From assembly GCF_003259365.1 (NCBI RefSeq), contig NZ_QLLY01000003.1, forward strand, positions 434,001 through 498,000: a DNA stretch of 64,000 nucleotides. The letters run 5' to 3'. The notes beneath the pieces were generated by a model. The model was not told the origin of the DNA. It worked only from the letters and a program-made list of their open reading frames with translations, and made no database searches. Source of the stretch: Streptomyces sp. PsTaAH-137 (GTDB taxonomy: Bacteria; Actinomycetota; Actinomycetes; Streptomycetales; Streptomycetaceae). The translations under genes and the position numbers were made by a program. This document shows positions 1-64,000 of the stretch, in pieces. The first letter of the stretch is position 1, and every line of letters starts with the position of its first letter.

Positions 1-81
1 CCGCCGGGACTTCAGTTCTTCGATGCTGTCCTCGTTGAGGTCGTCATCGGTCTTACGTGGAGTGTCGTAGTCCGTTGCCAT
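1..81 (-). CDS. DUF4193 family protein (5' part only)
   Basis: The first 27 codons of a gene running off the left edge. They read MATDYDTPRK, then an acidic stretch and SIEELKSRR. This N-terminus is the one I know from the small actinobacterial DUF4193 proteins (about 100 residues, C-terminal Cys pairs), whose function is not established. The ATG is preceded by a GGGGGAGAGG ribosome binding site. The body of the protein is outside the window, so the family call rests on the N-terminus alone. Confidence 0.75.
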   Translation of the reverse strand, partial: MATDYDTPRKTDDDLNEDSIEELKSRR

Positions 82-540
82 GTCGCCTCTCCCCCTCTGG
101 GTGTCTGCGGTGTCTCAGCGCACGTAACGCATGAGAGGCCGGACTTGTGCCCGACCTGAGGCGGAGATTTTGCCTCACATCAAGGTCTGTTACTCAATCG
201 ACACCCAACCGGATCCCCCGAGAGTGATCAGCTTGGGTGGCGAACGGGACCGTACACGGTCCTCCTGCCGCACTGCACAGGCGCCATCCCGTGTACTTCC
301 CGTGATCAAGCTGCCCGAAAACCCGGATTTTCCAGGCTTTCTGCCACCTTGAGCGATCACGGACCGTAGATGGCCGGAAATTCGCCCATGTGATCGATCA
401 CACACAGTCTCTCCGGGAACAGGTCCCGAAAATTCCGCTAAAAGCGAACTCCGTCAGCGCGTCGGCGGAAGCATGTCAGATCCGCACGCGCTGTGCATCT
501 CGAACCGATGCAAACCGATGCCGTGGCGTCGGCCGCTGTC
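82..540. other. Intergenic region upstream of the DUF4193 gene
   Basis: No convincing gene. This is the promoter and leader side of the DUF4193 gene and the downstream side of cutS. It holds several dyads. A perfect 14-bp palindrome TGTGATCGATCACA lies at 389-402, GGACCGT-AC-ACGGTCC at 247-262, and GTGATC/GATCAC half-sites recur near 225, 301 and 354. A direct repeat AACCGATGC occurs at 503-511 and 513-521. I could not assign a clear -35/-10 pair. Confidence 0.5.
389..402. promoter_or_regulatory. Perfect palindrome, candidate operator
   Basis: TGTGATCGATCACA is a perfect 14-bp inverted repeat about 310 bp upstream of the DUF4193 start. It resembles the half-sites of CRP/FNR-family regulators (TGTGA/TCACA), but the spacer is four bases where E. 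coli CRP uses six. The regulator is unknown. Confidence 0.35.
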
Positions 541-1794
541 CTACAACGGCAGGGTGACGCGCATCACGAGGCCACCCCCCTCACGGGGCTCCGCCGCGAT
601 CCTGCCGCCGTGGGCGCGCGCCACGGAGCGGGCGATGGACAGGCCGAGGCCCACGCCCTTGTCGCTGCCGGTCCGCTCGGTGCGCAGCCGCCGGAACGGC
701 TCGAAGAGGTTGTCGATCTCGTACGCGGGGACCACCGGGCCGGTGTTGGCCACGAGGAGCACCGCCTGGCCGTGCTGAGCCTCGGTGTCGACCTCGACCC
801 AGCCGCCCTCCGGGATGTTGTACCGGATCGCGTTCTGCACGAGGTTGAGCGCGATGCGCTCCAGGAGTACGCCGTTGCCCTGGACGACCGCCTCCTTGCG
901 CTCGCCGCGGATCTCCACGCCCTTCTCGTCCGCCTCGGACCTGGCCTGATCGAGCGCCTGGGAGGCAACCTCCGCCAGGTTCACGGGCTTGCGCTCCACG
1001 ATCTGGTTGTCGCTGCGGGCGAGCAGCAGCAGGCCCTCCACGAGCTGTTCACTGCGCTCGTTGGTGGCCAGGAGGGTCTTGCCGAGCTGCTGGAGCTCGA
1101 CGGGGGCGCCCGGGTCGGAGAGGTGGACCTCCAGGAGGGTGCGGTTGATCGCGAGCGGGGTGCGCAGCTCGTGCGAGGCGTTGCCGACGAAGCGCTGCTG
1201 GGCGGTGAACGCCCGCTCCAGGCGGTCGAGCATCTCGTCGAAGGTGTCGGCCAGCTCCTTGAGCTCGTCGTCCGGGCCGTCCAGCTCGATCCGGCGCGTG
1301 AGGTCCGTACCGGCCACCCGGCGCGCGGTGCGCGTGATGCGGCCGAGCGGGGACAGCACGCGGCCGGCCATGGCGTAGCCGAAGGCGAACGCGATGATCG
1401 CGAGGCCGAGCAGCGCCATGAGCGAGCGGCTGAGGAGGACGTCGAGCGCGTGCTGGCGCTGCTGGTTGACGCAGGCGTTCAGCGCGTCGTTCAGCTGGGA
1501 GTCCGACGGGTTGGACGGGAAGCTGCACACGTTGCTGACGATGTTGACGGTGCTGCCGTTGTTGACGATCTTGAACGGCAGTTCACTGCCCACGTTCAGG
1601 GCCTGCGCCGCCAGCAGATAGATGATCGACAGCAGCAGGATGCCCGCGATCAGGAACATGCCCCCGTACAGGAGCGTGAGCCTTATCCGGATCGTGGGGC
1701 GCAGCCAGGGGAAGGGCGGTTCGTCCTTGGGTCCCGGCAGCCAGGTCGGCTTGGGCGGCGCCGTGGGCTTGGGTGGGGCGGGTGAGGTGGCCAT
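541..1794 (-). CDS. cutS: Sensor histidine kinase CutS
   Basis: A 417-residue membrane histidine kinase and partner of CutR. A proline-rich cytoplasmic start is followed by TM1 (about 40-62), an extracytoplasmic loop, TM2 (about 124-144), HAMP, a HisKA domain with phospho-acceptor His208 in SHELRTP, the N-box NLVQNAIRYN and the G-box GVGLGLSI. The loop has only two cysteines, Cys90 and Cys108. This fits reports, as I recall them, that CutS senses the redox or folding state outside the membrane through a conserved Cys pair. It starts 7 nt after cutR, so the two are an operon. Known role from the literature: antibiotic regulation and secretion stress. Confidence 0.9.
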   Translation of the reverse strand: MATSPAPPKPTAPPKPTWLPGPKDEPPFPWLRPTIRIRLTLLYGGMFLIAGILLLSIIYLLAAQALNVGSELPFKIVNNGSTVNIVSNVCSFPSNPSDSQLNDALNACVNQQRQHALDVLLSRSLMALLGLAIIAFAFGYAMAGRVLSPLGRITRTARRVAGTDLTRRIELDGPDDELKELADTFDEMLDRLERAFTAQQRFVGNASHELRTPLAINRTLLEVHLSDPGAPVELQQLGKTLLATNERSEQLVEGLLLLARSDNQIVERKPVNLAEVASQALDQARSEADEKGVEIRGERKEAVVQGNGVLLERIALNLVQNAIRYNIPEGGWVEVDTEAQHGQAVLLVANTGPVVPAYEIDNLFEPFRRLRTERTGSDKGVGLGLSIARSVARAHGGRIAAEPREGGGLVMRVTLPL

Positions 1795-1801
1795 CGAGCG
1801 A

Positions 1802-2455
1802 TCAGATCCGGTATCCCGAGCCCGGCACGGTGACGATCACGGCGGGTTCGCCGAGCTTGCGGCGCAGGGTCATGACGGTGACCCGCACGACGTTGGTGAA
1901 CGGGTCCGTGTTCTCGTCCCAGGCCTTCTCCAGGAGCTGTTCGGCCGAGACCACGGCTCCCTCGCTGCGCAGCAGCACCTCCAGGACGGCGAACTCCTTG
2001 GGCGCCAGCTGGATCTCCTTGCCGTCGCGGAACACCTCGCGGCGGTTGGGATCCAGCTTGATGCCGGCGCGCTCCAGGACGGGCGGCAGCGGCACGCTCG
2101 TACGGCGTCCGAGGGCCCGGACACGGGCGGTCAGCTCGCTGAACGCGAAGGGTTTGGGGAGATAGTCGTCCGCGCCGAGCTCCAGGCCCTCCACGCGGTC
2201 GCTGACGTCGCCGGAGGCGGTCAGCATCAGGATGCGGGTGGACATGCCCAGCTCGACGATCTTCCGGGCGACGTCGTCGCCGTGCACGAGCGGGAGGTCG
2301 CGGTCGAGGACGACCACGTCGTAGTCGTTGACGCCGATGCGCTCCAGGGCGGCCGCGCCGTCGTACACGACGTCGACGGCCATGGCCTCCCGGCGCAGTC
2401 CGGTGGCCACCGCATCGGCGAGCAGCTGCTCGTCCTCGACGACGAGTACGCGCAC
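1802..2455 (-). CDS. cutR: Response regulator CutR (OmpR/PhoB family)
   Basis: A 217-residue response regulator. The receiver domain (1-115) begins MRVLVVEDEQ, with phospho-acceptor Asp51 in VVLDRDLP and the switch Lys in YLPKPF. The C-terminal winged helix (about 125-217) carries the LAPKEFAVLEVLL and VRVTVMTLRRKLG helices and ends GSGYRI. The frame stays open far upstream, but the GTG at 2455 has the Shine-Dalgarno GGAAGGA and matches the family length. It lies upstream of cutS and is co-transcribed with it. The chain is close to the S. coelicolor/S. lividans CutR I remember. Confidence 0.93.
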   Translation of the reverse strand: MRVLVVEDEQLLADAVATGLRREAMAVDVVYDGAAALERIGVNDYDVVVLDRDLPLVHGDDVARKIVELGMSTRILMLTASGDVSDRVEGLELGADDYLPKPFAFSELTARVRALGRRTSVPLPPVLERAGIKLDPNRREVFRDGKEIQLAPKEFAVLEVLLRSEGAVVSAEQLLEKAWDENTDPFTNVVRVTVMTLRRKLGEPAVIVTVPGSGYRI

Positions 2456-2804
2456 GTCGCTTGTCCTTCCACTAAAGCCTTCGGTCGCCCACGGACAGCG
2501 CTCGGGCGCGTGTGGACAGGTCCGGTCACGGGGTTGTGTGTCACCATCCTGCCCCTTTCGGCCATAAACCGGCTGTAAGACGGTCTGGAGTCCGGGGAAT
2601 GCGGGATTTTCTCGACGGGTTGAGGTTTCTGCGGAAGGACACGCGGGGAGGACGGCACTACATCCGCGATCACGCTTTGTATGTGGCATGCCACGAGCCG
2701 CTGTCGAGTCCGCTTCCCGCAGGGCGGCCCGATACGTGATCGCCCCTTCCAGAGGGCACACCCCCGTGCCACCGACCCACGACCCAGGACGAGGGGGCGC
2801 AACC
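2456..2804. other. Divergent intergenic region, cutR leader side
   Basis: No gene recognised. It must hold the cutR promoter (minus strand) and the promoter of the 57-residue protein (plus strand). ORFs that cross it have no family resemblance and no good ribosome binding site. A near-palindrome CGGCCATAAACCGG lies near 2559-2572. Confidence 0.4.
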
Positions 2805-2978
2805 ATGGACGCATTCACCGCAGGCCTTCTGCAGCGCATAAAGGCGGCCGAGACCGACCTGACGCGGGCGCGCGAGACCGGCGACGACTTCCTCGCGGAG
2901 GTCGAGCAGGGCGAGCTGGACGATCTTCACCGCCTCGCCGCCGAGCACGGCGTGGAGATCCACGCCTCGTCCGTCTGA
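2805..2978 (+). CDS. Small acidic conserved protein (57 aa)
   Basis: A 57-residue acidic, helix-prone protein beginning MDAFTAGLLQ and ending HASSV. The ATG at 2805 is preceded by GAGGGGG at proper spacing, so it is preferred over the longer reading from 2688. No domain is recognised and there are no Cys residues or membrane segments. It sits divergent from cutRS and convergent with the inositol-monophosphatase gene, with a strong terminator hairpin between. I recall a small hypothetical at this place in other Streptomyces. Function unknown. Confidence 0.75.
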   Translation: MDAFTAGLLQRIKAAETDLTRARETGDDFLAEVEQGELDDLHRLAAEHGVEIHASSV

Positions 2979-3039
2979 CGCACCGCACACGCACGTACAC
3001 GTACCGCACACGCACGCAGCGCACCCGCACCGCACACAG

Positions 3040-3090
3040 GGAAGGGCCCCGGCGCCTGGTTCGATCCAGGCAGGCGCCGGGGCCCTTTCC
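3040..3090. terminator. Bidirectional hairpin terminator
   Basis: A long GC stem (about 17-20 bp, AAGGGCCCCGGCGCCTG and its complement) with a 12-nt loop lies between two convergent genes. A CGCAC-rich tract at about 2979-3035 precedes it. There is no long T run, as is usual for Streptomyces terminators. Confidence 0.8.
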
Positions 3091-3105
3091 GTGCGCGGTG
3101 CGGGC

Positions 3106-3903
3106 TCAGTCGTGCCAGGCGCCGAGCTCTTCCAACCGGTCCTGGAGGGCCTCGAAGAGGCCGGGCGGGGCGGCGATCGTCAGCTCGCTCGACAGGGCTT
3201 CTCCGGGGCGGCCGCCGGTGCGGGCGCCTGCCTCGCGCGCGATGAGGTCGCCGGCCGCGAAGTCCCAGGGGTTCAGGCCGCGCTCGTAGTACGCGTCGAG
3301 GCGGCCGAGGGCCACGTCGCACAGGTCGATGGCGGCCGAGCCGCCGCGCCGGATGTCGCGGACGCGCGGCACCAACTCCCGTACGACATCGGCCTGATGG
3401 GCCCGCCGCTGGGCCAGGTAGCCGAAACCCGTACCGACCAGGGCCTGCTCGAAGGGCGGTGCCGTGCGCACCCGCACGGGCTCGTCGTTCACGAACGCGC
3501 CGCCGCCGAGGACCGCGCGGTAGGTCTCCCCGCGCATCGGGGCCGCGACGACCCCGACGAGCGTCTCGCCGTCCTTGCGGGCGGCGATGGAGACGGACCA
3601 GTCGGGGCGCCCGTACAGGTAGTTGACCGTGCCGTCGATGGGGTCGATCACCCACTCGACGCCGCTGGTGCCCTCCGAGGAGGCACCCTCCTCGCCGAGC
3701 ACGCCGTCGTCGGGCCGGCGCTCCGCCAGGAAGTCCGTGATCAGCTTCTCGGAGGCGATGTCCATCTCGGTGACGACGTCGACGGCGCTGGTCTTGGTGG
3801 CGGCGACGCCGAGGTCGGCCGGGCGGCCTTCGCGCAGGAAGACGCCCGCGCGGGCGGCCGCCTCCAGGGCGACGTCGAGCAGCTCTGCCTTCAGATCGGT
3901 CAC
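3106..3903 (-). CDS. Inositol monophosphatase family protein
   Basis: A 265-residue Mg-dependent phosphatase of the IMPase/FBPase fold. Metal-binding motifs are visible: GEEG (about residue 70), DPIDGTVNY (about 85-93) and WDFAAGDLI toward the C-terminus. The exact substrate (myo-inositol-1-phosphate, histidinol phosphate, PAP or other) cannot be read from sequence. The GTG at 3903 is chosen because the upstream extension is low-complexity and GTG has AAGGA in front. It starts 10 nt after hemH and is probably in the same operon. Confidence 0.9.
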   Translation of the reverse strand: MTDLKAELLDVALEAAARAGVFLREGRPADLGVAATKTSAVDVVTEMDIASEKLITDFLAERRPDDGVLGEEGASSEGTSGVEWVIDPIDGTVNYLYGRPDWSVSIAARKDGETLVGVVAAPMRGETYRAVLGGGAFVNDEPVRVRTAPPFEQALVGTGFGYLAQRRAHQADVVRELVPRVRDIRRGGSAAIDLCDVALGRLDAYYERGLNPWDFAAGDLIAREAGARTGGRPGEALSSELTIAAPPGLFEALQDRLEELGAWHD

Positions 3904-3913
3904 AGCGGTGTCC

Positions 3914-5053
3914 TTACGCGTACGGGCTGTCGGCGCCCGCGGCCGCGGGCTTGGGGGCGCGGGCCGGGCAGCAGCCCACCGGACAGAGGTCGTGGCTCGG
4001 GGCGAGCGCGCCAAGTGCGCAGCGTGTGACGTTCCTGCCGCTCTCGACCGCGGCGCGCTCCAGGATCAACTCCCGGACGGCGGTGGCGAAGCGCGGGTCG
4101 GCGCCCACGGTGGCGGAGCGGCGCACCGGCAGGCCGATCTCCTCGGCCTTGTCCGTGGCCTCCGTGTCGAGGTCGTACAGGACCTCCATGTGGTCCGAGA
4201 CGAAGCCGATGGGGGCCATGACGACCGCGGGCGCCCCGGCTTCCTTCCGCTCCTCCAGGTGGTCGCAGATGTCGGGCTCCAGCCACGGGATGTGCGGGGC
4301 GCCGGACCGCGACTGGTAGACGAGCTGCCAGGGGTGGTCGACGCCGGTCTCCTCGCGGACGGCGTCGGCGATCACCCGCGCGACGTCCAAGTGCTGCTTC
4401 ACGTACGCACCGCCGTCGCCGTGGTCGTCGGCCGGCCCGGAGGTGTCGGCGGCGGCGGTCGGGATGGAGTGCGTCGAGAAGGCGATGTGGGCGCCGTCCC
4501 GCACGTCGTCGGGGAGGTCGGCGAGCGACTTCAGGACACCGTCGACCATGGGGCGCACGAAACCGGGGTGGTTGAAGTAGTGCCGCAGCTTGTCGATCCG
4601 CGGGAGGTCTAGGCCCTCGGCCTCCAGGGCGGCCAGCGACTCCGCGAGGTTCTCCCGGTACTGGCGGCAGCCCGAGTACGAGGCGTACGCGCTGGTGGCG
4701 AGGACGAGGATGCGGCGGTGGCCGTCGGTGACCATCTCGCGCAGGGTGTCGGTCAGATAGGGCGCCCAGTTCCTGTTGCCCCAGTAGACCGGCAGGTCGA
4801 GGCCGTGCTCGGCGAAGTCCTTGCGCAGGGCGTCGAGCAGCGCCCTGTTCTGGTCGTTGATCGGGCTGACCCCGCCGAACAGGAAATAGTGCTGCCCGAC
4901 TTCCTTGAGCCGTTCCTTGGGGATGCCGCGGCCCCTCGTCACGTTCTCCAGGAACGGGACGACGTCGTCAGGTCCCTCCGGGCCTCCGAAGGAGAGCAGG
5001 AGCAGGGCGTCGTACGGGCGGGCATCGAGGCTGGCAGCGTGCGCTTCTGGCAT
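3914..5053 (-). CDS. hemH: Ferrochelatase (coproporphyrin type)
   Basis: A 379-residue ferrochelatase that inserts Fe2+ into a porphyrin in heme synthesis. Family hallmarks are the N-terminal [14 protein letters not shown], the [11 protein letters not shown] segment, the active-site His in AFSTHSIPT (about 185-193) and [17 protein letters not shown]. Actinobacteria use the coproporphyrin-dependent route, so the enzyme is better called CpfC. The C-terminus has four cysteines spaced C-x11-C-x3-C-C, fitting the [2Fe-2S] cluster of actinobacterial ferrochelatases. The ATG at 5053 has GGCAGGA upstream. It is upstream of the monophosphatase gene and divergent from the MFS gene. Confidence 0.95.
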
Positions 5054-5218
5054 GTGTTCGATCCTGCCACCCGTCACTGACAGGCGGAAAACTGCCATGC
5101 CGGTCGAACTCTGACACGCGTAAGCTGTTTGAGCCGCGTTCACGCCTTACCAGTTACGCCCCGTACCGTGCCGAGCCGCCCTCGGGCGCGCCCGGGTGCC
5201 CGCCCGACCGGAGTCGTT

Positions 5219-6475
5219 TTGCCCAGCCCCTACCGCGCCATTTTCGCCCTGCCGGGTACCAAGAGCTTCTCGGTCGCCGGGTTCCTGGGCCGGATGCCCC
5301 TGTCGATGATGGGCATCGGGATCGTGACGATGATCTCGCAGCTGACCGGGCGCTACGGCCTCGCGGGGGCGCTGTCGGCGACGGTGGCGCTGTCCGCCGC
5401 CGTGATCGGTCCGCAGATCTCCCGCCTCGTCGACCTGCACGGCCAGCGGCGCGTGCTGCGTCCCGCCACGCTCGTCTCGCTCGTCGCGGTCACGGGGATG
5501 CTGCTGTGCGCGAAGTACGAGGCGCCGGACTGGACGCTGTTCCTGAGTGCCGCGTTCATCGGCTGCGTCCCGAGCGTCGGGTCGATGATCCGGGCCCGCT
5601 GGGCGGTGCTGTACCGGGACACCCCGCGCTCGCTGCACACGGCGTACTCCTTCGAGTCCGTGATCGACGAGGTCTGCTTCATCTTCGGGCCGATCATCTC
5701 GATCGGTCTGTCCACGGCGTGGTTCCCGGAGGCGGGGCCGCTGCTCGCGGGCTGCTTCCTCGCGGCCGGTGTCTTCTGGCTGACCGGTCAGCGCGCCACG
5801 GAGCCGCCGCCGCATCCGCGCACCCACGAGACGCCCGGATCGGCGCTCCGCGCGCGTGGGTTGCAGGTTCTGGTGGCCACGTTCGTCGCGACGGGCGCGA
5901 TCTTCGGCTCCATCGACGTGGTGACGGTGGCCTTCGCGGAGGACGAGGGGCACAAGTCGATGGCGAGCCTCGTGCTCGCGGTGTACGCGGCCGGCTCCTG
6001 CATCGCCGGAGCGGTGTTCGGGCTGCTGCACTTCAGCGGCGCTCCCGCACGCCGGTGGGTGGTGGGTGTGTGCGTGATGGCCGTGAGTATGATCCCCCTC
6101 CAACTGGTCGGGAACCTGTCACTCCTGGCCGTGGCGCTCTTCGTAGCGGGCCTCACCGTCGCTCCCACGATGATCACGACGATGGCCCTCGTCGAGCAGC
6201 ACGTACCGCGCGCGAAGCTGACCGAGGGCATGACCTGGGTGAGCACCGGACTCACGGCCGGTGTAGCGCTCGGCTCGTCCGTGTCCGGCTGGGTGATCGA
6301 CGCCGCCGGCGCGAAGGCCGGGTACGGGGTGCCGGGGATCTCCGGCGCCGTCGCGGTCCTGGTCGCGTTCCTGGGGTACCGCCGGCTGAAGCAGCCGGTT
6401 CCGCAGCGGGGAGGAACAACCGATGAGCACGGCGCAGACGGGCAGCAGCAGCAAGAGCGGCGCAGCGTGGCGTAA
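5219..6475 (+). CDS. MFS transporter
   Basis: A 418-residue major facilitator with about 12 hydrophobic segments and an MFS-like loop (LVDLHGQRRVLRP) after the second pair of helices. The substrate is unknown. I start it at the TTG at 5219, which has CGGAG at a 5-nt spacing and gives the usual N-terminus SPYRAIFALPGT. The frame is open to a TTG at 5129, but that adds 30 basic residues and a rare TTA codon and has no good ribosome binding site. Its 3' end overlaps the next gene by 53 nt, so the two are probably co-translated. Confidence 0.85.
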   Translation: MPSPYRAIFALPGTKSFSVAGFLGRMPLSMMGIGIVTMISQLTGRYGLAGALSATVALSAAVIGPQISRLVDLHGQRRVLRPATLVSLVAVTGMLLCAKYEAPDWTLFLSAAFIGCVPSVGSMIRARWAVLYRDTPRSLHTAYSFESVIDEVCFIFGPIISIGLSTAWFPEAGPLLAGCFLAAGVFWLTGQRATEPPPHPRTHETPGSALRARGLQVLVATFVATGAIFGSIDVVTVAFAEDEGHKSMASLVLAVYAAGSCIAGAVFGLLHFSGAPARRWVVGVCVMAVSMIPLQLVGNLSLLAVALFVAGLTVAPTMITTMALVEQHVPRAKLTEGMTWVSTGLTAGVALGSSVSGWVIDAAGAKAGYGVPGISGAVAVLVAFLGYRRLKQPVPQRGGTTDEHGADGQQQQERRSVA

Positions 6476-7754
6476 CTGGGCGGGGAACGTCGTCTCCCGC
6501 CCGGTGCGCGAGGTGACGCCCGCCTCGGTCGAGGAACTGACCGCAGCCGTGCGCGCGGCGGCGGAGGACGGGCTGAAGGTGAAGGCCGTCGGTACGGGCC
6601 ACTCCTTCACGGCCGCGGCGGCGACCGACGGTGTCTTGATCCGCCCTCAACTGTTGACGGGCATACGGAACATCGACCGTAACAACGGCACTGTCACGGT
6701 CGAGGCCGGCACTCCGCTCAAGCGGCTCAACCTGGCCCTGGCGCGCGAGGGCCTGTCGCTCACGAACATGGGCGACATCATGGAGCAGACCGTCTCCGGC
6801 GCCACCAGCACCGGCACCCACGGCACGGGCCGCGACTCGGCCTCCATCGCCGCGCAGATCAAGGGACTTGAGCTGGTCACGGCGGCCGGGGAACTGATCG
6901 CCTGCTCCGAGAAGGAGAATCCGGAGATCTTCGCGGCCGCCCGGATCGGCCTGGGCGCGCTCGGCATCGTCACCGCGATCACCTTCGCCGTGGAGCCGGT
7001 CTTCCTGCTCACCGCGCGCGAGGAGCCGATGAGCTTCGACAAGGTGCTCGCGGACTTCGACGAGCTGCACGCGGAGAACGAGCACTTCGAGTTCTACTGG
7101 TTCCCGCACACCGGCAACTGCAACACCAAGCGCAACAACCGCAGTGCGGGCCCCGAGGCGCCGGTCTCGGCGGTCAGCAGCCTGTGGGAGGACGAGATCC
7201 TCTCCAACGGCCTCTTCCAGGTGGTCAATTCGATCGGCCGGGCCGTGCCCGCCACGATCCCGGCGATCGCCAAGGTCTCCAGCAAGGCGCTCTCCGCCCG
7301 GACGTACACCGACATTCCCTACAAGGTCTTCACATCTCCGCGCCGGGTGCGCTTCGTGGAGATGGAGTACGCGGTTCCGCGCGAGGCCCTCGTGGCGACG
7401 CTGCGCGAGCTGAAGTCCATGGTGGACGGCTCGGATCTGCGGGTCAGCTTCCCCGTGGAGGTCCGTACCGCCCCGGCGGACGACATCGCGCTGTCCACGG
7501 CCTCGGGCCGGGACAGCGCCTACATCGCCGTCCACATGTACAAGGGCACCCCGTACCAGCGGTACTTCACCGCGGCCGAGCGGATCTTCACCGCGCACGA
7601 GGGCCGCCCGCACTGGGGCAAGGTGCACACCCGCGACGCCGAGTACTTCGCGCGGGTCTACCCGCGCTTCGGCGAGTTCACGGACCTGCGCGACCGCCTG
7701 GACCCGGACCGCCTGTTCGGCAACGCCTACCTGCGCCGGGTCCTCGGCGACTGA
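6423..7754 (+). CDS. D-arabinono-1,4-lactone oxidase family FAD protein
   Basis: A 443-residue VAO-fold flavoprotein. The N-terminal FAD-binding domain has VGTGHSFTAAA (about 57-67) and SGATSTGTHGTG (about 121-132). The C-terminal ALO domain has HWGKVH and the terminal DPDRLFGNAYLRRVL. Family members oxidise aldonolactones (arabinono-, gulono-, galactonolactone); Streptomyces enzymes include alditol oxidases, so the substrate is open. It overlaps the MFS gene upstream and converges with the membrane-protein gene 6 nt away with no room for a terminator. Confidence 0.9.
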   Translation: MSTAQTGSSSKSGAAWRNWAGNVVSRPVREVTPASVEELTAAVRAAAEDGLKVKAVGTGHSFTAAAATDGVLIRPQLLTGIRNIDRNNGTVTVEAGTPLKRLNLALAREGLSLTNMGDIMEQTVSGATSTGTHGTGRDSASIAAQIKGLELVTAAGELIACSEKENPEIFAAARIGLGALGIVTAITFAVEPVFLLTAREEPMSFDKVLADFDELHAENEHFEFYWFPHTGNCNTKRNNRSAGPEAPVSAVSSLWEDEILSNGLFQVVNSIGRAVPATIPAIAKVSSKALSARTYTDIPYKVFTSPRRVRFVEMEYAVPREALVATLRELKSMVDGSDLRVSFPVEVRTAPADDIALSTASGRDSAYIAVHMYKGTPYQRYFTAAERIFTAHEGRPHWGKVHTRDAEYFARVYPRFGEFTDLRDRLDPDRLFGNAYLRRVLGD

Positions 7755-7760
7755 CCCGGG

Positions 7761-9014
7761 CTACTCCCCCGGCGTCTGCGCGCCGGTGTCGCTGGTGGCA
7801 CCGGTCTCCGAGCCCGCGCTCTGCGACGGGGTCGGCGTGGGCGTCGGGGTGGCCGACGCGCCGTCGTCGCCGGAGCCCGTGTCGCTGCCGGAGTCGGAGC
7901 CGTCGTCCGGGTCGCCGCCCGTGTCGGAGCTGCTGCTTCCGCTCGGCGTGGGCGTGGGCGTCGTGTTCCCGTCCGTGGACGAGCCGTCACCGCTCTCCGT
8001 GGCGCCGTCCGTGCCGGTGCTGGGGGTACCGGACGGTTCCTGCGAGGTGCCGGGCGTCGGATCGCTGTCGCCGGAGGACGACTTGTTGTGTCCCCTGAAG
8101 GCGTCGCCGATGGTGGTGCCGCCGCCGCTGAAGCTGTGGCCGCTCACCAGCTCGTACGTCGTGATGCCGCCCATGGTGACGCCGAAGACGACGGCCGCGG
8201 CGATCAGCGGCCGCTTCCAGCTCTTGACACGGCTGCGGTGCACCGTGCCGTCGGTGAACTCCTCGTCGCCCTCACCCGGGACCGGCGGCCGGCCGGGTTC
8301 GTCGCCCGTGACCCGCAGCAGGCGCGTGGCCTCGTCGACGCCCTCGGCGGCGATCAGCTGCGTCTTGTCCGGGTCGGCCGCACGGACCGCACCCAGCACA
8401 CGCGTACGTTCGTCGGCCTCAGCACCCGTGGCGGAGCCGGTGTCCGCCAGCAGATCGGCCACCGCGCCGGTGTCGAGCAGTTGCGTCCCGTCGAGGTCCG
8501 CCGCGGGGCCGCCGGACATCTGCGGCAGCATGGTGGTCTCGTCGAACTCCGCGGTGTGCGCGGTGTCCGCCGGGTCCGTCCTGCCCCATGTGGTGGTGGT
8601 CGGAGCGGTCGGCATCGCGCTCACGGCGGGCCGGGCCGCGGGCGGGCGCTCGCCCGTGACCATCGCCTTCGTGGCGTCCATCGAGACGTCCGAGCGGAAC
8701 GTGCGCGGGACGGGGCGCCCTTCGGCCGTCACCGGGACCTGCCGCCCCTTGGGCTTGCCGGTCACGGCGACGTCGCGTATCTGCTCGCCCGTGCGCCGGA
8801 AGAAGTGCTGGAAGACCGTGCCGCCGCAGGTGGCGAGGGCACTGACCACACCGGCGCCCAGGATCGTCCCGTAGACACCGAAGCTGGAGGCGAGCTTCGC
8901 GGCCACGACGGCGGCGACCGCACTGCCCGCCACCTGGGGCACGCTCAGATCCAGCCGCTTCTTCTCCTTGGGCTCGCCCTGATCGTCCTTGGAGTTCTCC
9001 GGCTTCTCGCCCAT
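7761..9014 (-). CDS. Membrane protein with Ser/Thr/Pro/Asp-rich tail
   Basis: A 417-residue protein of unknown function. A charged N-terminus (MGEKPENSKDD) leads to a hydrophobic alanine/glycine-rich pair of segments (about 30-70). A long polar region follows with repeated TQL/TRLL elements (LDGTQLLDTG, DPDKTQLIAAEG, VDEATRLLRV). A second transmembrane segment (IAAAVVFGVTMGGITTYELV) precedes a low-complexity tail with two TPTPTP runs, predicted outside the cell. The start is chosen at ATG 9014; GTG 9047 is an in-frame alternative. It lies divergent from sepH across a 522-bp gap. Confidence 0.75.
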   Translation of the reverse strand: MGEKPENSKDDQGEPKEKKRLDLSVPQVAGSAVAAVVAAKLASSFGVYGTILGAGVVSALATCGGTVFQHFFRRTGEQIRDVAVTGKPKGRQVPVTAEGRPVPRTFRSDVSMDATKAMVTGERPPAARPAVSAMPTAPTTTTWGRTDPADTAHTAEFDETTMLPQMSGGPAADLDGTQLLDTGAVADLLADTGSATGAEADERTRVLGAVRAADPDKTQLIAAEGVDEATRLLRVTGDEPGRPPVPGEGDEEFTDGTVHRSRVKSWKRPLIAAAVVFGVTMGGITTYELVSGHSFSGGGTTIGDAFRGHNKSSSGDSDPTPGTSQEPSGTPSTGTDGATESGDGSSTDGNTTPTPTPSGSSSSDTGGDPDDGSDSGSDTGSGDDGASATPTPTPTPSQSAGSETGATSDTGAQTPGE

Positions 9015-9536
9015 CTCCTGACCTAACCTGCCCTTCTCGACATACACGACTGATTCGTACAGAAGTTCCCGAGGTTACGCGAACTTCCTGTGTCGTATGA
9101 GAGAGGGACGTACACAAGGAGCGTGCAGTTCCGATTCTGCAGATTTCGTGAACCACGCCACGCACATTCCCCACGAACGGGACGCTCCCGGCAGGGGTCC
9201 CGTACTCAACTCCCCACCAGCGTGAGAAGTTGAGCGGCGTGCCGATCCACGCGAGTGGCCCGAATGGAGTACTGTTGCGAGCCCTGGGTCCGGTCTCCCG
9301 CCAGGGTGTACCGGGGCCTTCCAGGACCGCCGGGAGGGGGCTCGTTGCACAGGGTGACGCACTCGGTCACTCAGCGTCGCGAACAAGTAACCGTGCCATA
9401 ACGGCGATCTTGGGTCCATGCCCGACACGCCGGGCAACTCGGCAAGGTTGTGGCAGGCTGCACCCGGGCAGGCCACACTCGACTAGCGGAAGCAGCGACG
9501 CACGTGACGTCGGCAGGCACCACCCGGGAGGTTCCC
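9015..9536. other. Divergent intergenic region before sepH
   Basis: No gene supported. Promoters for the membrane protein (minus) and sepH (plus) must lie here. A weak sepH candidate is TTGTGG near 9444 with a CACACT-like -10 about 18 bp on. The AT-richer patch near 9030-9170 is next to the minus-strand start. I see no tRNA or clear riboswitch. Confidence 0.4.
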
Positions 9537-10607
9537 ATGCCCGAACTGCGTGTCGTGGCCGTCTCTAACGACGGCACACGGCTGGTGCTGAAGGCTGCGG
9601 ACAGCACGGAGTACACGCTTCCGATCGACGAGCGCCTCCGGGCCGCCGTGCGCGGCGACCGTCCGCGTCTCGGCCAGATCGAGATCGAGGTGGAGAGCCA
9701 CCTCCGCCCGCGTGACATCCAGGCACGCATACGAGCAGGAGCCTCCGCCGAGGAGGTCGCCCAGCTCGCAGGCATTCCGGTCGACCGCGTACGCCGTTTC
9801 GAGGGCCCCGTGCTCGCGGAGCGTGCGTTCATGGCCGAGCGGGCCAGGAAGACTCCCGTGCGTCGTCCCGGCGAGAACACCGGCCCTCAGCTCGGCGAGG
9901 CGGTGCAGGAGCGACTCCTGCTGCGCGGCGCCGACAAGGAAACCGTCCAGTGGGACTCCTGGCGCCGCGACGACGGCACCTGGGAAGTCCTGCTCGTCTA
10001 CCGGGTCGCGGGCGAACCGCACTCGGCGAGCTGGACCTACGACCCGCCCCGCAGGCTCGTCCAGGCCGTGGACGACGAGGCGCGCTCGCTGATCGGCGAG
10101 TCCGACGACATCGGCGCGCCCGAGCCCACGTTCCCGTTCGTGCCGCGCATCGCACGGCTGCCCCGGGACCGGCCGCTCGACCGTGCCCTGGACCGGCAGC
10201 TGGAGCGTCCCGTCCCGCCGCCGGAGCCCTCCTCCGAGGAGAACCTGCCGGCGATCGCCTCCTCCTCGGAGCGCGACTCGCTGACCAGCCTGCTGGAGGC
10301 GGTGCCCAGCTACCGCGGCGACATCGTGGTCCCCGAGCGTCCGTCGGCGGCTCCCGAGCCGCAGGAGGAGCCGGAGCCGCCCGCGGCCGCCGAGCTGGAG
10401 GAGCCGCCCGCGCCCGCCGCGTCGGCCGGAGCCGGAGCGGCGTACGCGGACGTGCTGATGCCGCGCTCCGTCGCGGGCCACCGGGACCGCCTCACCGGCA
10501 CCACCGACCGGCAGGCCGAGGCCGACGGGGTGCGCCCCGGACGCCGGGCCGCGGTGCCGAGCTGGGACGAGATTGTCTTCGGCACCCGCCGCAAGAAGCA
10601 GGACTAG
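9537..10607 (+). CDS. sepH: Septation protein SepH
   Basis: A 356-residue actinobacterial cell-division protein (DUF3071) that, from published work, binds FtsZ and stimulates Z-ring assembly. The conserved N-terminal domain begins MPELRVVAVSNDGTRL. A helix-turn-helix-like segment runs through RDIQARIRAGASAEEVAQLAG (about 60-85), and WDSWRRDDGTWEVLLVY closes the conserved part near residue 165. The rest is a long, acidic, proline/alanine-rich linker with a short conserved end (AAVPSWDEIVFGTRRKKQD). The ATG at 9537 has GGGAGG upstream; the longer frame from 9450 lacks this. A terminator follows 30 nt after the stop. Confidence 0.93.
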   Translation: MPELRVVAVSNDGTRLVLKAADSTEYTLPIDERLRAAVRGDRPRLGQIEIEVESHLRPRDIQARIRAGASAEEVAQLAGIPVDRVRRFEGPVLAERAFMAERARKTPVRRPGENTGPQLGEAVQERLLLRGADKETVQWDSWRRDDGTWEVLLVYRVAGEPHSASWTYDPPRRLVQAVDDEARSLIGESDDIGAPEPTFPFVPRIARLPRDRPLDRALDRQLERPVPPPEPSSEENLPAIASSSERDSLTSLLEAVPSYRGDIVVPERPSAAPEPQEEPEPPAAAELEEPPAPAASAGAGAAYADVLMPRSVAGHRDRLTGTTDRQAEADGVRPGRRAAVPSWDEIVFGTRRKKQD

Positions 10608-10636
10608 CGACAAGAGGCATCAAGCAGTACGTGATC

Positions 10637-10667
10637 GGGGCCCGGGTTGTTCACTCACCCGGGCCCC
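10637..10667. terminator. Hairpin terminator between sepH and sulfurtransferase
   Basis: A perfect 11-bp inverted repeat GGGGCCCGGGT with a 9-nt loop lies between convergent genes and probably serves both strands. Confidence 0.75.
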
Positions 10668-10688
10668 GGTCACGTTCCGCGCATCGCC

Positions 10689-11546
10689 CTACTGCGGGGC
10701 GGGGCCCGTCGCCACCGGGCGGGAGGTGTCCGCCGACCACTGCGACCACGAACCGACGTACAGCTGCGCGTCGATCCCGGCGACCGCGAGCGCCAGGACC
10801 TCATGGGCGCCCGAGACGCCGGAACCGCAGTAGACGCCCACCTGGTCCGGATCACCGGTCGCGCCGAGCGACTTGAAGCGCTCGGCGAGTTCGGCGGCGG
10901 TGCGGAAGCGGCCGTCGTCCGTGACGTTCTCCGTCGTCGGGGCGGACACCGCGCCCGGGATGTGGCCGCCGACCCGGTCGATGGGCTCCACGTCGCCCCG
11001 GTAGCGCTCGGCGGCCCGGGCGTCCAGGAGCAGTCCGGAGCGGGCCAGTGCGGCCGCCGCGTCCGCGTCGAGGAGTCCGGTGGCACCGGGTGCAGGGTCG
11101 AAGGTGCCGGGGCTCGGCGACGGGCTCGCGGTCTCCGTCGGGCCGTCCCAGGCGGCCAGGCCGCCGTCGAGCACCCGCACGGACGGATGCCCCGTCCAGC
11201 GCAGCAGCCACCAGGCGCGGGCCGCCGCCCAGCCCTGCCCGCCGTCGTAGACGATCACGTCGCGGTCCGCCGACACGCCGGCCGCCCGCATGGCGGCCCC
11301 GAACACGGCGAGGTCCGGCAGGGGATGCCTGCCCGCCTCGGGACCCGCCTGTCCGGCCAGCTCCCGGTCCAGGTCGACGAAGACCGCACCAGGGACGTGA
11401 CCTGCCGCGTATGCGGCGCGGCCGTCGAATTCCGGGGCTCCGGCGGCCTTCGCGAGGCTGAGCTGCCAGCGGACGTCGAGCACGACGGGCGGTCGCTCCC
11501 CCGCCAACTCGCTCGCAAGTTCGGATGCGGTGATGATGGCATTCAT
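10689..11546 (-). CDS. Sulfurtransferase with two rhodanese domains
   Basis: A 285-residue tandem rhodanese. The N-terminal domain (about 1-140, VVLDVRWQLS, HVPGAVFVDLD) is inactive in this fold. The C-terminal domain (about 150-285) has LLDARAAERYRG, HIPGAVSAPT and the catalytic Cys in YCGSGVSGAHE. The CGSGV loop is the form seen in 3-mercaptopyruvate sulfurtransferases, whereas thiosulfate rhodaneses have CRxGxR, so mercaptopyruvate is the likelier donor. The ATG at 11546 has AAGGA at good spacing; the ATG three codons upstream would place it too close. Confidence 0.9.
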   Translation of the reverse strand: MNAIITASELASELAGERPPVVLDVRWQLSLAKAAGAPEFDGRAAYAAGHVPGAVFVDLDRELAGQAGPEAGRHPLPDLAVFGAAMRAAGVSADRDVIVYDGGQGWAAARAWWLLRWTGHPSVRVLDGGLAAWDGPTETASPSPSPGTFDPAPGATGLLDADAAAALARSGLLLDARAAERYRGDVEPIDRVGGHIPGAVSAPTTENVTDDGRFRTAAELAERFKSLGATGDPDQVGVYCGSGVSGAHEVLALAVAGIDAQLYVGSWSQWSADTSRPVATGPAPQ

Positions 11547-11826
11547 GTGGCCCATCCTTGCTCATGCTCTGGCCCGAGCGCCCGCGTTCGGATAGCGTGC
11601 TCGATCGACTACACAGCGTCGACCGTCCGGTCACGGACGGGTCATGGCGCGGCAACGTGCGCGACACACCGTTTCGGGCGTCCTCCGCGAGGAGCCCGGA
11701 GGTTTCGGCGCGGTCAGGGAGCGCCGCGCGGCACTCAGTGCCACCATCAGCACGGGCGCGATACCGCGGTTCGTCGTGGTGGAGCCCCGAGGGTTCTGGT
11801 CCGAGAAGTCCGAGGAGAGAGTGACG

Positions 11827-12603
11827 ATGACCGAGGCAGCAGCCCGGCGCGTGCCCGGCACCCCTTGCTGGGTGAGTCTGATGGTGCACGACATGGCGGC
11901 GACCCAGGACTTCTACGGGGCGCTGTTCGGCTGGGAGTTCAGGCCGGGACCGCAGCAGCTCGGCCCCTATGTGCGGGCCCTGCTCGACGGAGCGGAGGTG
12001 GCCGGCATCGGCCAGCTGCCGCCCGACCGGCAGCTGCCGATCGCCTGGACGCCGTATCTGGCCGCGGAGGACGTGGACGCGACGGCGGAGTCGGTGCGGC
12101 ACTGCGGCGGCACGGTGGGCGTCGGACCGCTGGACGCCGGTGAGGCGGGCCGGATGGCGATCGCCTCCGATCCCGTGGGCGCGGTGTTCGGGCTCTGGCA
12201 GGCGGCCTCGCACCTGGGCATGGCGGTGACCGGGGTGCCCGGCTCGGTGGTCTGGAACGAGCTGGTGACGCGGGAGACCGCGAGCGTCGCCAAGTTCTAC
12301 CAGGCGGTCTTCGGATACACCGAAGAGGCCGTGGTCTCCGCCGACTTCGACCATCTGTCCCTGTGCCTGGCGGACCGGCCGGTGGCGTCCGTGCAGGGCG
12401 TGGGGCACGCCCTGCCCCGTGATCGCGGCTCGCACTGGATGACGTACTTCGAGGCCACCGATGTCGACGAGGCCGTGGAGCGGGTCGCCGATCTGGGCGG
12501 GCACGTGGTGCGGCCGGCGCGGGAGGGCTCGCACGGGCGGGTGGCCACGGTGGCGGATCCCGAGGGGGCGCGCTTCGCGCTGGTGACGTCGCAGGAGGCG
12601 TGA
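11827..12603 (+). CDS. Two-domain VOC (glyoxalase/bleomycin-resistance fold) protein
   Basis: A 258-residue protein made of two vicinal-oxygen-chelate repeats. Repeat 1 is about 12-125 (WVSLMVHDMAATQDFYGALFGWEF) and repeat 2 about 140-255 (WNELVTRETASVAKFYQAVFGY, then DPEGARFALV). Such proteins may be metal-dependent lyases or dioxygenases, or ligand-binding proteins; older annotations call relatives hydroxylases. Nothing here fixes the substrate. The ATG at 11827 follows GAGGAGAGA by about 6 nt. It converges with thymidine kinase. Confidence 0.88.
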   Translation: MTEAAARRVPGTPCWVSLMVHDMAATQDFYGALFGWEFRPGPQQLGPYVRALLDGAEVAGIGQLPPDRQLPIAWTPYLAAEDVDATAESVRHCGGTVGVGPLDAGEAGRMAIASDPVGAVFGLWQAASHLGMAVTGVPGSVVWNELVTRETASVAKFYQAVFGYTEEAVVSADFDHLSLCLADRPVASVQGVGHALPRDRGSHWMTYFEATDVDEAVERVADLGGHVVRPAREGSHGRVATVADPEGARFALVTSQEA

Positions 12604-12636
12604 CGCCTCACGCCGCGGACCAGGGGCGGGGGCGCC

Positions 12637-13287
12637 TCAGGCCGGGGCGACCGGCAGCACGTCGGGCGAGAGCGCGGCGGCCCGTGCGCCCGCGCTCGTC
12701 ATCCGGCGCCGGTGGTGGCGTCGGCAGAGCACCTCGTAGCCGATCCTGTCCTCGGCCTGGTCGACGTCTCCGACGACGACCTGGGCGCCCTCGACGACCA
12801 TCTCCCCGTTGACGGTGCGGGCGTTGTGGGTGGCGCGCGCGCCGCACCAGCACAGCGCCTCGACCTGGAGCACCTCGACGCGGTCGGCGAGTTCGACCAG
12901 CCGCTGGGAGCCGGGGAAGAGCTTGGAGCGGAAGTCGGTCGTGATCCCGAAGGCGTAGACGTCGAGTTCGAGGTCGTCGACGATCCGGGCGAGCTGGTCG
13001 ATCTGGCCGGGAGCGAGGAACTGCGCCTCGTCGGCGATCACGTAGTCCACCTTGCCGCCCTGGGAGAGGTGATCGACGACGTACGCGTACACGTCCAGGT
13101 CGTCGGCCACCTCGACGGCGTCGGTGACCAGGCCGAGGCGCGAGGACAGCTTTCCCTCTCCGGCCCGGTCGTCCCGGGTGAAGATCATGCCCTGGAGGCC
13201 ACGGGCGGAGCGGTTGTGCTCGATCTGCAGAGCCAGGGTGCTCTTTCCGCAGTCCATCGTTCCGGAGAAGAACACCAGCTCGGGCAT
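12637..13287 (-). CDS. tdk: Thymidine kinase (type II)
   Basis: A 216-residue deoxythymidine salvage kinase. The P-loop GTMDCGKS is at about 9-16, the Walker B/catalytic DEAQFL at about 85-90, a lasso-type segment ITTDFRSKLFPGS follows, and a zinc site is suggested by CWCG and a later C-x-x-H (CRRHH). It lies 50 nt downstream of the phosphodiesterase gene on the same strand and is probably part of its transcription unit. Confidence 0.95.
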   Translation of the reverse strand: MPELVFFSGTMDCGKSTLALQIEHNRSARGLQGMIFTRDDRAGEGKLSSRLGLVTDAVEVADDLDVYAYVVDHLSQGGKVDYVIADEAQFLAPGQIDQLARIVDDLELDVYAFGITTDFRSKLFPGSQRLVELADRVEVLQVEALCWCGARATHNARTVNGEMVVEGAQVVVGDVDQAEDRIGYEVLCRRHHRRRMTSAGARAAALSPDVLPVAPA

Positions 13288-13337
13288 GACAGGTCGAGCA
13301 CCTTTCGGATCGTGCGGCGGGGCGGTGGGGGCGCGGG

Positions 13338-14525
13338 TCAGGAGCGTGCTTCGAGGAGCGGTACGAGCTGTTCCGCCGGAGTCATCGAGCCGTGGTTGCC
13401 CACCATCAGGGACTCCTTCGGCTCGCTCTGCGAGGCGATGATGAGCACGTCGTCGCGGGCGGCGGCGATCACGTCGCCGAGCCGGTCGTAGACCCGCTGG
13501 TCGACGTGGGGGCCGAACCAGCCGGCGGCGATGGCCTCGTCGCGGCTCGCGATCCAGAACTGCTCGCCGAGCACCTCGCGCCAGACCGCGAGGACGTCAC
13601 CCTGGGCACCGGGTACGGCGTAGACGTGACGGGCGCGGCCCTCGCCGCCGAGCAGGGCGACGCCCGCGCCCAGCTCCCAGTCCTCGTCGAAGTCGATCCG
13701 GGACTGCTCGTCGAAGGCGATGTCGACCATGCCGTGGTCGGCGGTGACGTACAGGGCGCTGCGCGGCGGCAGTTGCTCGGCGAGACGCTGGGCGAGCCGG
13801 TCGACGTACATCAACTGTCCACGCCAGGGGTCGGAGTCGAGACCGAAGCGGTGCCCCTTGCCGTCCACCTCGCTGTAGTACGTGTAGACCAACGACCGGT
13901 CCCCCGCAGCCAGTTGCTCGGCGGCCAGGTCCATGCGGTCCTCACCGGAGAGCCGGCCGTAGAAGGTGCCGCCGCTCAGGGCGATCTTCGTGAGGGGGGT
14001 CGACTCGAAGGCGGGGGCGGAGACCTGGGCGGTGTGCACGCCCGCCTCGTGGGCGCGCTGGAAGATCGTGGGGTAGGGCTGCCAGGTCTTCGGCTTCGTC
14101 CAGGGCTTCCAGCGGAGCTGGTTCATCAGCCGGCCGGTGTCCGGGTCGCGCACGGTGTAGCCGGGCAGGCCGTGGGCGCCGGGCGGCAGTCCGGTGCCGA
14201 CCGAGGCGAGGGAGGTCGCGGTGGTCGCCGGATAGCCGGCGGTGATCGGGCGGCCCGTGCCGCCGCGCGAGGACGCTATGAGCGAGTGCAGGAACGGCGC
14301 CTCGTCGGGGTGCGCCTTCAGCTGCTCCCAGCCGAGGCCGTCGATCAGGAAGACACAGGCCCGGTCGACCGGGGCCAGCTCGGTGATGGCCGGGGCGCAG
14401 TCGGGGACGCCCAGGTGGGCGCCGAGGGTGGGCAGCAGGTCCGCGAGGGATCCGGTGCCGTACGCCGGGACGGGAGCGGTGTGGACGGGCAGCGGCTCTA
14501 CGTCGTCCCAGGCGGCCTGCGTCAT
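13338..14525 (-). CDS. Alkaline-phosphatase-superfamily phosphodiesterase
   Basis: A 395-residue nucleotide pyrophosphatase/phosphodiesterase-like enzyme. Metal and nucleophile motifs of the superfamily are FLIDGLGWEQL (about 60-70), TAGYPATTATSLASVGTG with the Thr nucleophile (about 98-115), YYSEVDGKGHRFG and VTADHGMVD, with a last His in GNHGSMTP. No signal peptide, so cytoplasmic. The start codon overlaps the stop of the DUF5998 gene by one base (TGATG), implying translational coupling. Substrate unknown. Confidence 0.88.
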   Translation of the reverse strand: MTQAAWDDVEPLPVHTAPVPAYGTGSLADLLPTLGAHLGVPDCAPAITELAPVDRACVFLIDGLGWEQLKAHPDEAPFLHSLIASSRGGTGRPITAGYPATTATSLASVGTGLPPGAHGLPGYTVRDPDTGRLMNQLRWKPWTKPKTWQPYPTIFQRAHEAGVHTAQVSAPAFESTPLTKIALSGGTFYGRLSGEDRMDLAAEQLAAGDRSLVYTYYSEVDGKGHRFGLDSDPWRGQLMYVDRLAQRLAEQLPPRSALYVTADHGMVDIAFDEQSRIDFDEDWELGAGVALLGGEGRARHVYAVPGAQGDVLAVWREVLGEQFWIASRDEAIAAGWFGPHVDQRVYDRLGDVIAAARDDVLIIASQSEPKESLMVGNHGSMTPAEQLVPLLEARS

Positions 14526-15112
14526 CAGCGTCCCGCGTCCGCGGTGGCCTCGGACAGGGACTGGGCGAAGGCGAGGGCCTGCCGCACGGTCTCCGGGCCG
14601 TCGCCCGCCTCGCTGACGCGCAGGCTCAGGTCGTCCGCGGTGGAGCTGCCCGTGTAGCCGTGGTCGGCCTCGCAGTTGGGGTCGCCGCAGGCGGCAGGCT
14701 CCAGGTCGAGACGGGAGACGGCGCCCCAGCCGATGGTGAGGACGACCTCGCGGGGCAGGGTGCCCGGGACGTACTTCTCCGGATTGGCGACGACCCGGCT
14801 GAGCACGACCGACGAGATCCGGTCGAGCTTGACCGACTCGGTGGACGTCGTCGCGTACGGCGTCGGGGAGGTGCTGTCGGCCGCCTGCTCGTCGGTGTGG
14901 CTGACGATGAAGCGGGTGTCGGTCAGGACCAGGACGGTGACATGACGACGGACCTCGTTCGCGTCGAACGTGGTCTCCTGGTGGACGAGGTACGACGAGA
15001 TCGGCTCGCCGCCGACCGCGGCCTCCACCGCCTCGGCCACGAGGGCCGGGTAGTAGCCGCTGCGCTCGATCGCCGCTCGCAGCCCTTGGGTCGTCGTACT
15101 GGTCTTGGCCAT
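14525..15112 (-). CDS. DUF5998 family protein
   Basis: A 195-residue conserved actinobacterial protein of unknown function, beginning MAKTSTTTQGLRAAIERSGYYP. It has a mixed alpha/beta pattern with strands such as HVTVLVLTDTRFIVSHTDE and VVLTIGWGAVSRLDLEPA, then a CGDPNCEADHGYTG segment whose Cys/His residues could bind metal. The ATG at 15112 has TAGGA upstream. It is first in a run with the phosphodiesterase and thymidine kinase, coupled to the former. Confidence 0.82.
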   Translation of the reverse strand: MAKTSTTTQGLRAAIERSGYYPALVAEAVEAAVGGEPISSYLVHQETTFDANEVRRHVTVLVLTDTRFIVSHTDEQAADSTSPTPYATTSTESVKLDRISSVVLSRVVANPEKYVPGTLPREVVLTIGWGAVSRLDLEPAACGDPNCEADHGYTGSSTADDLSLRVSEAGDGPETVRQALAFAQSLSEATADAGR

Positions 15113-15208
15113 GGGGTCCATCCTAAGGCCCGGGAAGAGGCTGCCGATGCGCCTGTGGATAACTCTCCGTGAGGGCATTTCGCTGCAATGCCGAGGGCGC
15201 GGGCCGGG

Positions 15209-18016
15209 TCAGTAGGCGCTGGGCAGGGTGCGCGGGCCCAGGTCGTCGCGGGCGGGCGGGGGCGCGAGCCGGACGGAGGCGCCGAGCACGGTCAGTCCGG
15301 ACTGGGCGACGACGACCGGTTCGAGGCTGACACCGACGACCTCGGGATGGTCGTCGACGAGCCGGGACACCCGCTGGAGCAGTTCCTCCAGGGCGGGCGT
15401 GTCCACGGGGGCGGCGCCGCGCCAGCCGAACAGGATCGGGGCCGTCTTGATCGAGCGGACGACCGCCTGGGCGTCGCGGTCGGTCACCGGGATCAGGCGG
15501 TGCGCGGTGTCGCCGAGCAGTTCGGACGGGGCGCCGGCCAGGCCGAAGGAGAGCACGGCCCCGGCGGCCGGGTCGATGACGGCGCGGACGACGGTGTCGA
15601 CGCCGCGCGGTGCCATGGCCTGGACGACGGGCCGCAGTTCGGCGGGCCTGCCGAGCCGGTCGGTGAGGTCTTCGTAGGCGCGGCGCAGATCGTCCTCGTC
15701 GGCGAGGTCGAGGCGGACGCCGCCGAGGTCGGCGCGGTGCCGCAGATGCGGGGCGGTCGTCTTCAGGGCCACCGGGTAGCCGAGCGTGCGGGCGGCCTCG
15801 GCGGCCCGGTCGGCGTCGGGCGCGGGCAGGGTCGGGCGGACGTCGACCCCGTAGAGGGCGAGCAGGTCGCGGGCGTCCTCGGGGGCGAGGTCGGTGCCGC
15901 GCGGGTCGTCCTCCTTGGCGAGCAGCCCGGTGATGAGGGCCGCGGCGGCCTGCTCGTCGACGCGGTCGAACTCGGGCACCTTGCCGGGCTCCGCAGCCTC
16001 GCGCCGCCACTGGGCGTACTTCGCGGCTTGGGAGAGGGCGCGGACGGCGCGCTCGGCCGCGGGGTAGGCGGGGATGAGGCGCGGGGCGCCCTCCGGGGTC
16101 CCGGCGGTCGCGGGGGTGGGCAGGGTCGGGGCGTTGGGGCCGGTGCTGGTCGCGGCGGAGAGCGCTTCGGCGAGGCCGCCGAGCTCGACGTGGACGACGA
16201 GCACAGTCTTGGTGGGGGCGGTGGCGGCGGCCGCGCTCAGGGCGGCGGCCAGTTCGGCGTCCCCGGTCGGGTCCTCCCCCACCACCGGCATCGCGGTGAC
16301 GACGACGGCGTCTGTCTTGTCGTCGGCCAGCGCCTCCTCCAGGGCGGCCCGGAAGTCCGCCGCGGAGGCCTGGGTGGTGAGGTCGCGCGGTGTCTTGGGC
16401 CGCAGTCCCTCTGAGAGCGCGACGTCGTAGGTGAGCAGTCCGAGCGACTCCGAGTTGCCCAGGATGGCGACGCGCGGTCCCGCGGGCAGCGGCTGGCGTG
16501 CCAGCAGGAGTCCGGCGTCGACGAGTTCGGTGATCGTGTCGACGCGGATGACACCCGCCTGGCGCAGCAGGGCGGAGACGGTGGCGTAGGGCAGGCGCGT
16601 GGCACGGACGGCGTGCCCGGTCGGCGCAATGCCGCTGTGTCGGGCGCCCTGGACGACCACCAGCGGCTTGGCGGCCGCCGTGCGGCGGGCGAGGCGGGTG
16701 AACTTGCGCGGGTTGCCGATCGATTCGAGGTACATCAGGGCGACGTCGGTGTCCGCGTCGTCGTACCAGTACTGCAGGACGTCGTTGCCGGAGACGTCGG
16801 CGCGGTTGCCCGCCGAGACGAACGTGGAGACGCCGGTGACCCCCGTGACGCCGCCGCCCCTGCGGTGCAGCCGGGCCAGCAGGGCGATGCCGATGGCGCC
16901 GGACTGGGCGAACAGGCCGATGCGTCCGGCGCGGGGCATCTCGGGGGCGAGCGAGGCATTGAGCCGTACCTCGGGCGAGGTGTTGACGATCCCGAAGGCG
17001 TTCGGCCCGATGATGCGCATCCCGTAGGTGCGTGCCTGGCGGACGAGTTCGCGCTGGCGCTCGCGGCCCTCGGCGCCGCTCTCGGCGTATCCGGCGGACA
17101 CGACGACCAGGCCCTGCACCCCGCGCGCGCCGCACTCGGCGACGACCTCGGGGACCTGCGGCGCGGGCACGGCGACGACGGCCAGGTCCACGGCCTCGGC
17201 CGGATCGATGTCCACGACGGAGCGGTGGGCGGGCACCCCGTCCACATCGGTGAGGTCGGCGGGGAACTCCTTGTTGACGGCGTAGAGGCGGCCGGTGAAC
17301 CCGGCGTCCTTCAGGTTGCCGAGAACGCTGCGGCCCACTCCTCCGGCCGTGCGTCCCACGCCGATCACGGCGACGGAGCCGGGGGCGAGCAGGCGGTGCA
17401 CGGAGCGGGCCTCGGCGCGCTGCTCACGCGCGTGCTGCACGGCGAGGGACGCCTCGGTGGGCTCGATGTCGAACTCCAGGCGGACGACGCCGTCCTCGAA
17501 GCTGCGCTTCTGCGTGTACCCGGCGTCCCGGAACACCTTGATCATCTTGGTGTTGGCGGGCAGCACCTCGGCGGCGAACCGGCGGATGCCGCGCTCGCGC
17601 GCGACGGCCGCGATGTGCTCCAGGAGAGCGGAGGCGACTCCACGCCCCTGGTGGGCGTCCTGCACCAGGAAGGCGACCTCGGCCTCGTCGGCCGGGGCGG
17701 AGGCGGGCATCCCTTGCGCGTTGATCCGGTCGTAGCGGACCGTCGCGATGAACTCGCCGCCCACCGTGGCCGCGAGGCCGACCCGGTCCACGTAGTCGTG
17801 ATGGGTGAAGCGGTGCACGTCCTTGGCGGACAGCCGGGGGTAGGGCGCGAAGAAGCGGTAGTACTTCGACTCGTCCGAGACCTGCTCGTAGAAGCTGGTC
17901 AGCCGCTCGGCGTCCGCGGTGGTGATGGGCCTGATCCGGGCGGTGCCGCCGTCGCGCAGCACCACGTCGGCCTCCCAGTGGGCGGGGTAGGCGTGCCGGT
18001 CCGACGGGGTCTCCAT
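15209..18016 (-). CDS. patA: GNAT acetyltransferase / ADP-forming acyl-CoA synthetase fusion (PatA type)
   Basis: A 935-residue fusion. An N-terminal GNAT domain (about 1-185) has the acetyl-CoA motif VAFLVQDAHQGRGVAS. A CoA-binding Rossmann domain follows (SVAVIGVGRTAGGVG, about 208), then succinyl-CoA-ligase-like domains (LFAQSGAIGIALL; PTGHAVRATRLP near the usual phospho-His) and a C-terminal ATP-grasp domain. This GNAT-first order is that of S. lividans PatA, reported to acetylate acyl-CoA synthetases; enterobacterial Pat has the reverse order. Role inferred: lysine acetylation control of acetate/acetoacetate activation. The ATG at 18016 gives a clean GNAT start. Confidence 0.9.
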   Translation of the reverse strand: METPSDRHAYPAHWEADVVLRDGGTARIRPITTADAERLTSFYEQVSDESKYYRFFAPYPRLSAKDVHRFTHHDYVDRVGLAATVGGEFIATVRYDRINAQGMPASAPADEAEVAFLVQDAHQGRGVASALLEHIAAVARERGIRRFAAEVLPANTKMIKVFRDAGYTQKRSFEDGVVRLEFDIEPTEASLAVQHAREQRAEARSVHRLLAPGSVAVIGVGRTAGGVGRSVLGNLKDAGFTGRLYAVNKEFPADLTDVDGVPAHRSVVDIDPAEAVDLAVVAVPAPQVPEVVAECGARGVQGLVVVSAGYAESGAEGRERQRELVRQARTYGMRIIGPNAFGIVNTSPEVRLNASLAPEMPRAGRIGLFAQSGAIGIALLARLHRRGGGVTGVTGVSTFVSAGNRADVSGNDVLQYWYDDADTDVALMYLESIGNPRKFTRLARRTAAAKPLVVVQGARHSGIAPTGHAVRATRLPYATVSALLRQAGVIRVDTITELVDAGLLLARQPLPAGPRVAILGNSESLGLLTYDVALSEGLRPKTPRDLTTQASAADFRAALEEALADDKTDAVVVTAMPVVGEDPTGDAELAAALSAAAATAPTKTVLVVHVELGGLAEALSAATSTGPNAPTLPTPATAGTPEGAPRLIPAYPAAERAVRALSQAAKYAQWRREAAEPGKVPEFDRVDEQAAAALITGLLAKEDDPRGTDLAPEDARDLLALYGVDVRPTLPAPDADRAAEAARTLGYPVALKTTAPHLRHRADLGGVRLDLADEDDLRRAYEDLTDRLGRPAELRPVVQAMAPRGVDTVVRAVIDPAAGAVLSFGLAGAPSELLGDTAHRLIPVTDRDAQAVVRSIKTAPILFGWRGAAPVDTPALEELLQRVSRLVDDHPEVVGVSLEPVVVAQSGLTVLGASVRLAPPPARDDLGPRTLPSAY

Positions 18017-18214
18017 GCGGCAAGGGTAGGGCCGACCGCCGGCTTGCGGAGAGGTGCGTGTCGTCGTCGCACGGGTCGCGGCCCGCGCGCGTGGGAGGCA
18101 GGCTGAAGGAGGCCGGAGGGCCGTGCGCGACGGGACGTGGGTTCGCGTCGAGCACGGGTCACGGTGTGTGAGAATGGTCTAGACAACTGTGAGACACCTG
18201 AAGGGCAGCATCAC

Positions 18215-18496
18215 ATGGCTGAGCGCCGCGTCAACGTCGGCTGGGCCGAGGGCCTCCACGCCCGTCCCGCCTCCATCTTCGTCCGCGCGGCCACGGCGGC
18301 CGGCGTCCCCGTGACGATCGCCAAGGCCGACGGCAACCCCGTCAACGCCGCCTCGATGCTCGCAGTGCTGGGCCTGGGCGCCCAGGGCGGCGAGGAGATC
18401 GTCCTGGCCTCCGACGCCGAGGGCGCGGACGCCGCGCTCGACCGGCTGGCCAAGCTGGTCGCCGAGGGTCTCGACGAGCTTCCCGAGACCGTCTGA
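18215..18496 (+). CDS. ptsH: Phosphocarrier protein HPr
   Basis: A 93-residue HPr of the phosphotransferase system, accepting phosphate from enzyme I at His15 (GLHARPAS) and passing it to EIIA. The regulatory serine of Gram-positive HPr corresponds to Ser47 in NAASMLAVLGLG; the surrounding sequence differs from the KSIMGVMSL type of Firmicutes. The ATG at 18215 has AAGGG upstream, and the open frame from 18137 is not conserved. It is monocistronic, bounded by a strong intrinsic terminator and divergent from patA. Confidence 0.95.
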   Translation: MAERRVNVGWAEGLHARPASIFVRAATAAGVPVTIAKADGNPVNAASMLAVLGLGAQGGEEIVLASDAEGADAALDRLAKLVAEGLDELPETV

Positions 18497-18510
18497 GCCA
18501 CGGCACCTTT

Positions 18511-18559
18511 CGACGGAGCCGCGCGTTTCTCTCCGGAGCGCGCGGCTCCGTCGTTTTTT
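18511..18559 (+). terminator. Intrinsic terminator of ptsH
   Basis: A perfect 15-bp stem (CGACGGAGCCGCGCG and complement) with a 13-nt loop is followed at once by six T. It is one of the few textbook rho-independent terminators in the window. Confidence 0.92.
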
Positions 18560-18722
18560 GTCGCGACGGCACCGCACACCTTTCCCGCGCTCGCCGAATT
18601 CGGCACACAGCAGAAAGCGCAGGGGAAATTGACCGCACCGAACGCGAGGCGAATAAGGGCATCAGAAAACAGCCCGCGACCCATTCCGCGAATAGTGCAC
18701 TTCTTTGTATACGGCTCCCCTG
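18560..18722. other. Short AT-richer gap between ptsH and GntR gene
   Basis: No gene. It is richer in A/T than its surroundings, with TTGACC at 18629-18634 followed 17 bp later by AATAAG. That is a weak plus-strand promoter-like pair, which would read antisense into the GntR gene. Confidence 0.3.
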
Positions 18723-19409
18723 TTAATGCTGGAGCCCCGCCGTGTTTACGGGATGTTGCGAAGTCCTCACACGGTCACCCGCTCGCGGGACGCGCAGTCG
18801 GTGGACCGCCGTCGCGCGCTCGGTGTGCTGGGCCGTCAGAGCGCGGGCCCGCTCGGCGTCGCCGCGGGCCACGGCGTCGACGATGGCCCCGTGCTCGGCC
18901 CAGGACTCGGCCGGCCGGGGCGGGGTCTCGACCGCGTACATCCAGGCGATCTTGTGCCGCAGCTGGGTGAGCAGGGTGATCAGACCGGGGCTGCCGGAGG
19001 CCTGGGCGAGCGTCTCGTGGAACCAGCCGCCCAGGGAGCGCAGATCCTCGTTCTGCCCCCGCCTGGAGCGCTCCTGGCCCAGCCTGACCAGGCCGCGCAG
19101 CACTTTGAGGTGGGCCTCGGTGCGGCGCTGGGCCGCGCGGGCGGCGCCCAGCGGTTCGAGCAGCATGCGGATCTCCAGGAGGTCGGCGGCCTCCTGCTCG
19201 GTGGGCTCGGCGACGCACGCGCCCGCGTGCCGCCGGGTGACGACGAACCCCTCCGCCTCCAGGGTGCGCAGCGCCTCACGGACCGGGACGCGCGAGACGC
19301 CGTAGCGCCGCGCGAGCAGTTCCTCGGTGAGCCTGCCGCCGCGCTCGTAGACACCCGCGACGATGTCGTCGCGGATCGCCGTGCATACCGAGTGCGCGGG
19401 AATGCGCAT
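18723..19409 (-). CDS. GntR/FadR-family transcriptional regulator (FCD domain)
   Basis: A 228-residue regulator with an N-terminal winged helix (about 5-70; LTEELLARRYGVSRVPVREALRTLEAEGFVV) and a C-terminal all-helical FCD ligand domain (about 80-205). FCD metal-binding histidines are plausible in WFHETL and EHGAIVDAVARGD. The effector is unknown; FCD members bind organic acids, often with a metal. The ATG at 19409 follows GGAGG. Three phased TTGAC repeats lie 40-85 bp upstream. Confidence 0.92.
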   Translation of the reverse strand: MRIPAHSVCTAIRDDIVAGVYERGGRLTEELLARRYGVSRVPVREALRTLEAEGFVVTRRHAGACVAEPTEQEAADLLEIRMLLEPLGAARAAQRRTEAHLKVLRGLVRLGQERSRRGQNEDLRSLGGWFHETLAQASGSPGLITLLTQLRHKIAWMYAVETPPRPAESWAEHGAIVDAVARGDAERARALTAQHTERATAVHRLRVPRAGDRVRTSQHPVNTAGLQH

Positions 19410-19448
19410 GACCCGACCTCCGCCTTAATCCCCGCGAAACGCGGTCGA

Positions 19449-19494
19449 TTGACGCCCGTACAAGCACGATTGACCGACGGTCGGCGCGCTTGAC
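19449..19494. promoter_or_regulatory. Three phased TTGAC direct repeats
   Basis: TTGAC occurs at 19449-19453, 19470-19474 and 19490-19494, i.e. at 21 and 20 bp intervals (about two helical turns). The last two extend to TTGACCGA. They lie just upstream of the GntR start, so autoregulation is a possibility. Confidence 0.35.
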
Positions 19495-19590
19495 CGATGA
19501 CTCTATTCCACCGCGCTTGAATTTCCGACGGCAGGCCGGAATCCAGGGATATTTTTTGGACACCGGGGCGCTGCTCAGGACAGGCGACAC

Positions 19591-19621
19591 GAAAGCCCCG
19601 GCTCGATGAGCCGGGGCTTTC
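19591..19621 (-). terminator. Terminator of the M23 peptidase gene
   Basis: A perfect 14-bp stem GAAAGCCCCGGCTC with a 3-nt loop begins 26 nt past the peptidase stop codon. Confidence 0.85.
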
Positions 19622-19646
19622 GGAGGTACGTCGGGCGCGGGTGCCG

Positions 19647-20435
19647 TCAGACGTTCACGCCGTGCGAGCGCAGGTACGCGACGGGGTCGATGTCCGAGCC
19701 GTAGTCGGGGCCGGTGCGGGCCTCGAAGTGGAGGTGCGGGCCCGTCACGTTGCCGGTGGCGCCGGAGAGGGCTATCTGCTGGCCCGGGGTGACCGACTGG
19801 CCGACGGAGACGCCGATGGAGGACAGGTGACCGTACTGGGTGTACGTACCGTCGTTCATCTTGATGACGATGTTGTTGCCGTAGGCGCCGCCCCAGCCGG
19901 CCTCGACGACGGTGCCGGAGCCCACGGCGTGCACCGCGGTGCCGCTGGCGGCGTGGAAGTCGATGCCCGTGTGGCTGCCGGAGGACCACAGGCCGCTGCT
20001 GGCCTTGTAGGCGGTGGAGACGTACGAGCCGGAGATGGGCGCCACGAAGGAGTTGAGGCGCTTGCGCTCGGCCTCACGGGCGGCGCGCTCCTTGGCCTCG
20101 CGCTCCTTCTTGGCCTTCTCCTCGGCCTTGCGCTTGGCCTCCTCGGCCCGCTTCTTGGCCTCGGCCTCCGCCTTCTTCTTCGCGGCGGCCGCGTCGGCGG
20201 CCTTCTTCTGGGCGGTGGCCTGGGCGTCGATCTGGTCGGCGAGGGAGTCGCCGATGGAGATGGCCTGCGTCAGGTTGTTCTGCTGCGGGGACGCGGTGTC
20301 CGCGGCGAGCGCGGGGACGGCGAGGCCGCCGACGACACCGGTCGTGGTGAGCGCGGCGACACTCGCGACCTGCACGGAGGTACGCGTGATGCGGCTCGGA
20401 CGACGGTGCTTCCCGGTGGCACGGGTGAACGCCAT
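19647..20435 (-). CDS. Secreted M23 family metallopeptidase (LytM type)
   Basis: A 262-residue cell-wall hydrolase. An N-terminal signal peptide with twin basic residues ends near AVPALAAD (about 45). A long Lys/Ala/Glu coiled coil follows (about 75-130), then the M23 domain (about 135-262) with the zinc motifs HTGIDFH and HLHFE and a GHLSS strand. Predicted to cut peptidoglycan cross-bridges during growth or spore germination. A c-di-AMP riboswitch in its leader links it to the Streptomyces cell-wall hydrolases (rpfA/swl group) known to be so controlled. The ATG at 20435 follows GGAAAGGA. Confidence 0.92.
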   Translation of the reverse strand: MAFTRATGKHRRPSRITRTSVQVASVAALTTTGVVGGLAVPALAADTASPQQNNLTQAISIGDSLADQIDAQATAQKKAADAAAAKKKAEAEAKKRAEEAKRKAEEKAKKEREAKERAAREAERKRLNSFVAPISGSYVSTAYKASSGLWSSGSHTGIDFHAASGTAVHAVGSGTVVEAGWGGAYGNNIVIKMNDGTYTQYGHLSSIGVSVGQSVTPGQQIALSGATGNVTGPHLHFEARTGPDYGSDIDPVAYLRSHGVNV

Positions 20436-20447
20436 GGAGAGGCTGAT

Positions 20448-20600
20448 CCTTTCCTTCCCTCTCGCCTACCGGGTTAGCTGACGGGTTCGGAGCAGGAAGG
20501 TCTCCTACGGGCCACTCCCTCGCGGAAGGAGCCCGATTCACCCCAGGGACTGCGGTGGGTCCCCGGCTCCCCCGGCTCGCGCCTTGGGGGACTCGGCGAT
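20448..20600 (-). ncRNA. Cyclic di-AMP riboswitch (ydaO/yuaA type)
   Basis: On the minus strand the leader carries the hallmarks of this aptamer. In order these are a GC stem with GGGGACCC, the loop GGGGTGAATCGG (near 20530), the CCCGTAGGAG/CTTCCTGCTCCG arm, CCCGTCAGCTAACCCGG and the closing GGTAGGCGAGAGGGAAGG (near 20455-20470). It ends about 15 nt before the peptidase start, so ligand binding could govern either elongation or ribosome access. Known biology: c-di-AMP turns such genes off. Boundaries are approximate. Confidence 0.88.
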
Positions 20601-20651
20601 GGCTGTCCGGTGACGCGGGCGCGGCACTGGTGCGGCGGACAGCCGGACCGA

Positions 20652-20680
20652 CGCTAAGCGGGACATCTTTTAATCAACAA
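20652..20680 (-). promoter_or_regulatory. Candidate promoter of the riboswitch RNA
   Basis: Minus strand TTGTTG (20675-20680), 17 bp, TTAGCG (20652-20657). Start of transcription near 20645 would give a leader of about 210 nt covering the whole aptamer. Confidence 0.5.
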
Positions 20681-20800
20681 ACGGAACCCGGCTTTTGTCG
20701 CGCATGCCACAGGGCAGACAGGCAACCTCCGCAGCATTTCGGACATATGCGAAGCGAGGCGATCACGCTTGCTCACGTGAGGGACATCACGGACACGACC

Positions 20801-20833
20801 GAGCCCCGGCGACCTCATGGGTCACCGGGGCTC
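20801..20833 (-). terminator. Terminator of the M16 peptidase operon
   Basis: A 14-bp stem (GAGCCCCGGCGACC with one G-T pair) and a 5-nt loop, about 30 nt past the second M16 gene. Confidence 0.8.
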
Positions 20834-20861
20834 CGGGGCGGTGCGGCGCGGGGCGTCCCGA

Positions 20862-22250
20862 TCAGCCGGTGACCACGGTCACCTCGCCGATGCCGAGCGC
20901 CCTGACCGGCTCCTCGATCTTCGCGGCGTCACCCACGAGGATCGTCACCAGGCGGTCCGCCGGGAAGGCGCTCACGACCGCCGCCGTGGCCTCCACGGTG
21001 CCCGTCTCGGCGAGCTGCCGGTACAAGCGGGCCTGGAAGTCGTCGGGCAGGTGCTGCTCGACCTGGTCGGCGAGGGTGCCCGCGACGTTCGCCGCGGTCT
21101 CGAACTTGAGCGGGGCGACGCCCACCAGGTTCTGCACGGCCGTGTCCCGCTCGGCGTCCGTCAGGCCCTCCGCGGCCAGCGTGCGCAGCACCTTCCACAG
21201 GTCGTCGAGCGCCGGGCCGGTGTTCGGGGTGTCGACGGAACCGCTGATGGCGAGCATCGCGGCGCCCGTCCCGTCCGGCGCGGAGCGCAGCACCTGCGCG
21301 AAGGACCGCACTCCGTAGGTGTAGCCCTTCTCCTCGCGCAGGACCCGGTCCAGGCGCGAGGTGAGGGTGCCGCCCAGGCAGTACGTGCCGAGGATCTGCG
21401 CGGCCCACACCCGGTCGTGCTTGTCGGGTCCGATGCGGCCGATCAGCAGCTGCGTCTGCACGGCACCCGGGCGGTCCACGATGACGACACGGCCGGTGTC
21501 GTCGGCCGTGACGGGCGGCACGGGGCGCGCCTCCGCCGTGTTCCCGGTCCAGGCGCCGAGCGTGTCGGCGAGCAGGCCGTCGAGGTCGACGCCGGTGAGG
21601 TCGCCCACCACCACGGCGGTGGCGGTGGCCGGGCGTACGTGCTTCTCGTAGAAGGCGCGTACGGCCGCCGCGTCGATGGCGGCGACGGTCTCCTCGGTGC
21701 CCTGGCGCGGGCGCGACATGCGGGCGTCGGCCGGGAAGAGCTGCTTGGAGAGCTCCTTGGCGGCGCGGCGGGCCGGACTGGCGCTCTCGTGCGGGATCTC
21801 GTCGAGCCGGTTGGCCACCAGGCGCTCGATCTCGCTGTCGGCGAAGGCGGGCGCCCGCAGGGCGTCGGCGAACAGCGCGAGGCCCTTGGGGAGCCGGGAG
21901 ACCGGCACTTCGAGGGAGACCCGGACGCCGGGGTGGTCGGCGTGCGCGTCCAGGGTGGCGCCGGCCCGCTCCAGCTCGGCCGCGAACTCCTCCGCGGAGT
22001 GCTTGTCCGTGCCCTCGTTGAAGGCGCGCGCCATGATCGTGGCGACTCCGTCGAGGCCCTGGGGCTCGGCCTCCAGGGGCGCCTCCAGATTGACCTCCAC
22101 GGCGACGACCTGCTGGCCGGGGCGGTGGCAGTGCAGGACGGTCAGGCCGTTGCCGAGCGCGCCGCGCTGCGGGGCGGGGAACGCCCACGGCTTGGCCGCA
22201 CCGGGCTGCGGCTGCGGGTGGAAGTCCATGCTCGCGAGCTGCTCGGTCAC
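20862..22250 (-). CDS. M16 family protein, likely non-catalytic subunit
   Basis: A 462-residue pitrilysin-fold protein. The place where active members have HxxEH reads LDGVATIMARAFNEG, so the zinc site is absent. The Arg/Tyr pair typical of the partner subunit is present in SRLDRVLREEKGYTYGVRS. It starts at GTG 22250, overlapping the stop of the upstream M16 gene by 4 nt (GTGA), so the two are coupled and probably form a heterodimer like mitochondrial processing peptidase. Substrate unknown. Confidence 0.9.
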   Translation of the reverse strand: MTEQLASMDFHPQPQPGAAKPWAFPAPQRGALGNGLTVLHCHRPGQQVVAVEVNLEAPLEAEPQGLDGVATIMARAFNEGTDKHSAEEFAAELERAGATLDAHADHPGVRVSLEVPVSRLPKGLALFADALRAPAFADSEIERLVANRLDEIPHESASPARRAAKELSKQLFPADARMSRPRQGTEETVAAIDAAAVRAFYEKHVRPATATAVVVGDLTGVDLDGLLADTLGAWTGNTAEARPVPPVTADDTGRVVIVDRPGAVQTQLLIGRIGPDKHDRVWAAQILGTYCLGGTLTSRLDRVLREEKGYTYGVRSFAQVLRSAPDGTGAAMLAISGSVDTPNTGPALDDLWKVLRTLAAEGLTDAERDTAVQNLVGVAPLKFETAANVAGTLADQVEQHLPDDFQARLYRQLAETGTVEATAAVVSAFPADRLVTILVGDAAKIEEPVRALGIGEVTVVTG

Positions 22251-23602
22251 TGGCCCGCCTCCTCGTCGATCGCTGCGGTCTCGTCGTCGGCCTCGGCGGG
22301 GCCCGTGGGCTCGTACACCAGGACCGCGCGGTTGTCGGGCCGCAGGCGCGCCTTGGCGATCTCCTGGACCTCCTCGGCGGTCACGTCGAGAACGCGGCCC
22401 ACGGCGGTGAGGGCGAGCTGTGGGTCGCCGAAGAGCACGGCGAAGCGGCACAGTTCGTCGGCGCGGCCCGCCACGGTGCCGAGCCGGTCCAGCCACTCGC
22501 GCTCCAACTGGGCCTGCGCGCGCTCCATTTCCTCGGGGCTCGGGCCCTCCTCGGCGAACCGGGCCAGCTCCTCGTCGACGGCCGCCTCGATGACGGGCAC
22601 CTCGACGTCACCGGACGTCTTCACGTCCAGCCAGCCCAGGGAGGGCGCCCCGGCGAGCCGCAGCATCCCGAAGCCGGCGGCGACCGCGGTGCGGTCCCGT
22701 CGTACGAGGCGGTTGTACAGCCGTGAGGACTCGCCGCCGCCGAGCACGGTCAGGGCGAGGTCTGCGGCGTCACTCGCGCGCGTGCCGTCCGCGGGGAGCC
22801 GGTAGGCGGCCATCAGGGCGCGGGCCGGCACCTCCTCCTCGACGACCTCGCGCAGCTGCTCGCCGATGACGTCGGGCAGGGCGCCGTCGCGCGGGGCCGG
22901 CTTGCCGTCGTGGGCGGGGATGGAGCCGAAGTACTTCTCGATCCAGGCGAGCGTCTGCTCGGGATCGATGTCGCCGACCACGGAGAGCACCGCGTTGTTG
23001 GGCGCGTAGTACGTGCGGAAGAAGTTCCGCGCGTCCTCCAGGGTGGCGGCGTCCAGGTCGGCCATGGAGCCGATGGGCGTGTGGTGGTACGGGTGGCCCT
23101 CGGGGTACATGAGGGCGGTCAGCTTCTCGAAGGCGGTGCCGTACGGGACGTTGTCGTAGCGCTGCCTGCGCTCGTTCTTGACGACGTCGCGCTGGTTCTC
23201 CATCGACTCCTCGTCGAGGGCCGTCAGGAGCGAGCCCATGCGGTCGGCCTCCAGCCAGAGCGCGAGCTCCAGCTGGTGGGCGGGCATGGTCTCGAAGTAA
23301 TTCGTGCGCTCGAAGCTCGTCGTACCGTTGAGCGAACCGCCCGCGCCCTGGACCAGCTCGAAGTGGCCGTTGCCCGACACCTGCTGGGAGCCCTGGAACA
23401 TCAGGTGCTCGAAAAGGTGAGCCAGACCGGTACGGCCCTTGACCTCGTGGCGCGAGCCGACGTCGTACCAGAGGCAGACCGCCGCGACCGGGGTCAGGTG
23501 ATCCTCGGAGAGCACCACGCGCAGGCCGTTGGCCAGCCGGTGCTCGGTCGCTGTCAGGCCGCCGGAACCGGCCTCGGCGGTGGCCGTGTGACCCATGGGC
23601 AT
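22247..23602 (-). CDS. M16 family zinc peptidase, catalytic subunit
   Basis: A 451-residue M16 peptidase with an intact inverted zinc motif HLFEH in GLAHLFEHLMFQGS (about 64-77) and the downstream glutamate in ENQRDVVKNERRQ. No signal peptide, so cytoplasmic. The ATG at 23602 is preceded by AAGGGA; the open frame to 23788 is not conserved-looking. It is the first gene of a coupled pair with the non-catalytic M16 protein and divergent from parC. Confidence 0.92.
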   Translation of the reverse strand: MPMGHTATAEAGSGGLTATEHRLANGLRVVLSEDHLTPVAAVCLWYDVGSRHEVKGRTGLAHLFEHLMFQGSQQVSGNGHFELVQGAGGSLNGTTSFERTNYFETMPAHQLELALWLEADRMGSLLTALDEESMENQRDVVKNERRQRYDNVPYGTAFEKLTALMYPEGHPYHHTPIGSMADLDAATLEDARNFFRTYYAPNNAVLSVVGDIDPEQTLAWIEKYFGSIPAHDGKPAPRDGALPDVIGEQLREVVEEEVPARALMAAYRLPADGTRASDAADLALTVLGGGESSRLYNRLVRRDRTAVAAGFGMLRLAGAPSLGWLDVKTSGDVEVPVIEAAVDEELARFAEEGPSPEEMERAQAQLEREWLDRLGTVAGRADELCRFAVLFGDPQLALTAVGRVLDVTAEEVQEIAKARLRPDNRAVLVYEPTGPAEADDETAAIDEEAGQ

Positions 23603-23849
23603 GTACGTCCCTTCGATCGCGGAAAGTGCAGAAGTGCTGCCAGTCCTGCCACTGTATGCAAGCGTGCTGACACCTGGCGAAGTTCCCGCCCGGGGTACGC
23701 CGTGAGCGAGCACGCGACCCCCGGGAGAGCCCCGAACCGCACGGTACGGACGGGTCGCGAGCAGCGTTGTCAGTGGCGCGGTCCACAATGGTCCGCGACA
23801 GTCCCCGTTTCATGTACCCGTTCATGTTGGTGAAGGAGCCGCAGCAGCG

Positions 23850-26315
23850 ATGGCCCGCCGCAGCACGAAGACCCCGCGACCCGATGACGACGCTGCCTTC
23901 GAGGAGAGGATCCTCGACATCGACGTGGTCGACGAAATGCAGGGCTCCTACCTGGAGTACGCGTACTCGGTCATCTACTCCCGCGCCCTGCCCGACGCAC
24001 GCGACGGGATGAAGCCCGTCCACCGCCGCATCGTCTATCAGATGAACGAGATGGGGCTGCGCCCCGAGCGCGGCTATGTGAAGTGCGCCCGCGTGGTCGG
24101 CGAGGTCATGGGTAAGTTGCACCCCCATGGCGACGCGTCGATCTACGACGCGCTGGTGCGTCTGGCCCAGCCTTTCTCCATGCGCGTCCCGCTGGTCGAC
24201 GGCCACGGCAACTTCGGCTCGCTGGGCAATGACGACCGCCCTGCCGCCATGCGATACACCGAGTGCCGCCCGGACGCCGCCGCGGCCCTGATGACGGACT
24301 CGATCGACGAGAACACGGTCGACTTCACGCCGAACTACGACGGGCAGGAGCAGGAGCCCCTGGTCCTCCCGGCGGCCTACCCGAACCTGCTGGTGAACGG
24401 CGCGTCGGGCATCGCGGTCGGCATGGCCACGAACATGCCGCCGCACAACCTGGGCGAAGTGATCGCCGCCGCGCGGCACTTGATCAAGCACCCCGGAGCG
24501 GACCTCGAGACGCTCATGAAGTTCGTGCCGGGACCCGACCTGCCGACCGGCGGCCGGATCGTCGGCCTGTCCGGCATCAAGGACGCCTACGAGTCCGGGC
24601 GCGGCACCTTCAAGATCCGGGCGACGGTCGCGGTGGAGACCGTGACGGCGCGCCGCAAGGGCCTCGTCGTCACGGAGCTGCCCTTCGCGGTCGGCCCCGA
24701 GAAGGTCATCACGAAGATCAAGGAACTGGTCGGCGCGAAGAAGCTCCAGGGCATCGCCGACGTCAAGGACCTCACCGACCGTGAGCACGGCCTGCGCCTG
24801 GTCATCGAGATCAAGAACGGCTTCGTGCCGGAGGCCGTCCTGGAGCAGCTCTACAAGCTGACGCCGATGGAGGAGTCCTTCGGCATCAACAATGTGGCAC
24901 TGGTCGACGGCCAGCCGCTCACCCTCGGCCTCAAGGAGCTCCTCGAGGTCTATCTGGACCACCGGTTCACCGTGGTGCGCCGCCGCAGCGAGTTCCGCCG
25001 CAGCAAGAAGCAGGACCGGCTGCACCTGGTGGAGGGCCTGCTCGTCGCCCTGGTCGACATCGACGAGGTCATCCGCATCATCCGCTCCAGTGAGAACAGC
25101 GCGGAGGCCAAGCAGCGCCTCATCGAGCGCTTCTCGCTGAGCGAGATCCAGACGCAGTACATCCTGGACACCCCGCTGCGCCGGCTCACCAAGTTCGACC
25201 GCATCGAGCTGGACGCGGAGCGCGACAAGCTCAACGGCGAGATCGACGAGCTGACCGGGATCCTCGACTCGGACACGGAGCTGCGCAAGCTGGTCTCCAC
25301 CGAACTGGCCGCTGTAGCGAAGAAGTTCGGCTCCGACCGGCGCACGGTGCTCCTGGAGTCCGCGGGCACCCCGGTCGCCTCGGTGTCGCTGCAGGTGGCC
25401 GACGACCCGTGCCGCGTGCTGCTCTCCTCGACGGGCCTGCTGGCCCGTACGGCGAACGGCGAGCCGTTCCAGGGGGACGACGGCGCCAAGCGCGTCAAGC
25501 ACGACCTGATCGTCTCCGCGGTGCCGGCCACGGCCCGGGGCGAGATCGGTGTGGTCACCTCCGAGGGCCGCCTGCTGCGGCTGAACGTGATCGACCTGCC
25601 CCAGCTCCCGGACACGGCGTCCGTGCCGAACCTGTCGGGTGGCGCGCCGATCTCCGAGTTCCTGTCCTCCCTGGAGGCCGACGAGAAGGTCATCTGCCTG
25701 ATGACGCTCGACGAGTCGTCTCCGGGCCTGGCCATCGGCACCGAGCAGGGCGTGGTCAAGCGCGTGGTGCCCGACTATCCGGCCAACAAGGAGGAGCTGG
25801 AGGTCATCTCCCTCAGGGACGGTGACCGGATCGTGGGCGCGATCGAGCTGCGGACGGGCGAGGAGGATCTGGTCTTCGTCACGGACGACGCGCAGTTGCT
25901 GCGCTTCCAGGCGTCCATCGTGCGGCCGCAGGGCCGTCCCGCGGGCGGCATGGCGGGTGTGAAGCTGGCGACGGGCGCGAAGGTCATCTCGTTCACCGCG
26001 GTCGATCCCGCGGTCGACGCGGTGGTGTTCACGGTGGCCGGTTCGCGCGGCACGCTCGACGACTCGGTGCAGACGACGGCGAAGCTGACGCCGTTCGACC
26101 AGTACCCGCGCAAGGGCCGCGCCACGGGCGGTGTGCGCTGCCAGCGGTTCCTGAAGGGCGAGGACTGCCTGAGCCTGGCCTGGGCGGGACCGGCGCCCGC
26201 GCGCGCGGCGCAGAAGAACGGGACTCCGGCCGAGTTGCCCGAGATGGATCCGCGCCGCGACGGCTCGGGCGTCTCGCTGGCGAAGACGGTGGCGGTGGTG
26301 GCGGGACCCGTCTAG
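23850..26315 (+). CDS. parC: DNA topoisomerase IV subunit A
   Basis: An 821-residue type IIA topoisomerase A subunit. The breakage-reunion domain has YSVIYSRALPDARDGMKPVHRRI (about 39-61), the quinolone-region motif KLHPHGDASIYDALV and the active Tyr in AAMRYTECR (about 136). A tower and coiled coil (KKQDRLHLVEGLLVALVDIDEVI) follow, then six-bladed C-terminal repeats from about 500. It lacks the GyrA-box pattern QRRGGKG, supporting topo IV; with parE 13 kb away it decatenates chromosomes. The start has AAGGAG 12 nt upstream, a long spacing. Its stop codon overlaps that of the CobW gene. Confidence 0.93.
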   Translation: MARRSTKTPRPDDDAAFEERILDIDVVDEMQGSYLEYAYSVIYSRALPDARDGMKPVHRRIVYQMNEMGLRPERGYVKCARVVGEVMGKLHPHGDASIYDALVRLAQPFSMRVPLVDGHGNFGSLGNDDRPAAMRYTECRPDAAAALMTDSIDENTVDFTPNYDGQEQEPLVLPAAYPNLLVNGASGIAVGMATNMPPHNLGEVIAAARHLIKHPGADLETLMKFVPGPDLPTGGRIVGLSGIKDAYESGRGTFKIRATVAVETVTARRKGLVVTELPFAVGPEKVITKIKELVGAKKLQGIADVKDLTDREHGLRLVIEIKNGFVPEAVLEQLYKLTPMEESFGINNVALVDGQPLTLGLKELLEVYLDHRFTVVRRRSEFRRSKKQDRLHLVEGLLVALVDIDEVIRIIRSSENSAEAKQRLIERFSLSEIQTQYILDTPLRRLTKFDRIELDAERDKLNGEIDELTGILDSDTELRKLVSTELAAVAKKFGSDRRTVLLESAGTPVASVSLQVADDPCRVLLSSTGLLARTANGEPFQGDDGAKRVKHDLIVSAVPATARGEIGVVTSEGRLLRLNVIDLPQLPDTASVPNLSGGAPISEFLSSLEADEKVICLMTLDESSPGLAIGTEQGVVKRVVPDYPANKEELEVISLRDGDRIVGAIELRTGEEDLVFVTDDAQLLRFQASIVRPQGRPAGGMAGVKLATGAKVISFTAVDPAVDAVVFTVAGSRGTLDDSVQTTAKLTPFDQYPRKGRATGGVRCQRFLKGEDCLSLAWAGPAPARAAQKNGTPAELPEMDPRRDGSGVSLAKTVAVVAGPV

Positions 26316-27397
26316 AGGTCAGCCGTTTCCGTTTCCGTTTCCGTGTCCTGTACGTAGCGGAGAACGCCCCACATGCTGTGCTCGTCGGCAGTGTGCGGGG
26401 CGTCGCTCGTGCAGGCGGCGAGTGCGCGCTCCAGCGCCTCCGTGTCGGCACCCGCGCCGATGAGGACGAGCTGGGTCAGCGGCGGGGCGCCGCCGCCCGG
26501 CCACGGTTCCGGATAGAAGCGCAGGAACCGGCCGACGGCGTGGACCGCGTACCTGTTGCGCGGATCGGCGGCGCCGAAGTCGACGTACCCCTTGATGCGG
26601 TAGAGCCCCTCGGGCCGGCTGTCCAGGAAGCCCATCAGCCGGCGTGGGTCCATGGGCACGTCGGAGGTGAAGGCGACGCTCTCGTAGGCGTCGTGCAGAT
26701 GCCCTTCGTGCGACCCGTCCTCGCCGTGACCGTGCCGGTGCAGATCGTCGAACGACAGCTGTCCGATGCGCTCCTCGCTCGGCCGGCAGTCGAAGAGCAT
26801 CTCCGGGTCGACACGCCCGTACGACGCGGTGACCACGGCCGCGCTCTGCGCCGCCGCCCTCACAGCACCGAGCACCCGCTCCCGCTCGGCGGCGTCCACC
26901 CGGTCGCCCTTGTTCACGACGACGAGATCCGCGAGGCCCAGGTGCCGGTTCACCTCGGGGTGCTTCTCGCAGGTCGCGTCGAACTCGGCGGCGTCGACGA
27001 CCTCGACCAGACCGCCGTAGACGATCCGCGGATTCTCACTGGCGAGCACCATGCGCACCAGCTCCTGCGGTTCCGCGATCCCGCTGGCCTCGATCACGAT
27101 GACGTCGATGGCGTGCACGTCATTGACGGGACGAGTCAACTTGTCCAGATAGACGTCAAGTTCACTCGCGTCCACGGCGCAGCACAGACATCCGTTGCCC
27201 AGCGACACCGTCGAGTCGCCGAGCTGCCCGGCGACGGCCATCGCGTCGATCTCGATGGACCCGAAGTCGTTGACGATCGCGCCGATACGAGTCCCTCCGC
27301 TGCGGTGGAGCAGATGGTTCAGCAGCGTGGTCTTCCCCGACCCCAGGAAGCCCGCCAGGACGACGACAGGGATCTGCGACGGGTTCGCCTTGCTCAA
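26312..27397 (-). CDS. CobW/COG0523 family GTP-binding metallochaperone
   Basis: A 361-residue GTPase. Walker A GFLGSGKTTLL is near residue 16, the metal site GCLCC near 69, the IEASGIAEP switch near 100 and the base-recognition VVNKGD near 160. A histidine-rich loop (HRHGHGEDGSHEGHLH) precedes the CobW C-terminal domain. Relatives deliver zinc or cobalt to client enzymes; the metal here is undetermined and I found no clear Zur box. The TTG at 27397 follows GAGAGAGG and fits the family start. The last residues TETETET come from a hexamer repeat. Confidence 0.9.
   Translation of the reverse strand: MSKANPSQIPVVVLAGFLGSGKTTLLNHLLHRSGGTRIGAIVNDFGSIEIDAMAVAGQLGDSTVSLGNGCLCCAVDASELDVYLDKLTRPVNDVHAIDVIVIEASGIAEPQELVRMVLASENPRIVYGGLVEVVDAAEFDATCEKHPEVNRHLGLADLVVVNKGDRVDAAERERVLGAVRAAAQSAAVVTASYGRVDPEMLFDCRPSEERIGQLSFDDLHRHGHGEDGSHEGHLHDAYESVAFTSDVPMDPRRLMGFLDSRPEGLYRIKGYVDFGAADPRNRYAVHAVGRFLRFYPEPWPGGGAPPLTQLVLIGAGADTEALERALAACTSDAPHTADEHSMWGVLRYVQDTETETETADL
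26323..26346. repeat. CCGTTT hexamer repeat in the CobW gene 3' end
   Basis: Nearly four tandem copies of CCGTTT encode Thr-Glu repeats at the C-terminus of the CobW protein, just before its stop. Confidence 0.85.
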
Positions 27398-27718
27398 CGC
27401 GCGACCTCTCTCACACCGGGGCGCGACCGGGTCGGTGGCGGCCGGGTCTCGTACGAAGGATGAATGCCGCTCCAAGGATACGAGCGCGTAGAAAGGTGGC
27501 GGTGTGAACGATTGCTAACGCCGCTCCCGGGGCAGATGTCTGGACATGGCGCCGGTTTGCCCAAGTACCCTTCCGCGCGCCTCCTCTCCGCCTCCCTGCC
27601 GATCAGAGCCGCTCGGCATCCTGGGAGGGGCAAGCGCACCGCCTACTGCTCGCCGGTTCTCCACTACGTCGACCACCACCCGACGACCGGCGGACGGTCG
27701 CCTGAATCGGGGGTTGAC
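27398..27718. other. Divergent intergenic region, CobW / DUF6082
   Basis: No gene supported. Promoters for both flanking genes must be here. I looked for a Zur-type AT-rich palindrome because CobW proteins are often zinc-regulated, and saw none convincing. Confidence 0.4.
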
Positions 27719-28294
27719 ATGGCCACACTCGCAAGCGGTAGGCGCTGGTGGGAGCGCGCCACCGAAGTGAGCGTCACGGCGGTGGCGGCGGGAGCCTGCG
27801 CCGCCCTCCTGGCACGACGCCACCGACCGGGCCCATGTCACGCACATGCCGACCGGCTGCGGCAGAGCGACATGACACGGCATCACCTCAATCTGGCCCA
27901 CCAGCAGCGCCTGCACTGGGAGTTGCTGAAGAAGGCGATCGACGACCCCGACCTCGCCCAGGTCCTGGATGTCTTCGATCCGCCGCCGCCCGCGGACAAG
28001 CTCCGCCAGTACCTCTTCGCCAACGCCCTGTACACCAACGCGCTGTTCTACCACCGCATCGGCAACATCAGCCGCAGCGAACTGTTCGGGTACATGCGCG
28101 GGCTCCTCCAGAACCAGACGGTCAGGGAGTACTGGATCGCGACCCGGGGACAGCGGGCCACGCTGCGGCACGGATCGGACGAGGCCGAGATCGGGCACAT
28201 GATCGACGACTTGCTGCAGGAGTTGGAGGACGCCGACAGCGATGAATGGTGGGTGGTCGGGACACCGCCGGAAAGCGGCGAATCACCCGAGTGA
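27719..28294 (+). CDS. DUF6082 family protein
   Basis: A 191-residue Streptomyces-type protein. It has one N-terminal membrane segment (about 15-34, VSVTAVAAGACAALLA), then a soluble helical domain with QQRLHWELLKKAIDDPDLAQVLDVF and YLFANALYTNALFYHRIGNISRSELFGYMRGLL, as I remember for DUF6082 proteins. Members are numerous in Streptomyces and unassigned. The ATG at 27719 follows CGGGGG. It ends with an acidic tail. Confidence 0.82.
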   Translation: MATLASGRRWWERATEVSVTAVAAGACAALLARRHRPGPCHAHADRLRQSDMTRHHLNLAHQQRLHWELLKKAIDDPDLAQVLDVFDPPPPADKLRQYLFANALYTNALFYHRIGNISRSELFGYMRGLLQNQTVREYWIATRGQRATLRHGSDEAEIGHMIDDLLQELEDADSDEWWVVGTPPESGESPE

Positions 28295-28507
28295 TCACCC
28301 GACTGACTCGTTCTGGCGGGCCCTGACCCATTACGGATCCGGTACTCTCCGCGTTATCCAGGCGCCGAAGGCGCCGACCTGCAAGCCACCAGCTTCGGGC
28401 GGTTCCAAGGTCTACCACTGTTGCCGCCGGTTGCCGAGCGCGCTCACAAAGCCTCACGCTCGCCTTGACGCCACGGTGCTCCGTCCTAGAAATCAAGGGA
28501 AACAAGA

Positions 28508-28747
28508 GTGAGCCAGATCATCCGCCGGATCGGGGTGCCTCCCCACGCCCGAGGCAGCGTGGGAGGCGGGAACTGTCCGGACATCTTCGAACTGTCCGAC
28601 GGGAACTTCGCCGTCATCGGCACCGAGGCCACAGCGGCTCTCCGCGGCGACCTTCCCGCCGATGCCGGGGTCGCCGACTACGAGCGGATCGTCATCGTCA
28701 GCCGCGAGACCCTCGTCAAGGCGAAGAAGGACATTCCGAACCTCTGA
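28508..28747 (+). CDS. Small conserved protein (79 aa)
   Basis: A 79-residue protein with GTG start and AAGGGAAAC upstream, beginning MSQIIRRIGVPPHARG, with IFELSDGNFAVIG and RIVIVSRETLVKAKKDIPNL. The pattern resembles small proteins encoded beside DUF6082-like or regulatory genes in Streptomyces, but I do not recognise a characterised family. No Cys pair or membrane segment. It is probably read from its own promoter in the 213-bp gap before it, which contains a GGCGCC-GAA-GGCGCC mini-hairpin. Confidence 0.75.
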   Translation: MSQIIRRIGVPPHARGSVGGGNCPDIFELSDGNFAVIGTEATAALRGDLPADAGVADYERIVIVSRETLVKAKKDIPNL

Positions 28748-28772
28748 CTCCGGGCGGCGGTGCACCAAAGAG

Positions 28773-28819
28773 ACCTTGCCCGGCAGCATCGCCCAAGGCC
28801 GACCGTCACCGGGCAAGGT
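28773..28819. terminator. Possible terminator between convergent genes
   Basis: An 11-bp perfect inverted repeat ACCTTGCCCGG with a 25-nt loop lies between the small protein and the citrate-synthase homologue. Confidence 0.5.
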
Positions 28820-28834
28820 TCAGCAAGTACGTCG

Positions 28835-30001
28835 TCACACGACCGGCACCGCCACCGGCGGCTCCACCCCCACATAGCGCGCCGCAGGCCTGATGATCTT
28901 CGAGTCCTGAGCCTGCTCCAGGATGTTGGCGCTCCAGCCGACGACCCGCGCCGCGGCGAACGTCGGCGTGAACATCGCGCGCGGCAAGCCGCACAGCTCC
29001 ATGACCACGCCCGCGTAGAACTCCACGTTCGTGTGCAGTTCCCGGCCCGGCTTCAGTTCGGCGAGGATCGCCTCGACATGGCGTTCGACCTCGACCGCGA
29101 ACTCCACCAGCGGCCCGCCGAACCCCTCCGCGATCCCGCGCAGCATCCGTGAACGCGGGTCCTCCGTGCGGTAGACGGGGTGCCCGAAGCCCATGATCCG
29201 GTCACCGGCCAGCACCCGTTCCCGGATCCAGGGATCGATACGGTCCGGGGTGCCGATCGCGTCCAGGGTGTCGAGCGCACGGCTGGGCGCGCCGCCGTGC
29301 AGCGGCCCGGACAGCGCCCCGATCGCGCCGACCAGACAGGCTGCGACATCCGCGCCGGTCGACGTGATGACACGCGCCGTGAATGTTGACGCATTGAAAC
29401 CGTGGTCAATGGTGGAGATGAGGTACTTCTCCACGGCTCGCGCGTGCGCGGGGTCCGGCTCCGAACCCGTCAGCATGTAGAGGTAGTTGGCCGCGTAGGA
29501 GAGATCCGCGCGCGGCTCCACCGGCTCGAGCCCCTCGCCGAGCCGGTGCAGAGCGGTGAGCATCGTGGGGACCACGGCGGCCGCGGCGAGGGTGTCCTCA
29601 CGGCGCCGGTCGGCGTCGATGTCGTAGACGGGCCGGAGGCCGCGGGAGGCCCCGAAGAGCGACAGGGCCGTACGGAGCCCGGCCAGCGGCCCCGACAGCG
29701 CGCCGGCCCGGGCGATGGCGGGCAGCGCCGCGCGCACCTCGTCGGGAAGGGTGCGCAGCGCGGCGGTCTCACGGGCGAAGGCGGCCGACCGCTCGGCGTC
29801 GGGCAGCTCGCCGTGGATCATCAGGTGCCAGACGTCCTCGAAGCTGCGGCTCTGCGCGAGTTCGACGGCGGAGTACTGGCGGTAGTGGTAGAAGCCCTCG
29901 CGCCCTCTGACGTCCCCGAGCGCGGTGTCGGTGACGACGACACCGGCGAGCCCGCGCGGTACGTCGACGACAGAGGTGGCCGTGGTCCCGTTGATCAGCA
30001 T
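28835..30001 (-). CDS. Citrate synthase family protein
   Basis: A 388-residue type-II-small citrate/methylcitrate synthase homologue. The first two catalytic His regions are intact: DHGFNAST (about 203) and MGFGHPVYRTEDPR (about 266). The third position, usually Asp in NVDFY, is Glu here (NVEFY, Glu327, codon 29021-29023), so activity may be altered. The start is the ATG at 30001 with GGGAGGAAAC. It is divergent from an HTH-citrate synthase. The housekeeping citrate synthase is probably elsewhere, which leaves a specialised or regulatory role open. Confidence 0.88.
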   Translation of the reverse strand: MLINGTTATSVVDVPRGLAGVVVTDTALGDVRGREGFYHYRQYSAVELAQSRSFEDVWHLMIHGELPDAERSAAFARETAALRTLPDEVRAALPAIARAGALSGPLAGLRTALSLFGASRGLRPVYDIDADRRREDTLAAAAVVPTMLTALHRLGEGLEPVEPRADLSYAANYLYMLTGSEPDPAHARAVEKYLISTIDHGFNASTFTARVITSTGADVAACLVGAIGALSGPLHGGAPSRALDTLDAIGTPDRIDPWIRERVLAGDRIMGFGHPVYRTEDPRSRMLRGIAEGFGGPLVEFAVEVERHVEAILAELKPGRELHTNVEFYAGVVMELCGLPRAMFTPTFAAARVVGWSANILEQAQDSKIIRPAARYVGVEPPVAVPVV

Positions 30002-30016
30002 GTTTCCTCCCTTTAC

Positions 30017-30069
30017 TTGATTCGACTGTCCATGCTTGACTTATCTTCTGTCAATATTGACTGAATCAA
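30017..30069. promoter_or_regulatory. Nested palindromes between divergent citrate-synthase genes
   Basis: A perfect palindrome GTCAATATTGAC lies at 30050-30061, the pair TTGATTC (30017-30023)/GAATCAA (30063-30069) encloses it, and TTGAC (30036-30040) pairs with GTCAA (30050-30054). The AT-rich block stands out in this genome and is the only gap between the two promoters. Likely operator, possibly for the HTH domain of the plus-strand gene. Confidence 0.6.
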
Positions 30070-30111
30070 CCTAAGCAATCAATCTGTCGTCCTCCGGATA
30101 CGGTGACGCAC

Positions 30112-31389
30112 ATGAGGGATCAAGAACCGGGGCCACCGGCCGCCGCCCGTCAGGCTCGTCGACTGAGCACCCGGGAGACCGCGGAGCTGCTCGGCGTGAA
30201 GCCCGAGACCGTGTACGCGTACGTGAGCCGGGGCCAGCTCACGAGCCGACGGGGCGAGGGCAGGCGCGGCAGCACCTTCGACGCCACCGAGGTCGAGGCC
30301 CTGGCCCGGCGCAACAAGCGCGAGAGCACGACGAGTTCGACGGCGAACGAGCTGACGGTGCGCACCCGGCTCACCCTCATCGACGCGGACCGTTACTTCT
30401 TCCGGGGGGTCGATGCCGTGGAGCTGGCGAAGCGCCACTCCTACGAGGAAGTGGCGGAGTGGCTGTGGACCGGGACCCTGCGCCCCGGTGCCCGGTTCAC
30501 CGCGCCGCAGGAGTCACGCGCGGCGGCCGCGCGCGCGGTCGCGGCGCTGCCCGAATTCACCAGCCCCGTGGACCGGTTGCGGGTCGCGGCCGTCGCCGCC
30601 GCCACCGCCGACCCGCTGCGCTACGACCTGTCCGAGGAGTCCGTCCTCGGCGCCGCGCGCTCCCTCATCCCGACGCTCGCGACCGCTCTGCCCCTGGTGA
30701 GGTCCACGTACGCGGACGGCGAACCGATCGCTCGACGGCTGTGGGGCCGGCTGTCCCACAAGATGCCCGACGAGGCGTCCCTGCGCGTTCTCGACATGGC
30801 CCTCGCGCTGCTCGCCGACCACGACCTCGCCGCCTCGACGCTCGCCGTCCGTGTGGCGGCGTCGGCCCGCGCGCACGCGTACGCGGCCGTCTCCGCGGGT
30901 CTGGGCGTCCTGGAGGGTCCGCTGCACGGCGCGGCGAGCGGCCTGGCCCACCGGATGCTCCTGGACGTCCTGGACCGCGGTGGCGCGGGACCGGTCGTCT
31001 CCGACGAACTGCGCGCGGGGCGCCGCGTCCCCGGGCTCGGGCACCGCCTCTACCAGGGCGAGGACCCGCGCGCGCAGGCGCTGTTCGCGGCGCTGGAGGA
31101 GTTGCCCGAGGCGCGGCCCGCGCTGGCCGCGGCCCGTGACGTGGTGGCGACGACGGCCCGCCACACCGACCTGCACGCCAATGTGGACCTCGCGCTCGCC
31201 GTGTTCACCGCCTCCTTCGGGATGCCGGCCGAGGCGGGCGAGACGGTGTTCGCCGTCGCGCGTACGGCGGGCTGGATCGCCCACGCTCTGGAGGAGTACG
31301 GGGAACGGCCCCTGCGGATGCGGCCCTCGGGCCACTACGTAGGCGCGCGTCCGCCGCAGCCACTGCCGGTACCACCAGGGCAGGAATGA
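30112..31389 (+). CDS. Citrate synthase with N-terminal helix-turn-helix
   Basis: A 425-residue fusion. Residues about 15-65 form a MerR/excisionase-like helix-turn-helix (LSTRETAELLGVKPETVYAYVSRGQL). The rest is a citrate-synthase fold. Catalytic His, His and Asp appear kept, though the flanks are unusual: DHDLAAST (for DHxxNAS), LGHRLYQGEDPR (for GHPVY) and NVDLALAVF (for NVDFY). Either it is an active enzyme that also binds DNA, or the fold serves as a metabolite sensor; the sequence cannot decide. The ATG at 30112 has GGTGA 5 nt ahead; GTG 30103 is an alternative. The gene at 31417 follows by 27 nt. Confidence 0.88.
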   Translation: MRDQEPGPPAAARQARRLSTRETAELLGVKPETVYAYVSRGQLTSRRGEGRRGSTFDATEVEALARRNKRESTTSSTANELTVRTRLTLIDADRYFFRGVDAVELAKRHSYEEVAEWLWTGTLRPGARFTAPQESRAAAARAVAALPEFTSPVDRLRVAAVAAATADPLRYDLSEESVLGAARSLIPTLATALPLVRSTYADGEPIARRLWGRLSHKMPDEASLRVLDMALALLADHDLAASTLAVRVAASARAHAYAAVSAGLGVLEGPLHGAASGLAHRMLLDVLDRGGAGPVVSDELRAGRRVPGLGHRLYQGEDPRAQALFAALEELPEARPALAAARDVVATTARHTDLHANVDLALAVFTASFGMPAEAGETVFAVARTAGWIAHALEEYGERPLRMRPSGHYVGARPPQPLPVPPGQE

Positions 31390-31416
31390 TCGCCGGAGCG
31401 GATTAGGCTGCCCTGT

Positions 31417-32343
31417 GTGAGTACGTGCACGACCGCATCGCGGGATCTCGACGAGCCCCTCGCCGGGACCGCGGCCACCGCCCGGACCTGGCTGCTGATT
31501 GAGCAGTCGGGTCCCTGGGGCGCCAAGGCCCTGACCTCCAGCCATCTGGACCCCGCCGTGGGCCGCGCCCTGGAGAGGGCCGCCGAAGGCACCGGCGTGC
31601 GCGTCGCACTGGTGCGCCGGCCGGGTCGGCACGCGGACCGTCACGGACAGCCCAGGCGCCAGGTGTACGTGGCCCATACCGCTCCCGGTGACGCCTGGCT
31701 GCGCAGCGCCACGATCACGGCTCCCGAGGAACTGCTCACGCTCGATTTCGCCGCTCTGGGGGCGGGCGCTCACGGCGGCTTCGGCACACCTCACGAGGGC
31801 GCTCCGCTCGCGCTCGTCTGCACGAACGGAAAGCGGGACCACTGCTGCGCCGTCCTGGGCCGGCCGCTCGCCTCCGAACTCGCGCTCTCCGGCGAGGAGG
31901 GCGTGTGGGAGGTCACCCACCTCGGCGGCCACCGCTTCTCCCCCACCCTCCTGGTGCTGCCGTACGGCTACGCCTACGGACGGTCCACGGCCGCGGAGGT
32001 GAAGGAGATCCTTGAGGCGGTCCGTACGGGCCGCGTCGTCACCGATGGGTGCCGTGGCAGCTCTGCCTGGGACCGCCCGGGCCAGGCGGCTGAGCTCGCG
32101 GTGCGCCGGGCCGCCCGCGAGGACGCCGCCGATGCCCTGACGGTCGTACGTACGCAGGCCGTCGAGGGCGAATCCCCGTGCTGGGAGGTGACGCTCGCGC
32201 ACGTCGACGGGCGCCGGTGGCAGGTCGCGGTGGCTCAGGGGACGTCCGCGCCGCCGCGCCCCGAGAGCTGCGGTGCCGCCCTCGGATCACCGGCCCGCAT
32301 GGATGTCGTGGGGCTGCGGGAGATGCCCGCGCCTCTCGGCTGA
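31417..32343 (+). CDS. Sucrase/ferredoxin-like family protein
   Basis: A 308-residue protein of the sucrase/ferredoxin-like family (thioredoxin-like [2Fe-2S] fold). Hallmarks are LVCTNGKRDHCCAVLGRPLA (about 135-154, cluster cysteines) and THLGGHRFSPTLLVLPYG (about 170-187). The N-terminus has Cys4 in MSTCTT. Function in bacteria is not settled; redox or metal-related. It starts at GTG 31417, 27 nt after the HTH-citrate synthase on the same strand, so co-transcription is likely. Confidence 0.87.
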   Translation: MSTCTTASRDLDEPLAGTAATARTWLLIEQSGPWGAKALTSSHLDPAVGRALERAAEGTGVRVALVRRPGRHADRHGQPRRQVYVAHTAPGDAWLRSATITAPEELLTLDFAALGAGAHGGFGTPHEGAPLALVCTNGKRDHCCAVLGRPLASELALSGEEGVWEVTHLGGHRFSPTLLVLPYGYAYGRSTAAEVKEILEAVRTGRVVTDGCRGSSAWDRPGQAAELAVRRAAREDAADALTVVRTQAVEGESPCWEVTLAHVDGRRWQVAVAQGTSAPPRPESCGAALGSPARMDVVGLREMPAPLG

Positions 32344-32442
32344 CGGGAGTATCTGCCTCTACGGGGCGCGGTTCCGGCCTCGTACGAGATCCGCGCCACA
32401 AGGTCTTCGACGGGGACGCACGGGCCCGTACCGTTCGTCATC

Positions 32443-34110
32443 ATGAGCACGACTCCCCCTGCCCGCCGCCTGCGTCTCGGCCTGCCCAGGCGCATGTTCG
32501 CGCAGGTGCTGGTCATGCAGCTGGCGATCGCGGCCGGTGTCGCCGTGCTCGCGACCGGGCTGTTCCTGGCGCCCCTGAGCGACCAGTTGGACGACCAGGC
32601 GATGCGGCGGGCCCTGGCCATCGCGCAGACCACGGCGGCCCAGCCGCGGATCGCCGACGATCTGCGGTCCACCCGGCCCACGGTCGGCGGGCCCGTGCAG
32701 GCCGCGGCGGAGCGGATCCGGCGGGCCAGCGGCGCCGAGTACGTCGTGATCATGAACAAGAAGGGTGTGCGCTGGTCGCACACCGACGTCGCACAGATCG
32801 GCAAGGTCGTCTCGACGGACCCCAGCGAGGCGCTGGAGGGCCACGACGTGATGCAGATCGACGACGGGACCCTGGGCCGCTCCGCGCGCGGCAAAGTGCC
32901 CCTCAGGGGCCGTGACGGCACCATCGTGGGCGCGGTGTCGGTCGGGATCGAGTACGACAGCGTCCGGGCCCGCCTTGTCCACGCGATCCCCGGCCTGTTC
33001 GCGTACGCGGGCGGGGCGCTGGCCGTCGGGGCGCTGGCCGCCTATCTGATCTCCCGCCGGGTGCAGCGGCAGACGCGCGACCTGGCCTTCTCGGACATCG
33101 CCGCGCTCCTCGCCGAGCGCGAGGCGATGCTGCACGGCATCCGGGAGGGCGTCGTCGCCCTGGACAGCGGCGGCCGCATCCGGCTGCTGAACGACGAGGC
33201 GCAGCGACTGCTCGGCCTCGACGCGGCGTCGATCGGACAGCCGTTGGAGGCCGCGCTCGGCCCCGGGCGGACGACCGACGTGCTCGGCGGGCGGGTCGCC
33301 GGCACCGATCTGCTGACCGTGCGCGGGCAGCGCGTGCTCGTCGCCAACCGGATGCCCACCCACGACGGGGGCGCCGTCGCCACCCTGCGCGACCGGACCG
33401 AGCTGGAGCAGCTCGGCCGCGAACTCGACTCCACGCGCGGCCTGATCGACGCCCTGCGCGCCCAGGACCACGAGCACGCCAACCGGATGCACACCCTGCT
33501 GGGGCTGCTGGACCTCGAGATGTACGAGGACGCCGCGGAGTTCGTGGGCGAGGTGGTCGGTGACCACAGGGCGACGTCGGAGCAGGTCACCGAGAGGATC
33601 CATGATCCGCTGCTGGCCGCGCTGCTCGTCGGCAAGGCGTCCGTGGCGGCGGAACGGGGCGTGGCCCTGGTGCTGTCCGACCGCACGCTGCTGCCCGACC
33701 GGCTGATCGATCCGCGCGGTCTGGTGACCGCGGTGGGCAATCTGGTCGACAACGCGCTGGACGCCGTCGCGGGCACTGCGCACGCGCGCGTGGAGGTCGA
33801 ATTGCGGGCGGAAGGGACGACGGCGGTCGTGCGCGTGCGGGACACCGGGCCCGGAATCCCGCGGGACAAGCGGGAGTTGGTCTTCACCGAGGGCTGGTCC
33901 ACGAAGAAGCCTCCCGTGCACGGCAAGCGCGGGATCGGTCTGGCCCTGGTGCGCCGGCTCGCGGAGCGGCAGGGCGGCCGCGCCACGGTCACGGAGGCCG
34001 ACGGCGGCGGAGCCCTGTTCACGATCGTGCTGCCCGACGCCCTCACCGAACCAGCCTCCGGTGCCGCGCACGACGGCGCGGGCGCCCTGGCGACGGAGGA
34101 GTCGCGATGA
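32443..34110 (+). CDS. Sensor histidine kinase, CitA/DcuS type
   Basis: A 555-residue membrane kinase. TM1 is at about 24-44, then an extracytoplasmic PAS-like sensor (about 45-175), TM2 (about 183-205), a cytoplasmic PAS domain (about 215-320), a SpoOB-like dimerisation helix with the phospho-acceptor in LRAQDHEHANRMHTLLGLL (about 340) and an ATPase domain with NLVDNALDAV and GKRGIGLALV. Relatives sense C4-dicarboxylates or citrate. It overlaps the response-regulator gene by 4 nt (ATGA). The sodium-solute symporter across the terminator could be a target. Confidence 0.9.
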   Translation: MSTTPPARRLRLGLPRRMFAQVLVMQLAIAAGVAVLATGLFLAPLSDQLDDQAMRRALAIAQTTAAQPRIADDLRSTRPTVGGPVQAAAERIRRASGAEYVVIMNKKGVRWSHTDVAQIGKVVSTDPSEALEGHDVMQIDDGTLGRSARGKVPLRGRDGTIVGAVSVGIEYDSVRARLVHAIPGLFAYAGGALAVGALAAYLISRRVQRQTRDLAFSDIAALLAEREAMLHGIREGVVALDSGGRIRLLNDEAQRLLGLDAASIGQPLEAALGPGRTTDVLGGRVAGTDLLTVRGQRVLVANRMPTHDGGAVATLRDRTELEQLGRELDSTRGLIDALRAQDHEHANRMHTLLGLLDLEMYEDAAEFVGEVVGDHRATSEQVTERIHDPLLAALLVGKASVAAERGVALVLSDRTLLPDRLIDPRGLVTAVGNLVDNALDAVAGTAHARVEVELRAEGTTAVVRVRDTGPGIPRDKRELVFTEGWSTKKPPVHGKRGIGLALVRRLAERQGGRATVTEADGGGALFTIVLPDALTEPASGAAHDGAGALATEESR

Positions 34111-34841
34111 ACCACGTATCGGCCGACGCACCGACCGACGCACTGATCGACGTCCTGGTCGTGGACGACGACACCCGAGTGGCGCGGGTCAATGCCGCGT
34201 ACGTGGCGAAGGTCGCGGGATTCCGGGTCGCGGGCGAGGCGCACAACGCGGCCGACGCGCTCCGGATGGTGGAGGAGCGGCCCGGGCCCGATCTGGTGCT
34301 CCTGGACCACTATCTGCCCGACGGGACGGGGCTCGATCTGGTGCGCGAGATGCGCCGGCGCGGCCACCAGACCGATGTGATCATGGTGACCGCGGCCCGT
34401 GACGTGGCCACGGTGCAGGCGGCGATGCGTCAGGGTGCGCTGCAGTACCTGGTCAAGCCGTTCGCGTTCGCCGGTCTGCGCGCCAAGCTGGAGGCGTACG
34501 CGGCACTGCGGCACACCTTCGCGGGCGGCGGTGAGGCCGAACAGGCCCAGGTGGACCGGATCTTCGGCGCACTCTCCGCGACCGGGGCGCAGCCCGAGCT
34601 GCCCAAGGGGCACTCGTCGAGCACGGCGGAGCTGGTCCGCAGGACGCTGGTCGACGCCGAACGGGCGCTGTCCGCCCAGGAGATCGCCGATCTGACGGGC
34701 TTGAGCCGGCAGACCGCGCAGCGCTACCTGAAGCTGCTGGAGCGCACCGGCAGCGCGAAACTCACTCTGAAATACGGCGACGCGGGCCGCCCGGAGCATC
34801 TCTACGTCTGGGCGAACCCGCGCCGGGTGTCCGGAGCCTGA
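34107..34841 (+). CDS. Response regulator, CitB/DctR type
   Basis: A 244-residue regulator. The receiver domain (about 12-130) has acidic pocket VVDDDTRVARV, phospho-acceptor Asp in LVLLDHYLPDGTG and YLVKPFAFAGL. The C-terminal domain (about 165-235) has a helix-turn-helix SAQEIADLTGLSRQTAQRYL. It is the partner of the upstream kinase (4-nt overlap) and is followed by a strong terminator. Confidence 0.92.
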   Translation: MNHVSADAPTDALIDVLVVDDDTRVARVNAAYVAKVAGFRVAGEAHNAADALRMVEERPGPDLVLLDHYLPDGTGLDLVREMRRRGHQTDVIMVTAARDVATVQAAMRQGALQYLVKPFAFAGLRAKLEAYAALRHTFAGGGEAEQAQVDRIFGALSATGAQPELPKGHSSSTAELVRRTLVDAERALSAQEIADLTGLSRQTAQRYLKLLERTGSAKLTLKYGDAGRPEHLYVWANPRRVSGA

Positions 34842-34865
34842 CCCGGCCCCCACGGTCACCCGAGA

Positions 34866-34912
34866 ACGGCCCCGACGGTCCACCTGCGGCTGGCGCGGTC
34901 CGTCGGGGCCGT
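34866..34912. terminator. Bidirectional hairpin terminator
   Basis: A perfect 13-bp stem ACGGCCCCGACGG with a 21-nt loop sits between the convergent response-regulator and symporter genes. Confidence 0.8.
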
Positions 34913-34916
34913 GGGC

Positions 34917-36530
34917 TCACACGGCGCCCGCGCCGGTGAGCGCCCGCACCTCGGTCTCGGCGTGCTTGGCGTCGTCCGGCGGCTCGTGGGAGGTCACGGT
35001 GCCCAGCCAGCCCGCGAGGAAGCCCAGCGGGATGGAGACGAGGCCGGGGTTCTCCAGCGGGAAGTACTGGAAGTCGACGCCCGGGAACAGCGAGGTCGGG
35101 CTGCCCGAGACCACCGGCGACAGCACGACGAGCAGCAGCGCGGGCACCAGCCCGCCGTACACCGACCACACCGCGCCGCGGGTCGTGAAGTTCCGCCAGA
35201 ACAGCGAGTACAGGAGCACCGGAAGGTTGGCCGACGCGGCCACGGCGAAGGCCAGACCGACCAGGAACGCCACGTTCAGATCGCGTGCGAGCAGGCCGAG
35301 AGCGATGGCGAGCACACCGATGCCGGCCGCGGCGACCCGTGCCACCGCGACCTCGCTGCGCTGCTTGCCCACCGGCTTCCCGGTCCGGTCACGGCGCCGC
35401 AGGGAGGCGTACAGGTCGTGCGCGACGGAGGCGGAGGACGCCAGCGTGATCCCGGCGACGACGGCGAGGATCGTGGCGAAGGCGACCGCCGCGACGACCG
35501 CGAACAGCACAGTGCCACCCGTGGAGTTGGCACCGCCGCCGAGGTCGAGGGCGAGCAGCGGAACCGCCGTGTTCCCCGCCGGGTTCGACTCCCGGACCGC
35601 GCTCGATCCCACGATGGCGGCCGCGCCGAACCCGAGCACGATCGTCATCAGGTAGAAGCTGCCGATGAGCCCGATGGACCAGACGACGGAACGGCGTGCG
35701 GCCCGTGCGGTCGGCACCGTGTAGAAGCGCGAAAGGATGTGCGGAAGACCGGCCGTGCCGAGCACCAGCGCGAGTCCCAGGCTGATGAAGTCGAAGCGCG
35801 CGGTCCAGCTTCCGCCGTACTTCAGACCGGGCACGAGGAAGTCGGAACCGTGCCCGCTGCGTGCCGCGGCGGTGTGGAGCAGCTGATTGAAGTCTCCGTG
35901 GAATCGCGCCAGGACGAGCACCGTCAGGGCGATCGTGCCGCCCATGAGCAGCACGGCCTTCACGATCTGGATCCAGGTGGTGGCCCGCATCCCTCCCATC
36001 GACACATAGATCACCATGAGCGCGCCGACACCGACGACGGTCCAGGCCTGCGCGCCCCCGCTCTCCCCGCCGAGCAACAGGGCGACGAGGCTGCCCGCAC
36101 CCACCATCTGTGCCACCAGATAGAGAACGGACACGGTGACCGAGGAAGTTCCCGCGGCGATGCGCACCGGGCGCTCCCGCATCCGCGCCGCGACCACGTC
36201 GGCGAGGGTGAACCGGCCGCAGTTGCGGACCAGTTCGGCCACCAGGAAGAGGACGACGAGCCAGGCCACGAGGAAGCCCACGGAATAGAGCAGCCCGTCG
36301 TACCCGAAGAGCGCGATCACTCCCGAGATGCCGAGGAACGACGCCGCCGACATGTAGTCACCGGCAATGGCGAAGCCGTTCTCCATGGGAGAGAAGAGCC
36401 GGCCGCCGGCGTAGAACTCCTCCGCCGACCCGTGGCGGTTGCGACTCACCCATGTCGTGATCCCCAGCGTCACCGCCACGAAGGCGCTGAACAGCACCAA
36501 TGCCAGGGTCTGATGCGTCCCGGTCACCAC
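34917..36530 (-). CDS. Sodium/solute symporter (acetate-permease-like)
   Basis: A 537-residue SSS-family transporter with about 13 transmembrane helices. Conserved regions are EEFYAGGRLFSPMENGFAIAGDYMSAASFLGISG (about 34-67) and GTAGLPHILSRFYTVPTARAARRSVVW. That N-terminal motif is shared with ActP-type cation/acetate and other monocarboxylate symporters. It starts at GTG 36530, overlapping the DUF485 gene by 7 nt, the usual operon partner of such carriers. Substrate not proven; acetate, pyruvate or related acids are likely. Confidence 0.9.
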   Translation of the reverse strand: MVTGTHQTLALVLFSAFVAVTLGITTWVSRNRHGSAEEFYAGGRLFSPMENGFAIAGDYMSAASFLGISGVIALFGYDGLLYSVGFLVAWLVVLFLVAELVRNCGRFTLADVVAARMRERPVRIAAGTSSVTVSVLYLVAQMVGAGSLVALLLGGESGGAQAWTVVGVGALMVIYVSMGGMRATTWIQIVKAVLLMGGTIALTVLVLARFHGDFNQLLHTAAARSGHGSDFLVPGLKYGGSWTARFDFISLGLALVLGTAGLPHILSRFYTVPTARAARRSVVWSIGLIGSFYLMTIVLGFGAAAIVGSSAVRESNPAGNTAVPLLALDLGGGANSTGGTVLFAVVAAVAFATILAVVAGITLASSASVAHDLYASLRRRDRTGKPVGKQRSEVAVARVAAAGIGVLAIALGLLARDLNVAFLVGLAFAVAASANLPVLLYSLFWRNFTTRGAVWSVYGGLVPALLLVVLSPVVSGSPTSLFPGVDFQYFPLENPGLVSIPLGFLAGWLGTVTSHEPPDDAKHAETEVRALTGAGAV

Positions 36531-37057
36531 TGACCACCCTCGTCGTGAGCCGAACCGTTCTTCCTCGCGGAGTTCGCGATGCCGCGTGTCATCTCCTGTG
36601 TGTCCCAGCGCAGTTCGAGCGCGGGACGGTCACGGCGCAGCCGCGCGTGACGCACGTACAGCCACGTCAGCAGGAACGTGCTGGCGAACTGACCGAGTCC
36701 CGCCACCATCGCGACGTTCACCGCGCCCGTGACCTGCTGGGCCATCAGGCCCGGCGCGGTCGTGGCAGCCACCACGTACGCCACGTACCAGATGAAGAAA
36801 ACAACGCACGCGGGGACGACGAACCTCCGATAGCGCCTGCGTACTTCTTGGAAGGCGTCGCTGCGCTGCACTTCCAGATAGATGCCCGCCGCACTCCGCT
36901 GCCCCGGCACGGGCTGGGCGGGAACGGCGGGCGCCGGCGCGCCCGTGGCGTCCACATCGCCCCACCCCGAGGCCAGCGCGTCGTACCAGGGATCGCTCAC
37001 TCCACCGCGATCACCGGCCCGGGGCTGCGCCGTCTCGCACCCGTCTTGCTTCTCCAC
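36524..37057 (-). CDS. DUF485 domain membrane protein
   Basis: A 177-residue protein. A variable, proline-rich N-terminus (1-60) precedes the DUF485 domain with SDAFQEVRRRYRRFVVPACVVFFIWYVAYVV (TM1, about 80-103) and a second helix GLGQFASTFLLTWLYVRHARL (about 123-141). DUF485 proteins are small partners of acetate/solute symporters, as here, where the genes overlap. The GTG at 37057 has AAGGAG upstream. Confidence 0.87.
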   Translation of the reverse strand: MEKQDGCETAQPRAGDRGGVSDPWYDALASGWGDVDATGAPAPAVPAQPVPGQRSAAGIYLEVQRSDAFQEVRRRYRRFVVPACVVFFIWYVAYVVAATTAPGLMAQQVTGAVNVAMVAGLGQFASTFLLTWLYVRHARLRRDRPALELRWDTQEMTRGIANSARKNGSAHDEGGQW

Positions 37058-37131
37058 CGAACTCTCCTTGTCCGCGGCCCACTGCGGCCGCGTGCCAAGG
37101 ATGGACAGATCGGGAAGATCCTGGACTCAGC

Positions 37132-37872
37132 TCACAAGTCTGTCACCCCATTAGGTGATGGCAAAGTACGGTTAGTTTCCGGTGGGTTCGCAAGCCCGTG
37201 CCGATATGCGTAACGCACCGCCTGCGCACGGTCCTTGAGGCCGGTTTTCGCGAACAAATTATTAATGTGCGTTTTCACCGTCGCGGTGGAGACATGGAGC
37301 GCCCGGGCGATCTCCTGGTTCGTCAGTCCGTCGGCGATGAGGCCGATGACTTCCGCTTCCCGCGCCGTGAGCCCGTCCGGCGGCTCCGTCGGCCCGGGCA
37401 CCGCCACGGGCTCGGGACGCGCCAGCCTCTCCAGGAGCCTCCGCTGGATTCCCGGGGAGAGTCCGGCGTCACCGGACAGCACATTCTCGACGGCCTTGAC
37501 GATCTCGTCGCCCCCGGCGTCCTTGGTGAGATATCCCCGTGCTCCGGCCGTGAGCGCGGGGAACAGCGAATCGTCGTCGGCGTAGGTGGTCAGAATGACG
37601 ACCTGGGTCCCCGGATATCCGGCCCTGATCCGCCGGGTCGCCTCCACTCCGTCGCAGCGGGGCATGCGCAGATCCATCAGGACGACGTCCGGCGCCAACT
37701 CGGCCACCAGCGCCAGCGCCTCCTCGCCGTCGCCCCCGGAGCCGACCACCTCGATCCCGGGCAGCAGCCCGAGGAGCATCACAATGCCTTCGCGCACCAC
37801 CGTCTGATCGTCGATCACCAGCACGCGGGCCGACGGCCTGCCCACGCGCTCCCCCGCATTCGCCCCGCTCAC
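37132..37872 (-). CDS. Response regulator, NarL/LuxR family
   Basis: A 246-residue regulator. The receiver (about 15-130) has VLVIDDQTVVREG, phospho-acceptor Asp in VVLMDLRMPRCDG and YLTKDAGGDEI. The LuxR helix-turn-helix (about 168-230) reads LTAREAEVIGLIADGLTNQEIARALHVSTATVKTHI. It overlaps the kinase gene by 4 nt at GTG 37872. Confidence 0.93.
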   Translation of the reverse strand: MSGANAGERVGRPSARVLVIDDQTVVREGIVMLLGLLPGIEVVGSGGDGEEALALVAELAPDVVLMDLRMPRCDGVEATRRIRAGYPGTQVVILTTYADDDSLFPALTAGARGYLTKDAGGDEIVKAVENVLSGDAGLSPGIQRRLLERLARPEPVAVPGPTEPPDGLTAREAEVIGLIADGLTNQEIARALHVSTATVKTHINNLFAKTGLKDRAQAVRYAYRHGLANPPETNRTLPSPNGVTDL

Positions 37873-39026
37873 AGGGGCACCCTCAACGTGACCACGAAAC
37901 CCTCCCCGTACGGCCCTGCCTCCAGCGTCCCGCCCAGCAGCTCGGCACGCTCCCTCATCCCCAACAGACCGTAACCGGCACCACTGACAGTGAGCTCCTC
38001 GCTCGGCCGACTCGCCCCCGAGTCCCTGACTTCCAGGGCTACTTCGCGCGCCTCGTACGTCAGCCGCATCGCCGCCTTGGCCCCAGGAGCGTGCTTGCGT
38101 ACGTTCGTCAGGGCTTCCTGGGCGACTCTGCGTACCGCCTGCGAGGACTCGGCGGGGAGCTTGGGGCGCTCACCCTCCACCACGAGCGTGACGCCGTCCT
38201 CCGCGGCGACCAGTCCTTCGAGGAACTCCTCCAGCGGTGTCATCTCGCCGCGCAGCGCCGACAGCGCCTGCCGGGTCTCGGTGAGACCGTCGCGGGCCAT
38301 GCCCCGTGCCGCCACGACCCGGTCCAGGATCTGCTCCCGGTCGGCGCCGCGCTCGATGAGGAGGCGCGCCGCCTCCAGGTGGACGAGCTGCGCGGAGAGG
38401 CTGTGCGCGAGCACGTCGTGGATCTCCCGGGCGATCCGTGCCCGCTCGGCGAGGGCCGCCGATTCGGCCTCGGCGGCCCGGGCCGCCCGCTCCTGCACCA
38501 GGAGGCGCTGTGCGCTGCCTCTGGCCTCGGCGTCCAAGCGCACGACGTAACCGGACAGGCACAGCCCCGCCATGATCGCCGCGGTGGTCAGCCACGGGTC
38601 CCGATTGACGACGGCGAAGCCGGCGAGCGAGGCGCCGGTGGCCGGGATCGCGGCCAGCAGTGGCATGCGCTGCAGAGCGTAGACAGCACAGCCGCACCAC
38701 AGGAGGGTGGACGGCCCGAGGAAGCCGATGCGGTGCGCCGCCATCGCCGCGAGGAGAAGCAGCGCGAGCAGGCCGAGCGAGGGCCACAGCCGGTGAGCCA
38801 GCGTCGTCCAGTAGAAGCCCCAGGTGGCCGCCGCACAGGCAATCAGCCCCACGGGAGCGGCGGCGACCGCCCACGGGCCGACGTCGCGCTGGGCCACCGC
38901 GGTCCACAGCAGAGTGCCCACCAGGGCGATCCGCACCGCCCAGGAGAGCCAGCGCCGGGAGCGCGTCCGCCCCACGCGGGAGAGCGCCTCCCGCGTGGGC
39001 CACGTCGTCCAGAGACCGGGATTCAC
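37869..39026 (-). CDS. Sensor histidine kinase (HisKA_3, NarX-like)
   Basis: A 385-residue kinase. The N-terminal half has about five transmembrane helices with almost no external domain (about 30-165). A short coiled region leads to the HisKA_3 helix with phospho-acceptor in RIAREIHDVLAHSLSAQL (about 200) and an ATPase domain with EALTNVRKHAPG and GYGLLGMRERAELLGG. Such kinases often sense membrane stress. It overlaps both neighbours by 4 nt (GTGA), so membrane protein, kinase and regulator form one coupled operon. RBS is GGAGG before GTG 39026. Confidence 0.92.
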   Translation of the reverse strand: MNPGLWTTWPTREALSRVGRTRSRRWLSWAVRIALVGTLLWTAVAQRDVGPWAVAAAPVGLIACAAATWGFYWTTLAHRLWPSLGLLALLLLAAMAAHRIGFLGPSTLLWCGCAVYALQRMPLLAAIPATGASLAGFAVVNRDPWLTTAAIMAGLCLSGYVVRLDAEARGSAQRLLVQERAARAAEAESAALAERARIAREIHDVLAHSLSAQLVHLEAARLLIERGADREQILDRVVAARGMARDGLTETRQALSALRGEMTPLEEFLEGLVAAEDGVTLVVEGERPKLPAESSQAVRRVAQEALTNVRKHAPGAKAAMRLTYEAREVALEVRDSGASRPSEELTVSGAGYGLLGMRERAELLGGTLEAGPYGEGFVVTLRVPL

Positions 39027-39529
39027 CTGCGGACCTCCCCCACCGGCTGCGGGACTGCACCAACGTACGCCGCCTGCTCATGACCGGCCCGCCACATCAG
39101 GACACCGGTACGGGCCAGGAGCGAGAGGGCGAAGCCCAGCATGAACGAAGAGCTGCCCAGGTGGACGCCCATCGCGAGGCCGACCCCGACGACGGCCGCC
39201 CGGGCGGCTATGCCCCCGACCCAGGTGCCGGCGGTGGCCGCCGTGCCCCTGGTCCAGACGTCCCCCTCCTCATCGGCCCAGATCCGGGTGGTGAACGCCC
39301 AGCCGATCCCGATGCCGATGCTGACCACCACCTCGACAGCGAGCAGGACCACCGACGCGGCGGTGTGCCGCGGGTCCATCAGGGAACCGTCCCTGACCGC
39401 CACGAATCCGAGGATCAGAGGCAGCAGCCACCACTTGCGGCCCATCGCCAGGCGCTCGGTCCTGAACTGGCGCACGACGACGAACGCGACGACGGCGACG
39501 ATCACGAGAACTTCGGTCGGCCCGGACAT
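39023..39529 (-). CDS. Multi-pass membrane protein in a two-component operon
   Basis: A 168-residue protein with about five hydrophobic helices, beginning MSGPTEVLVIVAVVAFVVVRQFRTERL. The arrangement resembles CcdC/DUF1453-type membrane proteins, but I am not sure of the family. It is first in a fully overlapping three-gene operon with the histidine kinase and NarL regulator, so it may tune signal perception or be part of the stress response. Confidence 0.78.
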   Translation of the reverse strand: MSGPTEVLVIVAVVAFVVVRQFRTERLAMGRKWWLLPLILGFVAVRDGSLMDPRHTAASVVLLAVEVVVSIGIGIGWAFTTRIWADEEGDVWTRGTAATAGTWVGGIAARAAVVGVGLAMGVHLGSSSFMLGFALSLLARTGVLMWRAGHEQAAYVGAVPQPVGEVRR

Positions 39530-39630
39530 GACTGCCTCCGTGGAGCGGTCGGAGCGGAGTGGTTCAACACCGTCGACGCTACGGAAGAGTGCAGGTCAGG
39601 AGATCGGAGCCGGGGTGGATCGTGGGTGGA

Positions 39631-39697
39631 TCCTGCGCCTCCACCCACGGGTGGAGGCGCAGGACACGCGAAAGGGGCGCGCCGTTCGGCGCGCCCC
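39631..39697 (-). terminator. Tandem hairpin terminators after parE
   Basis: Two perfect hairpins lie in a row. GGGGCGCGCC with a 4-nt loop (39674-39697) is followed on the minus strand by TTTCG; TCCTGCGCCTCCACC with a 4-nt loop is at 39631-39664. Both lie just past the parE stop. Confidence 0.85.
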
Positions 39698-39721
39698 CGG
39701 TGTCGCTCGGTGCCGCTCTGG

Positions 39722-41845
<2,124 letters not shown>

Positions 41846-42287
41846 GCGGTTCGCTCCTCGCTGAATTTCAGATGGGGCCCTTGTGGGTACAGGGCCGGCG
41901 TCGGTCGACGCTCAGAGGGTACCGAGGCCTGGTAGAGCCGTTGTCACGCCACCCTCACCTCCCGCCCAGACTAATCCAATGTCGCATGCATGTTCGATCC
42001 CTCGATGGAGTGAAGCACACATCACGTTCCCTTCCAGGCATGAACCATTTAGGCTCCGGGCACGTCCTCATGAACAACCGGCAAGCCGGCCGGGGAGGAC
42101 CGACCTGACAGAACGCGCGAACCCGTAAGACTCGTAAGAGACGCAATACGGCACATTCGCCGCCACCCGGCAGCACCTGGCCGGCCTCGGAGAAAATTTT
42201 CGAGGAAAAGCCGCGAGCGGGAACGTTTTCGGCCTGGTTGGATGTTGACCCTGGTACGACAGCTCGTCGAGCTAGAGAAGAGGCGAC
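41846..42287. other. Divergent intergenic region parE / small Cys protein
   Basis: No gene supported; short ORFs here lack ribosome binding sites. Promoters for parE and for the 76-residue protein must lie here. GCATGCATG near 41983 and an AAAATTTT-rich patch near 42193 are the only local oddities. Confidence 0.45.
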
Positions 42288-42518
42288 GTGACTACTGTTC
42301 TGACCCCCGCGAGCCCGCTGACGGCCGCTGACCGCTGTGACCGTTGCGGCGCCCAGGCATATCTGCGCGTCGTTCTCATCAGCGGTGGTGAACTGCTCTT
42401 CTGCGCCCACCACGGTCGCAAGTTCGAGCCGGAACTCAAGAAGATCGCCGCTGAGATACAGGACGAGACGGAGCGACTCACCGCCGCTCCGGCAAGCGCC
42501 GACACCGAGGAACGCTGA
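42288..42518 (+). CDS. Small zinc-ribbon-like protein (DUF7455-like)
   Basis: A 76-residue protein conserved next to hrdB/parE in Streptomyces as I recall. It has ADRCDRCGAQAYLRVVLISGGELLFCAHHGRKFEPEL: a C-x2-C pair, then a C-x-H-H pair about 25 residues later, a likely zinc site. A helical acidic tail follows. It starts at GTG 42288 with GAAGAGG upstream. Function unknown. A strong hairpin terminator follows. Confidence 0.85.
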   Translation: MTTVLTPASPLTAADRCDRCGAQAYLRVVLISGGELLFCAHHGRKFEPELKKIAAEIQDETERLTAAPASADTEER

Positions 42519-42562
42519 CGCCTCGCATCCACGACGAGCCAGCTACGGCACCAGGCCGGTAA

Positions 42563-42600
42563 ACGGGCGGCCACCCCTGCACCCAGGGGTGGCCGCCCGT
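42563..42600. terminator. Bidirectional hairpin terminator
   Basis: A perfect 17-bp stem ACGGGCGGCCACCCCTG with a 4-nt loop lies between the convergent zinc-ribbon and protease genes. Confidence 0.88.
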
Positions 42601-42621
42601 CCTCATGTCCGCGCGAGGGCG

Positions 42622-43452
42622 TCAGGAGTGCTTCCGCAGCACGCGCAGCACGTCCGAGACCCGCGTGTAGACACCAGGGCTCCCAGCGCGCCCACAGCCG
42701 CTGCCCCAGGACACGAGGCCGATCAGCTTCCCCCGGGCGACCAGCGGGCCCCCGCTGTCCCCCTGACAGGCGTCCTTGCCGCCGCGCGACTCGCCCGCGC
42801 ACAGCATCGAGGCGGGCAGGTAGGTGCCGTCCGCGTTGCCCGGGTACGCCTCCTGGCACACCGAGTCCGGCAGCACGTGGACACGCGCCGCGTGCAGGGT
42901 GCGCGCGTAGTCGCCCGCGCCCGTCGTGTCACCCCACCCGTAGACCTCGGCCGCCGTGCCGGGCTCGTAGGCGGGGTCGCCCTCGTCCGCCATCGGGAGC
43001 ACATATCCCTCGGGCAGCGGAGTGGCCAGTGTGAGGACCGCCACGTCTCCGGAGTTGGTGGAGCCGTCGTAGTCCGGGTTGACCCACGCCTCCCGGACGG
43101 GGATCTCCGCGCCCTCGTCGGCGCGCAGGTCGTCGCGCCCGGCGATCGCCTTCAGATCGCGCACCTCGCTGCGCGCCACCCCGAGCACGCTCCGGCTCAT
43201 GCAGTGCGCCGCGGTGAGGACCGTGGTCCGTGCGACGACCACGCCCCCGCAGAACTGTCCCGCGCGCGTACCCCCGAACCGGTCACGACTGGAGAGGGCC
43301 ACCACCCACGGGCTGTCGGACACCTGAACCTGGCGGCCGCCGATGATCCCGCCGTCGGCGACCGCGGGCGCCGCCGAGGACACGGGCAGCACGGCCGCGG
43401 CGGCCAGCACGGTCAGCGACGCGGTCAGCGCTCTCGCGAAGGGACGACTCAT
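42622..43452 (-). CDS. Secreted trypsin-like serine protease
   Basis: A 276-residue S1 protease. A signal peptide (1 to about 32, ending APAVADG) is followed by a short pro-segment and IIGG. The triad is His in VLTAAHCM, Asp in NSGDVAVLTL and Ser in CQGDSGGPLV. The Asp six residues before the Ser (DACQGDS) predicts cleavage after Arg/Lys. Cysteines fit two or three disulfides (FCGG/AAHC, GSGC). It is exported, probably for nutrient proteolysis or morphogenesis. The start at 43452 gives a typical Streptomyces signal. Confidence 0.93.
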   Translation of the reverse strand: MSRPFARALTASLTVLAAAAVLPVSSAAPAVADGGIIGGRQVQVSDSPWVVALSSRDRFGGTRAGQFCGGVVVARTTVLTAAHCMSRSVLGVARSEVRDLKAIAGRDDLRADEGAEIPVREAWVNPDYDGSTNSGDVAVLTLATPLPEGYVLPMADEGDPAYEPGTAAEVYGWGDTTGAGDYARTLHAARVHVLPDSVCQEAYPGNADGTYLPASMLCAGESRGGKDACQGDSGGPLVARGKLIGLVSWGSGCGRAGSPGVYTRVSDVLRVLRKHS

Positions 43453-43545
43453 ACGGTCTCCTCACTCTGAGTTGCAGTGGAACACCCAGAGTGATTCACC
43501 GGAGGGTCGCACGCATCGCGAGGATCGACCCACAGCCGCGCACGC

Positions 43546-43591
43546 AGAAGGCCCGGCACTCTCCCCTCGCGAGGGGAGCGCCGGGCCTTCT
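43546..43591 (-). terminator. Terminator of hrdB
   Basis: A long near-perfect stem (AGAAGGCCCGGC, then TCCCCTCGCGAGGGGA) begins about 25 nt past the hrdB stop. Confidence 0.82.
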
Positions 43592-43614
43592 GATGGCCGT
43601 ACAGGAGCTTGTGA

Positions 43615-45150
43615 CTAGTCGAGGTAGTCGCGCAGGACCTGCGAACGCGACGGGTGACGCAGCTTCGACATCGTCTTGGACTCGATCTGACGGATGCGCT
43701 CACGCGTGACGCCGTACACCTTGCCGATCTCGTCGAGGGTCTTCGGCTGACCGTCGGTGAGACCGAAGCGCATCGAGACGACGCCCGCCTCGCGCTCGGA
43801 GAGGGTGTCGAGCACGGAGTGCAGCTGCTCCTGGAGGAGCGTGAAGCTGACCGCGTCGGCCGGGACCACGGCCTCGGAGTCCTCGATGAGGTCACCGAAC
43901 TCGCTGTCGCCGTCCTCACCCAGGGGGGTGTGGAGGGAGATCGGCTCACGGCCGTACTTCTGGACCTCGATGACCTTCTCGGGGGTCATGTCGAGTTCCT
44001 TGGCCAGCTCCTCCGGGGTGGGCTCGCGGCCCAGGTCCTGGAGCATCTGGCGCTGCACACGCGCGAGCTTGTTGATGACCTCGACCATGTGCACCGGGAT
44101 ACGGATGGTGCGGGCCTGGTCGGCCATGGCGCGGGTGATCGCCTGACGGATCCACCAGGTGGCGTACGTGGAGAACTTGTAGCCCTTGGTGTAGTCGAAC
44201 TTCTCGACCGCGCGGATCAGACCGAGGTTGCCCTCCTGGATGAGGTCCAGGAAGAGCATGCCGCGGCCGGTGTAGCGCTTGGCCAGGGAGACCACCAGAC
44301 GGAGGTTGGCCTCCAGGAGGTGGTTCTTGGCGCGGCGGCCGTCCTCGGCGATGATCTCCAGCTCGCGCTTGAGCTTCGGGGCGAGCTTGTCGGCATTGGC
44401 CAGCTTGTCCTCGGCGAACAGGCCGGCCTCGATGCGCTTGGCGAGCTCGACCTCCTGCTCGGCGTTGAGCAGCGGGACCTTACCGATCTGCTTCAGGTAG
44501 TCCTTGACGGGGTCGGCGGTGGCGCCGGCGGCGGCGACCTGCTGGGCAGGCGCGTCGTCCTCGTCCTCGTCCGACAGGACGAAGCCCTGGCCCTCGGGGG
44601 TCTCCTCGCCCTCGCCCTTGGCGGCCGCGGGGGTCTCCTCGGTCGCCTCGTCCTCGAGAAGCTCGTCGTCCTTCTTGCCGCCCGTCTTCTTGGCGGCGGT
44701 CTTCTTGGCGACCGTCTTCTTGGCGGTGGCCTTCTTCGCCGTGGTCTTCTTCGCCACGGCCTTCTTCGCGGGGGCGGCTTCCTCGGCAGCGGCCTCGGTG
44801 GCCGTCGACTCGGGAGCGGTGGTCGCGGCGACCCTCTTGGCGGTGACCGTCTTCGCCGCGACAGTCTTGGTGGCGGTGCGCTTGACCGGACTCTTGGCTG
44901 CGACGCTCTTTCGGGGACGCTTGGGCTCAGCGGCACTGACCATCAGCGTCACACCCTCTTCCTCGAGGATCTGGTTGAGGCTGCGCAGAACGTTCTTCCA
45001 CTGAGTGGCCGGAATCTGGTCGGCTTCGAACGCACGGCGCACGTCGTCGCCGGCGATCTGGCCATCAGCCTTTCCCCGCTCAATGAGCGCCATGACAGAG
45101 ACGGACTCGGCGATCTCCGGCGGGAGCGTACGGGATGTGCTGGCCGACAC
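43615..45150 (-). CDS. hrdB: Principal RNA polymerase sigma factor HrdB
   Basis: A 511-residue group-1 sigma-70 factor. Region 1.1 (about 10-65) is followed by a Lys/Ala/Thr-rich linker of repeated AKKT units (about 80-165) and an acidic stretch. Region 1.2 starts [29 protein letters not shown] (about 214). Region 2 holds [17 protein letters not shown] and [30 protein letters not shown]; region 4 holds [32 protein letters not shown] 45150 has GAGAGG upstream and gives the length I remember for S. coelicolor HrdB. The TTG at 45156 is an in-frame alternative. Confidence 0.96.
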
Positions 45151-45579
45151 GAACAACCTCTCGGAACGTTGGAAAACGGCTTCCGGCCCCGTCCTGTGTG
45201 GACCGGAGCCGACGACCGCCGGCTTGGGGATGGGCCGACGGCGTGGGCGGGGACCGGGGAGATAGTCAGCGCCGCAAGCGGCTGCCGTATTCCCTCCTCG
45301 GCTGTCACCTCTTAGGTCATCGCGCTGCCCCGAGGAGCGTTACGCCCAATCTGCGTGGCCCGAGTCACACCCCGTAAGCGGTCAAAAACTGACGGATACG
45401 GGCAGATGCGGTCACCCCTGCGAGCTCCCGCAGTCACTCGACGAACCCGGCACCAAGGCCCGGCGAATCCCTCAACGACCGAGTCGCCGGATCGCGCCCG
45501 CCTGCACATGCTCGGGGCACGTGGTGGGCCGTCCGGCGACACCTGGTCGCGACTTCTCTTCTTGAGGCGCTCCGCGCGC
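45151..45579. other. hrdB leader and promoter region
   Basis: No gene. It holds the hrdB promoter(s) on the minus strand; in S. griseus the main one is read by the ECF sigma ShbA. I see possible elements (TTGACC near 45385, GTGACT near 45370) but no confident -10. The leader contains a GCCGC-TT-GCGGC mini-hairpin. The region is also the 3' flank of whiH, and no strong terminator is evident there. Confidence 0.45.
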
Positions 45580-46464
45580 TCAGTGCTCGCGCGGGGCCGG
45601 GACCACGCGCTCCCCCTCGGGGTGAACGGTGAGCAGGTGGCGCATCGCGGCCTCGGCACCGGTGCCGTCCCCGGCGGCGAGCGCGTCGACGATGCGCGCG
45701 TGGTGGCCGATCGCCGTCTCGTTCGGGCGGTCGCAGCCGGTGACGGGGCCGCCGGAGACATGGAGAGCCGCCGAGACGATGCCGGAGAGGTGCTCCAGCA
45801 TCCGGTTGCCGGCGAGCTGGATCAGCAGCGAGTGGAACTCGGCATCGGCCCGGGAGAACGTGATCGCGTCCCCCTGCCCCAGGGCGTGCCCCATGATCTC
45901 GACCATGTCGGCAAGGCGCTGCTGCACGTCCTCACGGCCGTGACCGGCGGCGAGTCGCGCGGCGAGCGGCTCGATCGTCCAGCGCAGCTCGTTCAGCTCG
46001 CGGCGCTGATCGTCGCGCTGCGGACCGAAGGCACGCCACTCGATGATGTCCGGGTCCAGCAGGTTCCAGTCGCTGACCGGACGCACGCGCGTGCCGACGT
46101 TCGGCCGGGCGCTGACCAGGCCCTTGGCCTCGAGGACGCGAAGGGACTCGCGGACGACGGTACGGGACACCTCAAAACGCTGGCCGATCTCCTCGGGCAC
46201 CAGCGGGCGGTCGGCGCCCAGGTCGCCGGAGACGATCATCTGCCCCAGCTGCTGGACGAGTTGACCGTGCAGACCGCGGCCCCGGTTGCCCGTGGCACGC
46301 CGGCCGACGCGGCCCAGTTCATGGTCCGTGCTGTCCCAGGCGGAGGCGCCGACTCTGTCGGCGGCCGACTCCGGGAAGGGGTAGCGGTCGAGTTCGCCCG
46401 GTCCGGCGAGGCCGGAGTCGGCGGAGCGGGCGGCGGTCATCATGGTGTGCGCAAGGGTACTCAC
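45580..46464 (-). CDS. whiH: Sporulation regulator WhiH (GntR/FadR family)
   Basis: A 294-residue regulator needed for sporulation septation in Streptomyces. A variable N-terminus (about 1-60) precedes the winged helix (about 62-130; LVPEEIGQRFEVSRTVVRESLRVLEAKGLVSA) and the FCD domain (about 145-285; DAEFHSLLIQLAGNRML, IGHHARIVDALAAGD, the His residues being likely ligands). GTG 46464 is chosen from the remembered WhiH start (VSTLAHTMMTAARS); there is no good Shine-Dalgarno next to it. It sits directly upstream of hrdB on the same strand, an arrangement I recall from S. coelicolor. The published S. coelicolor gene is driven by sigma WhiG. Confidence 0.92.
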   Translation of the reverse strand: MSTLAHTMMTAARSADSGLAGPGELDRYPFPESAADRVGASAWDSTDHELGRVGRRATGNRGRGLHGQLVQQLGQMIVSGDLGADRPLVPEEIGQRFEVSRTVVRESLRVLEAKGLVSARPNVGTRVRPVSDWNLLDPDIIEWRAFGPQRDDQRRELNELRWTIEPLAARLAAGHGREDVQQRLADMVEIMGHALGQGDAITFSRADAEFHSLLIQLAGNRMLEHLSGIVSAALHVSGGPVTGCDRPNETAIGHHARIVDALAAGDGTGAEAAMRHLLTVHPEGERVVPAPREH

Positions 46465-46557
46465 GGAATCTGTTGTCGGCGCTGTTCCCAACTCCCTTGA
46501 GGTCTTTGGTGAAAAGCACACGAAAGGGTGATCGCCGTCCTCGCTGCAATTGACGCC

Positions 46558-46565
46558 TTATCGGA
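46558..46565 (-). promoter_or_regulatory. Candidate sigma-WhiG -10 element of whiH
   Basis: On the minus strand TCCGATAA matches 7 of 8 positions of the WhiG/FliA-type -10 GCCGATAA, about 95 nt before the whiH start. The expected TAAA -35 is not well matched, so this rests on the -10 and on the known WhiG dependence of whiH. Confidence 0.45.
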
Positions 46566-46627
46566 AAGAAATGGGCGTTCCAGAAGGAGTTGCGAACAGA
46601 GGACCGCCGGAAGGCTCCGGACGGTCG

Positions 46628-48643
46628 TCATCGCACCTTGGGGCGCAGCACGGTGAGCAGATAAGCGCAGAGCAGCGCGGTCAGCGACAACGTCAGCGCG
46701 CCGCCCACAGGTTGGGCGACCATGCGCACCCCGGCCGCGACGAATCGCTCCGCGCCGAAGGGCCAGTGCAGCAATGCGAGTTCCTGAAGCCGCCCCGGCA
46801 GCCCTGCCGCCGTTCGCACGGATGGACCCTCAAGCGCCTTTTGTACGAGTGGCACGATGACGATCGGAACGGCCACCACGGCGGCGAGACCGGCGGCGGT
46901 CGAGCGGAAGACTCCGGACGCCAGAACCCCCGCCCACGCGCACGCCACGACCAGGGCGATCCAACTCGCACTCAGCGACAGCCAGTCGGCGGGAACCTGG
47001 GTGAGCTCCTGTCCGTATACGAGGTGGAGCAGCGCGGCGTCGCAGCCGATGACGAGGACGGCCATGAGGACGGCTGTCGCCGCGCCGATGATCAGTTTGG
47101 CCGCGAGAAGCCCCAGGCGGTGCGGGACGGTGCCACGGTCGGCGGCGAGGGCGGGGTGGCGGAACTCGTCGCCGAAGGCGAAGGCGCCGAGGAGTCCCGC
47201 TCCCACGGCGGCCGGCGGCAGGGGCAGCGCCTGGGGCCATGCGGCCAGGAGCAGCGGCTGCGGAGTGTGTCCCGCGCGGGCGAGCAGGACGGCGATGAGC
47301 CCGGAGACGGCGACGACGAGCGCCACGGTGACATAGCCGGTGGCGATGCCGGTGGCTCGGCGCAGCTCGTAGCGCAGCGGGCGCAAGGGACCGCGTGCGG
47401 GACGGATCGTGATGGGGGGCGGCAGCGAGGGCAGCGCCGCGGCGGACATTCGCGGGCTGCCTGCGGCTTCTTCCCCGGGTTCGCTGGCGGTCTCGGTGCT
47501 CGGGGACGACGATGTCGTGCCGACGAGCGGCACGAAGGTGCTGCCGGCTCCTGAGGCGTCGAGAGACGGCTCGGTCGCGGGAGAGAGGGGACGGGCGTGG
47601 GCGGGGGTGCGGGCCGGGGCGTTGCCCTCGGTCTCGGCCTCCTGGCCGAAGGAGGTGGTCAAGGTCCGGTGCGCCGGGCCGCCGACGGCAGGGCCGGACC
47701 CGGCTTCGGCTTCGGCTTCGGCTTCGGCTTCGGCTTCGGCTTCGGCAAGGGGAGACAGCGCCACCAGGGGGCCCGCGTCGCCGGTCTCGTCGGCGAGTTG
47801 ATGTACGAGGATGTTGTGCCGGAACGCGGTCTCGCCCACGTCCGCGCAGCTGCTGCCGTAGACCGACAGCCGGTTGCCGTCCTCGGTGACGACCTCGACG
47901 GAGCGTTTCGCGGTGCGGGCCTCCTTCGCCAGCAGGACGCCGAGCCGCGCGGCGTGCGGGCTGCGGACGGCGACCCGGGGGCGAAGTCTGGTGCGGGCGA
48001 AGGCCGCGACGTCCTGGTCCGCGATCACTCGGCCGCCGTCGAGAGTCACGACTCGGTCGGCGGTCCGCGCCGCCTCCTTGGCGTCGTCGGTGGTGAACAG
48101 CACCGTGCCGCCGACGGTCGCGTGCGCCCGCAGGATCCCGTGCAGCCATTTGCCCTCGCGGATCGACAGACCGTCCGCCGGGCCGTCGAGGACCAATGTG
48201 TGCGGATCGGCGAGGAGCGCGCAGGCCAGGCCGAGACGTCGGTCCATGCCGCGCGACAAGGTGCCGAGCCGTAGATCGCGCAGGCTGACGAGCCCCACGA
48301 CCTCCAGCACCTCGTCCGCGCGCTGGACCGGAACACCGGCCGCCGAGCAGAGCATGCGCAGTTGACCGCGGACAGTACGGGCCGGATGCCCCGGCACATC
48401 GCCGAGAAGTACACCCACTTCGCGTGCCGGATGGGTGATGCGATGCAGGGGGCGGCCTCTGAAGTAGGTGATGCCACGGCCGTGTTGGAGTTCGAGCATC
48501 AGCCGCACCACGGTCGTCTTGCCCGCCCCTCGGGCCCCGAGCAGAGCTGTCACACGGCCCGTGACGGCCTCGAAGGACACGTCGTCGACCGTGGGCGGAC
48601 TTTCCTTGCGGGCGGTACTGGTCAGTCCGATGGCCTGGATCAT
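46628..48643 (-). CDS. ABC transporter ATPase-permease fusion
   Basis: A 671-residue fusion. The N-terminal ATPase domain (1 to about 215) has Walker A GARGAGKTT (36-44) and signature TLSRGMDRRLGLA. Walker B reads LVLDGPADGL, so the catalytic Glu of the usual LDEP is Gly (codon 48182-48184). A low-complexity linker (about 300-420) includes AEAEAEAEAEAEAE. The C-terminal half has about six transmembrane helices of ABC-2 type. Substrate unknown. Lack of the Glu suggests slow or no ATP hydrolysis, or a partner ATPase. It lies between whiH and the NUDIX gene. Confidence 0.85.
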   Translation of the reverse strand: MIQAIGLTSTARKESPPTVDDVSFEAVTGRVTALLGARGAGKTTVVRLMLELQHGRGITYFRGRPLHRITHPAREVGVLLGDVPGHPARTVRGQLRMLCSAAGVPVQRADEVLEVVGLVSLRDLRLGTLSRGMDRRLGLACALLADPHTLVLDGPADGLSIREGKWLHGILRAHATVGGTVLFTTDDAKEAARTADRVVTLDGGRVIADQDVAAFARTRLRPRVAVRSPHAARLGVLLAKEARTAKRSVEVVTEDGNRLSVYGSSCADVGETAFRHNILVHQLADETGDAGPLVALSPLAEAEAEAEAEAEAEAGSGPAVGGPAHRTLTTSFGQEAETEGNAPARTPAHARPLSPATEPSLDASGAGSTFVPLVGTTSSSPSTETASEPGEEAAGSPRMSAAALPSLPPPITIRPARGPLRPLRYELRRATGIATGYVTVALVVAVSGLIAVLLARAGHTPQPLLLAAWPQALPLPPAAVGAGLLGAFAFGDEFRHPALAADRGTVPHRLGLLAAKLIIGAATAVLMAVLVIGCDAALLHLVYGQELTQVPADWLSLSASWIALVVACAWAGVLASGVFRSTAAGLAAVVAVPIVIVPLVQKALEGPSVRTAAGLPGRLQELALLHWPFGAERFVAAGVRMVAQPVGGALTLSLTALLCAYLLTVLRPKVR
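47701..47748. repeat. CGGCTT tandem hexamer repeat
   Basis: Seven perfect copies of CGGCTT plus a partial eighth lie inside the ABC gene and encode an Ala-Glu run in the linker between its ATPase and membrane domains. Multiples of 6 nt keep the frame, so copy number could vary without disrupting the protein. Confidence 0.95.
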
Positions 48644-48782
48644 CGCTTCTCTCGCAGGATGGGCGACCGCTCGGCGGCCGGGGCCCGTCCGCCGGTTCCC
48701 TGGCAGGCGAACCCCGTGGGTACCACAGCAAGATAACGCGACATTTCTGTCATTTAGGGCAGGGTGACGGCTCGGATGCCCG

Positions 48783-48824
48783 AAAAAACACGGCCCGAAA
48801 TCCCGCTCCCACCCTCAGGGCGGG
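48783..48824 (-). terminator. Weak terminator after the NUDIX gene
   Basis: A CCCGCCC/GGGTGGG stem (48808-48824, one wobble pair) is followed on the minus strand by a T6 tract at 48783-48788, about 20 nt on. Loose spacing; probable rather than certain. Confidence 0.4.
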
Positions 48825-48863
48825 AAGCCTGCGTCGAACGAGGTTGCCGCGTCCGCGAGTTGG

Positions 48864-49625
48864 TCAGACCTCGGGTCGCAGCATCGGCGGATTGAGCAGC
48901 GTGGCCCCGCCCGCGCGGAAGAGCTGGGCGGGGCGACCGCCCTGGCGCGTCGTCGTACCGCCGGTGGGCACCAGGAACCCGGGCGTCCCGGTCACCTTGC
49001 GGTGGAAGTTGCGCGGGTCGAGCGCGACTCCCCATACCGCTTCATAGACCCGCCGCAGCTCACCGACGGTGAACTCCGGCGGGCAGAAGGCCGTGGCGAG
49101 CGAGGAGTACTCGATCTTCGACCGGGCCCGCTCCACCCCATCGGCCAGGATCCGAGCGTGGTCGAAGGCGAGCGGCTCGGTCTGCTCGCCCTCGCGCCCG
49201 TAGCCACTCTGGTTCAACAGCGCCTCGACCGGCGCCCAACGGGCGCTGTGCGCGTCTCCGCCGGCCCGCGGCGCCGGCAGGTCGGGCGCGAGCGCCAGGT
49301 GAGCGACGCTGACCACACGCATCCGCGGGTCCCGCTTCGGATCGCCGTAGGTGGCCAGTTGCTCAAGGTGCGCGCCATTGTCCTGCGCGGGCGCGTCCGG
49401 GTCGTGGGCGCACAGGCCCGTCTCCTCGGCCAGCTCGCGCGCGGCCGCCGAGGTCAGATCCTCGTCGTCCCTGACGAACCCGCCCGGCAGGGCCCAGCGC
49501 CCCTGAAACGGCGGCTCCCCACGCCGCACCGCCAGCGCGCACAGGGCGTGGCGGCGCACGGTCAGCACGACCAGGTCGACGGTGACTGCGAAAGGCGGGA
49601 AGGCCGACGGGTCGTAGGGCGACAT
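48864..49625 (-). CDS. NUDIX hydrolase / NrtR-type regulator
   Basis: A 253-residue protein. The N-terminal NUDIX domain has an intact box (GGFVRDDEDLTSAAARELAE then ETG, about 48-71). The C-terminal winged helix (about 170-250; FCPPEFTVGELRRVYEAVWG, DPRNFHRKV) is typical of NrtR, the NAD-metabolism repressor that responds to ADP-ribose. The intact box means hydrolase activity is also possible. A short inverted repeat sits just upstream of its start. No clear ribosome binding site precedes ATG 49625. Confidence 0.85.
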   Translation of the reverse strand: MSPYDPSAFPPFAVTVDLVVLTVRRHALCALAVRRGEPPFQGRWALPGGFVRDDEDLTSAAARELAEETGLCAHDPDAPAQDNGAHLEQLATYGDPKRDPRMRVVSVAHLALAPDLPAPRAGGDAHSARWAPVEALLNQSGYGREGEQTEPLAFDHARILADGVERARSKIEYSSLATAFCPPEFTVGELRRVYEAVWGVALDPRNFHRKVTGTPGFLVPTGGTTTRQGGRPAQLFRAGGATLLNPPMLRPEV

Positions 49626-49638
49626 GGAACGATCATAG

Positions 49639-49653
49639 TCGTCTGCCTGACGA
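49639..49653. promoter_or_regulatory. Inverted repeat before the NrtR-type gene
   Basis: TCGTC-TGCCT-GACGA lies 14-28 bp upstream of the start codon. Its place fits autoregulation by the encoded winged-helix protein. Confidence 0.45.
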
Positions 49654-49730
49654 TAAACACTCCCTTCGCTTGTGGTTCCCCACCAAGTCGACGCCCGGCG
49701 CCGGGGGTGCCCAAGCCTCCGCCGGAGCCG

Positions 49731-51863
49731 TCACACCCCCAGTTGCAGACTGTCCGCCGCCTCCTCGACCATCCCGAGCCCCAGCCGGCTGACCCGCGCG
49801 GAGAACGCGTGTCCACCGACGCTCAGCCCCGTCAGGCCCAGTTCTCCGAGCGGGGCCCCGCGGACGGGCGACAGCGCCACGGTGCCGGCGGGCACGTCTG
49901 GGCGGATACCGACGAGGGTGACCAGCAGATGCACGCCCGCCGCCGCGGCGACTGCGGCCGGTCTGCATGCCGCGGGATGCGCCAGCGGGGCACCGCCCTC
50001 GACCCGCTGCTCCCCCGCGTACATCTCGGGTAGCCGGAGGGCGAACGCCTCCGCCGCGGCCAGGGTGCCGCGCAGCAGGGACGCGGCCTCCTTCTCGTAT
50101 CCGGCCGCGGACAGTCCCGCGACCGCGACGGCGGTCTCGTGCACGCGTACCGCGCCGGTCCGGTGCCCGAAGGGGTTGTACAGCGGCTCCTTGACCTCAA
50201 GGGTGCGCAGTCCCCATCCCGAGTCGAGCCCGGGGCTGCCGAACAACCGCGCGACCTGCTCGGTCTGTACCTTGTCCAGGAGACCCGGTGCGTAGGTGCC
50301 CGCGCCGAGCAGTCCGGTGTCCAGCAGATGCGCGGCGCCGCTGCCCAGGTACGGGACCGGGCGGCCGGAGGCGGTTCGGGCCGCCGCCGGTCGGCCGCCG
50401 CCCCGGTCGTCCACCCAGAAGTCCTCTCTGAATCGCCGTCTCAGCTCCTCCGCCCACTGCCGCAGTTCACCGGCTCCGGGTCTGCCGTACGCGTCGAGCA
50501 GGTCCGCGCCGACCAGCGCGGCTCGGTGCGCGTGCGCCTGCGTCTCACAGCGCACCGGTCCGTCCGGGCCCGGGTCCGGCACATACGGCCCTTCGCGGGC
50601 GCTGGTGCGCAGCCACTGCAGACACCGCTCGGCGGCGGGCAGCAGCTCGGCGGTCTCCTGCTCGGCGAGGCCCCAGCGTCTGGCCTCGGCGAGGAGCACC
50701 GGAAACAGCAGGGTGGCCTCGACACCGGTGCAGCTGGGTGGGATCCCGGGCCCCGCGTGCCTGAGCGGGCCGGGAAGGCGGCCGAATTCCGGTCCCGGCC
50801 GGGTCCGCTGCGTGCGGGCCAGCGCGCGCAGCGTGCCGGCGGCCAGCTTGGTCCCCAGAGGGAGCACCATTCTGGCGGCGGCCAGCGACTCCGCCGGAGC
50901 CGGGCCGCATCGCCAGGGCGCACCCGCGGCGAGGTGGACGTCCGACGGATGTCCGGGGTCGCGCACGAGCAGTGCTTGAAGGTCGTCGACACAGGTACGC
51001 AGCAGCGGCTCCACCCGTGGGTCGTCGCCGTGCGCCTGGGCTCCGGCGAACGGCCGGACCGTGCTGTGGCCCGCGCTCCTGCCGCTGCCCGTGCCGTCCG
51101 CGCGAATCCGTAGCTCCACGGTGCGGGAACCGCCCGGCGGCAGTTCGAACTCCCAGCGGAGCAGTCCTGCGGAGGCGAGTGCATCCGTGGGCGCAGGTGC
51201 CGCGGTGACCACCACGTGGCCGGTGGGCGAGGACCAGCGCAGCCCGGCGTCGTGGACCATCGCGGGCAGTTCGCGCCCGGGCTGCCCTACGGCCACCGCC
51301 CCGAGTTCCGCCAGGTCCGTACCGAGCGACACTTCCAAGGGGACCCGCAGGGGCCGCAGCGCCGAGCTGCTCAGCGTGATCCGCTCGGTGCCGTCGGCGT
51401 GCCGGATCCGCTGCACAACGATGTCCGGGTCGGGGCCGGCGTCGGGGGACGCCCGCACCACGGCCACGAAGCGGGCGCGGTCGGCGGAGACCATGCGGGC
51501 CTGCACGGCGATCGGCTCACGACCGCAGACGCGGATCTGGCAGCGGGACAGGAGTCGTCGTCCCGCGCGGTAGAAGCCCTCCAGTCCCTGTGCGGTCAGC
51601 TGGCCCTGGTCCGAGGAGATCGCGAGACCGGGCAGGGACACACAGATCAACGACCGGTGCGTGGGTGGCAGTTCGCCGCTGCGGCGCGGGGTGTGTGTGG
51701 AAGCGGGCGCCGGAGACGGCGGCCGTGCAGGTCTGTTCGCTGCCGCGTCCGACCTGGCAGGGGCCAGGTGCTGGGGCACTGCGCGCGCTTCGGCGAGGCG
51801 GTCCAGTCGGTGATCGTCGTCCGGTGCCGAGCCGGTGAGCGGCCATGTCGCGTCGGACGTCAC
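49731..51863 (-). CDS. Glycogen-debranching / amylo-1,6-glucosidase family protein
   Basis: A 710-residue protein. A variable N-terminus (1 to about 75) precedes the N-terminal beta domain of debranching-type proteins (LICVSLPGLAISSDQGQLTAQGLEGFYRAGRRLLSR, about 77-112) and a C-terminal alpha/alpha six-barrel (from about 280; RWGLAEQETAELLPAAERCLQWL, GSPGLDSGWGLRTL). This class is annotated as amylo-alpha-1,6-glucosidase, but its substrate in Streptomyces is not settled. GTG 51863 has GAGAGAGG upstream and overlaps a 56-codon ORF by GTGA, implying coupling. Confidence 0.86.
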   Translation of the reverse strand: MTSDATWPLTGSAPDDDHRLDRLAEARAVPQHLAPARSDAAANRPARPPSPAPASTHTPRRSGELPPTHRSLICVSLPGLAISSDQGQLTAQGLEGFYRAGRRLLSRCQIRVCGREPIAVQARMVSADRARFVAVVRASPDAGPDPDIVVQRIRHADGTERITLSSSALRPLRVPLEVSLGTDLAELGAVAVGQPGRELPAMVHDAGLRWSSPTGHVVVTAAPAPTDALASAGLLRWEFELPPGGSRTVELRIRADGTGSGRSAGHSTVRPFAGAQAHGDDPRVEPLLRTCVDDLQALLVRDPGHPSDVHLAAGAPWRCGPAPAESLAAARMVLPLGTKLAAGTLRALARTQRTRPGPEFGRLPGPLRHAGPGIPPSCTGVEATLLFPVLLAEARRWGLAEQETAELLPAAERCLQWLRTSAREGPYVPDPGPDGPVRCETQAHAHRAALVGADLLDAYGRPGAGELRQWAEELRRRFREDFWVDDRGGGRPAAARTASGRPVPYLGSGAAHLLDTGLLGAGTYAPGLLDKVQTEQVARLFGSPGLDSGWGLRTLEVKEPLYNPFGHRTGAVRVHETAVAVAGLSAAGYEKEAASLLRGTLAAAEAFALRLPEMYAGEQRVEGGAPLAHPAACRPAAVAAAAGVHLLVTLVGIRPDVPAGTVALSPVRGAPLGELGLTGLSVGGHAFSARVSRLGLGMVEEAADSLQLGV

Positions 51864-52030
51864 GGCCTCTCTCCCCCTGCTTTCGGCTCCCCGAATGCCG
51901 ACCCTCCGCCGTCCGAGGGATGTGCCGCAGCACGCACGGGGCCGGGAACGTCCCCGTACGGGGCTCGGAGCACGGCTCGGAGTATGGGACTGCCGCCGGG
52001 GGTGATGAGCCAAGGCTTCGACTCCCGCAT
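51860..52030 (-). CDS. Coupled small ORF (56 aa) before the debranching enzyme
   Basis: A 56-residue basic ORF, MRESKPWLITPGGSPILR onward, with a very strong Shine-Dalgarno AAAGGAGG six nt before ATG 52030. Its stop overlaps the GTG of the next gene in GTGA. I recognise no family; the C-terminal half is Pro/Gly/Ala-rich. The strong RBS and overlap argue that it is translated, as a leader peptide or a small partner of the enzyme. It could also simply set the translation level of the large gene. Confidence 0.6.
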   Translation of the reverse strand: MRESKPWLITPGGSPILRAVLRAPYGDVPGPVRAAAHPSDGGGSAFGEPKAGGERP

Positions 52031-52089
52031 GGGGCGCCTCCTTTCGCGCGCGGTCGCGCGAGGCGCCGGCATGCTGCCGGGCGACTGAA

Positions 52090-52137
52090 CCTGAGGAGGG
52101 AAGCGGTGCGGCCCGGCCGTCGCTTCCGCTCCTCAGG
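52090..52137 (-). terminator. Terminator after the DUF4192 gene
   Basis: A hairpin with a CCTGAGGAG stem, one mismatch, and a second segment GGAAGCG/CGCTTCC lies between the DUF4192 stop and the small ORF. It could also act as an attenuator for the downstream pair. Confidence 0.6.
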
Positions 52138-52213
52138 TGAACGGAGCGCCCCCGCCCCAAGTAACGCCACAGCGCCAGGAACCATCGCCGCCCACCCGCG
52201 GCCGAGGCCCGCG

Positions 52214-53668
52214 TCATCCGTGCCCCCTGGACTGCGGGCGTCCCGTGCGTCGCCCCGAGGGGCGCCGCGGCGCCCGCGTCCCCGCCCGGGCGGGTCGGCT
52301 GCCCGCTCCCGAACGTCGCTCGCCCCTGCGGCGCAACGCCGCCGCCAGACCACGGGCCGCCCGGGAGATCCCCGGGTCCGCCGGGCCGACCGGCACCGCG
52401 GCGGCCGGGTCCCCTGCCTCCTCTTCCGCGCCTTCCGGAACCGGACACGGGACCAGCTCTTCATCGGTCCCGGCCTCCGCGGACGCGAGGCCGTCGGCAG
52501 CGTCACCGACGGTCGCGTCGGCCGCCGCGGGCTCGGCCTCCCGATCAGCCCGCACCCGGCGCAACGACTGCCGCACCGGTTCCGGGTCGACGCCCTCGGA
52601 GCGGGCCTGGTTGAGCAGACGGGCGAACTTGTACTGCGGATCGACGCTGAGCGCCATCTCCAGCGCATGGTCCGCCTCGACGGTGTCGCCGAGCGACCAG
52701 GCCACCCAGCCGGCCAGGGTCAGTGGGGCCGCCGCGTGCTCGCCGTACCCTCCGACGCACCGCCTGGCCAGGGCCCGCCACAGGCGCAGCGCCGCGGGAG
52801 CCTCCTCGCCCTCCATCCACTCGGCCGCACGGTCCCTGGTCAGCCTGTCCTGGAGGCCGAGGATCAGAACGGCGGCCTCGTCATGCGCCAGCAGTTCGTC
52901 GTCCCTCAGGTCCGCGTCCAGCGTGTCGTCGACGCACGGGGCCTCGGCGAGGCGACGCAGTACGAGCCGGGCCAGGCCCAAGGTCTGCGTCTCCACCTCC
53001 TCACGCGGGGCACCCGCGAGGATCCGGGGTACGAGATCCATCGCCGCCGCGTCCAGGGCTCGGGTCTGGTCCGGGACGAGGGCCGTGTCCAGGGGCGCCA
53101 GTCGCGCCGTCAGCTCGGCCACGGACTGCCGCACGTGGATGCCCGCGTAGGCGGCCGTCGCCGCCATCACCGATGTGCCCTCGGCCGCGATGGCGTTGCC
53201 CTCGGGCGGACAGCAGTCGGGGCGTGGGCAGCAGTAGGACCAGTACCGCCCGTCGGAGAGGCACAGCGCCTCGGTCACCGGTACGTCCAGCACACCGCAC
53301 TCGGTCCGCAGAAGCTGGGCGAGCGGGCGCAGGCGCTCCACGACCGGCGGTCCGGACGCGCCGCTGCGGGCCGACGCGTCCTGGCAGAGGAACGCGACGA
53401 CGCTGTCCGGCCGCCCGTCCCTGCGCTCGCATCCGCCGACCAGACACCGGGCCAGCTGCTGGGCGACAGAGGGCCAGTCCTCGGAGCGCTCGGGAATTCC
53501 CAGTCGCACCCGGCCGCCGAATCGCCCCTTGTAGAGGGCGACGAGCACGATGCTGTCGTCGGGCCGGAACCCGAGCAGATAGGGCAGCGCCTCCGCCAGT
53601 TCGCCGGCAGTGCGCAGAGTGATCTTGGCCGCGCCGGACGTTCCGACGGGCTCGATGTGATTCGTCAT
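52214..53668 (-). CDS. DUF4192 family protein
   Basis: A 484-residue actinobacterial protein of unknown function. The conserved domain (about 10-350) begins [34 protein letters not shown] and has [16 protein letters not shown], a cysteine-rich element that could bind metal. A tetratricopeptide-like pair of helices follows ([32 protein letters not shown]). The last 110 residues are Ala/Glu then Arg-rich and low-complexity. ATG 53668 is used; an ATG five codons upstream is possible. Divergent from recQ. Confidence 0.85.
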
Positions 53669-53708
53669 GCGACGACCATGCACCGGATCGCAAGATTCCG
53701 TTTTGGCC

Positions 53709-53750
53709 TGTGGATAACCTCGATCAGGGACACGACACAAGTTGTCCACA
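53709..53750. promoter_or_regulatory. Two inverted DnaA boxes upstream of recQ
   Basis: TTATCCACA on the minus strand (53709-53717) and TTGTCCACA on the plus strand (53742-53750), 24 bp apart and face to face. Both are full 9-mers of the DnaA-box consensus. They lie in the promoter gap between DUF4192 and the RecQ gene. Confidence 0.6.
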
Positions 53751-53802
53751 GCTCGCCGGACGCATTCGCGCGATGTCAGTGCCATCGGGTTGCATGGGGG
53801 GC

Positions 53803-55965
53803 ATGAGCAACGAAGATCTGCGGACGGCCGCCGACACCGTGCTGGCCCGCCTCGTCGGAGACCCGAGCGGCACGGCCCGGCTGCGCGAGGACCAGTGGCG
53901 GGCGATCGAGGCGCTGGTCGCCGACCACAGACGTGCTCTGGTCGTGCAGCGCACCGGCTGGGGCAAGTCCGCGGTGTACTTCGTCGCTACGGCCCTGCTG
54001 CGCGAGCGCGGCAGCGGCCCGACGGTGATCGTCTCTCCCCTGCTCGCCCTGATGCGCAACCAGGTGGAGGCGGCGGAGCGGGCCGGCATCCGCGCCCGGA
54101 CGATCAACTCGTCGAACACGGAGGAATGGGACTCCGTACGGACCGAGGTCGCGGCGGGCGAGGTGGACGTGCTTCTCGTCAGCCCGGAGCGGTTGAACAA
54201 CCCCGACTTCCGGGACAACGTGCTGCCTCAGCTGGCCGCGGCCACCGGCCTGCTGGTCGTCGACGAGGCGCATTGCATCTCCGACTGGGGGCACGACTTC
54301 CGCCCCGACTACCGACGACTGCGCACGATGCTCGCCGACCTGCCGCAGGACGTGCCCGTGCTGGCGACGACCGCGACGGCGAACGCGCGGGTGACGGCCG
54401 ACGTCGCCGACCAGCTCGGCACCGGCGGCGGCTCGGACGCGCTCGTGCTGCGCGGTCCGCTCGACCGCGAGAGCCTCAGCCTCGGAGTGCTGCAACTGCC
54501 CGACGCCGCGCACCGACTGGCCTGGCTCGCCGACCATCTGAACGAGCTGCCGGGGTCCGGGATCATCTACACCCTCACGGTCGCGGCCGCCGAGGAGGTC
54601 ACCGCCTATCTGCGTCAGTGCGGGCACGTCGTGACCTCGTACACGGGAAAGACCGAGAACGCGGACCGGCAGCAGGCGGAGGAGGACCTGCTCGCGAACA
54701 GGGTGAAGGCCCTGGTCGCGACCTCCGCGCTCGGCATGGGATTCGACAAGCCGGACCTCGGCTTCGTCGTCCACCTCGGCTCCCCTTCATCGCCCATCGC
54801 GTACTACCAGCAGGTGGGACGCGCCGGGCGCGGAGTCGAACACGCCGAGGTGCTGCTGCTGCCCGGCAAGGAGGACGAGGCGATCTGGCGCTACTTCGCC
54901 TCCCTCGCCTTCCCGCCGGAGGAGCAGGTGCGCCGCACGCTGGACGTGCTGGCCCAGTCCGACCGGCCGCTGTCGCTGCCGGCTCTCGAACCTCTGGTGG
55001 AACTGCGCCGCTCGCGCCTGGAGACCATGCTCAAGGTCCTGGACGTGGACGGGGCCGTGCACCGTGTGAAGGGCGGCTGGATCGCCACGGGACAACCCTG
55101 GGTGTACGACACCGAGCGCTACGCGTGGGTCGCCAAGCAGCGGGAGGCCGAGCAGCAGGCGATGCGCGAGTACGTGACGGCGACCGGCTGCCGGATGGAG
55201 TTCCTGCGCCGGCAGTTGGACGACGAGGAGGCGACTCCCTGCGGCCGCTGCGACAACTGCGCGGGGGCCCGGTTCACGGCCTCGGTCTCGTCGGCGGCGT
55301 TGGACTCGGCACGCGGTGAACTCGGTCGCCCAGGCGTGGAGGTGGAGCCCCGCAAGATGTGGCCCACAGGACTCGCCGCGGTCGGCATCGACCTCAAGGG
55401 ACGGATCCCCGCGAGCGAGCAGGCGGGGCCCGGCCGGGCCCTCGGCCGCCTCTCCGACATCGGCTGGGGCAATCGGTTGCGCCCCATGCTCACACCACAG
55501 GCCCCGGACGGGCCGGTCCCCGACGACGTGGCGCGAGCCGTCGTGGAGGTGCTGGCCGACTGGGCCAAGGGACCCGGCGGCTGGGCATCCGACGCCGCGG
55601 ACGCGCCACCGCGCCCGGTGGGCGTCGTCACCATGGCCTCGCACACCCGCCCACAGCTCATCGACTCCCTCGGCGCGGGGATCGCCCAGGTCGGCCGGAT
55701 GCCGCTGCTGGGGCGGATCGAGTACGCGCCGGACAGCGACACCGCGCACATCCCCCGGAGCAACAGCGCACAGCGGCTGCGCGCTCTCGACGGCACCCTG
55801 ACGCTCTCGCCCGAGCTTTCCGAAGCGCTGGCACGCGCGGGCGGCCCCGTGCTTCTCGTGGACGATTTCATGGAGACCGGCTGGACGCTGGCGATGGCCG
55901 CGCGGCTGCTGCGCCGGGCCGGTGCGGGGGGAGTGTTGCCGCTGGTCCTCGCGGTACAGGGCTGA
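53803..55965 (+). CDS. RecQ family DNA helicase with C-terminal phosphoribosyltransferase-like domain
   Basis: A 720-residue protein. The superfamily 2 helicase core (about 25-355) has Walker [29 protein letters not shown] and [11 protein letters not shown] ... QVGRAGR. A zinc-binding region follows (CGRCDNC, about 480). The C-terminal third (about 510-720) ends in a PRPP-loop-like [26 protein letters not shown], as in type I phosphoribosyltransferases (ComF-like). No separate HRDC is seen. Role inferred: DNA repair/recombination with an added nucleotide-sensing or scavenging domain. Start at ATG 53803; ATG 53794 is an alternative. Confidence 0.9.
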
Positions 55966-56001
55966 CGTAGGCATCCATGGCGCAACCTTTGGGCAGGGAT
56001 A

Positions 56002-56019
56002 TTGGCGACGCATCGCCAA
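56002..56019. promoter_or_regulatory. Perfect inverted repeat in the promoter gap
   Basis: TTGGCGA-CGCA-TCGCCAA, 7-bp perfect arms, about 175 bp before the start at 56190. Likely operator; regulator unknown. Confidence 0.45.
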
Positions 56020-56189
56020 ATACCGGTCCCGAGCCCTAATTGCTCGTTGCCGTGCGCCAGTACGACGGGAAGAATTGGAGCTGCTCCCCGCGCGGCTCCC
56101 CCGTGGCCCGGATAGAGCTCTGCCGCGGTGCGCTCCCGCAGTCCGACCCCGCCTGCCCTCACGGGTGGCGAGTAGCCGAAGGGAGGATC

Positions 56190-56828
56190 GTGACCTTCGG
56201 ATTCGCTCCGTCCTCGGCGACATCGATGCCCGCGTCCTCGATGCGCGCCGAGAGGTCCGCAGACTCAATCGACCGACCGACCAGGCTGCTGGAACCCGCG
56301 GAGTGGGCGGCGGCCGGAATCCCGTTGCTGCGCAATCCCCGCGAGGTTGTCAGCGGTCTGCACGCCCGCCACCGACCGATTCCGCGCACCGCCGTCGTGG
56401 CGGTGCTCGACCCGGAGGAACGGCTGCGCGCCAGCGCGTCGTTCACCCGCCGTGAGAACGGCACCGACGGCTGGACGTTCCGCAACTCCCTGCTGTCACA
56501 GCTGCGCCGGGTGATCCCGCACGATCTGCGCCGCCGCACTCCGGTCCGTACCGCCGTCCTGCTCTACTGCCGCGACGGCGACATCCAGTGGACGGAGGAG
56601 GACGGTGCGTGGATGTGGGGGCTGCGCGACGCCTGCACGCTGCACGGCCTGCGCTGTGGCGCGTACATCACGATGACGCGTGACGGCTGGCAGGTGCTCG
56701 GTGAGGGCCGCGGCGGCCGACGCCCCAGCATCGGGTCCGTCGCCGAGGTGCTCGGTGACGGCGAGCAGTCCGCGCCACGCACCGGCGGCGCCGCGACGGA
56801 GATGCTCCGCCGCGCCGCGGCACGCTAG
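56190..56828 (+). CDS. Conserved hypothetical protein (212 aa)
   Basis: A 212-residue protein from GTG 56190 with GGGAGG upstream. It has ERLRASASFTRRENGTDGWTFRNSLLSQLRRVIPHDLRRRTPVRTAVLLYCRDGD and a later ACTLHGLRCGAYITMTRDGWQVLGEGRG, alpha/beta in character. I do not recognise a family. The open frame continues upstream to 56040, but those residues look random and lack a ribosome binding site. It follows recQ after 224 bp and ends at a strong hairpin. Confidence 0.75.
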   Translation: MTFGFAPSSATSMPASSMRAERSADSIDRPTRLLEPAEWAAAGIPLLRNPREVVSGLHARHRPIPRTAVVAVLDPEERLRASASFTRRENGTDGWTFRNSLLSQLRRVIPHDLRRRTPVRTAVLLYCRDGDIQWTEEDGAWMWGLRDACTLHGLRCGAYITMTRDGWQVLGEGRGGRRPSIGSVAEVLGDGEQSAPRTGGAATEMLRRAAAR

Positions 56829-56829
56829 G

Positions 56830-56884
56830 GCGTGTTTCGACAGTCCCGTCCGCCTCGCGGGCGAACGGGACTGTCGAAACACGC
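56830..56884. terminator. Bidirectional hairpin terminator
   Basis: A perfect 20-bp stem GCGTGTTTCGACAGTCCCGT with a 15-nt loop, between two convergent genes. It is the longest perfect stem in the window. Confidence 0.88.
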
Positions 56885-56977
56885 TCTGGAACCGTGCGGC
56901 CTCCGACGAGTCCGCACGTCGGCCTGCCGGGCTCCCCGGTCGCCGTCGACCGGTGCGGGCAGCCGGCAAGCCGCGCG

Positions 56978-57613
56978 TCAGACCCCGGCGCCGAGCAGCG
57001 AGTTGATGCGCTGCGGGTCGCCGCAGACGACCAGCAGGGCACCGGCCCGGCCGAGCGCGAGCGGCAGCGCCGTCGCCGCCGTCTCGTCGACGCCACCGTT
57101 CAGCGCGACGACGACCACGGGGCGCGCGGTGGCACGGCCCAGGGCGGCGGCATCGGCGTAGAAGACGTCGTCGCCCGCGTCGTGCTGGGCCCAGTAGGCG
57201 GCCTCGCCGAACGACAGCTCGTGCGCGGCCCACGGGTGCGGGTCACCTGTGGTGATCACTAGCACCTCGCCCGGCGCGCGACCGGTGTCGAGCAGCAGGT
57301 CCACGGCTTCCTCGGCGGCGTCCAGCGCACCCTCGACCGAGGCCGGAATGAGCTGGATCTGCGGCTGGGCGGCCGAAGTCGAAGGGATGGCAGGGGCGTT
57401 CGGCCCCGGCGTGGGGGACCCGGCCGACTCACGCGACGTGCGCTGCGCGGGCGGTGCGGGCCTTGCGGGACCCGGACGACCGGGTCGCGACGGCGCCGCG
57501 GGACGCGGGCCGGGAACAGGACGGGGGGTCGGCGCGGTGCGGCTGCTGGCCGGCATGGCGCGGGGACCCTGGGCGCTCTCGTGAATCTGAGGCTCCTCGG
57601 GAATGAGAGGCAT
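56978..57613 (-). CDS. Conserved hypothetical protein with Pro/Arg-rich N-terminus
   Basis: A 211-residue protein. The first about 85 residues are Pro/Ala/Arg-rich and disordered-looking. The rest is a compact alpha/beta domain: SVEGALDAAEEAVDLLLDTG, EVLVITTGDPHPWAAHELSFGEAAYW, RPVVVVALNGGVDETAA, ALLVVCGDPQRINSLLG. The last segment resembles the end of superfamily-1 helicase domains, but there is no Walker motif, so this may be a remnant or a distinct fold. ATG 57613 has no clear ribosome binding site. It is 68 bp downstream of rnhB. Confidence 0.7.
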   Translation of the reverse strand: MPLIPEEPQIHESAQGPRAMPASSRTAPTPRPVPGPRPAAPSRPGRPGPARPAPPAQRTSRESAGSPTPGPNAPAIPSTSAAQPQIQLIPASVEGALDAAEEAVDLLLDTGRAPGEVLVITTGDPHPWAAHELSFGEAAYWAQHDAGDDVFYADAAALGRATARPVVVVALNGGVDETAATALPLALGRAGALLVVCGDPQRINSLLGAGV

Positions 57614-57681
57614 GGGTTGATATCTATCAAACGGGGGTGTGGTTCGCGCCAGCGGGTGGCACATCAGTGCGAACGCAAGGG

Positions 57682-58383
57682 TCAGAAGTCGAAGCCGAGC
57701 TGACCTTCGATCTCCGGAGCGCTTGCTTCCGCCCAACTGCGGGCCTTCTTGAGGTGCCGCCACTGGGGCAGCGCATCAAGATACGCCCACGAAAGCCGGT
57801 GGTACGGGGTGGGGCCCCGCTCCTCCAGCGCGGCGCGATGCACGGGCGACGGGTAGCCGGCGTTGGCCGCAAACCCGAAGTCTGCATGGTCGAGACCCAG
57901 TTCGGCCATCATTTTGTCGCGACGAACCTTGGCGATCACCGAAGCCGCGGCGACGGAGATGCAGGAACGGTCACCCTTGATCACCGTACGGACCTGCCAG
58001 GGAGCACCCAGGTAGTCGTGCTTCCCGTCGAGGATGACGGCGTCGGGCCGCACCGGCAGGCTTTCAAGAGCACGCACGGCGGCGAGGCGGAGAGCCGCCG
58101 TCATCCCGAGGTCGTCGATCTCGTCGTGGGACGCGTGCCCCAGGGCGTGCGCGGTCACCCAGCCTTCAAGCTCGTCCGCGAGCGTCTCGCGGCGCTTGGG
58201 ACTGATCAACTTGGAGTCGGTGAGACCCTCGGGCGGGCGACGCAGCCCCGTGACGGCGGCGCAGACGGTGACCGGTCCGGCCCAGGCACCGCGGCCGACC
58301 TCGTCGACACCGGCAATGATCTTGGCACCGGTGGTGGCGCGCAATGAGCGCTCGACGGTGTGGGTGGGGGCTTCGTACGGCAT
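57682..58383 (-). CDS. rnhB: Ribonuclease HII
   Basis: A 233-residue RNase HII, which removes RNA (including single ribonucleotides) from DNA hybrids. Catalytic acids lie in [16 protein letters not shown] (Asp/Glu, about 23-38), [12 protein letters not shown] and [11 protein letters not shown] (about 115). The GRG loop of the RNase HII fold is intact. It is upstream of the hypothetical above on the same strand, and TetR follows 50 bp away. Confidence 0.94.
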
Positions 58384-58434
58384 GGCGCCAGACAGCGTAC
58401 GCCGCCGAGCCTGCGGCGCGACACCCGGCTCGCC

Positions 58435-59061
58435 TCAGTCCGCGTGCCGCAGCAGCAGAGGGACCATGACCTGGTCGATCAGTTCCACCAGGTCCTCGTC
58501 CCGCCATTCGCTTCCGCACACCTTGGAGCGGTACATCATCATCGCCGGGATGACGTCGCACACGGAGGCGTCGGTGGCGTCCTGACGCACATCTCCGCGC
58601 TTGATTCCGCGGCTGACGACCTCCTTGATCAGCTCTACGCCAGGCTGGACCACCCCTTGGACGATCACGCTGTGGAAGCGTTCCGCAGTGATGGTGTCGC
58701 ATTCGTGAATGACGGAACGGAGCGCCGAGCCGGGGCGCGAGAACATGGCGTCGCGCAGTTGCCGACACAGCTCCAGCAGATCCTCACGCACGCTGCCGAG
58801 ATCCGGCACGGAGTCCACCTGCGGGAGTCCGGCCTGCAGCGCGTCGACCACGAGGTCCTCCTTGGAGGGCCAGCGCCGGTACACCGCGGCCTTGCCGGTC
58901 TGCGCGCCGGCGGCGACACCCTCCATGGTGAGGCCGTTCCAGCCGACCGTGCTGAGCTGCTCGAGCGTGGCTTCGAGAATGGCCCGTTCCAGCACGGGGC
59001 CACGCCTGCGCAGGGAAACGGCCGACCGAGCGGGATCGGCCGTCCAGCGCGAAGTATCCAT
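58435..59061 (-). CDS. TetR family transcriptional regulator
   Basis: A 208-residue repressor. The N-terminal helix-turn-helix (about 22-70; AILEATLEQLSTVGWNGLTMEGVAAGAQTGKAAVYRRWPSKEDLV) is followed by a ligand-binding helical domain. ATG 59061 has GGAGAGAA upstream; the longer frame is spurious. It is divergent from an MFS exporter with two matching operators between, the usual drug-responsive arrangement. Confidence 0.92.
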   Translation of the reverse strand: MDTSRWTADPARSAVSLRRRGPVLERAILEATLEQLSTVGWNGLTMEGVAAGAQTGKAAVYRRWPSKEDLVVDALQAGLPQVDSVPDLGSVREDLLELCRQLRDAMFSRPGSALRSVIHECDTITAERFHSVIVQGVVQPGVELIKEVVSRGIKRGDVRQDATDASVCDVIPAMMMYRSKVCGSEWRDEDLVELIDQVMVPLLLRHAD

Positions 59062-59489
59062 CGTCTTCTCTCCGTTGAGCGGGTCGGGAGCGGTCCGGAC
59101 GCAGGTGGCGAGTTCGACGAACGATCGCGTCCGGCGAAGGGGACCCACCACCGTCGAGGCGAAACGGACGGGCACGTTCAGCAGCACTCCCCTGGGGGAT
59201 CCATCGTGACAACCTCTCCGTCGGCGCAAGATCGCCGGGCCCGACAGGCCCCGCCCCACCATCAGGATGTCAGGCGAGACAGGTTCTTTCGACGGCCCGA
59301 ACGCGGAAATCACCAGGCCGCACACAGGGCCGAGCCATGCCTGCCGCAAGCATCCAGCGGAACCCTCAACCCCGGACCACCCTTTGGAGTCAACTCCGTT
59401 AGAGAACGCTTGTGTTCACCAAGGGCGGCTCGCTATGGTCTGGATTAGTGAACGCTTACGTTCACTACTTCGCTTCTGGGGGACATCCT
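59062..59489. other. Divergent control region tetR / MFS
   Basis: No gene. It contains the MFS promoter TTGTGT (59410-59415) / TATGGT (59434-59439), 18-bp spacing, and two GTGAACGC-type operators flanking it (separate entry). The rest, about 59062-59390, shows no further feature I can defend. Confidence 0.6.
59401..59466. promoter_or_regulatory. Promoter with two TetR operators
   Basis: Operator 2 (59447-59466) AGTGAACGCTTACGTTCACT is a perfect palindrome. Operator 1 (59401-59420) AGAGAACGCTTGTGTTCACC is an imperfect copy. The first overlaps the -35 TTGTGT, the second lies about at the transcript start downstream of the -10 TATGGT. Centres are 46 bp apart. Binding at both would shut the promoter. 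Confidence 0.8.
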
Positions 59490-61043
59490 GTGACGCACGA
59501 TCAAATCCAGACGCACGACCCCATGCCCACCGCACCGAAACCGGCGGCCGCACGCTCACCGCGCCCCGGTATCGCCCTCGCCGTGATCGCCGCCTGCCAG
59601 CTGATGGTCGTGCTCGACGCGACCATCGTGAACATCGCCCTGCCGCACATCCAGACCGCGCTCAACTTCTCGACCACCGACCTGACATGGGTGGTCAGCG
59701 CCTACACCCTCACCTTCGGTGGAATGCTGCTGCTGGGCGGCCGCGCCGGGGACATTCTGGGGCGCCGCCGGGTCTTCATCACCGGCATCCTGATCTTCAC
59801 CTTCGCCTCACTGCTCGGCGGACTGGCCCAGGAACCCTGGCAGTTGCTCGCCGCGCGTGTGCTCCAGGGCGTCGGCGGCGCGATCGCCTCGCCGACCTCG
59901 CTCGCCCTCATCACCACGACGTTCCCCGAAGGCCCCGAGCGAAACAGAGCGTTCGGTATCTTCGCCGCCGTCTCAGCGGGCGGCGGTGCGGTGGGGCTGC
60001 TGGCCGGCGGTGTCCTCACCGACTGGCTCGACTGGCGCTGGGTCCTGTTCGTGAACGTGCCGATCGGCATACTGATCGCCGCTCTCGCCCCGCGCTACAT
60101 CAAGGAGTCCGAGCGTCATCCCGGCCGCTTCGACGTCACGGGCGCGCTCACCTCGACCCTCGGCATGGTCGCGCTCGTCTACGGGTTCATCAGGGCCGCG
60201 TCCGACGGCTGGCGCGACGGGCTCACCCTGGGCGCGTTCGGCGCGGCCGTGGTGCTCCTCGCCGCCTTCGTCCTCGTCGAGTCCCGCGCCAAGGAACCGA
60301 TCACCCCGTTGCGGATGTTCGCCGACCGCAATCGTTCCGGCACATACGTGATCATGATCAGCCTCGCCGCCGCGATGTTCGGCATGTTCTTCTACATCGT
60401 CCTCTTCGTACAGAACGTGCTGGGGTACTCCCCCATCCGCGCCGGCCTGGCCTTCCTGCCGGTCACCGTCGTGATCGCCCTGGGCGCGGGGATATCCCAG
60501 CGGCTGCTGCCGACTCTGGGCCCGAAGCCGTTCCTGATCACCGGTGCCACCCTGGTCACCATCGGTCTGGCGTGGCAGTCGATGGTCGACTCGGGCAGTT
60601 CTTACGTGGGTGGTGTGCTCGGGCCGATGCTGATCTTCGGGTTCGGCATGGGGCTCAACTTCGTCACCGTCACGGTCACGGCCGTATCCGGAGTGGCGCC
60701 GCACGAGGCGGGCGCGGCCTCCGCCCTGCTCAACACGACGCAGCAGGTCGGCGGCTCTCTCGGGCTGTCCATCCTGACCACGGTCTTCGGCACCGCCAGC
60801 CGCGACGAGGCGACCAAGCAGGTCACGTCGTTCATGTCGGAGGCGAGCCCGGAGCAGAAGGCCGCGTTCGCCAGGACGCATCAGTTGCCGGCTCCGTGGA
60901 GCCACGAAGTGCTCTCCCACGGGATATCGACGGCGTTCATCCCAGCGGCCGCCATGGCTGTGCTCGCCCTCTTCGTCGCCGCGGTCGTCATCCGCGTACG
61001 CAAGAGCGACATGGAGTCGCTCAGCGGCGCTCCGGCCCTGTAG
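59490..61043 (+). CDS. MFS exporter, DHA2 (EmrB/QacA) family
   Basis: A 517-residue multidrug-type exporter with 14 predicted helices. The signature LDATIVNIALPHIQ (about 42-55) in the first helix, motif A GGRAGDILGRRRVF, and motif C-like GAIASPTSLALITTTFP are typical of the DHA2 family. GTG 59490 has GGGGG upstream. It is divergent from the TetR gene, whose likely operators lie in its promoter. Substrate unknown. Confidence 0.93.
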   Translation: MTHDQIQTHDPMPTAPKPAAARSPRPGIALAVIAACQLMVVLDATIVNIALPHIQTALNFSTTDLTWVVSAYTLTFGGMLLLGGRAGDILGRRRVFITGILIFTFASLLGGLAQEPWQLLAARVLQGVGGAIASPTSLALITTTFPEGPERNRAFGIFAAVSAGGGAVGLLAGGVLTDWLDWRWVLFVNVPIGILIAALAPRYIKESERHPGRFDVTGALTSTLGMVALVYGFIRAASDGWRDGLTLGAFGAAVVLLAAFVLVESRAKEPITPLRMFADRNRSGTYVIMISLAAAMFGMFFYIVLFVQNVLGYSPIRAGLAFLPVTVVIALGAGISQRLLPTLGPKPFLITGATLVTIGLAWQSMVDSGSSYVGGVLGPMLIFGFGMGLNFVTVTVTAVSGVAPHEAGAASALLNTTQQVGGSLGLSILTTVFGTASRDEATKQVTSFMSEASPEQKAAFARTHQLPAPWSHEVLSHGISTAFIPAAAMAVLALFVAAVVIRVRKSDMESLSGAPAL

Positions 61044-61172
61044 CCGACGGCGGCACGTCCCCCGATCACGGCCGCGCTGTCCGTCCCGCTCCTGTCACCG
61101 GGGGCGGGACGGGCACGGCACGTCCTCACCGCGACGCAGGTCGCCGCATGTGCGTGAGAGGACCTGGTCCGC

Positions 61173-62087
61173 TCAGAGGGACGACGCGGCGGGAGTCCAC
61201 TCCGGCAGCGGCTCCGTGCGCCCGACCCACTCGGGCGAGGGCTCACCACCCGGGCCGGAGGCGACGACTCCGCCGACGATCGCGCAGGTCGTGTCCAGGT
61301 CTCCGCCGACCTGGGCGGTGCTCCAGAAGGCGGTCTCGAAGTCTCCGAGACCGCGCGCCGCGGACCAGAGGGCGAACGGCACGGTGTCGTGCGCCGTCGT
61401 CCGCCGCCCGCAGCCCAGTACCGCGGCGACCGTGCCCGGATCGCCGTAGTCGAGCATGTCCCTGGCACGTCGCAGACCGGCCTGCACCGCGCTGCGCGGG
61501 ACCAGCGCGATCACGCCGTCGAGCAGCTCGTGCGGGTTCGGTGGCGGCCCCTGCGGGGCGGCGACCAGCGCCGCGGCGGCGGCTACGGCCATCGCGCCGA
61601 CCACGGCCTCACGATGCTGGTGCGTCGGATACGCCGAGATCTCGGCCTGGTGGGTGGCCTGCTCGGGGTCGTCGGCGTAGTAGGCGCCGAGCGGGGCGAT
61701 CCGCATCGACGCGCCGTTCCCCCACGACCCCATTCCGTTGAACAGTGCGGACGCGAGCGCGCGCCAGTCGCCGCCTTCGCGGACCTGTCGCAGCAGCCTG
61801 TTCACCGCCGGGCCGTAGCCGCGGTCGAAGTCATGGTGCTCCGCGAAGGAGCGCGCCAGGTCGTCCTGGTCGATCCGGCCGTGGGCGGCGAGGACGGCGA
61901 CCACGGAGCACGCCATCTCGGTGTCGTCGGTCCACTGCCAGTCACCGTCCGGCAGCGCGCGGCGCTTGAGCAGCGGATAGTTCGCCGGGACAAAGAACTG
62001 TGACCCCAGCGCGTCTCCCACGGAGAGTCCACGCAGGCTGGCCAGGGCGCGGTCCATGCGCCGGTCGGGAGAGGAGTCAGCGATCAT
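61173..62087 (-). CDS. ADP-ribosylglycohydrolase family protein
   Basis: A 304-residue DraG-fold hydrolase. Metal-binding motifs are GDALGSQFF (about 24-32), WTDDTEMACSVVA (about 52-64) and GGDLDTTCAIVGGVVA (about 265-280). Such enzymes remove ADP-ribose from proteins, nucleic acids or small molecules using two Mg ions. It starts 12 nt after the histidine-phosphatase gene on the same strand, so one operon. Confidence 0.92.
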   Translation of the reverse strand: MIADSSPDRRMDRALASLRGLSVGDALGSQFFVPANYPLLKRRALPDGDWQWTDDTEMACSVVAVLAAHGRIDQDDLARSFAEHHDFDRGYGPAVNRLLRQVREGGDWRALASALFNGMGSWGNGASMRIAPLGAYYADDPEQATHQAEISAYPTHQHREAVVGAMAVAAAAALVAAPQGPPPNPHELLDGVIALVPRSAVQAGLRRARDMLDYGDPGTVAAVLGCGRRTTAHDTVPFALWSAARGLGDFETAFWSTAQVGGDLDTTCAIVGGVVASGPGGEPSPEWVGRTEPLPEWTPAASSL

Positions 62088-62099
62088 CGCTCCGCCACT

Positions 62100-62759
62100 C
62101 TATCCGGTGACTCCGTAGGGCCGCGGTTCACACCAGCGTTCGAATTCTCTGTCGAGTGCATATTTGCCGTTCTCCCCGAGAACGAGCGACCGCGTCTCGG
62201 CGTTCCCCGGATTCGACAGCGACTCGAAGTCCTGGACGGTCCAGTGGAACCACCGCATGCAGAACAGTCGCATGGTCAGACCGTGCGTCACGAGGAGCAC
62301 GTTCGGCGGATGGTCGGGGTCCTCGAAACTGCGGTAGAGGCTCTCCAGGAAGGCGCCGACCCGGTCGTACACGTCCGCTCCGGACTCGCCCTGTGCGAAG
62401 CGGTAGAAGAAGTGCCCGTAGGCGTCGCGGTACACCTTCTGGAGCCGTACGTCGTCGCGGTCCTGCCAGTTTCCCCAGTCCTGCTCCCGCAGGCGCGGCT
62501 CTTCCCGCACCCGCACCAGGTCGGGGTCGAGGCGGAAGGCGCGGAACGTCTCGTGCGTACGCCGGTAGGGCGAGACGTAGACGCTCACCCGTTCACGGCC
62601 GAACAGGTCCCGGAGCTCCTTTCCGGTCTCCTCGGCCTGCCGCCACCCGGTCTCGGTGAGCGCCAGAGCATGGTCCGGCTCGCGCTCGTAGACGGTGTCG
62701 TCGGCGTTCCCCTCGGATTCGCCGTGCCGGACAAGAACGATGCGCCGCGGTCGTGCCAT
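62100..62759 (-). CDS. Histidine phosphatase (phosphoglycerate-mutase-like)
   Basis: A 219-residue phosphatase with LVRHGESEGN (catalytic His near 12), VYVSPYRRTHETF and VLLVTHGLTMRLF (second His). Lacking features of true phosphoglycerate mutases, it is likelier a broad phosphatase. Start ATG 62759. It is followed by the ADP-ribosylglycohydrolase gene. Confidence 0.92.
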   Translation of the reverse strand: MARPRRIVLVRHGESEGNADDTVYEREPDHALALTETGWRQAEETGKELRDLFGRERVSVYVSPYRRTHETFRAFRLDPDLVRVREEPRLREQDWGNWQDRDDVRLQKVYRDAYGHFFYRFAQGESGADVYDRVGAFLESLYRSFEDPDHPPNVLLVTHGLTMRLFCMRWFHWTVQDFESLSNPGNAETRSLVLGENGKYALDREFERWCEPRPYGVTG

Positions 62760-62857
62760 ACCTCGACCCTAGATCGGATCGGTCCGGTTCGAGCACTCGT
62801 ACGGCCCGACCGGCGTAGAGCGGGCGGACCGTACGGCACGCGCGCGTGGCGGCACGT

Positions 62858-63493
62858 TCAGACCGTCCAGGTCGGCTCCAGCCGCACGATGTCGCCAGAG
62901 ACCGCGGAGACGTCGGCGTCCGTCTCGGCCCGCAGGGACAACCGCTCCACCCCGCCCACCTGGTACTTGCCGCGCTCGGCCGCCGACCGCCACATGGACA
63001 GGACCAGGAACTCCTCGTCGGACGCCGCACCGAAGAGACCCCGCACCATGCCGGGCGAGCCGGCCATCGCCGGGTTCCACACCTTCTGCTGCATCAAGGT
63101 GTAGTGCTCGGCCCGCTCGGCGTGCACTCGGCAGTGCGCCACCCGCACCACGTCCGCGTCCGTGAAGCGCGGTTCGAAACCGGTCTTCACATCGAAGCGG
63201 TAGTCGAAGAGCCTCACCTGCATGTCCTTGTACGTGCCGGACTGACCGGCCGCGAGCCGGTCATGCGCGCGCGCCATGAAGGAGTCGTAGAAGGCGCGGC
63301 TCTCCCAGAAGCCGAAGACATGGGCCACATCCGGCCGCTGCCTGCTCCATCCGCCGCCCTGCCCCCGGAACCCCGGCTCCCCGAGGAGCCCCGCCCATTT
63401 CCGCTGCCCCCGTTCGAACCCCCGACGGTCCACCACAGTGCAGCGAATCCACTTGACCAGCACCGCGCCATCGTACGGCGCGGTACGTGACAT
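62858..63493 (-). CDS. DUF4937 family protein
   Basis: A 211-residue protein with two dimeric-barrel-like repeats. Repeat 1 is about 12-105 (LVKWIRCTVVDRRGFERGQRKWAGL, VFGFWESRAFYDSFMARAHDRLA) and repeat 2 about 110-205 (VRVAHCRVHAERAEHYTLMQQKVWNPAMAGSPG, EFLVLSMWRSAAERGKY). The pattern fits the YdbC-like DUF4937 group. ATG 63493 has GGAG about 9 nt upstream; the longer frame to 63568 is not preferred. Function unknown. Confidence 0.83.
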   Translation of the reverse strand: MSRTAPYDGAVLVKWIRCTVVDRRGFERGQRKWAGLLGEPGFRGQGGGWSRQRPDVAHVFGFWESRAFYDSFMARAHDRLAAGQSGTYKDMQVRLFDYRFDVKTGFEPRFTDADVVRVAHCRVHAERAEHYTLMQQKVWNPAMAGSPGMVRGLFGAASDEEFLVLSMWRSAAERGKYQVGGVERLSLRAETDADVSAVSGDIVRLEPTWTV

Positions 63494-63718
63494 GGGGTCA
63501 CTCTCCGCTGCAGTGCTTTCCGTTGACCCGGGGGTGGGCGGTATCCCTCGATGCGAACTCGAACTCACGACCGACCACAGGGCGCAACTCGCTCGCGTGA
63601 GCGTCTTGTTCGTGTTGGTCGCGGCGAACCCCGCCGTCGGGAGACGGACTCACCGTTGTCGGTGGGACGACGTAGCGTGTGAGCAGCACTCAATGTCGCA
63701 CCGCGAAGGGGGAGTTCG

Positions 63719-64000
63719 GTGAGCAGTCTCCGCAAGGGGATCGAGAAGGTCGAGGTCGGGCTGAAGTGGGACCCGAGCCCGGTCGGCTCGCCACCCGACG
63801 ACCTGGACCTGGTCGCGGCCACGTACACCCGTGAGGACCCGCGCGGCACACCGGCCTACGTGGTCCACTTCGACAGCCGCTCGCCCGACGGGACGATCGT
63901 CCTGAACAGGGACAGCCGGAACGGTCAGGGGTTCGGGTTCGACGAGGTCATGACGCTCGAACTGGACCGCCTGAGCGCGCAGTACACGCGCGTGGTGGTG
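63719..64000 (+). CDS. TerD family protein (5' part only)
   Basis: The first 94 codons of a gene running off the right edge, from GTG 63719 with GGGGGAG upstream. The residues LRKGIEKVEVGLKWDP, DLDLVAATYT and VVHFDSRSPDGTIVLNRDSRNG are the N-terminal half of a TerD/TerE calcium-binding domain. Actinobacteria carry many copies, linked to stress and differentiation. The C-terminal part is missing. Confidence 0.88.
   Translation, partial: MSSLRKGIEKVEVGLKWDPSPVGSPPDDLDLVAATYTREDPRGTPAYVVHFDSRSPDGTIVLNRDSRNGQGFGFDEVMTLELDRLSAQYTRVVV

Follow-up and report, generated by a model that had tools for sequence, protein, structure and literature searches.

The window analysed here, a stretch of 64,000 nucleotides from Streptomyces sp. 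PsTaAH-137, contains a citrate synthase ORF (28835-30001, minus strand; hereafter the partner) divergent from an ORF that joins an HTH_17 domain to a citrate synthase domain (30112-31389, plus strand; hereafter the fusion). A sequence-only reading had described such a pair, and the ORFs and their domains bear it out: Pfam Citrate_synt (PF00285) scores 213.9 bits in the fusion (cut-off 27) and 368.6 bits in the partner, and HTH_17 scores 32.1 bits in the fusion (cut-off 27), while MerR (PF00376) gives 23 bits on the same head, below its cut-off of 28.2. The features of the locus are as follows.

28835-30001, minus strand: partner citrate synthase, 388 aa, NF009005 subfamily, Glu at the catalytic Asp position
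30017-30032, no strand: left element TTGATTCGACTGTCCA, resembling the S. coelicolor MtrA site
30036-30041, no strand: TTGACT half-site-like element between the left element and the core, in constant register in the genus alignment
30049-30070, no strand: predicted operator core TGTCAATATTGACTGAATCAAC, strongly conserved, pattern TCAAYRTTGAT-n-ATCAAYR
30051-30060: part of the core, TCAATATTGA, overlapping the next
30057-30069: part of the core, TTGACTGAATCAA, overlapping the former
30099-30104, plus strand: -10-like TACGGT, 7 nt 5' of the ATG at 30112
30112-31389, plus strand: HTH-citrate synthase fusion, 425 aa from the ATG at 30112
30163-30315, plus strand: HTH_17 (MerR/BldC-like) domain, fusion residues 18-68
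30352-31326, plus strand: citrate synthase domain of the fusion, residues 81-405, with linker residues 73-80 before it
31417-32343, plus strand: Sucrase/ferredoxin-like protein, first gene 3' of the fusion
32443-34110, plus strand: DcuS/MalK-like sensor kinase with sCache domain (NCBIfam score below cut-off)
34107-34841, plus strand: DcuR/DpiA-like response regulator (NCBIfam scores below cut-off)

The fusion could also start at a GTG (30103), but because TACGGT lies 7 nt before the ATG at 30112, the latter is probably the start and the mRNA probably leaderless; a -10-like hexamer 6-7 nt 5' of an ATG recurs in 56 out of the 58 genus gaps. The Sucrase/ferredoxin-like and DcuS/MalK-like genes share the strand of the fusion and possibly form an operon with it. 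Spacing and gene order suggest that the partner corresponds to SCO5832/citA4 of S. coelicolor, and the fusion would correspond to SCO5831/citA3; S. coelicolor and the analysed strain have four citrate synthase genes each.

The partner scores 343.5 bits against NF009005 (cut-off 332), which places it in that family, and it has the oxaloacetate-site and CoA-contact residues. Its catalytic Asp is replaced by Glu (NVE in the window), as in 27 out of 27 partners. The sequence-only reading had remarked on this Glu; its presence stands, but not its oddness or any unusual function, since the best solved match, B. subtilis 2c6x (264.8 bits), and L003, a paralog in the same genome, share it, and for the same reason we rejected the Glu as the mark of a dead enzyme. 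We take 2c6x (B. subtilis citrate synthase 1) to be CitA by name. CitA is described as the minor citrate synthase in one report (PMC10670878).

All 23 curated NCBIfam citrate synthase families listed score below their cut-offs on the fusion. The predicted fold of the whole protein has a mean pLDDT of 87.7, and its body has a citrate synthase fold match of Z 35.9 over 330 residues (3.1 A). The 2-methylcitrate synthase PrpC belongs to that fold family as well and ranks high among the fold matches; the PrpC chains, unlike the fusion, have no HTH head. For the head (model pLDDT 74), the best row is DNA-bound BldC, 6ama_B (Z 7.1, thus below Z 8 and tied with other rows; 55 aligned, 2.5 A). The head may thus have a winged-helix fold like that of BldC, and CarH, a MerR-family protein with a cofactor-binding body, matches it at a similar level (Z about 7), but the CarH body binds cobalamin, whereas that of the fusion has the citrate synthase fold.

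With residue roles taken from animal citrate synthase, the window fusion and 62 out of 62 aligned genus members keep the catalytic His/His/Asp, which the sequence-only reading had seen and which we find as LHG, GLGH and NVD. In a wider set, four oxaloacetate-site residues, the equivalents of H238, H274, R329 and D375, are present in 35 out of 35 fusions, and the active-site equivalents of R401 and R421 in all 34 scored. The kept triad, with its Asp present throughout the wider set, favors the idea that the fusion is a trigger enzyme: it would catalyze (2-methyl)citrate synthesis and bind DNA as well, and its regulation would track substrate occupancy in turnover. The triad also counts against a sensor, since most members, the window fusion among them, retain His320 and Asp375, and a pure sensor needs neither. 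However, basic CoA-contact residues (Arg/Lys) are mostly gone, with 9 and 5 out of 35 fusions having them at the two positions, as opposed to 26 and 27 out of 27 partners (the second position was taken a set number of residues away from the aligned Asp, and insertions nearby could thus mislead); the window fusion has Gln and Thr there. Furthermore, the pocket Asn (Asn242 equivalent) is replaced in 32 out of 35 fusions (the window fusion, too, lacks it, while keeping the other oxaloacetate-site residues), and the catalytic His320 equivalent is lost in four out of 35, at loci that retain the divergent partner (one of them, L203, lacks a clear copy of the repeat described below). The fusion also diverges faster: at 15 out of 15 loci it is less similar to the window protein than the partner is. 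We thus regard a trigger enzyme as unlikely; the fusion is probably not an enzyme. Among the 332 columns of its citrate synthase domain, 30 are conserved at 97%, six of them pocket residues. The fusion may have arisen by duplication of the partner; support for the fusion group is low (0.378). The protein alignments exclude L072, L069 and L071 as duplicate stretches, and L224 and L230, on short contigs, yielded no HTH end.

The gap between the two genes contains the palindrome letters of the sequence-only reading: GTCAATATTGAC at 30050, TTGATTC at 30017, GAATCAA at 30063, TTGAC at 30036 and 30057, and GTCAA at 30050. They belong to a strongly conserved site, with the exception of the final C of GTCAATATTGAC, which is T in 55 out of 58 genus gaps. 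The conserved unit in the genus is TCAAYRTTGA overlapping TTGAY-n-RTCAA. The earlier pairing of TTGATTC with GAATCAA was rejected: GAATCAA pairs with the adjacent TTGAC/TTGAT, because in other lineages that repeat is retained, whereas matches to the left element are near background.

A 21-base pattern for the core occurs in 60 out of 101 genus genomes, namely in 60 out of 62 with the fusion and 0 out of 39 without it, in one copy per genome except in G032; its reversed form, used as a control, occurs in 0 out of 101. Since the pattern was built from the genus alignment itself, the real test is the 0 out of 39 together with the single copy. The 58 anchored genus gaps share a 54-base block whose register is constant; 12 core columns are invariant, and the outer columns are mostly below 0.4 bit. 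Anchoring was through a fuzzy motif match, so that column counts refer to anchored sites. From this alignment L072 was dropped, and L051, whose repeat is one base longer, has no anchored core; L014, L015, L031, L067, L068, L069, L070 and L071 fall outside the gap set, because one gene is absent or truncated or the two share a strand. The 80 named loci partly overlap the 101 genus genomes (L142/G032 C80, L157/G094 C7, L166/G014 C124) and do not form an independent sample.

Outside the genus, where the 49 loci fetched are part of the matches, an inverted repeat TTGA-n-TCAA lies 5' of the fusion at 43 out of 47 loci (0.72 expected), with a spacing of 4 to 9 bases among lineages and with the left TCAANNTTGA at 37 of the 43; the remaining four loci have a fusion without a clear repeat. 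The repeat was defined on the first 19 of these loci, and it is present at 24 out of the 28 fetched afterwards. The palindromes are thus conserved in orthologous gaps, as the sequence-only reading had proposed to check, and an origin by chance was rejected on the reversed-pattern control, the fixed register and the recurrence outside the genus. We make no claim for a wider regulon: in the window genome a looser 15-mer has 15 matches when at most one mismatch is allowed, compared with eight for its reversed control, and its two exact matches are the gap and a site within the bounds of an ABC-permease-like ORF.

The gap also appears to serve at least one other regulator. The S. coelicolor pair SCO5831/SCO5832 (citA3/citA4) has the same divergent arrangement and gap; in the passages available of one study, MtrA bound a probe of this gap in EMSA, both genes rose at late times in an mtrA mutant, and both are termed putative citrate synthases, the HTH head and core repeat going unmentioned in those passages (PMC12323332). 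According to a review, GlnR controls citA and citA4 in Saccharopolyspora erythraea. The MtrA site in the S. coelicolor gap was absent from the sequence-only reading; compared by eye, the left element shares 13 out of 16 letters with it. These observations would fit a conserved gap under a global regulator such as MtrA or GlnR, in which case the fusion's HTH would be a relic or used elsewhere. However, the left element is separate from the core and is a feature of the genus: up to three mismatches are found in 45 out of 58 genus gaps and at 0 out of 47 loci outside (best match on average 6.6 mismatches of 16, as opposed to 7.1 for shuffled sequence), where the repeat persists. L138 has the repeat but no left element (L128 keeps a degenerate one, with three mismatches), and the genus genomes without the fusion lack the core pattern. 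Moreover, the HTH holds 12 of the 49 columns invariant over 18 diverse fusions. A global regulator as the owner of the conserved gap is therefore quite unlikely.

Nor does the motif appear to be the site of the partner only. Outside the genus it occurs at 36 out of 38 loci with a partner within 700 bases and at seven out of nine without, and L128 and L138 keep it with no partner within 2.5 kb, although four fusion loci of the genus (G013, L159, L170 and L179) have lost both. Partner loss thus often accompanies site loss in the genus, as would also be expected of a site maintained because of the partner. As the motif is mostly kept without the partner gene, it is probably in the first place the fusion's own site, and its travelling with the fusion gene is most simply explained by autoregulation. 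The shared gap and the split locus of G032, where the fusion and partner genes each have their own copy of the site, suggest that the partner promoter is controlled as well.

The divergent pairing itself (58 out of 63 genus genomes having either gene, 38 out of 47 loci outside) and the common fold family of the two proteins would also suit a fusion that acts mainly as a regulatory subunit, tethering or modulating the partner within mixed dimers, and binds DNA only in a side role. This is very improbable, as several loci have a fusion with no partner next to it, mostly with the repeat, and at five of these the divergent neighbor is an unrelated HMGL-like enzyme (L102:1173-2438, for instance). 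NCBIfam matches of this neighbor are all below cut-off; it may be a Re-citrate synthase or a homocitrate synthase. The idea that it serves as the sole citrate synthase was rejected for G182, G244 and G107, three of the five genomes concerned, which have other Citrate_synt genes.

We therefore favor, as the reasonably likely reading, a fusion that is a local, self-controlled transcription regulator, reading oxaloacetate or a similar di/tricarboxylate and acting via the predicted operator in the divergent gap; it is probably a switch of this kind rather than an enzyme. The sequence-only reading had modeled a citrate synthase fold that senses oxaloacetate or acyl-CoA and controls both promoters. 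Its regulator likely acts on this gap, given the conserved palindromes and a motif that accompanies the HTH fusion, while of its two ligands oxaloacetate is favored and acyl-CoA disfavored because the CoA-contact residues are mostly lost. In this reading, a citrate-synthase-fold dimer would bear two MerR/BldC-like heads, which would bind the inverted repeat TTGAT-n-ATCAA between the fusion and partner promoters. Retaining most of the oxaloacetate pocket without the CoA contacts, the body could read oxaloacetate or a similar di/tricarboxylate; the ligand would close the citrate synthase domains and shift the position of the heads, which, whatever the regulatory sign, would switch the partner and the fusion's own operon, including the DcuS/DcuR-like sensor pair.

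A precedent for such reuse exists in the MocR/PdxR/GabR regulators, in which a winged HTH is joined to a body of aminotransferase fold and the target is often a divergent gene. The likeness is that of an enzyme fold reused as a ligand-reading body behind a DNA-binding head, but the fold differs and the head here is BldC/MerR-like. Oxaloacetate is the acceptor of the first TCA step, and direct sensors for it are, to our knowledge, rare. In the excerpts of open-licence PMC literature covered, no description of the fusion as a regulator was found, and 'citA3' (SCO5831), annotated as a citrate synthase, is probably one.

More tentatively, and with somewhat less than even confidence, we suggest that these fusions form a transcription factor family of Actinomycetota, in which a citrate synthase body without CoA contacts serves as an oxaloacetate sensor that acts through its own operator to govern how acetyl units enter the TCA cycle. 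In some lineages, the unrelated HMGL-like condensing enzyme would have replaced the citrate synthase under this control, the regulator and mostly the operator staying. A sensor derived from citrate synthase, with its operator mapped, would provide a switch of one gene and one site for TCA entry in antibiotic producers; it would offer an oxaloacetate biosensor and help to explain why S. coelicolor and the analysed strain have four citrate synthase genes.

The sequence-only reading of this region had described a divergent citrate synthase pair with one HTH-fused member, and domain searches bear it out. The pair (hereafter fusion and partner) and its surroundings are laid out as follows.

Features of the divergent pair (window positions, or residues of the fusion)
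28835-30001, minus strand: partner citrate synthase, Citrate_synt, one of the divergent pair
30017-30032: left element of the gap
30049-30070: core of the gap, carrying the repeat
30112-31389, plus strand: fusion, Citrate_synt with an HTH_17 head, one of the divergent pair
residues 18-68: HTH_17 domain, Pfam match
residues 73-80: linker, low model confidence
residues 81-405: citrate synthase domain
31417-34841, plus strand, as the fusion: sucrase/ferredoxin-like gene and DcuS/DcuR-like two-component pair, immediately following the fusion

In the predicted structure of the fusion (mean pLDDT 87.7), residues 73-404 match citrate synthases in a fold search (1a59: Z 35.9, 330 aligned, rmsd 3.1). 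For the head modelled alone (pLDDT 74), the top row is DNA-bound BldC (6ama_B, Z 7.1, 55 aligned, rmsd 2.5), level with CarH, a phage Xis and several MerR-type proteins; with Z below 8, a BldC-like fold of the modelled head is suggestive only.

The window genome holds four Citrate_synt genes. The partner lies above the NF009005 cut-off (343.5 against 332 bits), and the Glu that had been remarked on in place of its catalytic Asp is indeed present but is not unusual: it is found in 27 of the 27 partners compared and in the paralogue L003 (contig C10); the GltA-like L001 carries Asp. The best solved match, B. subtilis citrate synthase 1 (2c6x), which we take to be CitA, has Glu at the same position. 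The partner is an ordinary member of its subfamily. CitA is termed the minor citrate synthase in PMC10670878.

By the fusion protein, the best relatives of the window genome are Streptomyces: in a named set of 80 of the 583 matching loci, 78 are titled Streptomyces, the other two being Actinobacteria bacterium and [Kitasatospora] papulosa. Fusion (E up to 1e-40) and partner (E 1e-80) are each present in 62 of 101 genus genomes; 63 have at least one of the genes and 61 both, 58 of them as divergent neighbours. The exceptions are genomes G013 (fusion only), G027 (partner only), G012 and G094 (partner match elsewhere) and G032 (same strand). On contig C7 of G094 (L157 / L015 and L070) the start of the partner still lies beside the fusion and the remainder is ~163 kb away, which could reflect either an inversion through the gene or an assembly error. 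The fusion query matches 53 of 296 genomes (17 of the genus) and 14 of 114 genera in a class-wide sample, and in a phylum-wide sample matches with E < 1e-70 that start no later than profile position 6, and so include the HTH, occur in 21 genomes outside the class. A citrate synthase lies divergent within 700 bases in 38 of the 47 loci outside the genus where the fusion was located.

The palindromes that had been noticed between the two genes prove to be conserved in orthologous gaps. When the 58 genus gaps were aligned by fuzzy-match anchoring on the core, a block in fixed register emerged, TTGATTCGACTGTCCATGNTTGACTNAATNNC with TGTCAATATTGATTGAATCAAT next, whose core has 12 invariant columns, outlying columns being mostly below 0.4 bit. 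Searched in whole genomes with at most one mismatch, the pattern TGTCAAYRTTGAYYNRRTCAA, which was derived from the same genomes so that the informative parts are its single copy and its absence without the fusion, occurs in 60 of 101 genus genomes, all fusion carriers (60 of 62), once in each and twice in G032; it was found in none of the 39 genus genomes without the fusion, and the reversed control had no match among the 101. The two fusion genomes left unmatched are G013 and G059, the latter retaining the repeat with one extra base (L051). With at most two mismatches the core is found in 74 of the 80 named loci, and L161, L182 and L184 retain the repeat, changed by insertions. Outside the genus, 43 of 47 loci have TTGA and TCAA spaced by 3 to 9 bases upstream of the fusion, where dinucleotide shuffles predict 0.72 (19 of 19 loci of first sighting, 24 of 28 fetched later). 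The spacer is 5 bases in 10 loci, 6 in 14, 8 in 15, and 4, 7 or 9 in four; TCAANN precedes the repeat in 37 of the 43. The window genome has one more exact 15-base match to the repeat pattern, within the span of an ABC-permease-like ORF (L231:1095-2441).

Whether the site belongs to the fusion or to the partner can be judged from loci where the two are parted. Among the nine non-genus loci with no partner inside 700 bases, seven have the repeat (in L207, one of the nine, the partner is farther away and the repeat absent), and it is retained in the genus loci L128 and L138, which have no partner within 2.5 kb. Counting against a site owned by the fusion are G013 and the named loci L159, L170 and L179, where an adjacent partner and a clear core are both absent; the core is also missing at the partner loci of G027 and G012, which are remote from any fusion. 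The split pair of G032 (contig C80, L119), with both genes on the same strand and one operator copy before each, offers a natural test of the promoter that the operator serves. A repeat that is the fusion's own candidate operator, also serving the partner where the gap is shared, would fit most of these data.

The left element corresponds to the MtrA site TTGACTTAACTGTCCA reported in the S. coelicolor gap, which was gel-shifted with MtrA; according to that report (PMC12323332) citA3 and citA4 are up in an mtrA mutant at late times, and both proteins are listed there as putative citrate synthases. How far that site lies from each of the S. coelicolor genes (-92 and -16; PMC12323332), taken with the gene order given by PMC9739823, leads us to infer that the fusion is the equivalent of SCO5831 and the partner that of SCO5832. 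Allowing up to three mismatches, the element occurs in 45 of 58 gaps of the genus and in none of the 47 non-genus loci, where it is near background (mean best 6.6 mismatches of 16 versus 7.1 in shuffles); it is absent from L138 and degenerate in L128. For these reasons it is, judged by sequence, a separate, genus-level feature. About 60-135 bases ahead of the fusion start in L128, degenerate units resembling it (TTGA...GTCCA) recur several times in succession, despite the lack of a partner within 2.5 kb.

The fusion mRNA is probably leaderless: a -10-like TACGGT (30099-30104) lies 7 nt ahead of the ATG at 30112, and such a hexamer 6-7 nt ahead of an ATG occurs in 56 of 58 genus gaps versus a 1.5% rate in mononucleotide-shuffled sequence.

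As to whether the fusion is a sensor or an enzyme, pocket residues were scored by the numbering of animal citrate synthase, from which their roles are also taken. The oxaloacetate-site equivalents of H238, H274, R329 and D375 are retained in 35 of 35 fusions, and those of R401 and R421 in all 34 scored; of the 332 domain columns, just 30 reach 97% conservation, six pocket residues among them. The Asn242 equivalent is substituted in 32 of 35 (29 Ala, 3 Pro). That of His320 is missing in four of 35 (L110, L111, L113 and L203), three of which have partner and repeat, L203 having a partner and no clear repeat. Two CoA-contact positions, the second located by counting a constant distance from the Asp, are Arg/Lys in 26 and 27 of 27 partners and in 9 and 5 of 35 fusions; for fusions of the genus the counts are 12 of 62 and 1 of 61. 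In each of the 15 loci compared, the partner is closer to the window partner than the fusion is to the window fusion. These patterns match the expectation for a body that can still bind oxaloacetate or a like acid and has ceased to handle acyl-CoA; weak catalysis would still be compatible with these residues.

The genes downstream of the fusion possibly share its operon. The two-component pair consists of a sensor kinase resembling DcuS/MalK and a regulator resembling DcuR/DpiA (by their best NCBIfam matches, below cut-off); these families sense C4-dicarboxylates and citrate, which suits a dicarboxylate theme. Convergent with the response regulator gene is an MctC-type monocarboxylate symporter gene (34917-36530; NF058657, 760.6 versus 670 bits), followed by a DUF485 gene; two genes resembling topoisomerase IV/gyrase subunits by their translations only (23850-26315 and 39722-41845) flank the region.

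Of the nine non-genus loci that lack a nearby partner, five (L101, L102, L103, L201 and L202, in other families) have an HMGL-like gene of the homocitrate/isopropylmalate synthase family where the divergent citrate synthase would be (Pfam on three of the five).

HMGL-like genes
L101:1154-2383
L102:1173-2438
L103:3933-5171

NCBIfam matches, to homocitrate and 2-isopropylmalate synthases, are below cut-off (three of five loci); as a lead, the protein may be another enzyme condensing acetyl-CoA with a 2-oxo acid. The three such genomes tested (G182, G244, G107) have other citrate synthases. The repeat is present in four of the five loci, L201 being without the tested form.

Proteins that pair an HTH with an enzyme fold are already known as a kind; in the open-licence literature searched, we found no description of citrate synthase as the body of an HTH-borne regulator. 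We conclude that the fusion and its conserved site are a real, strongly conserved module of a predicted DNA-binding regulator and its candidate site.
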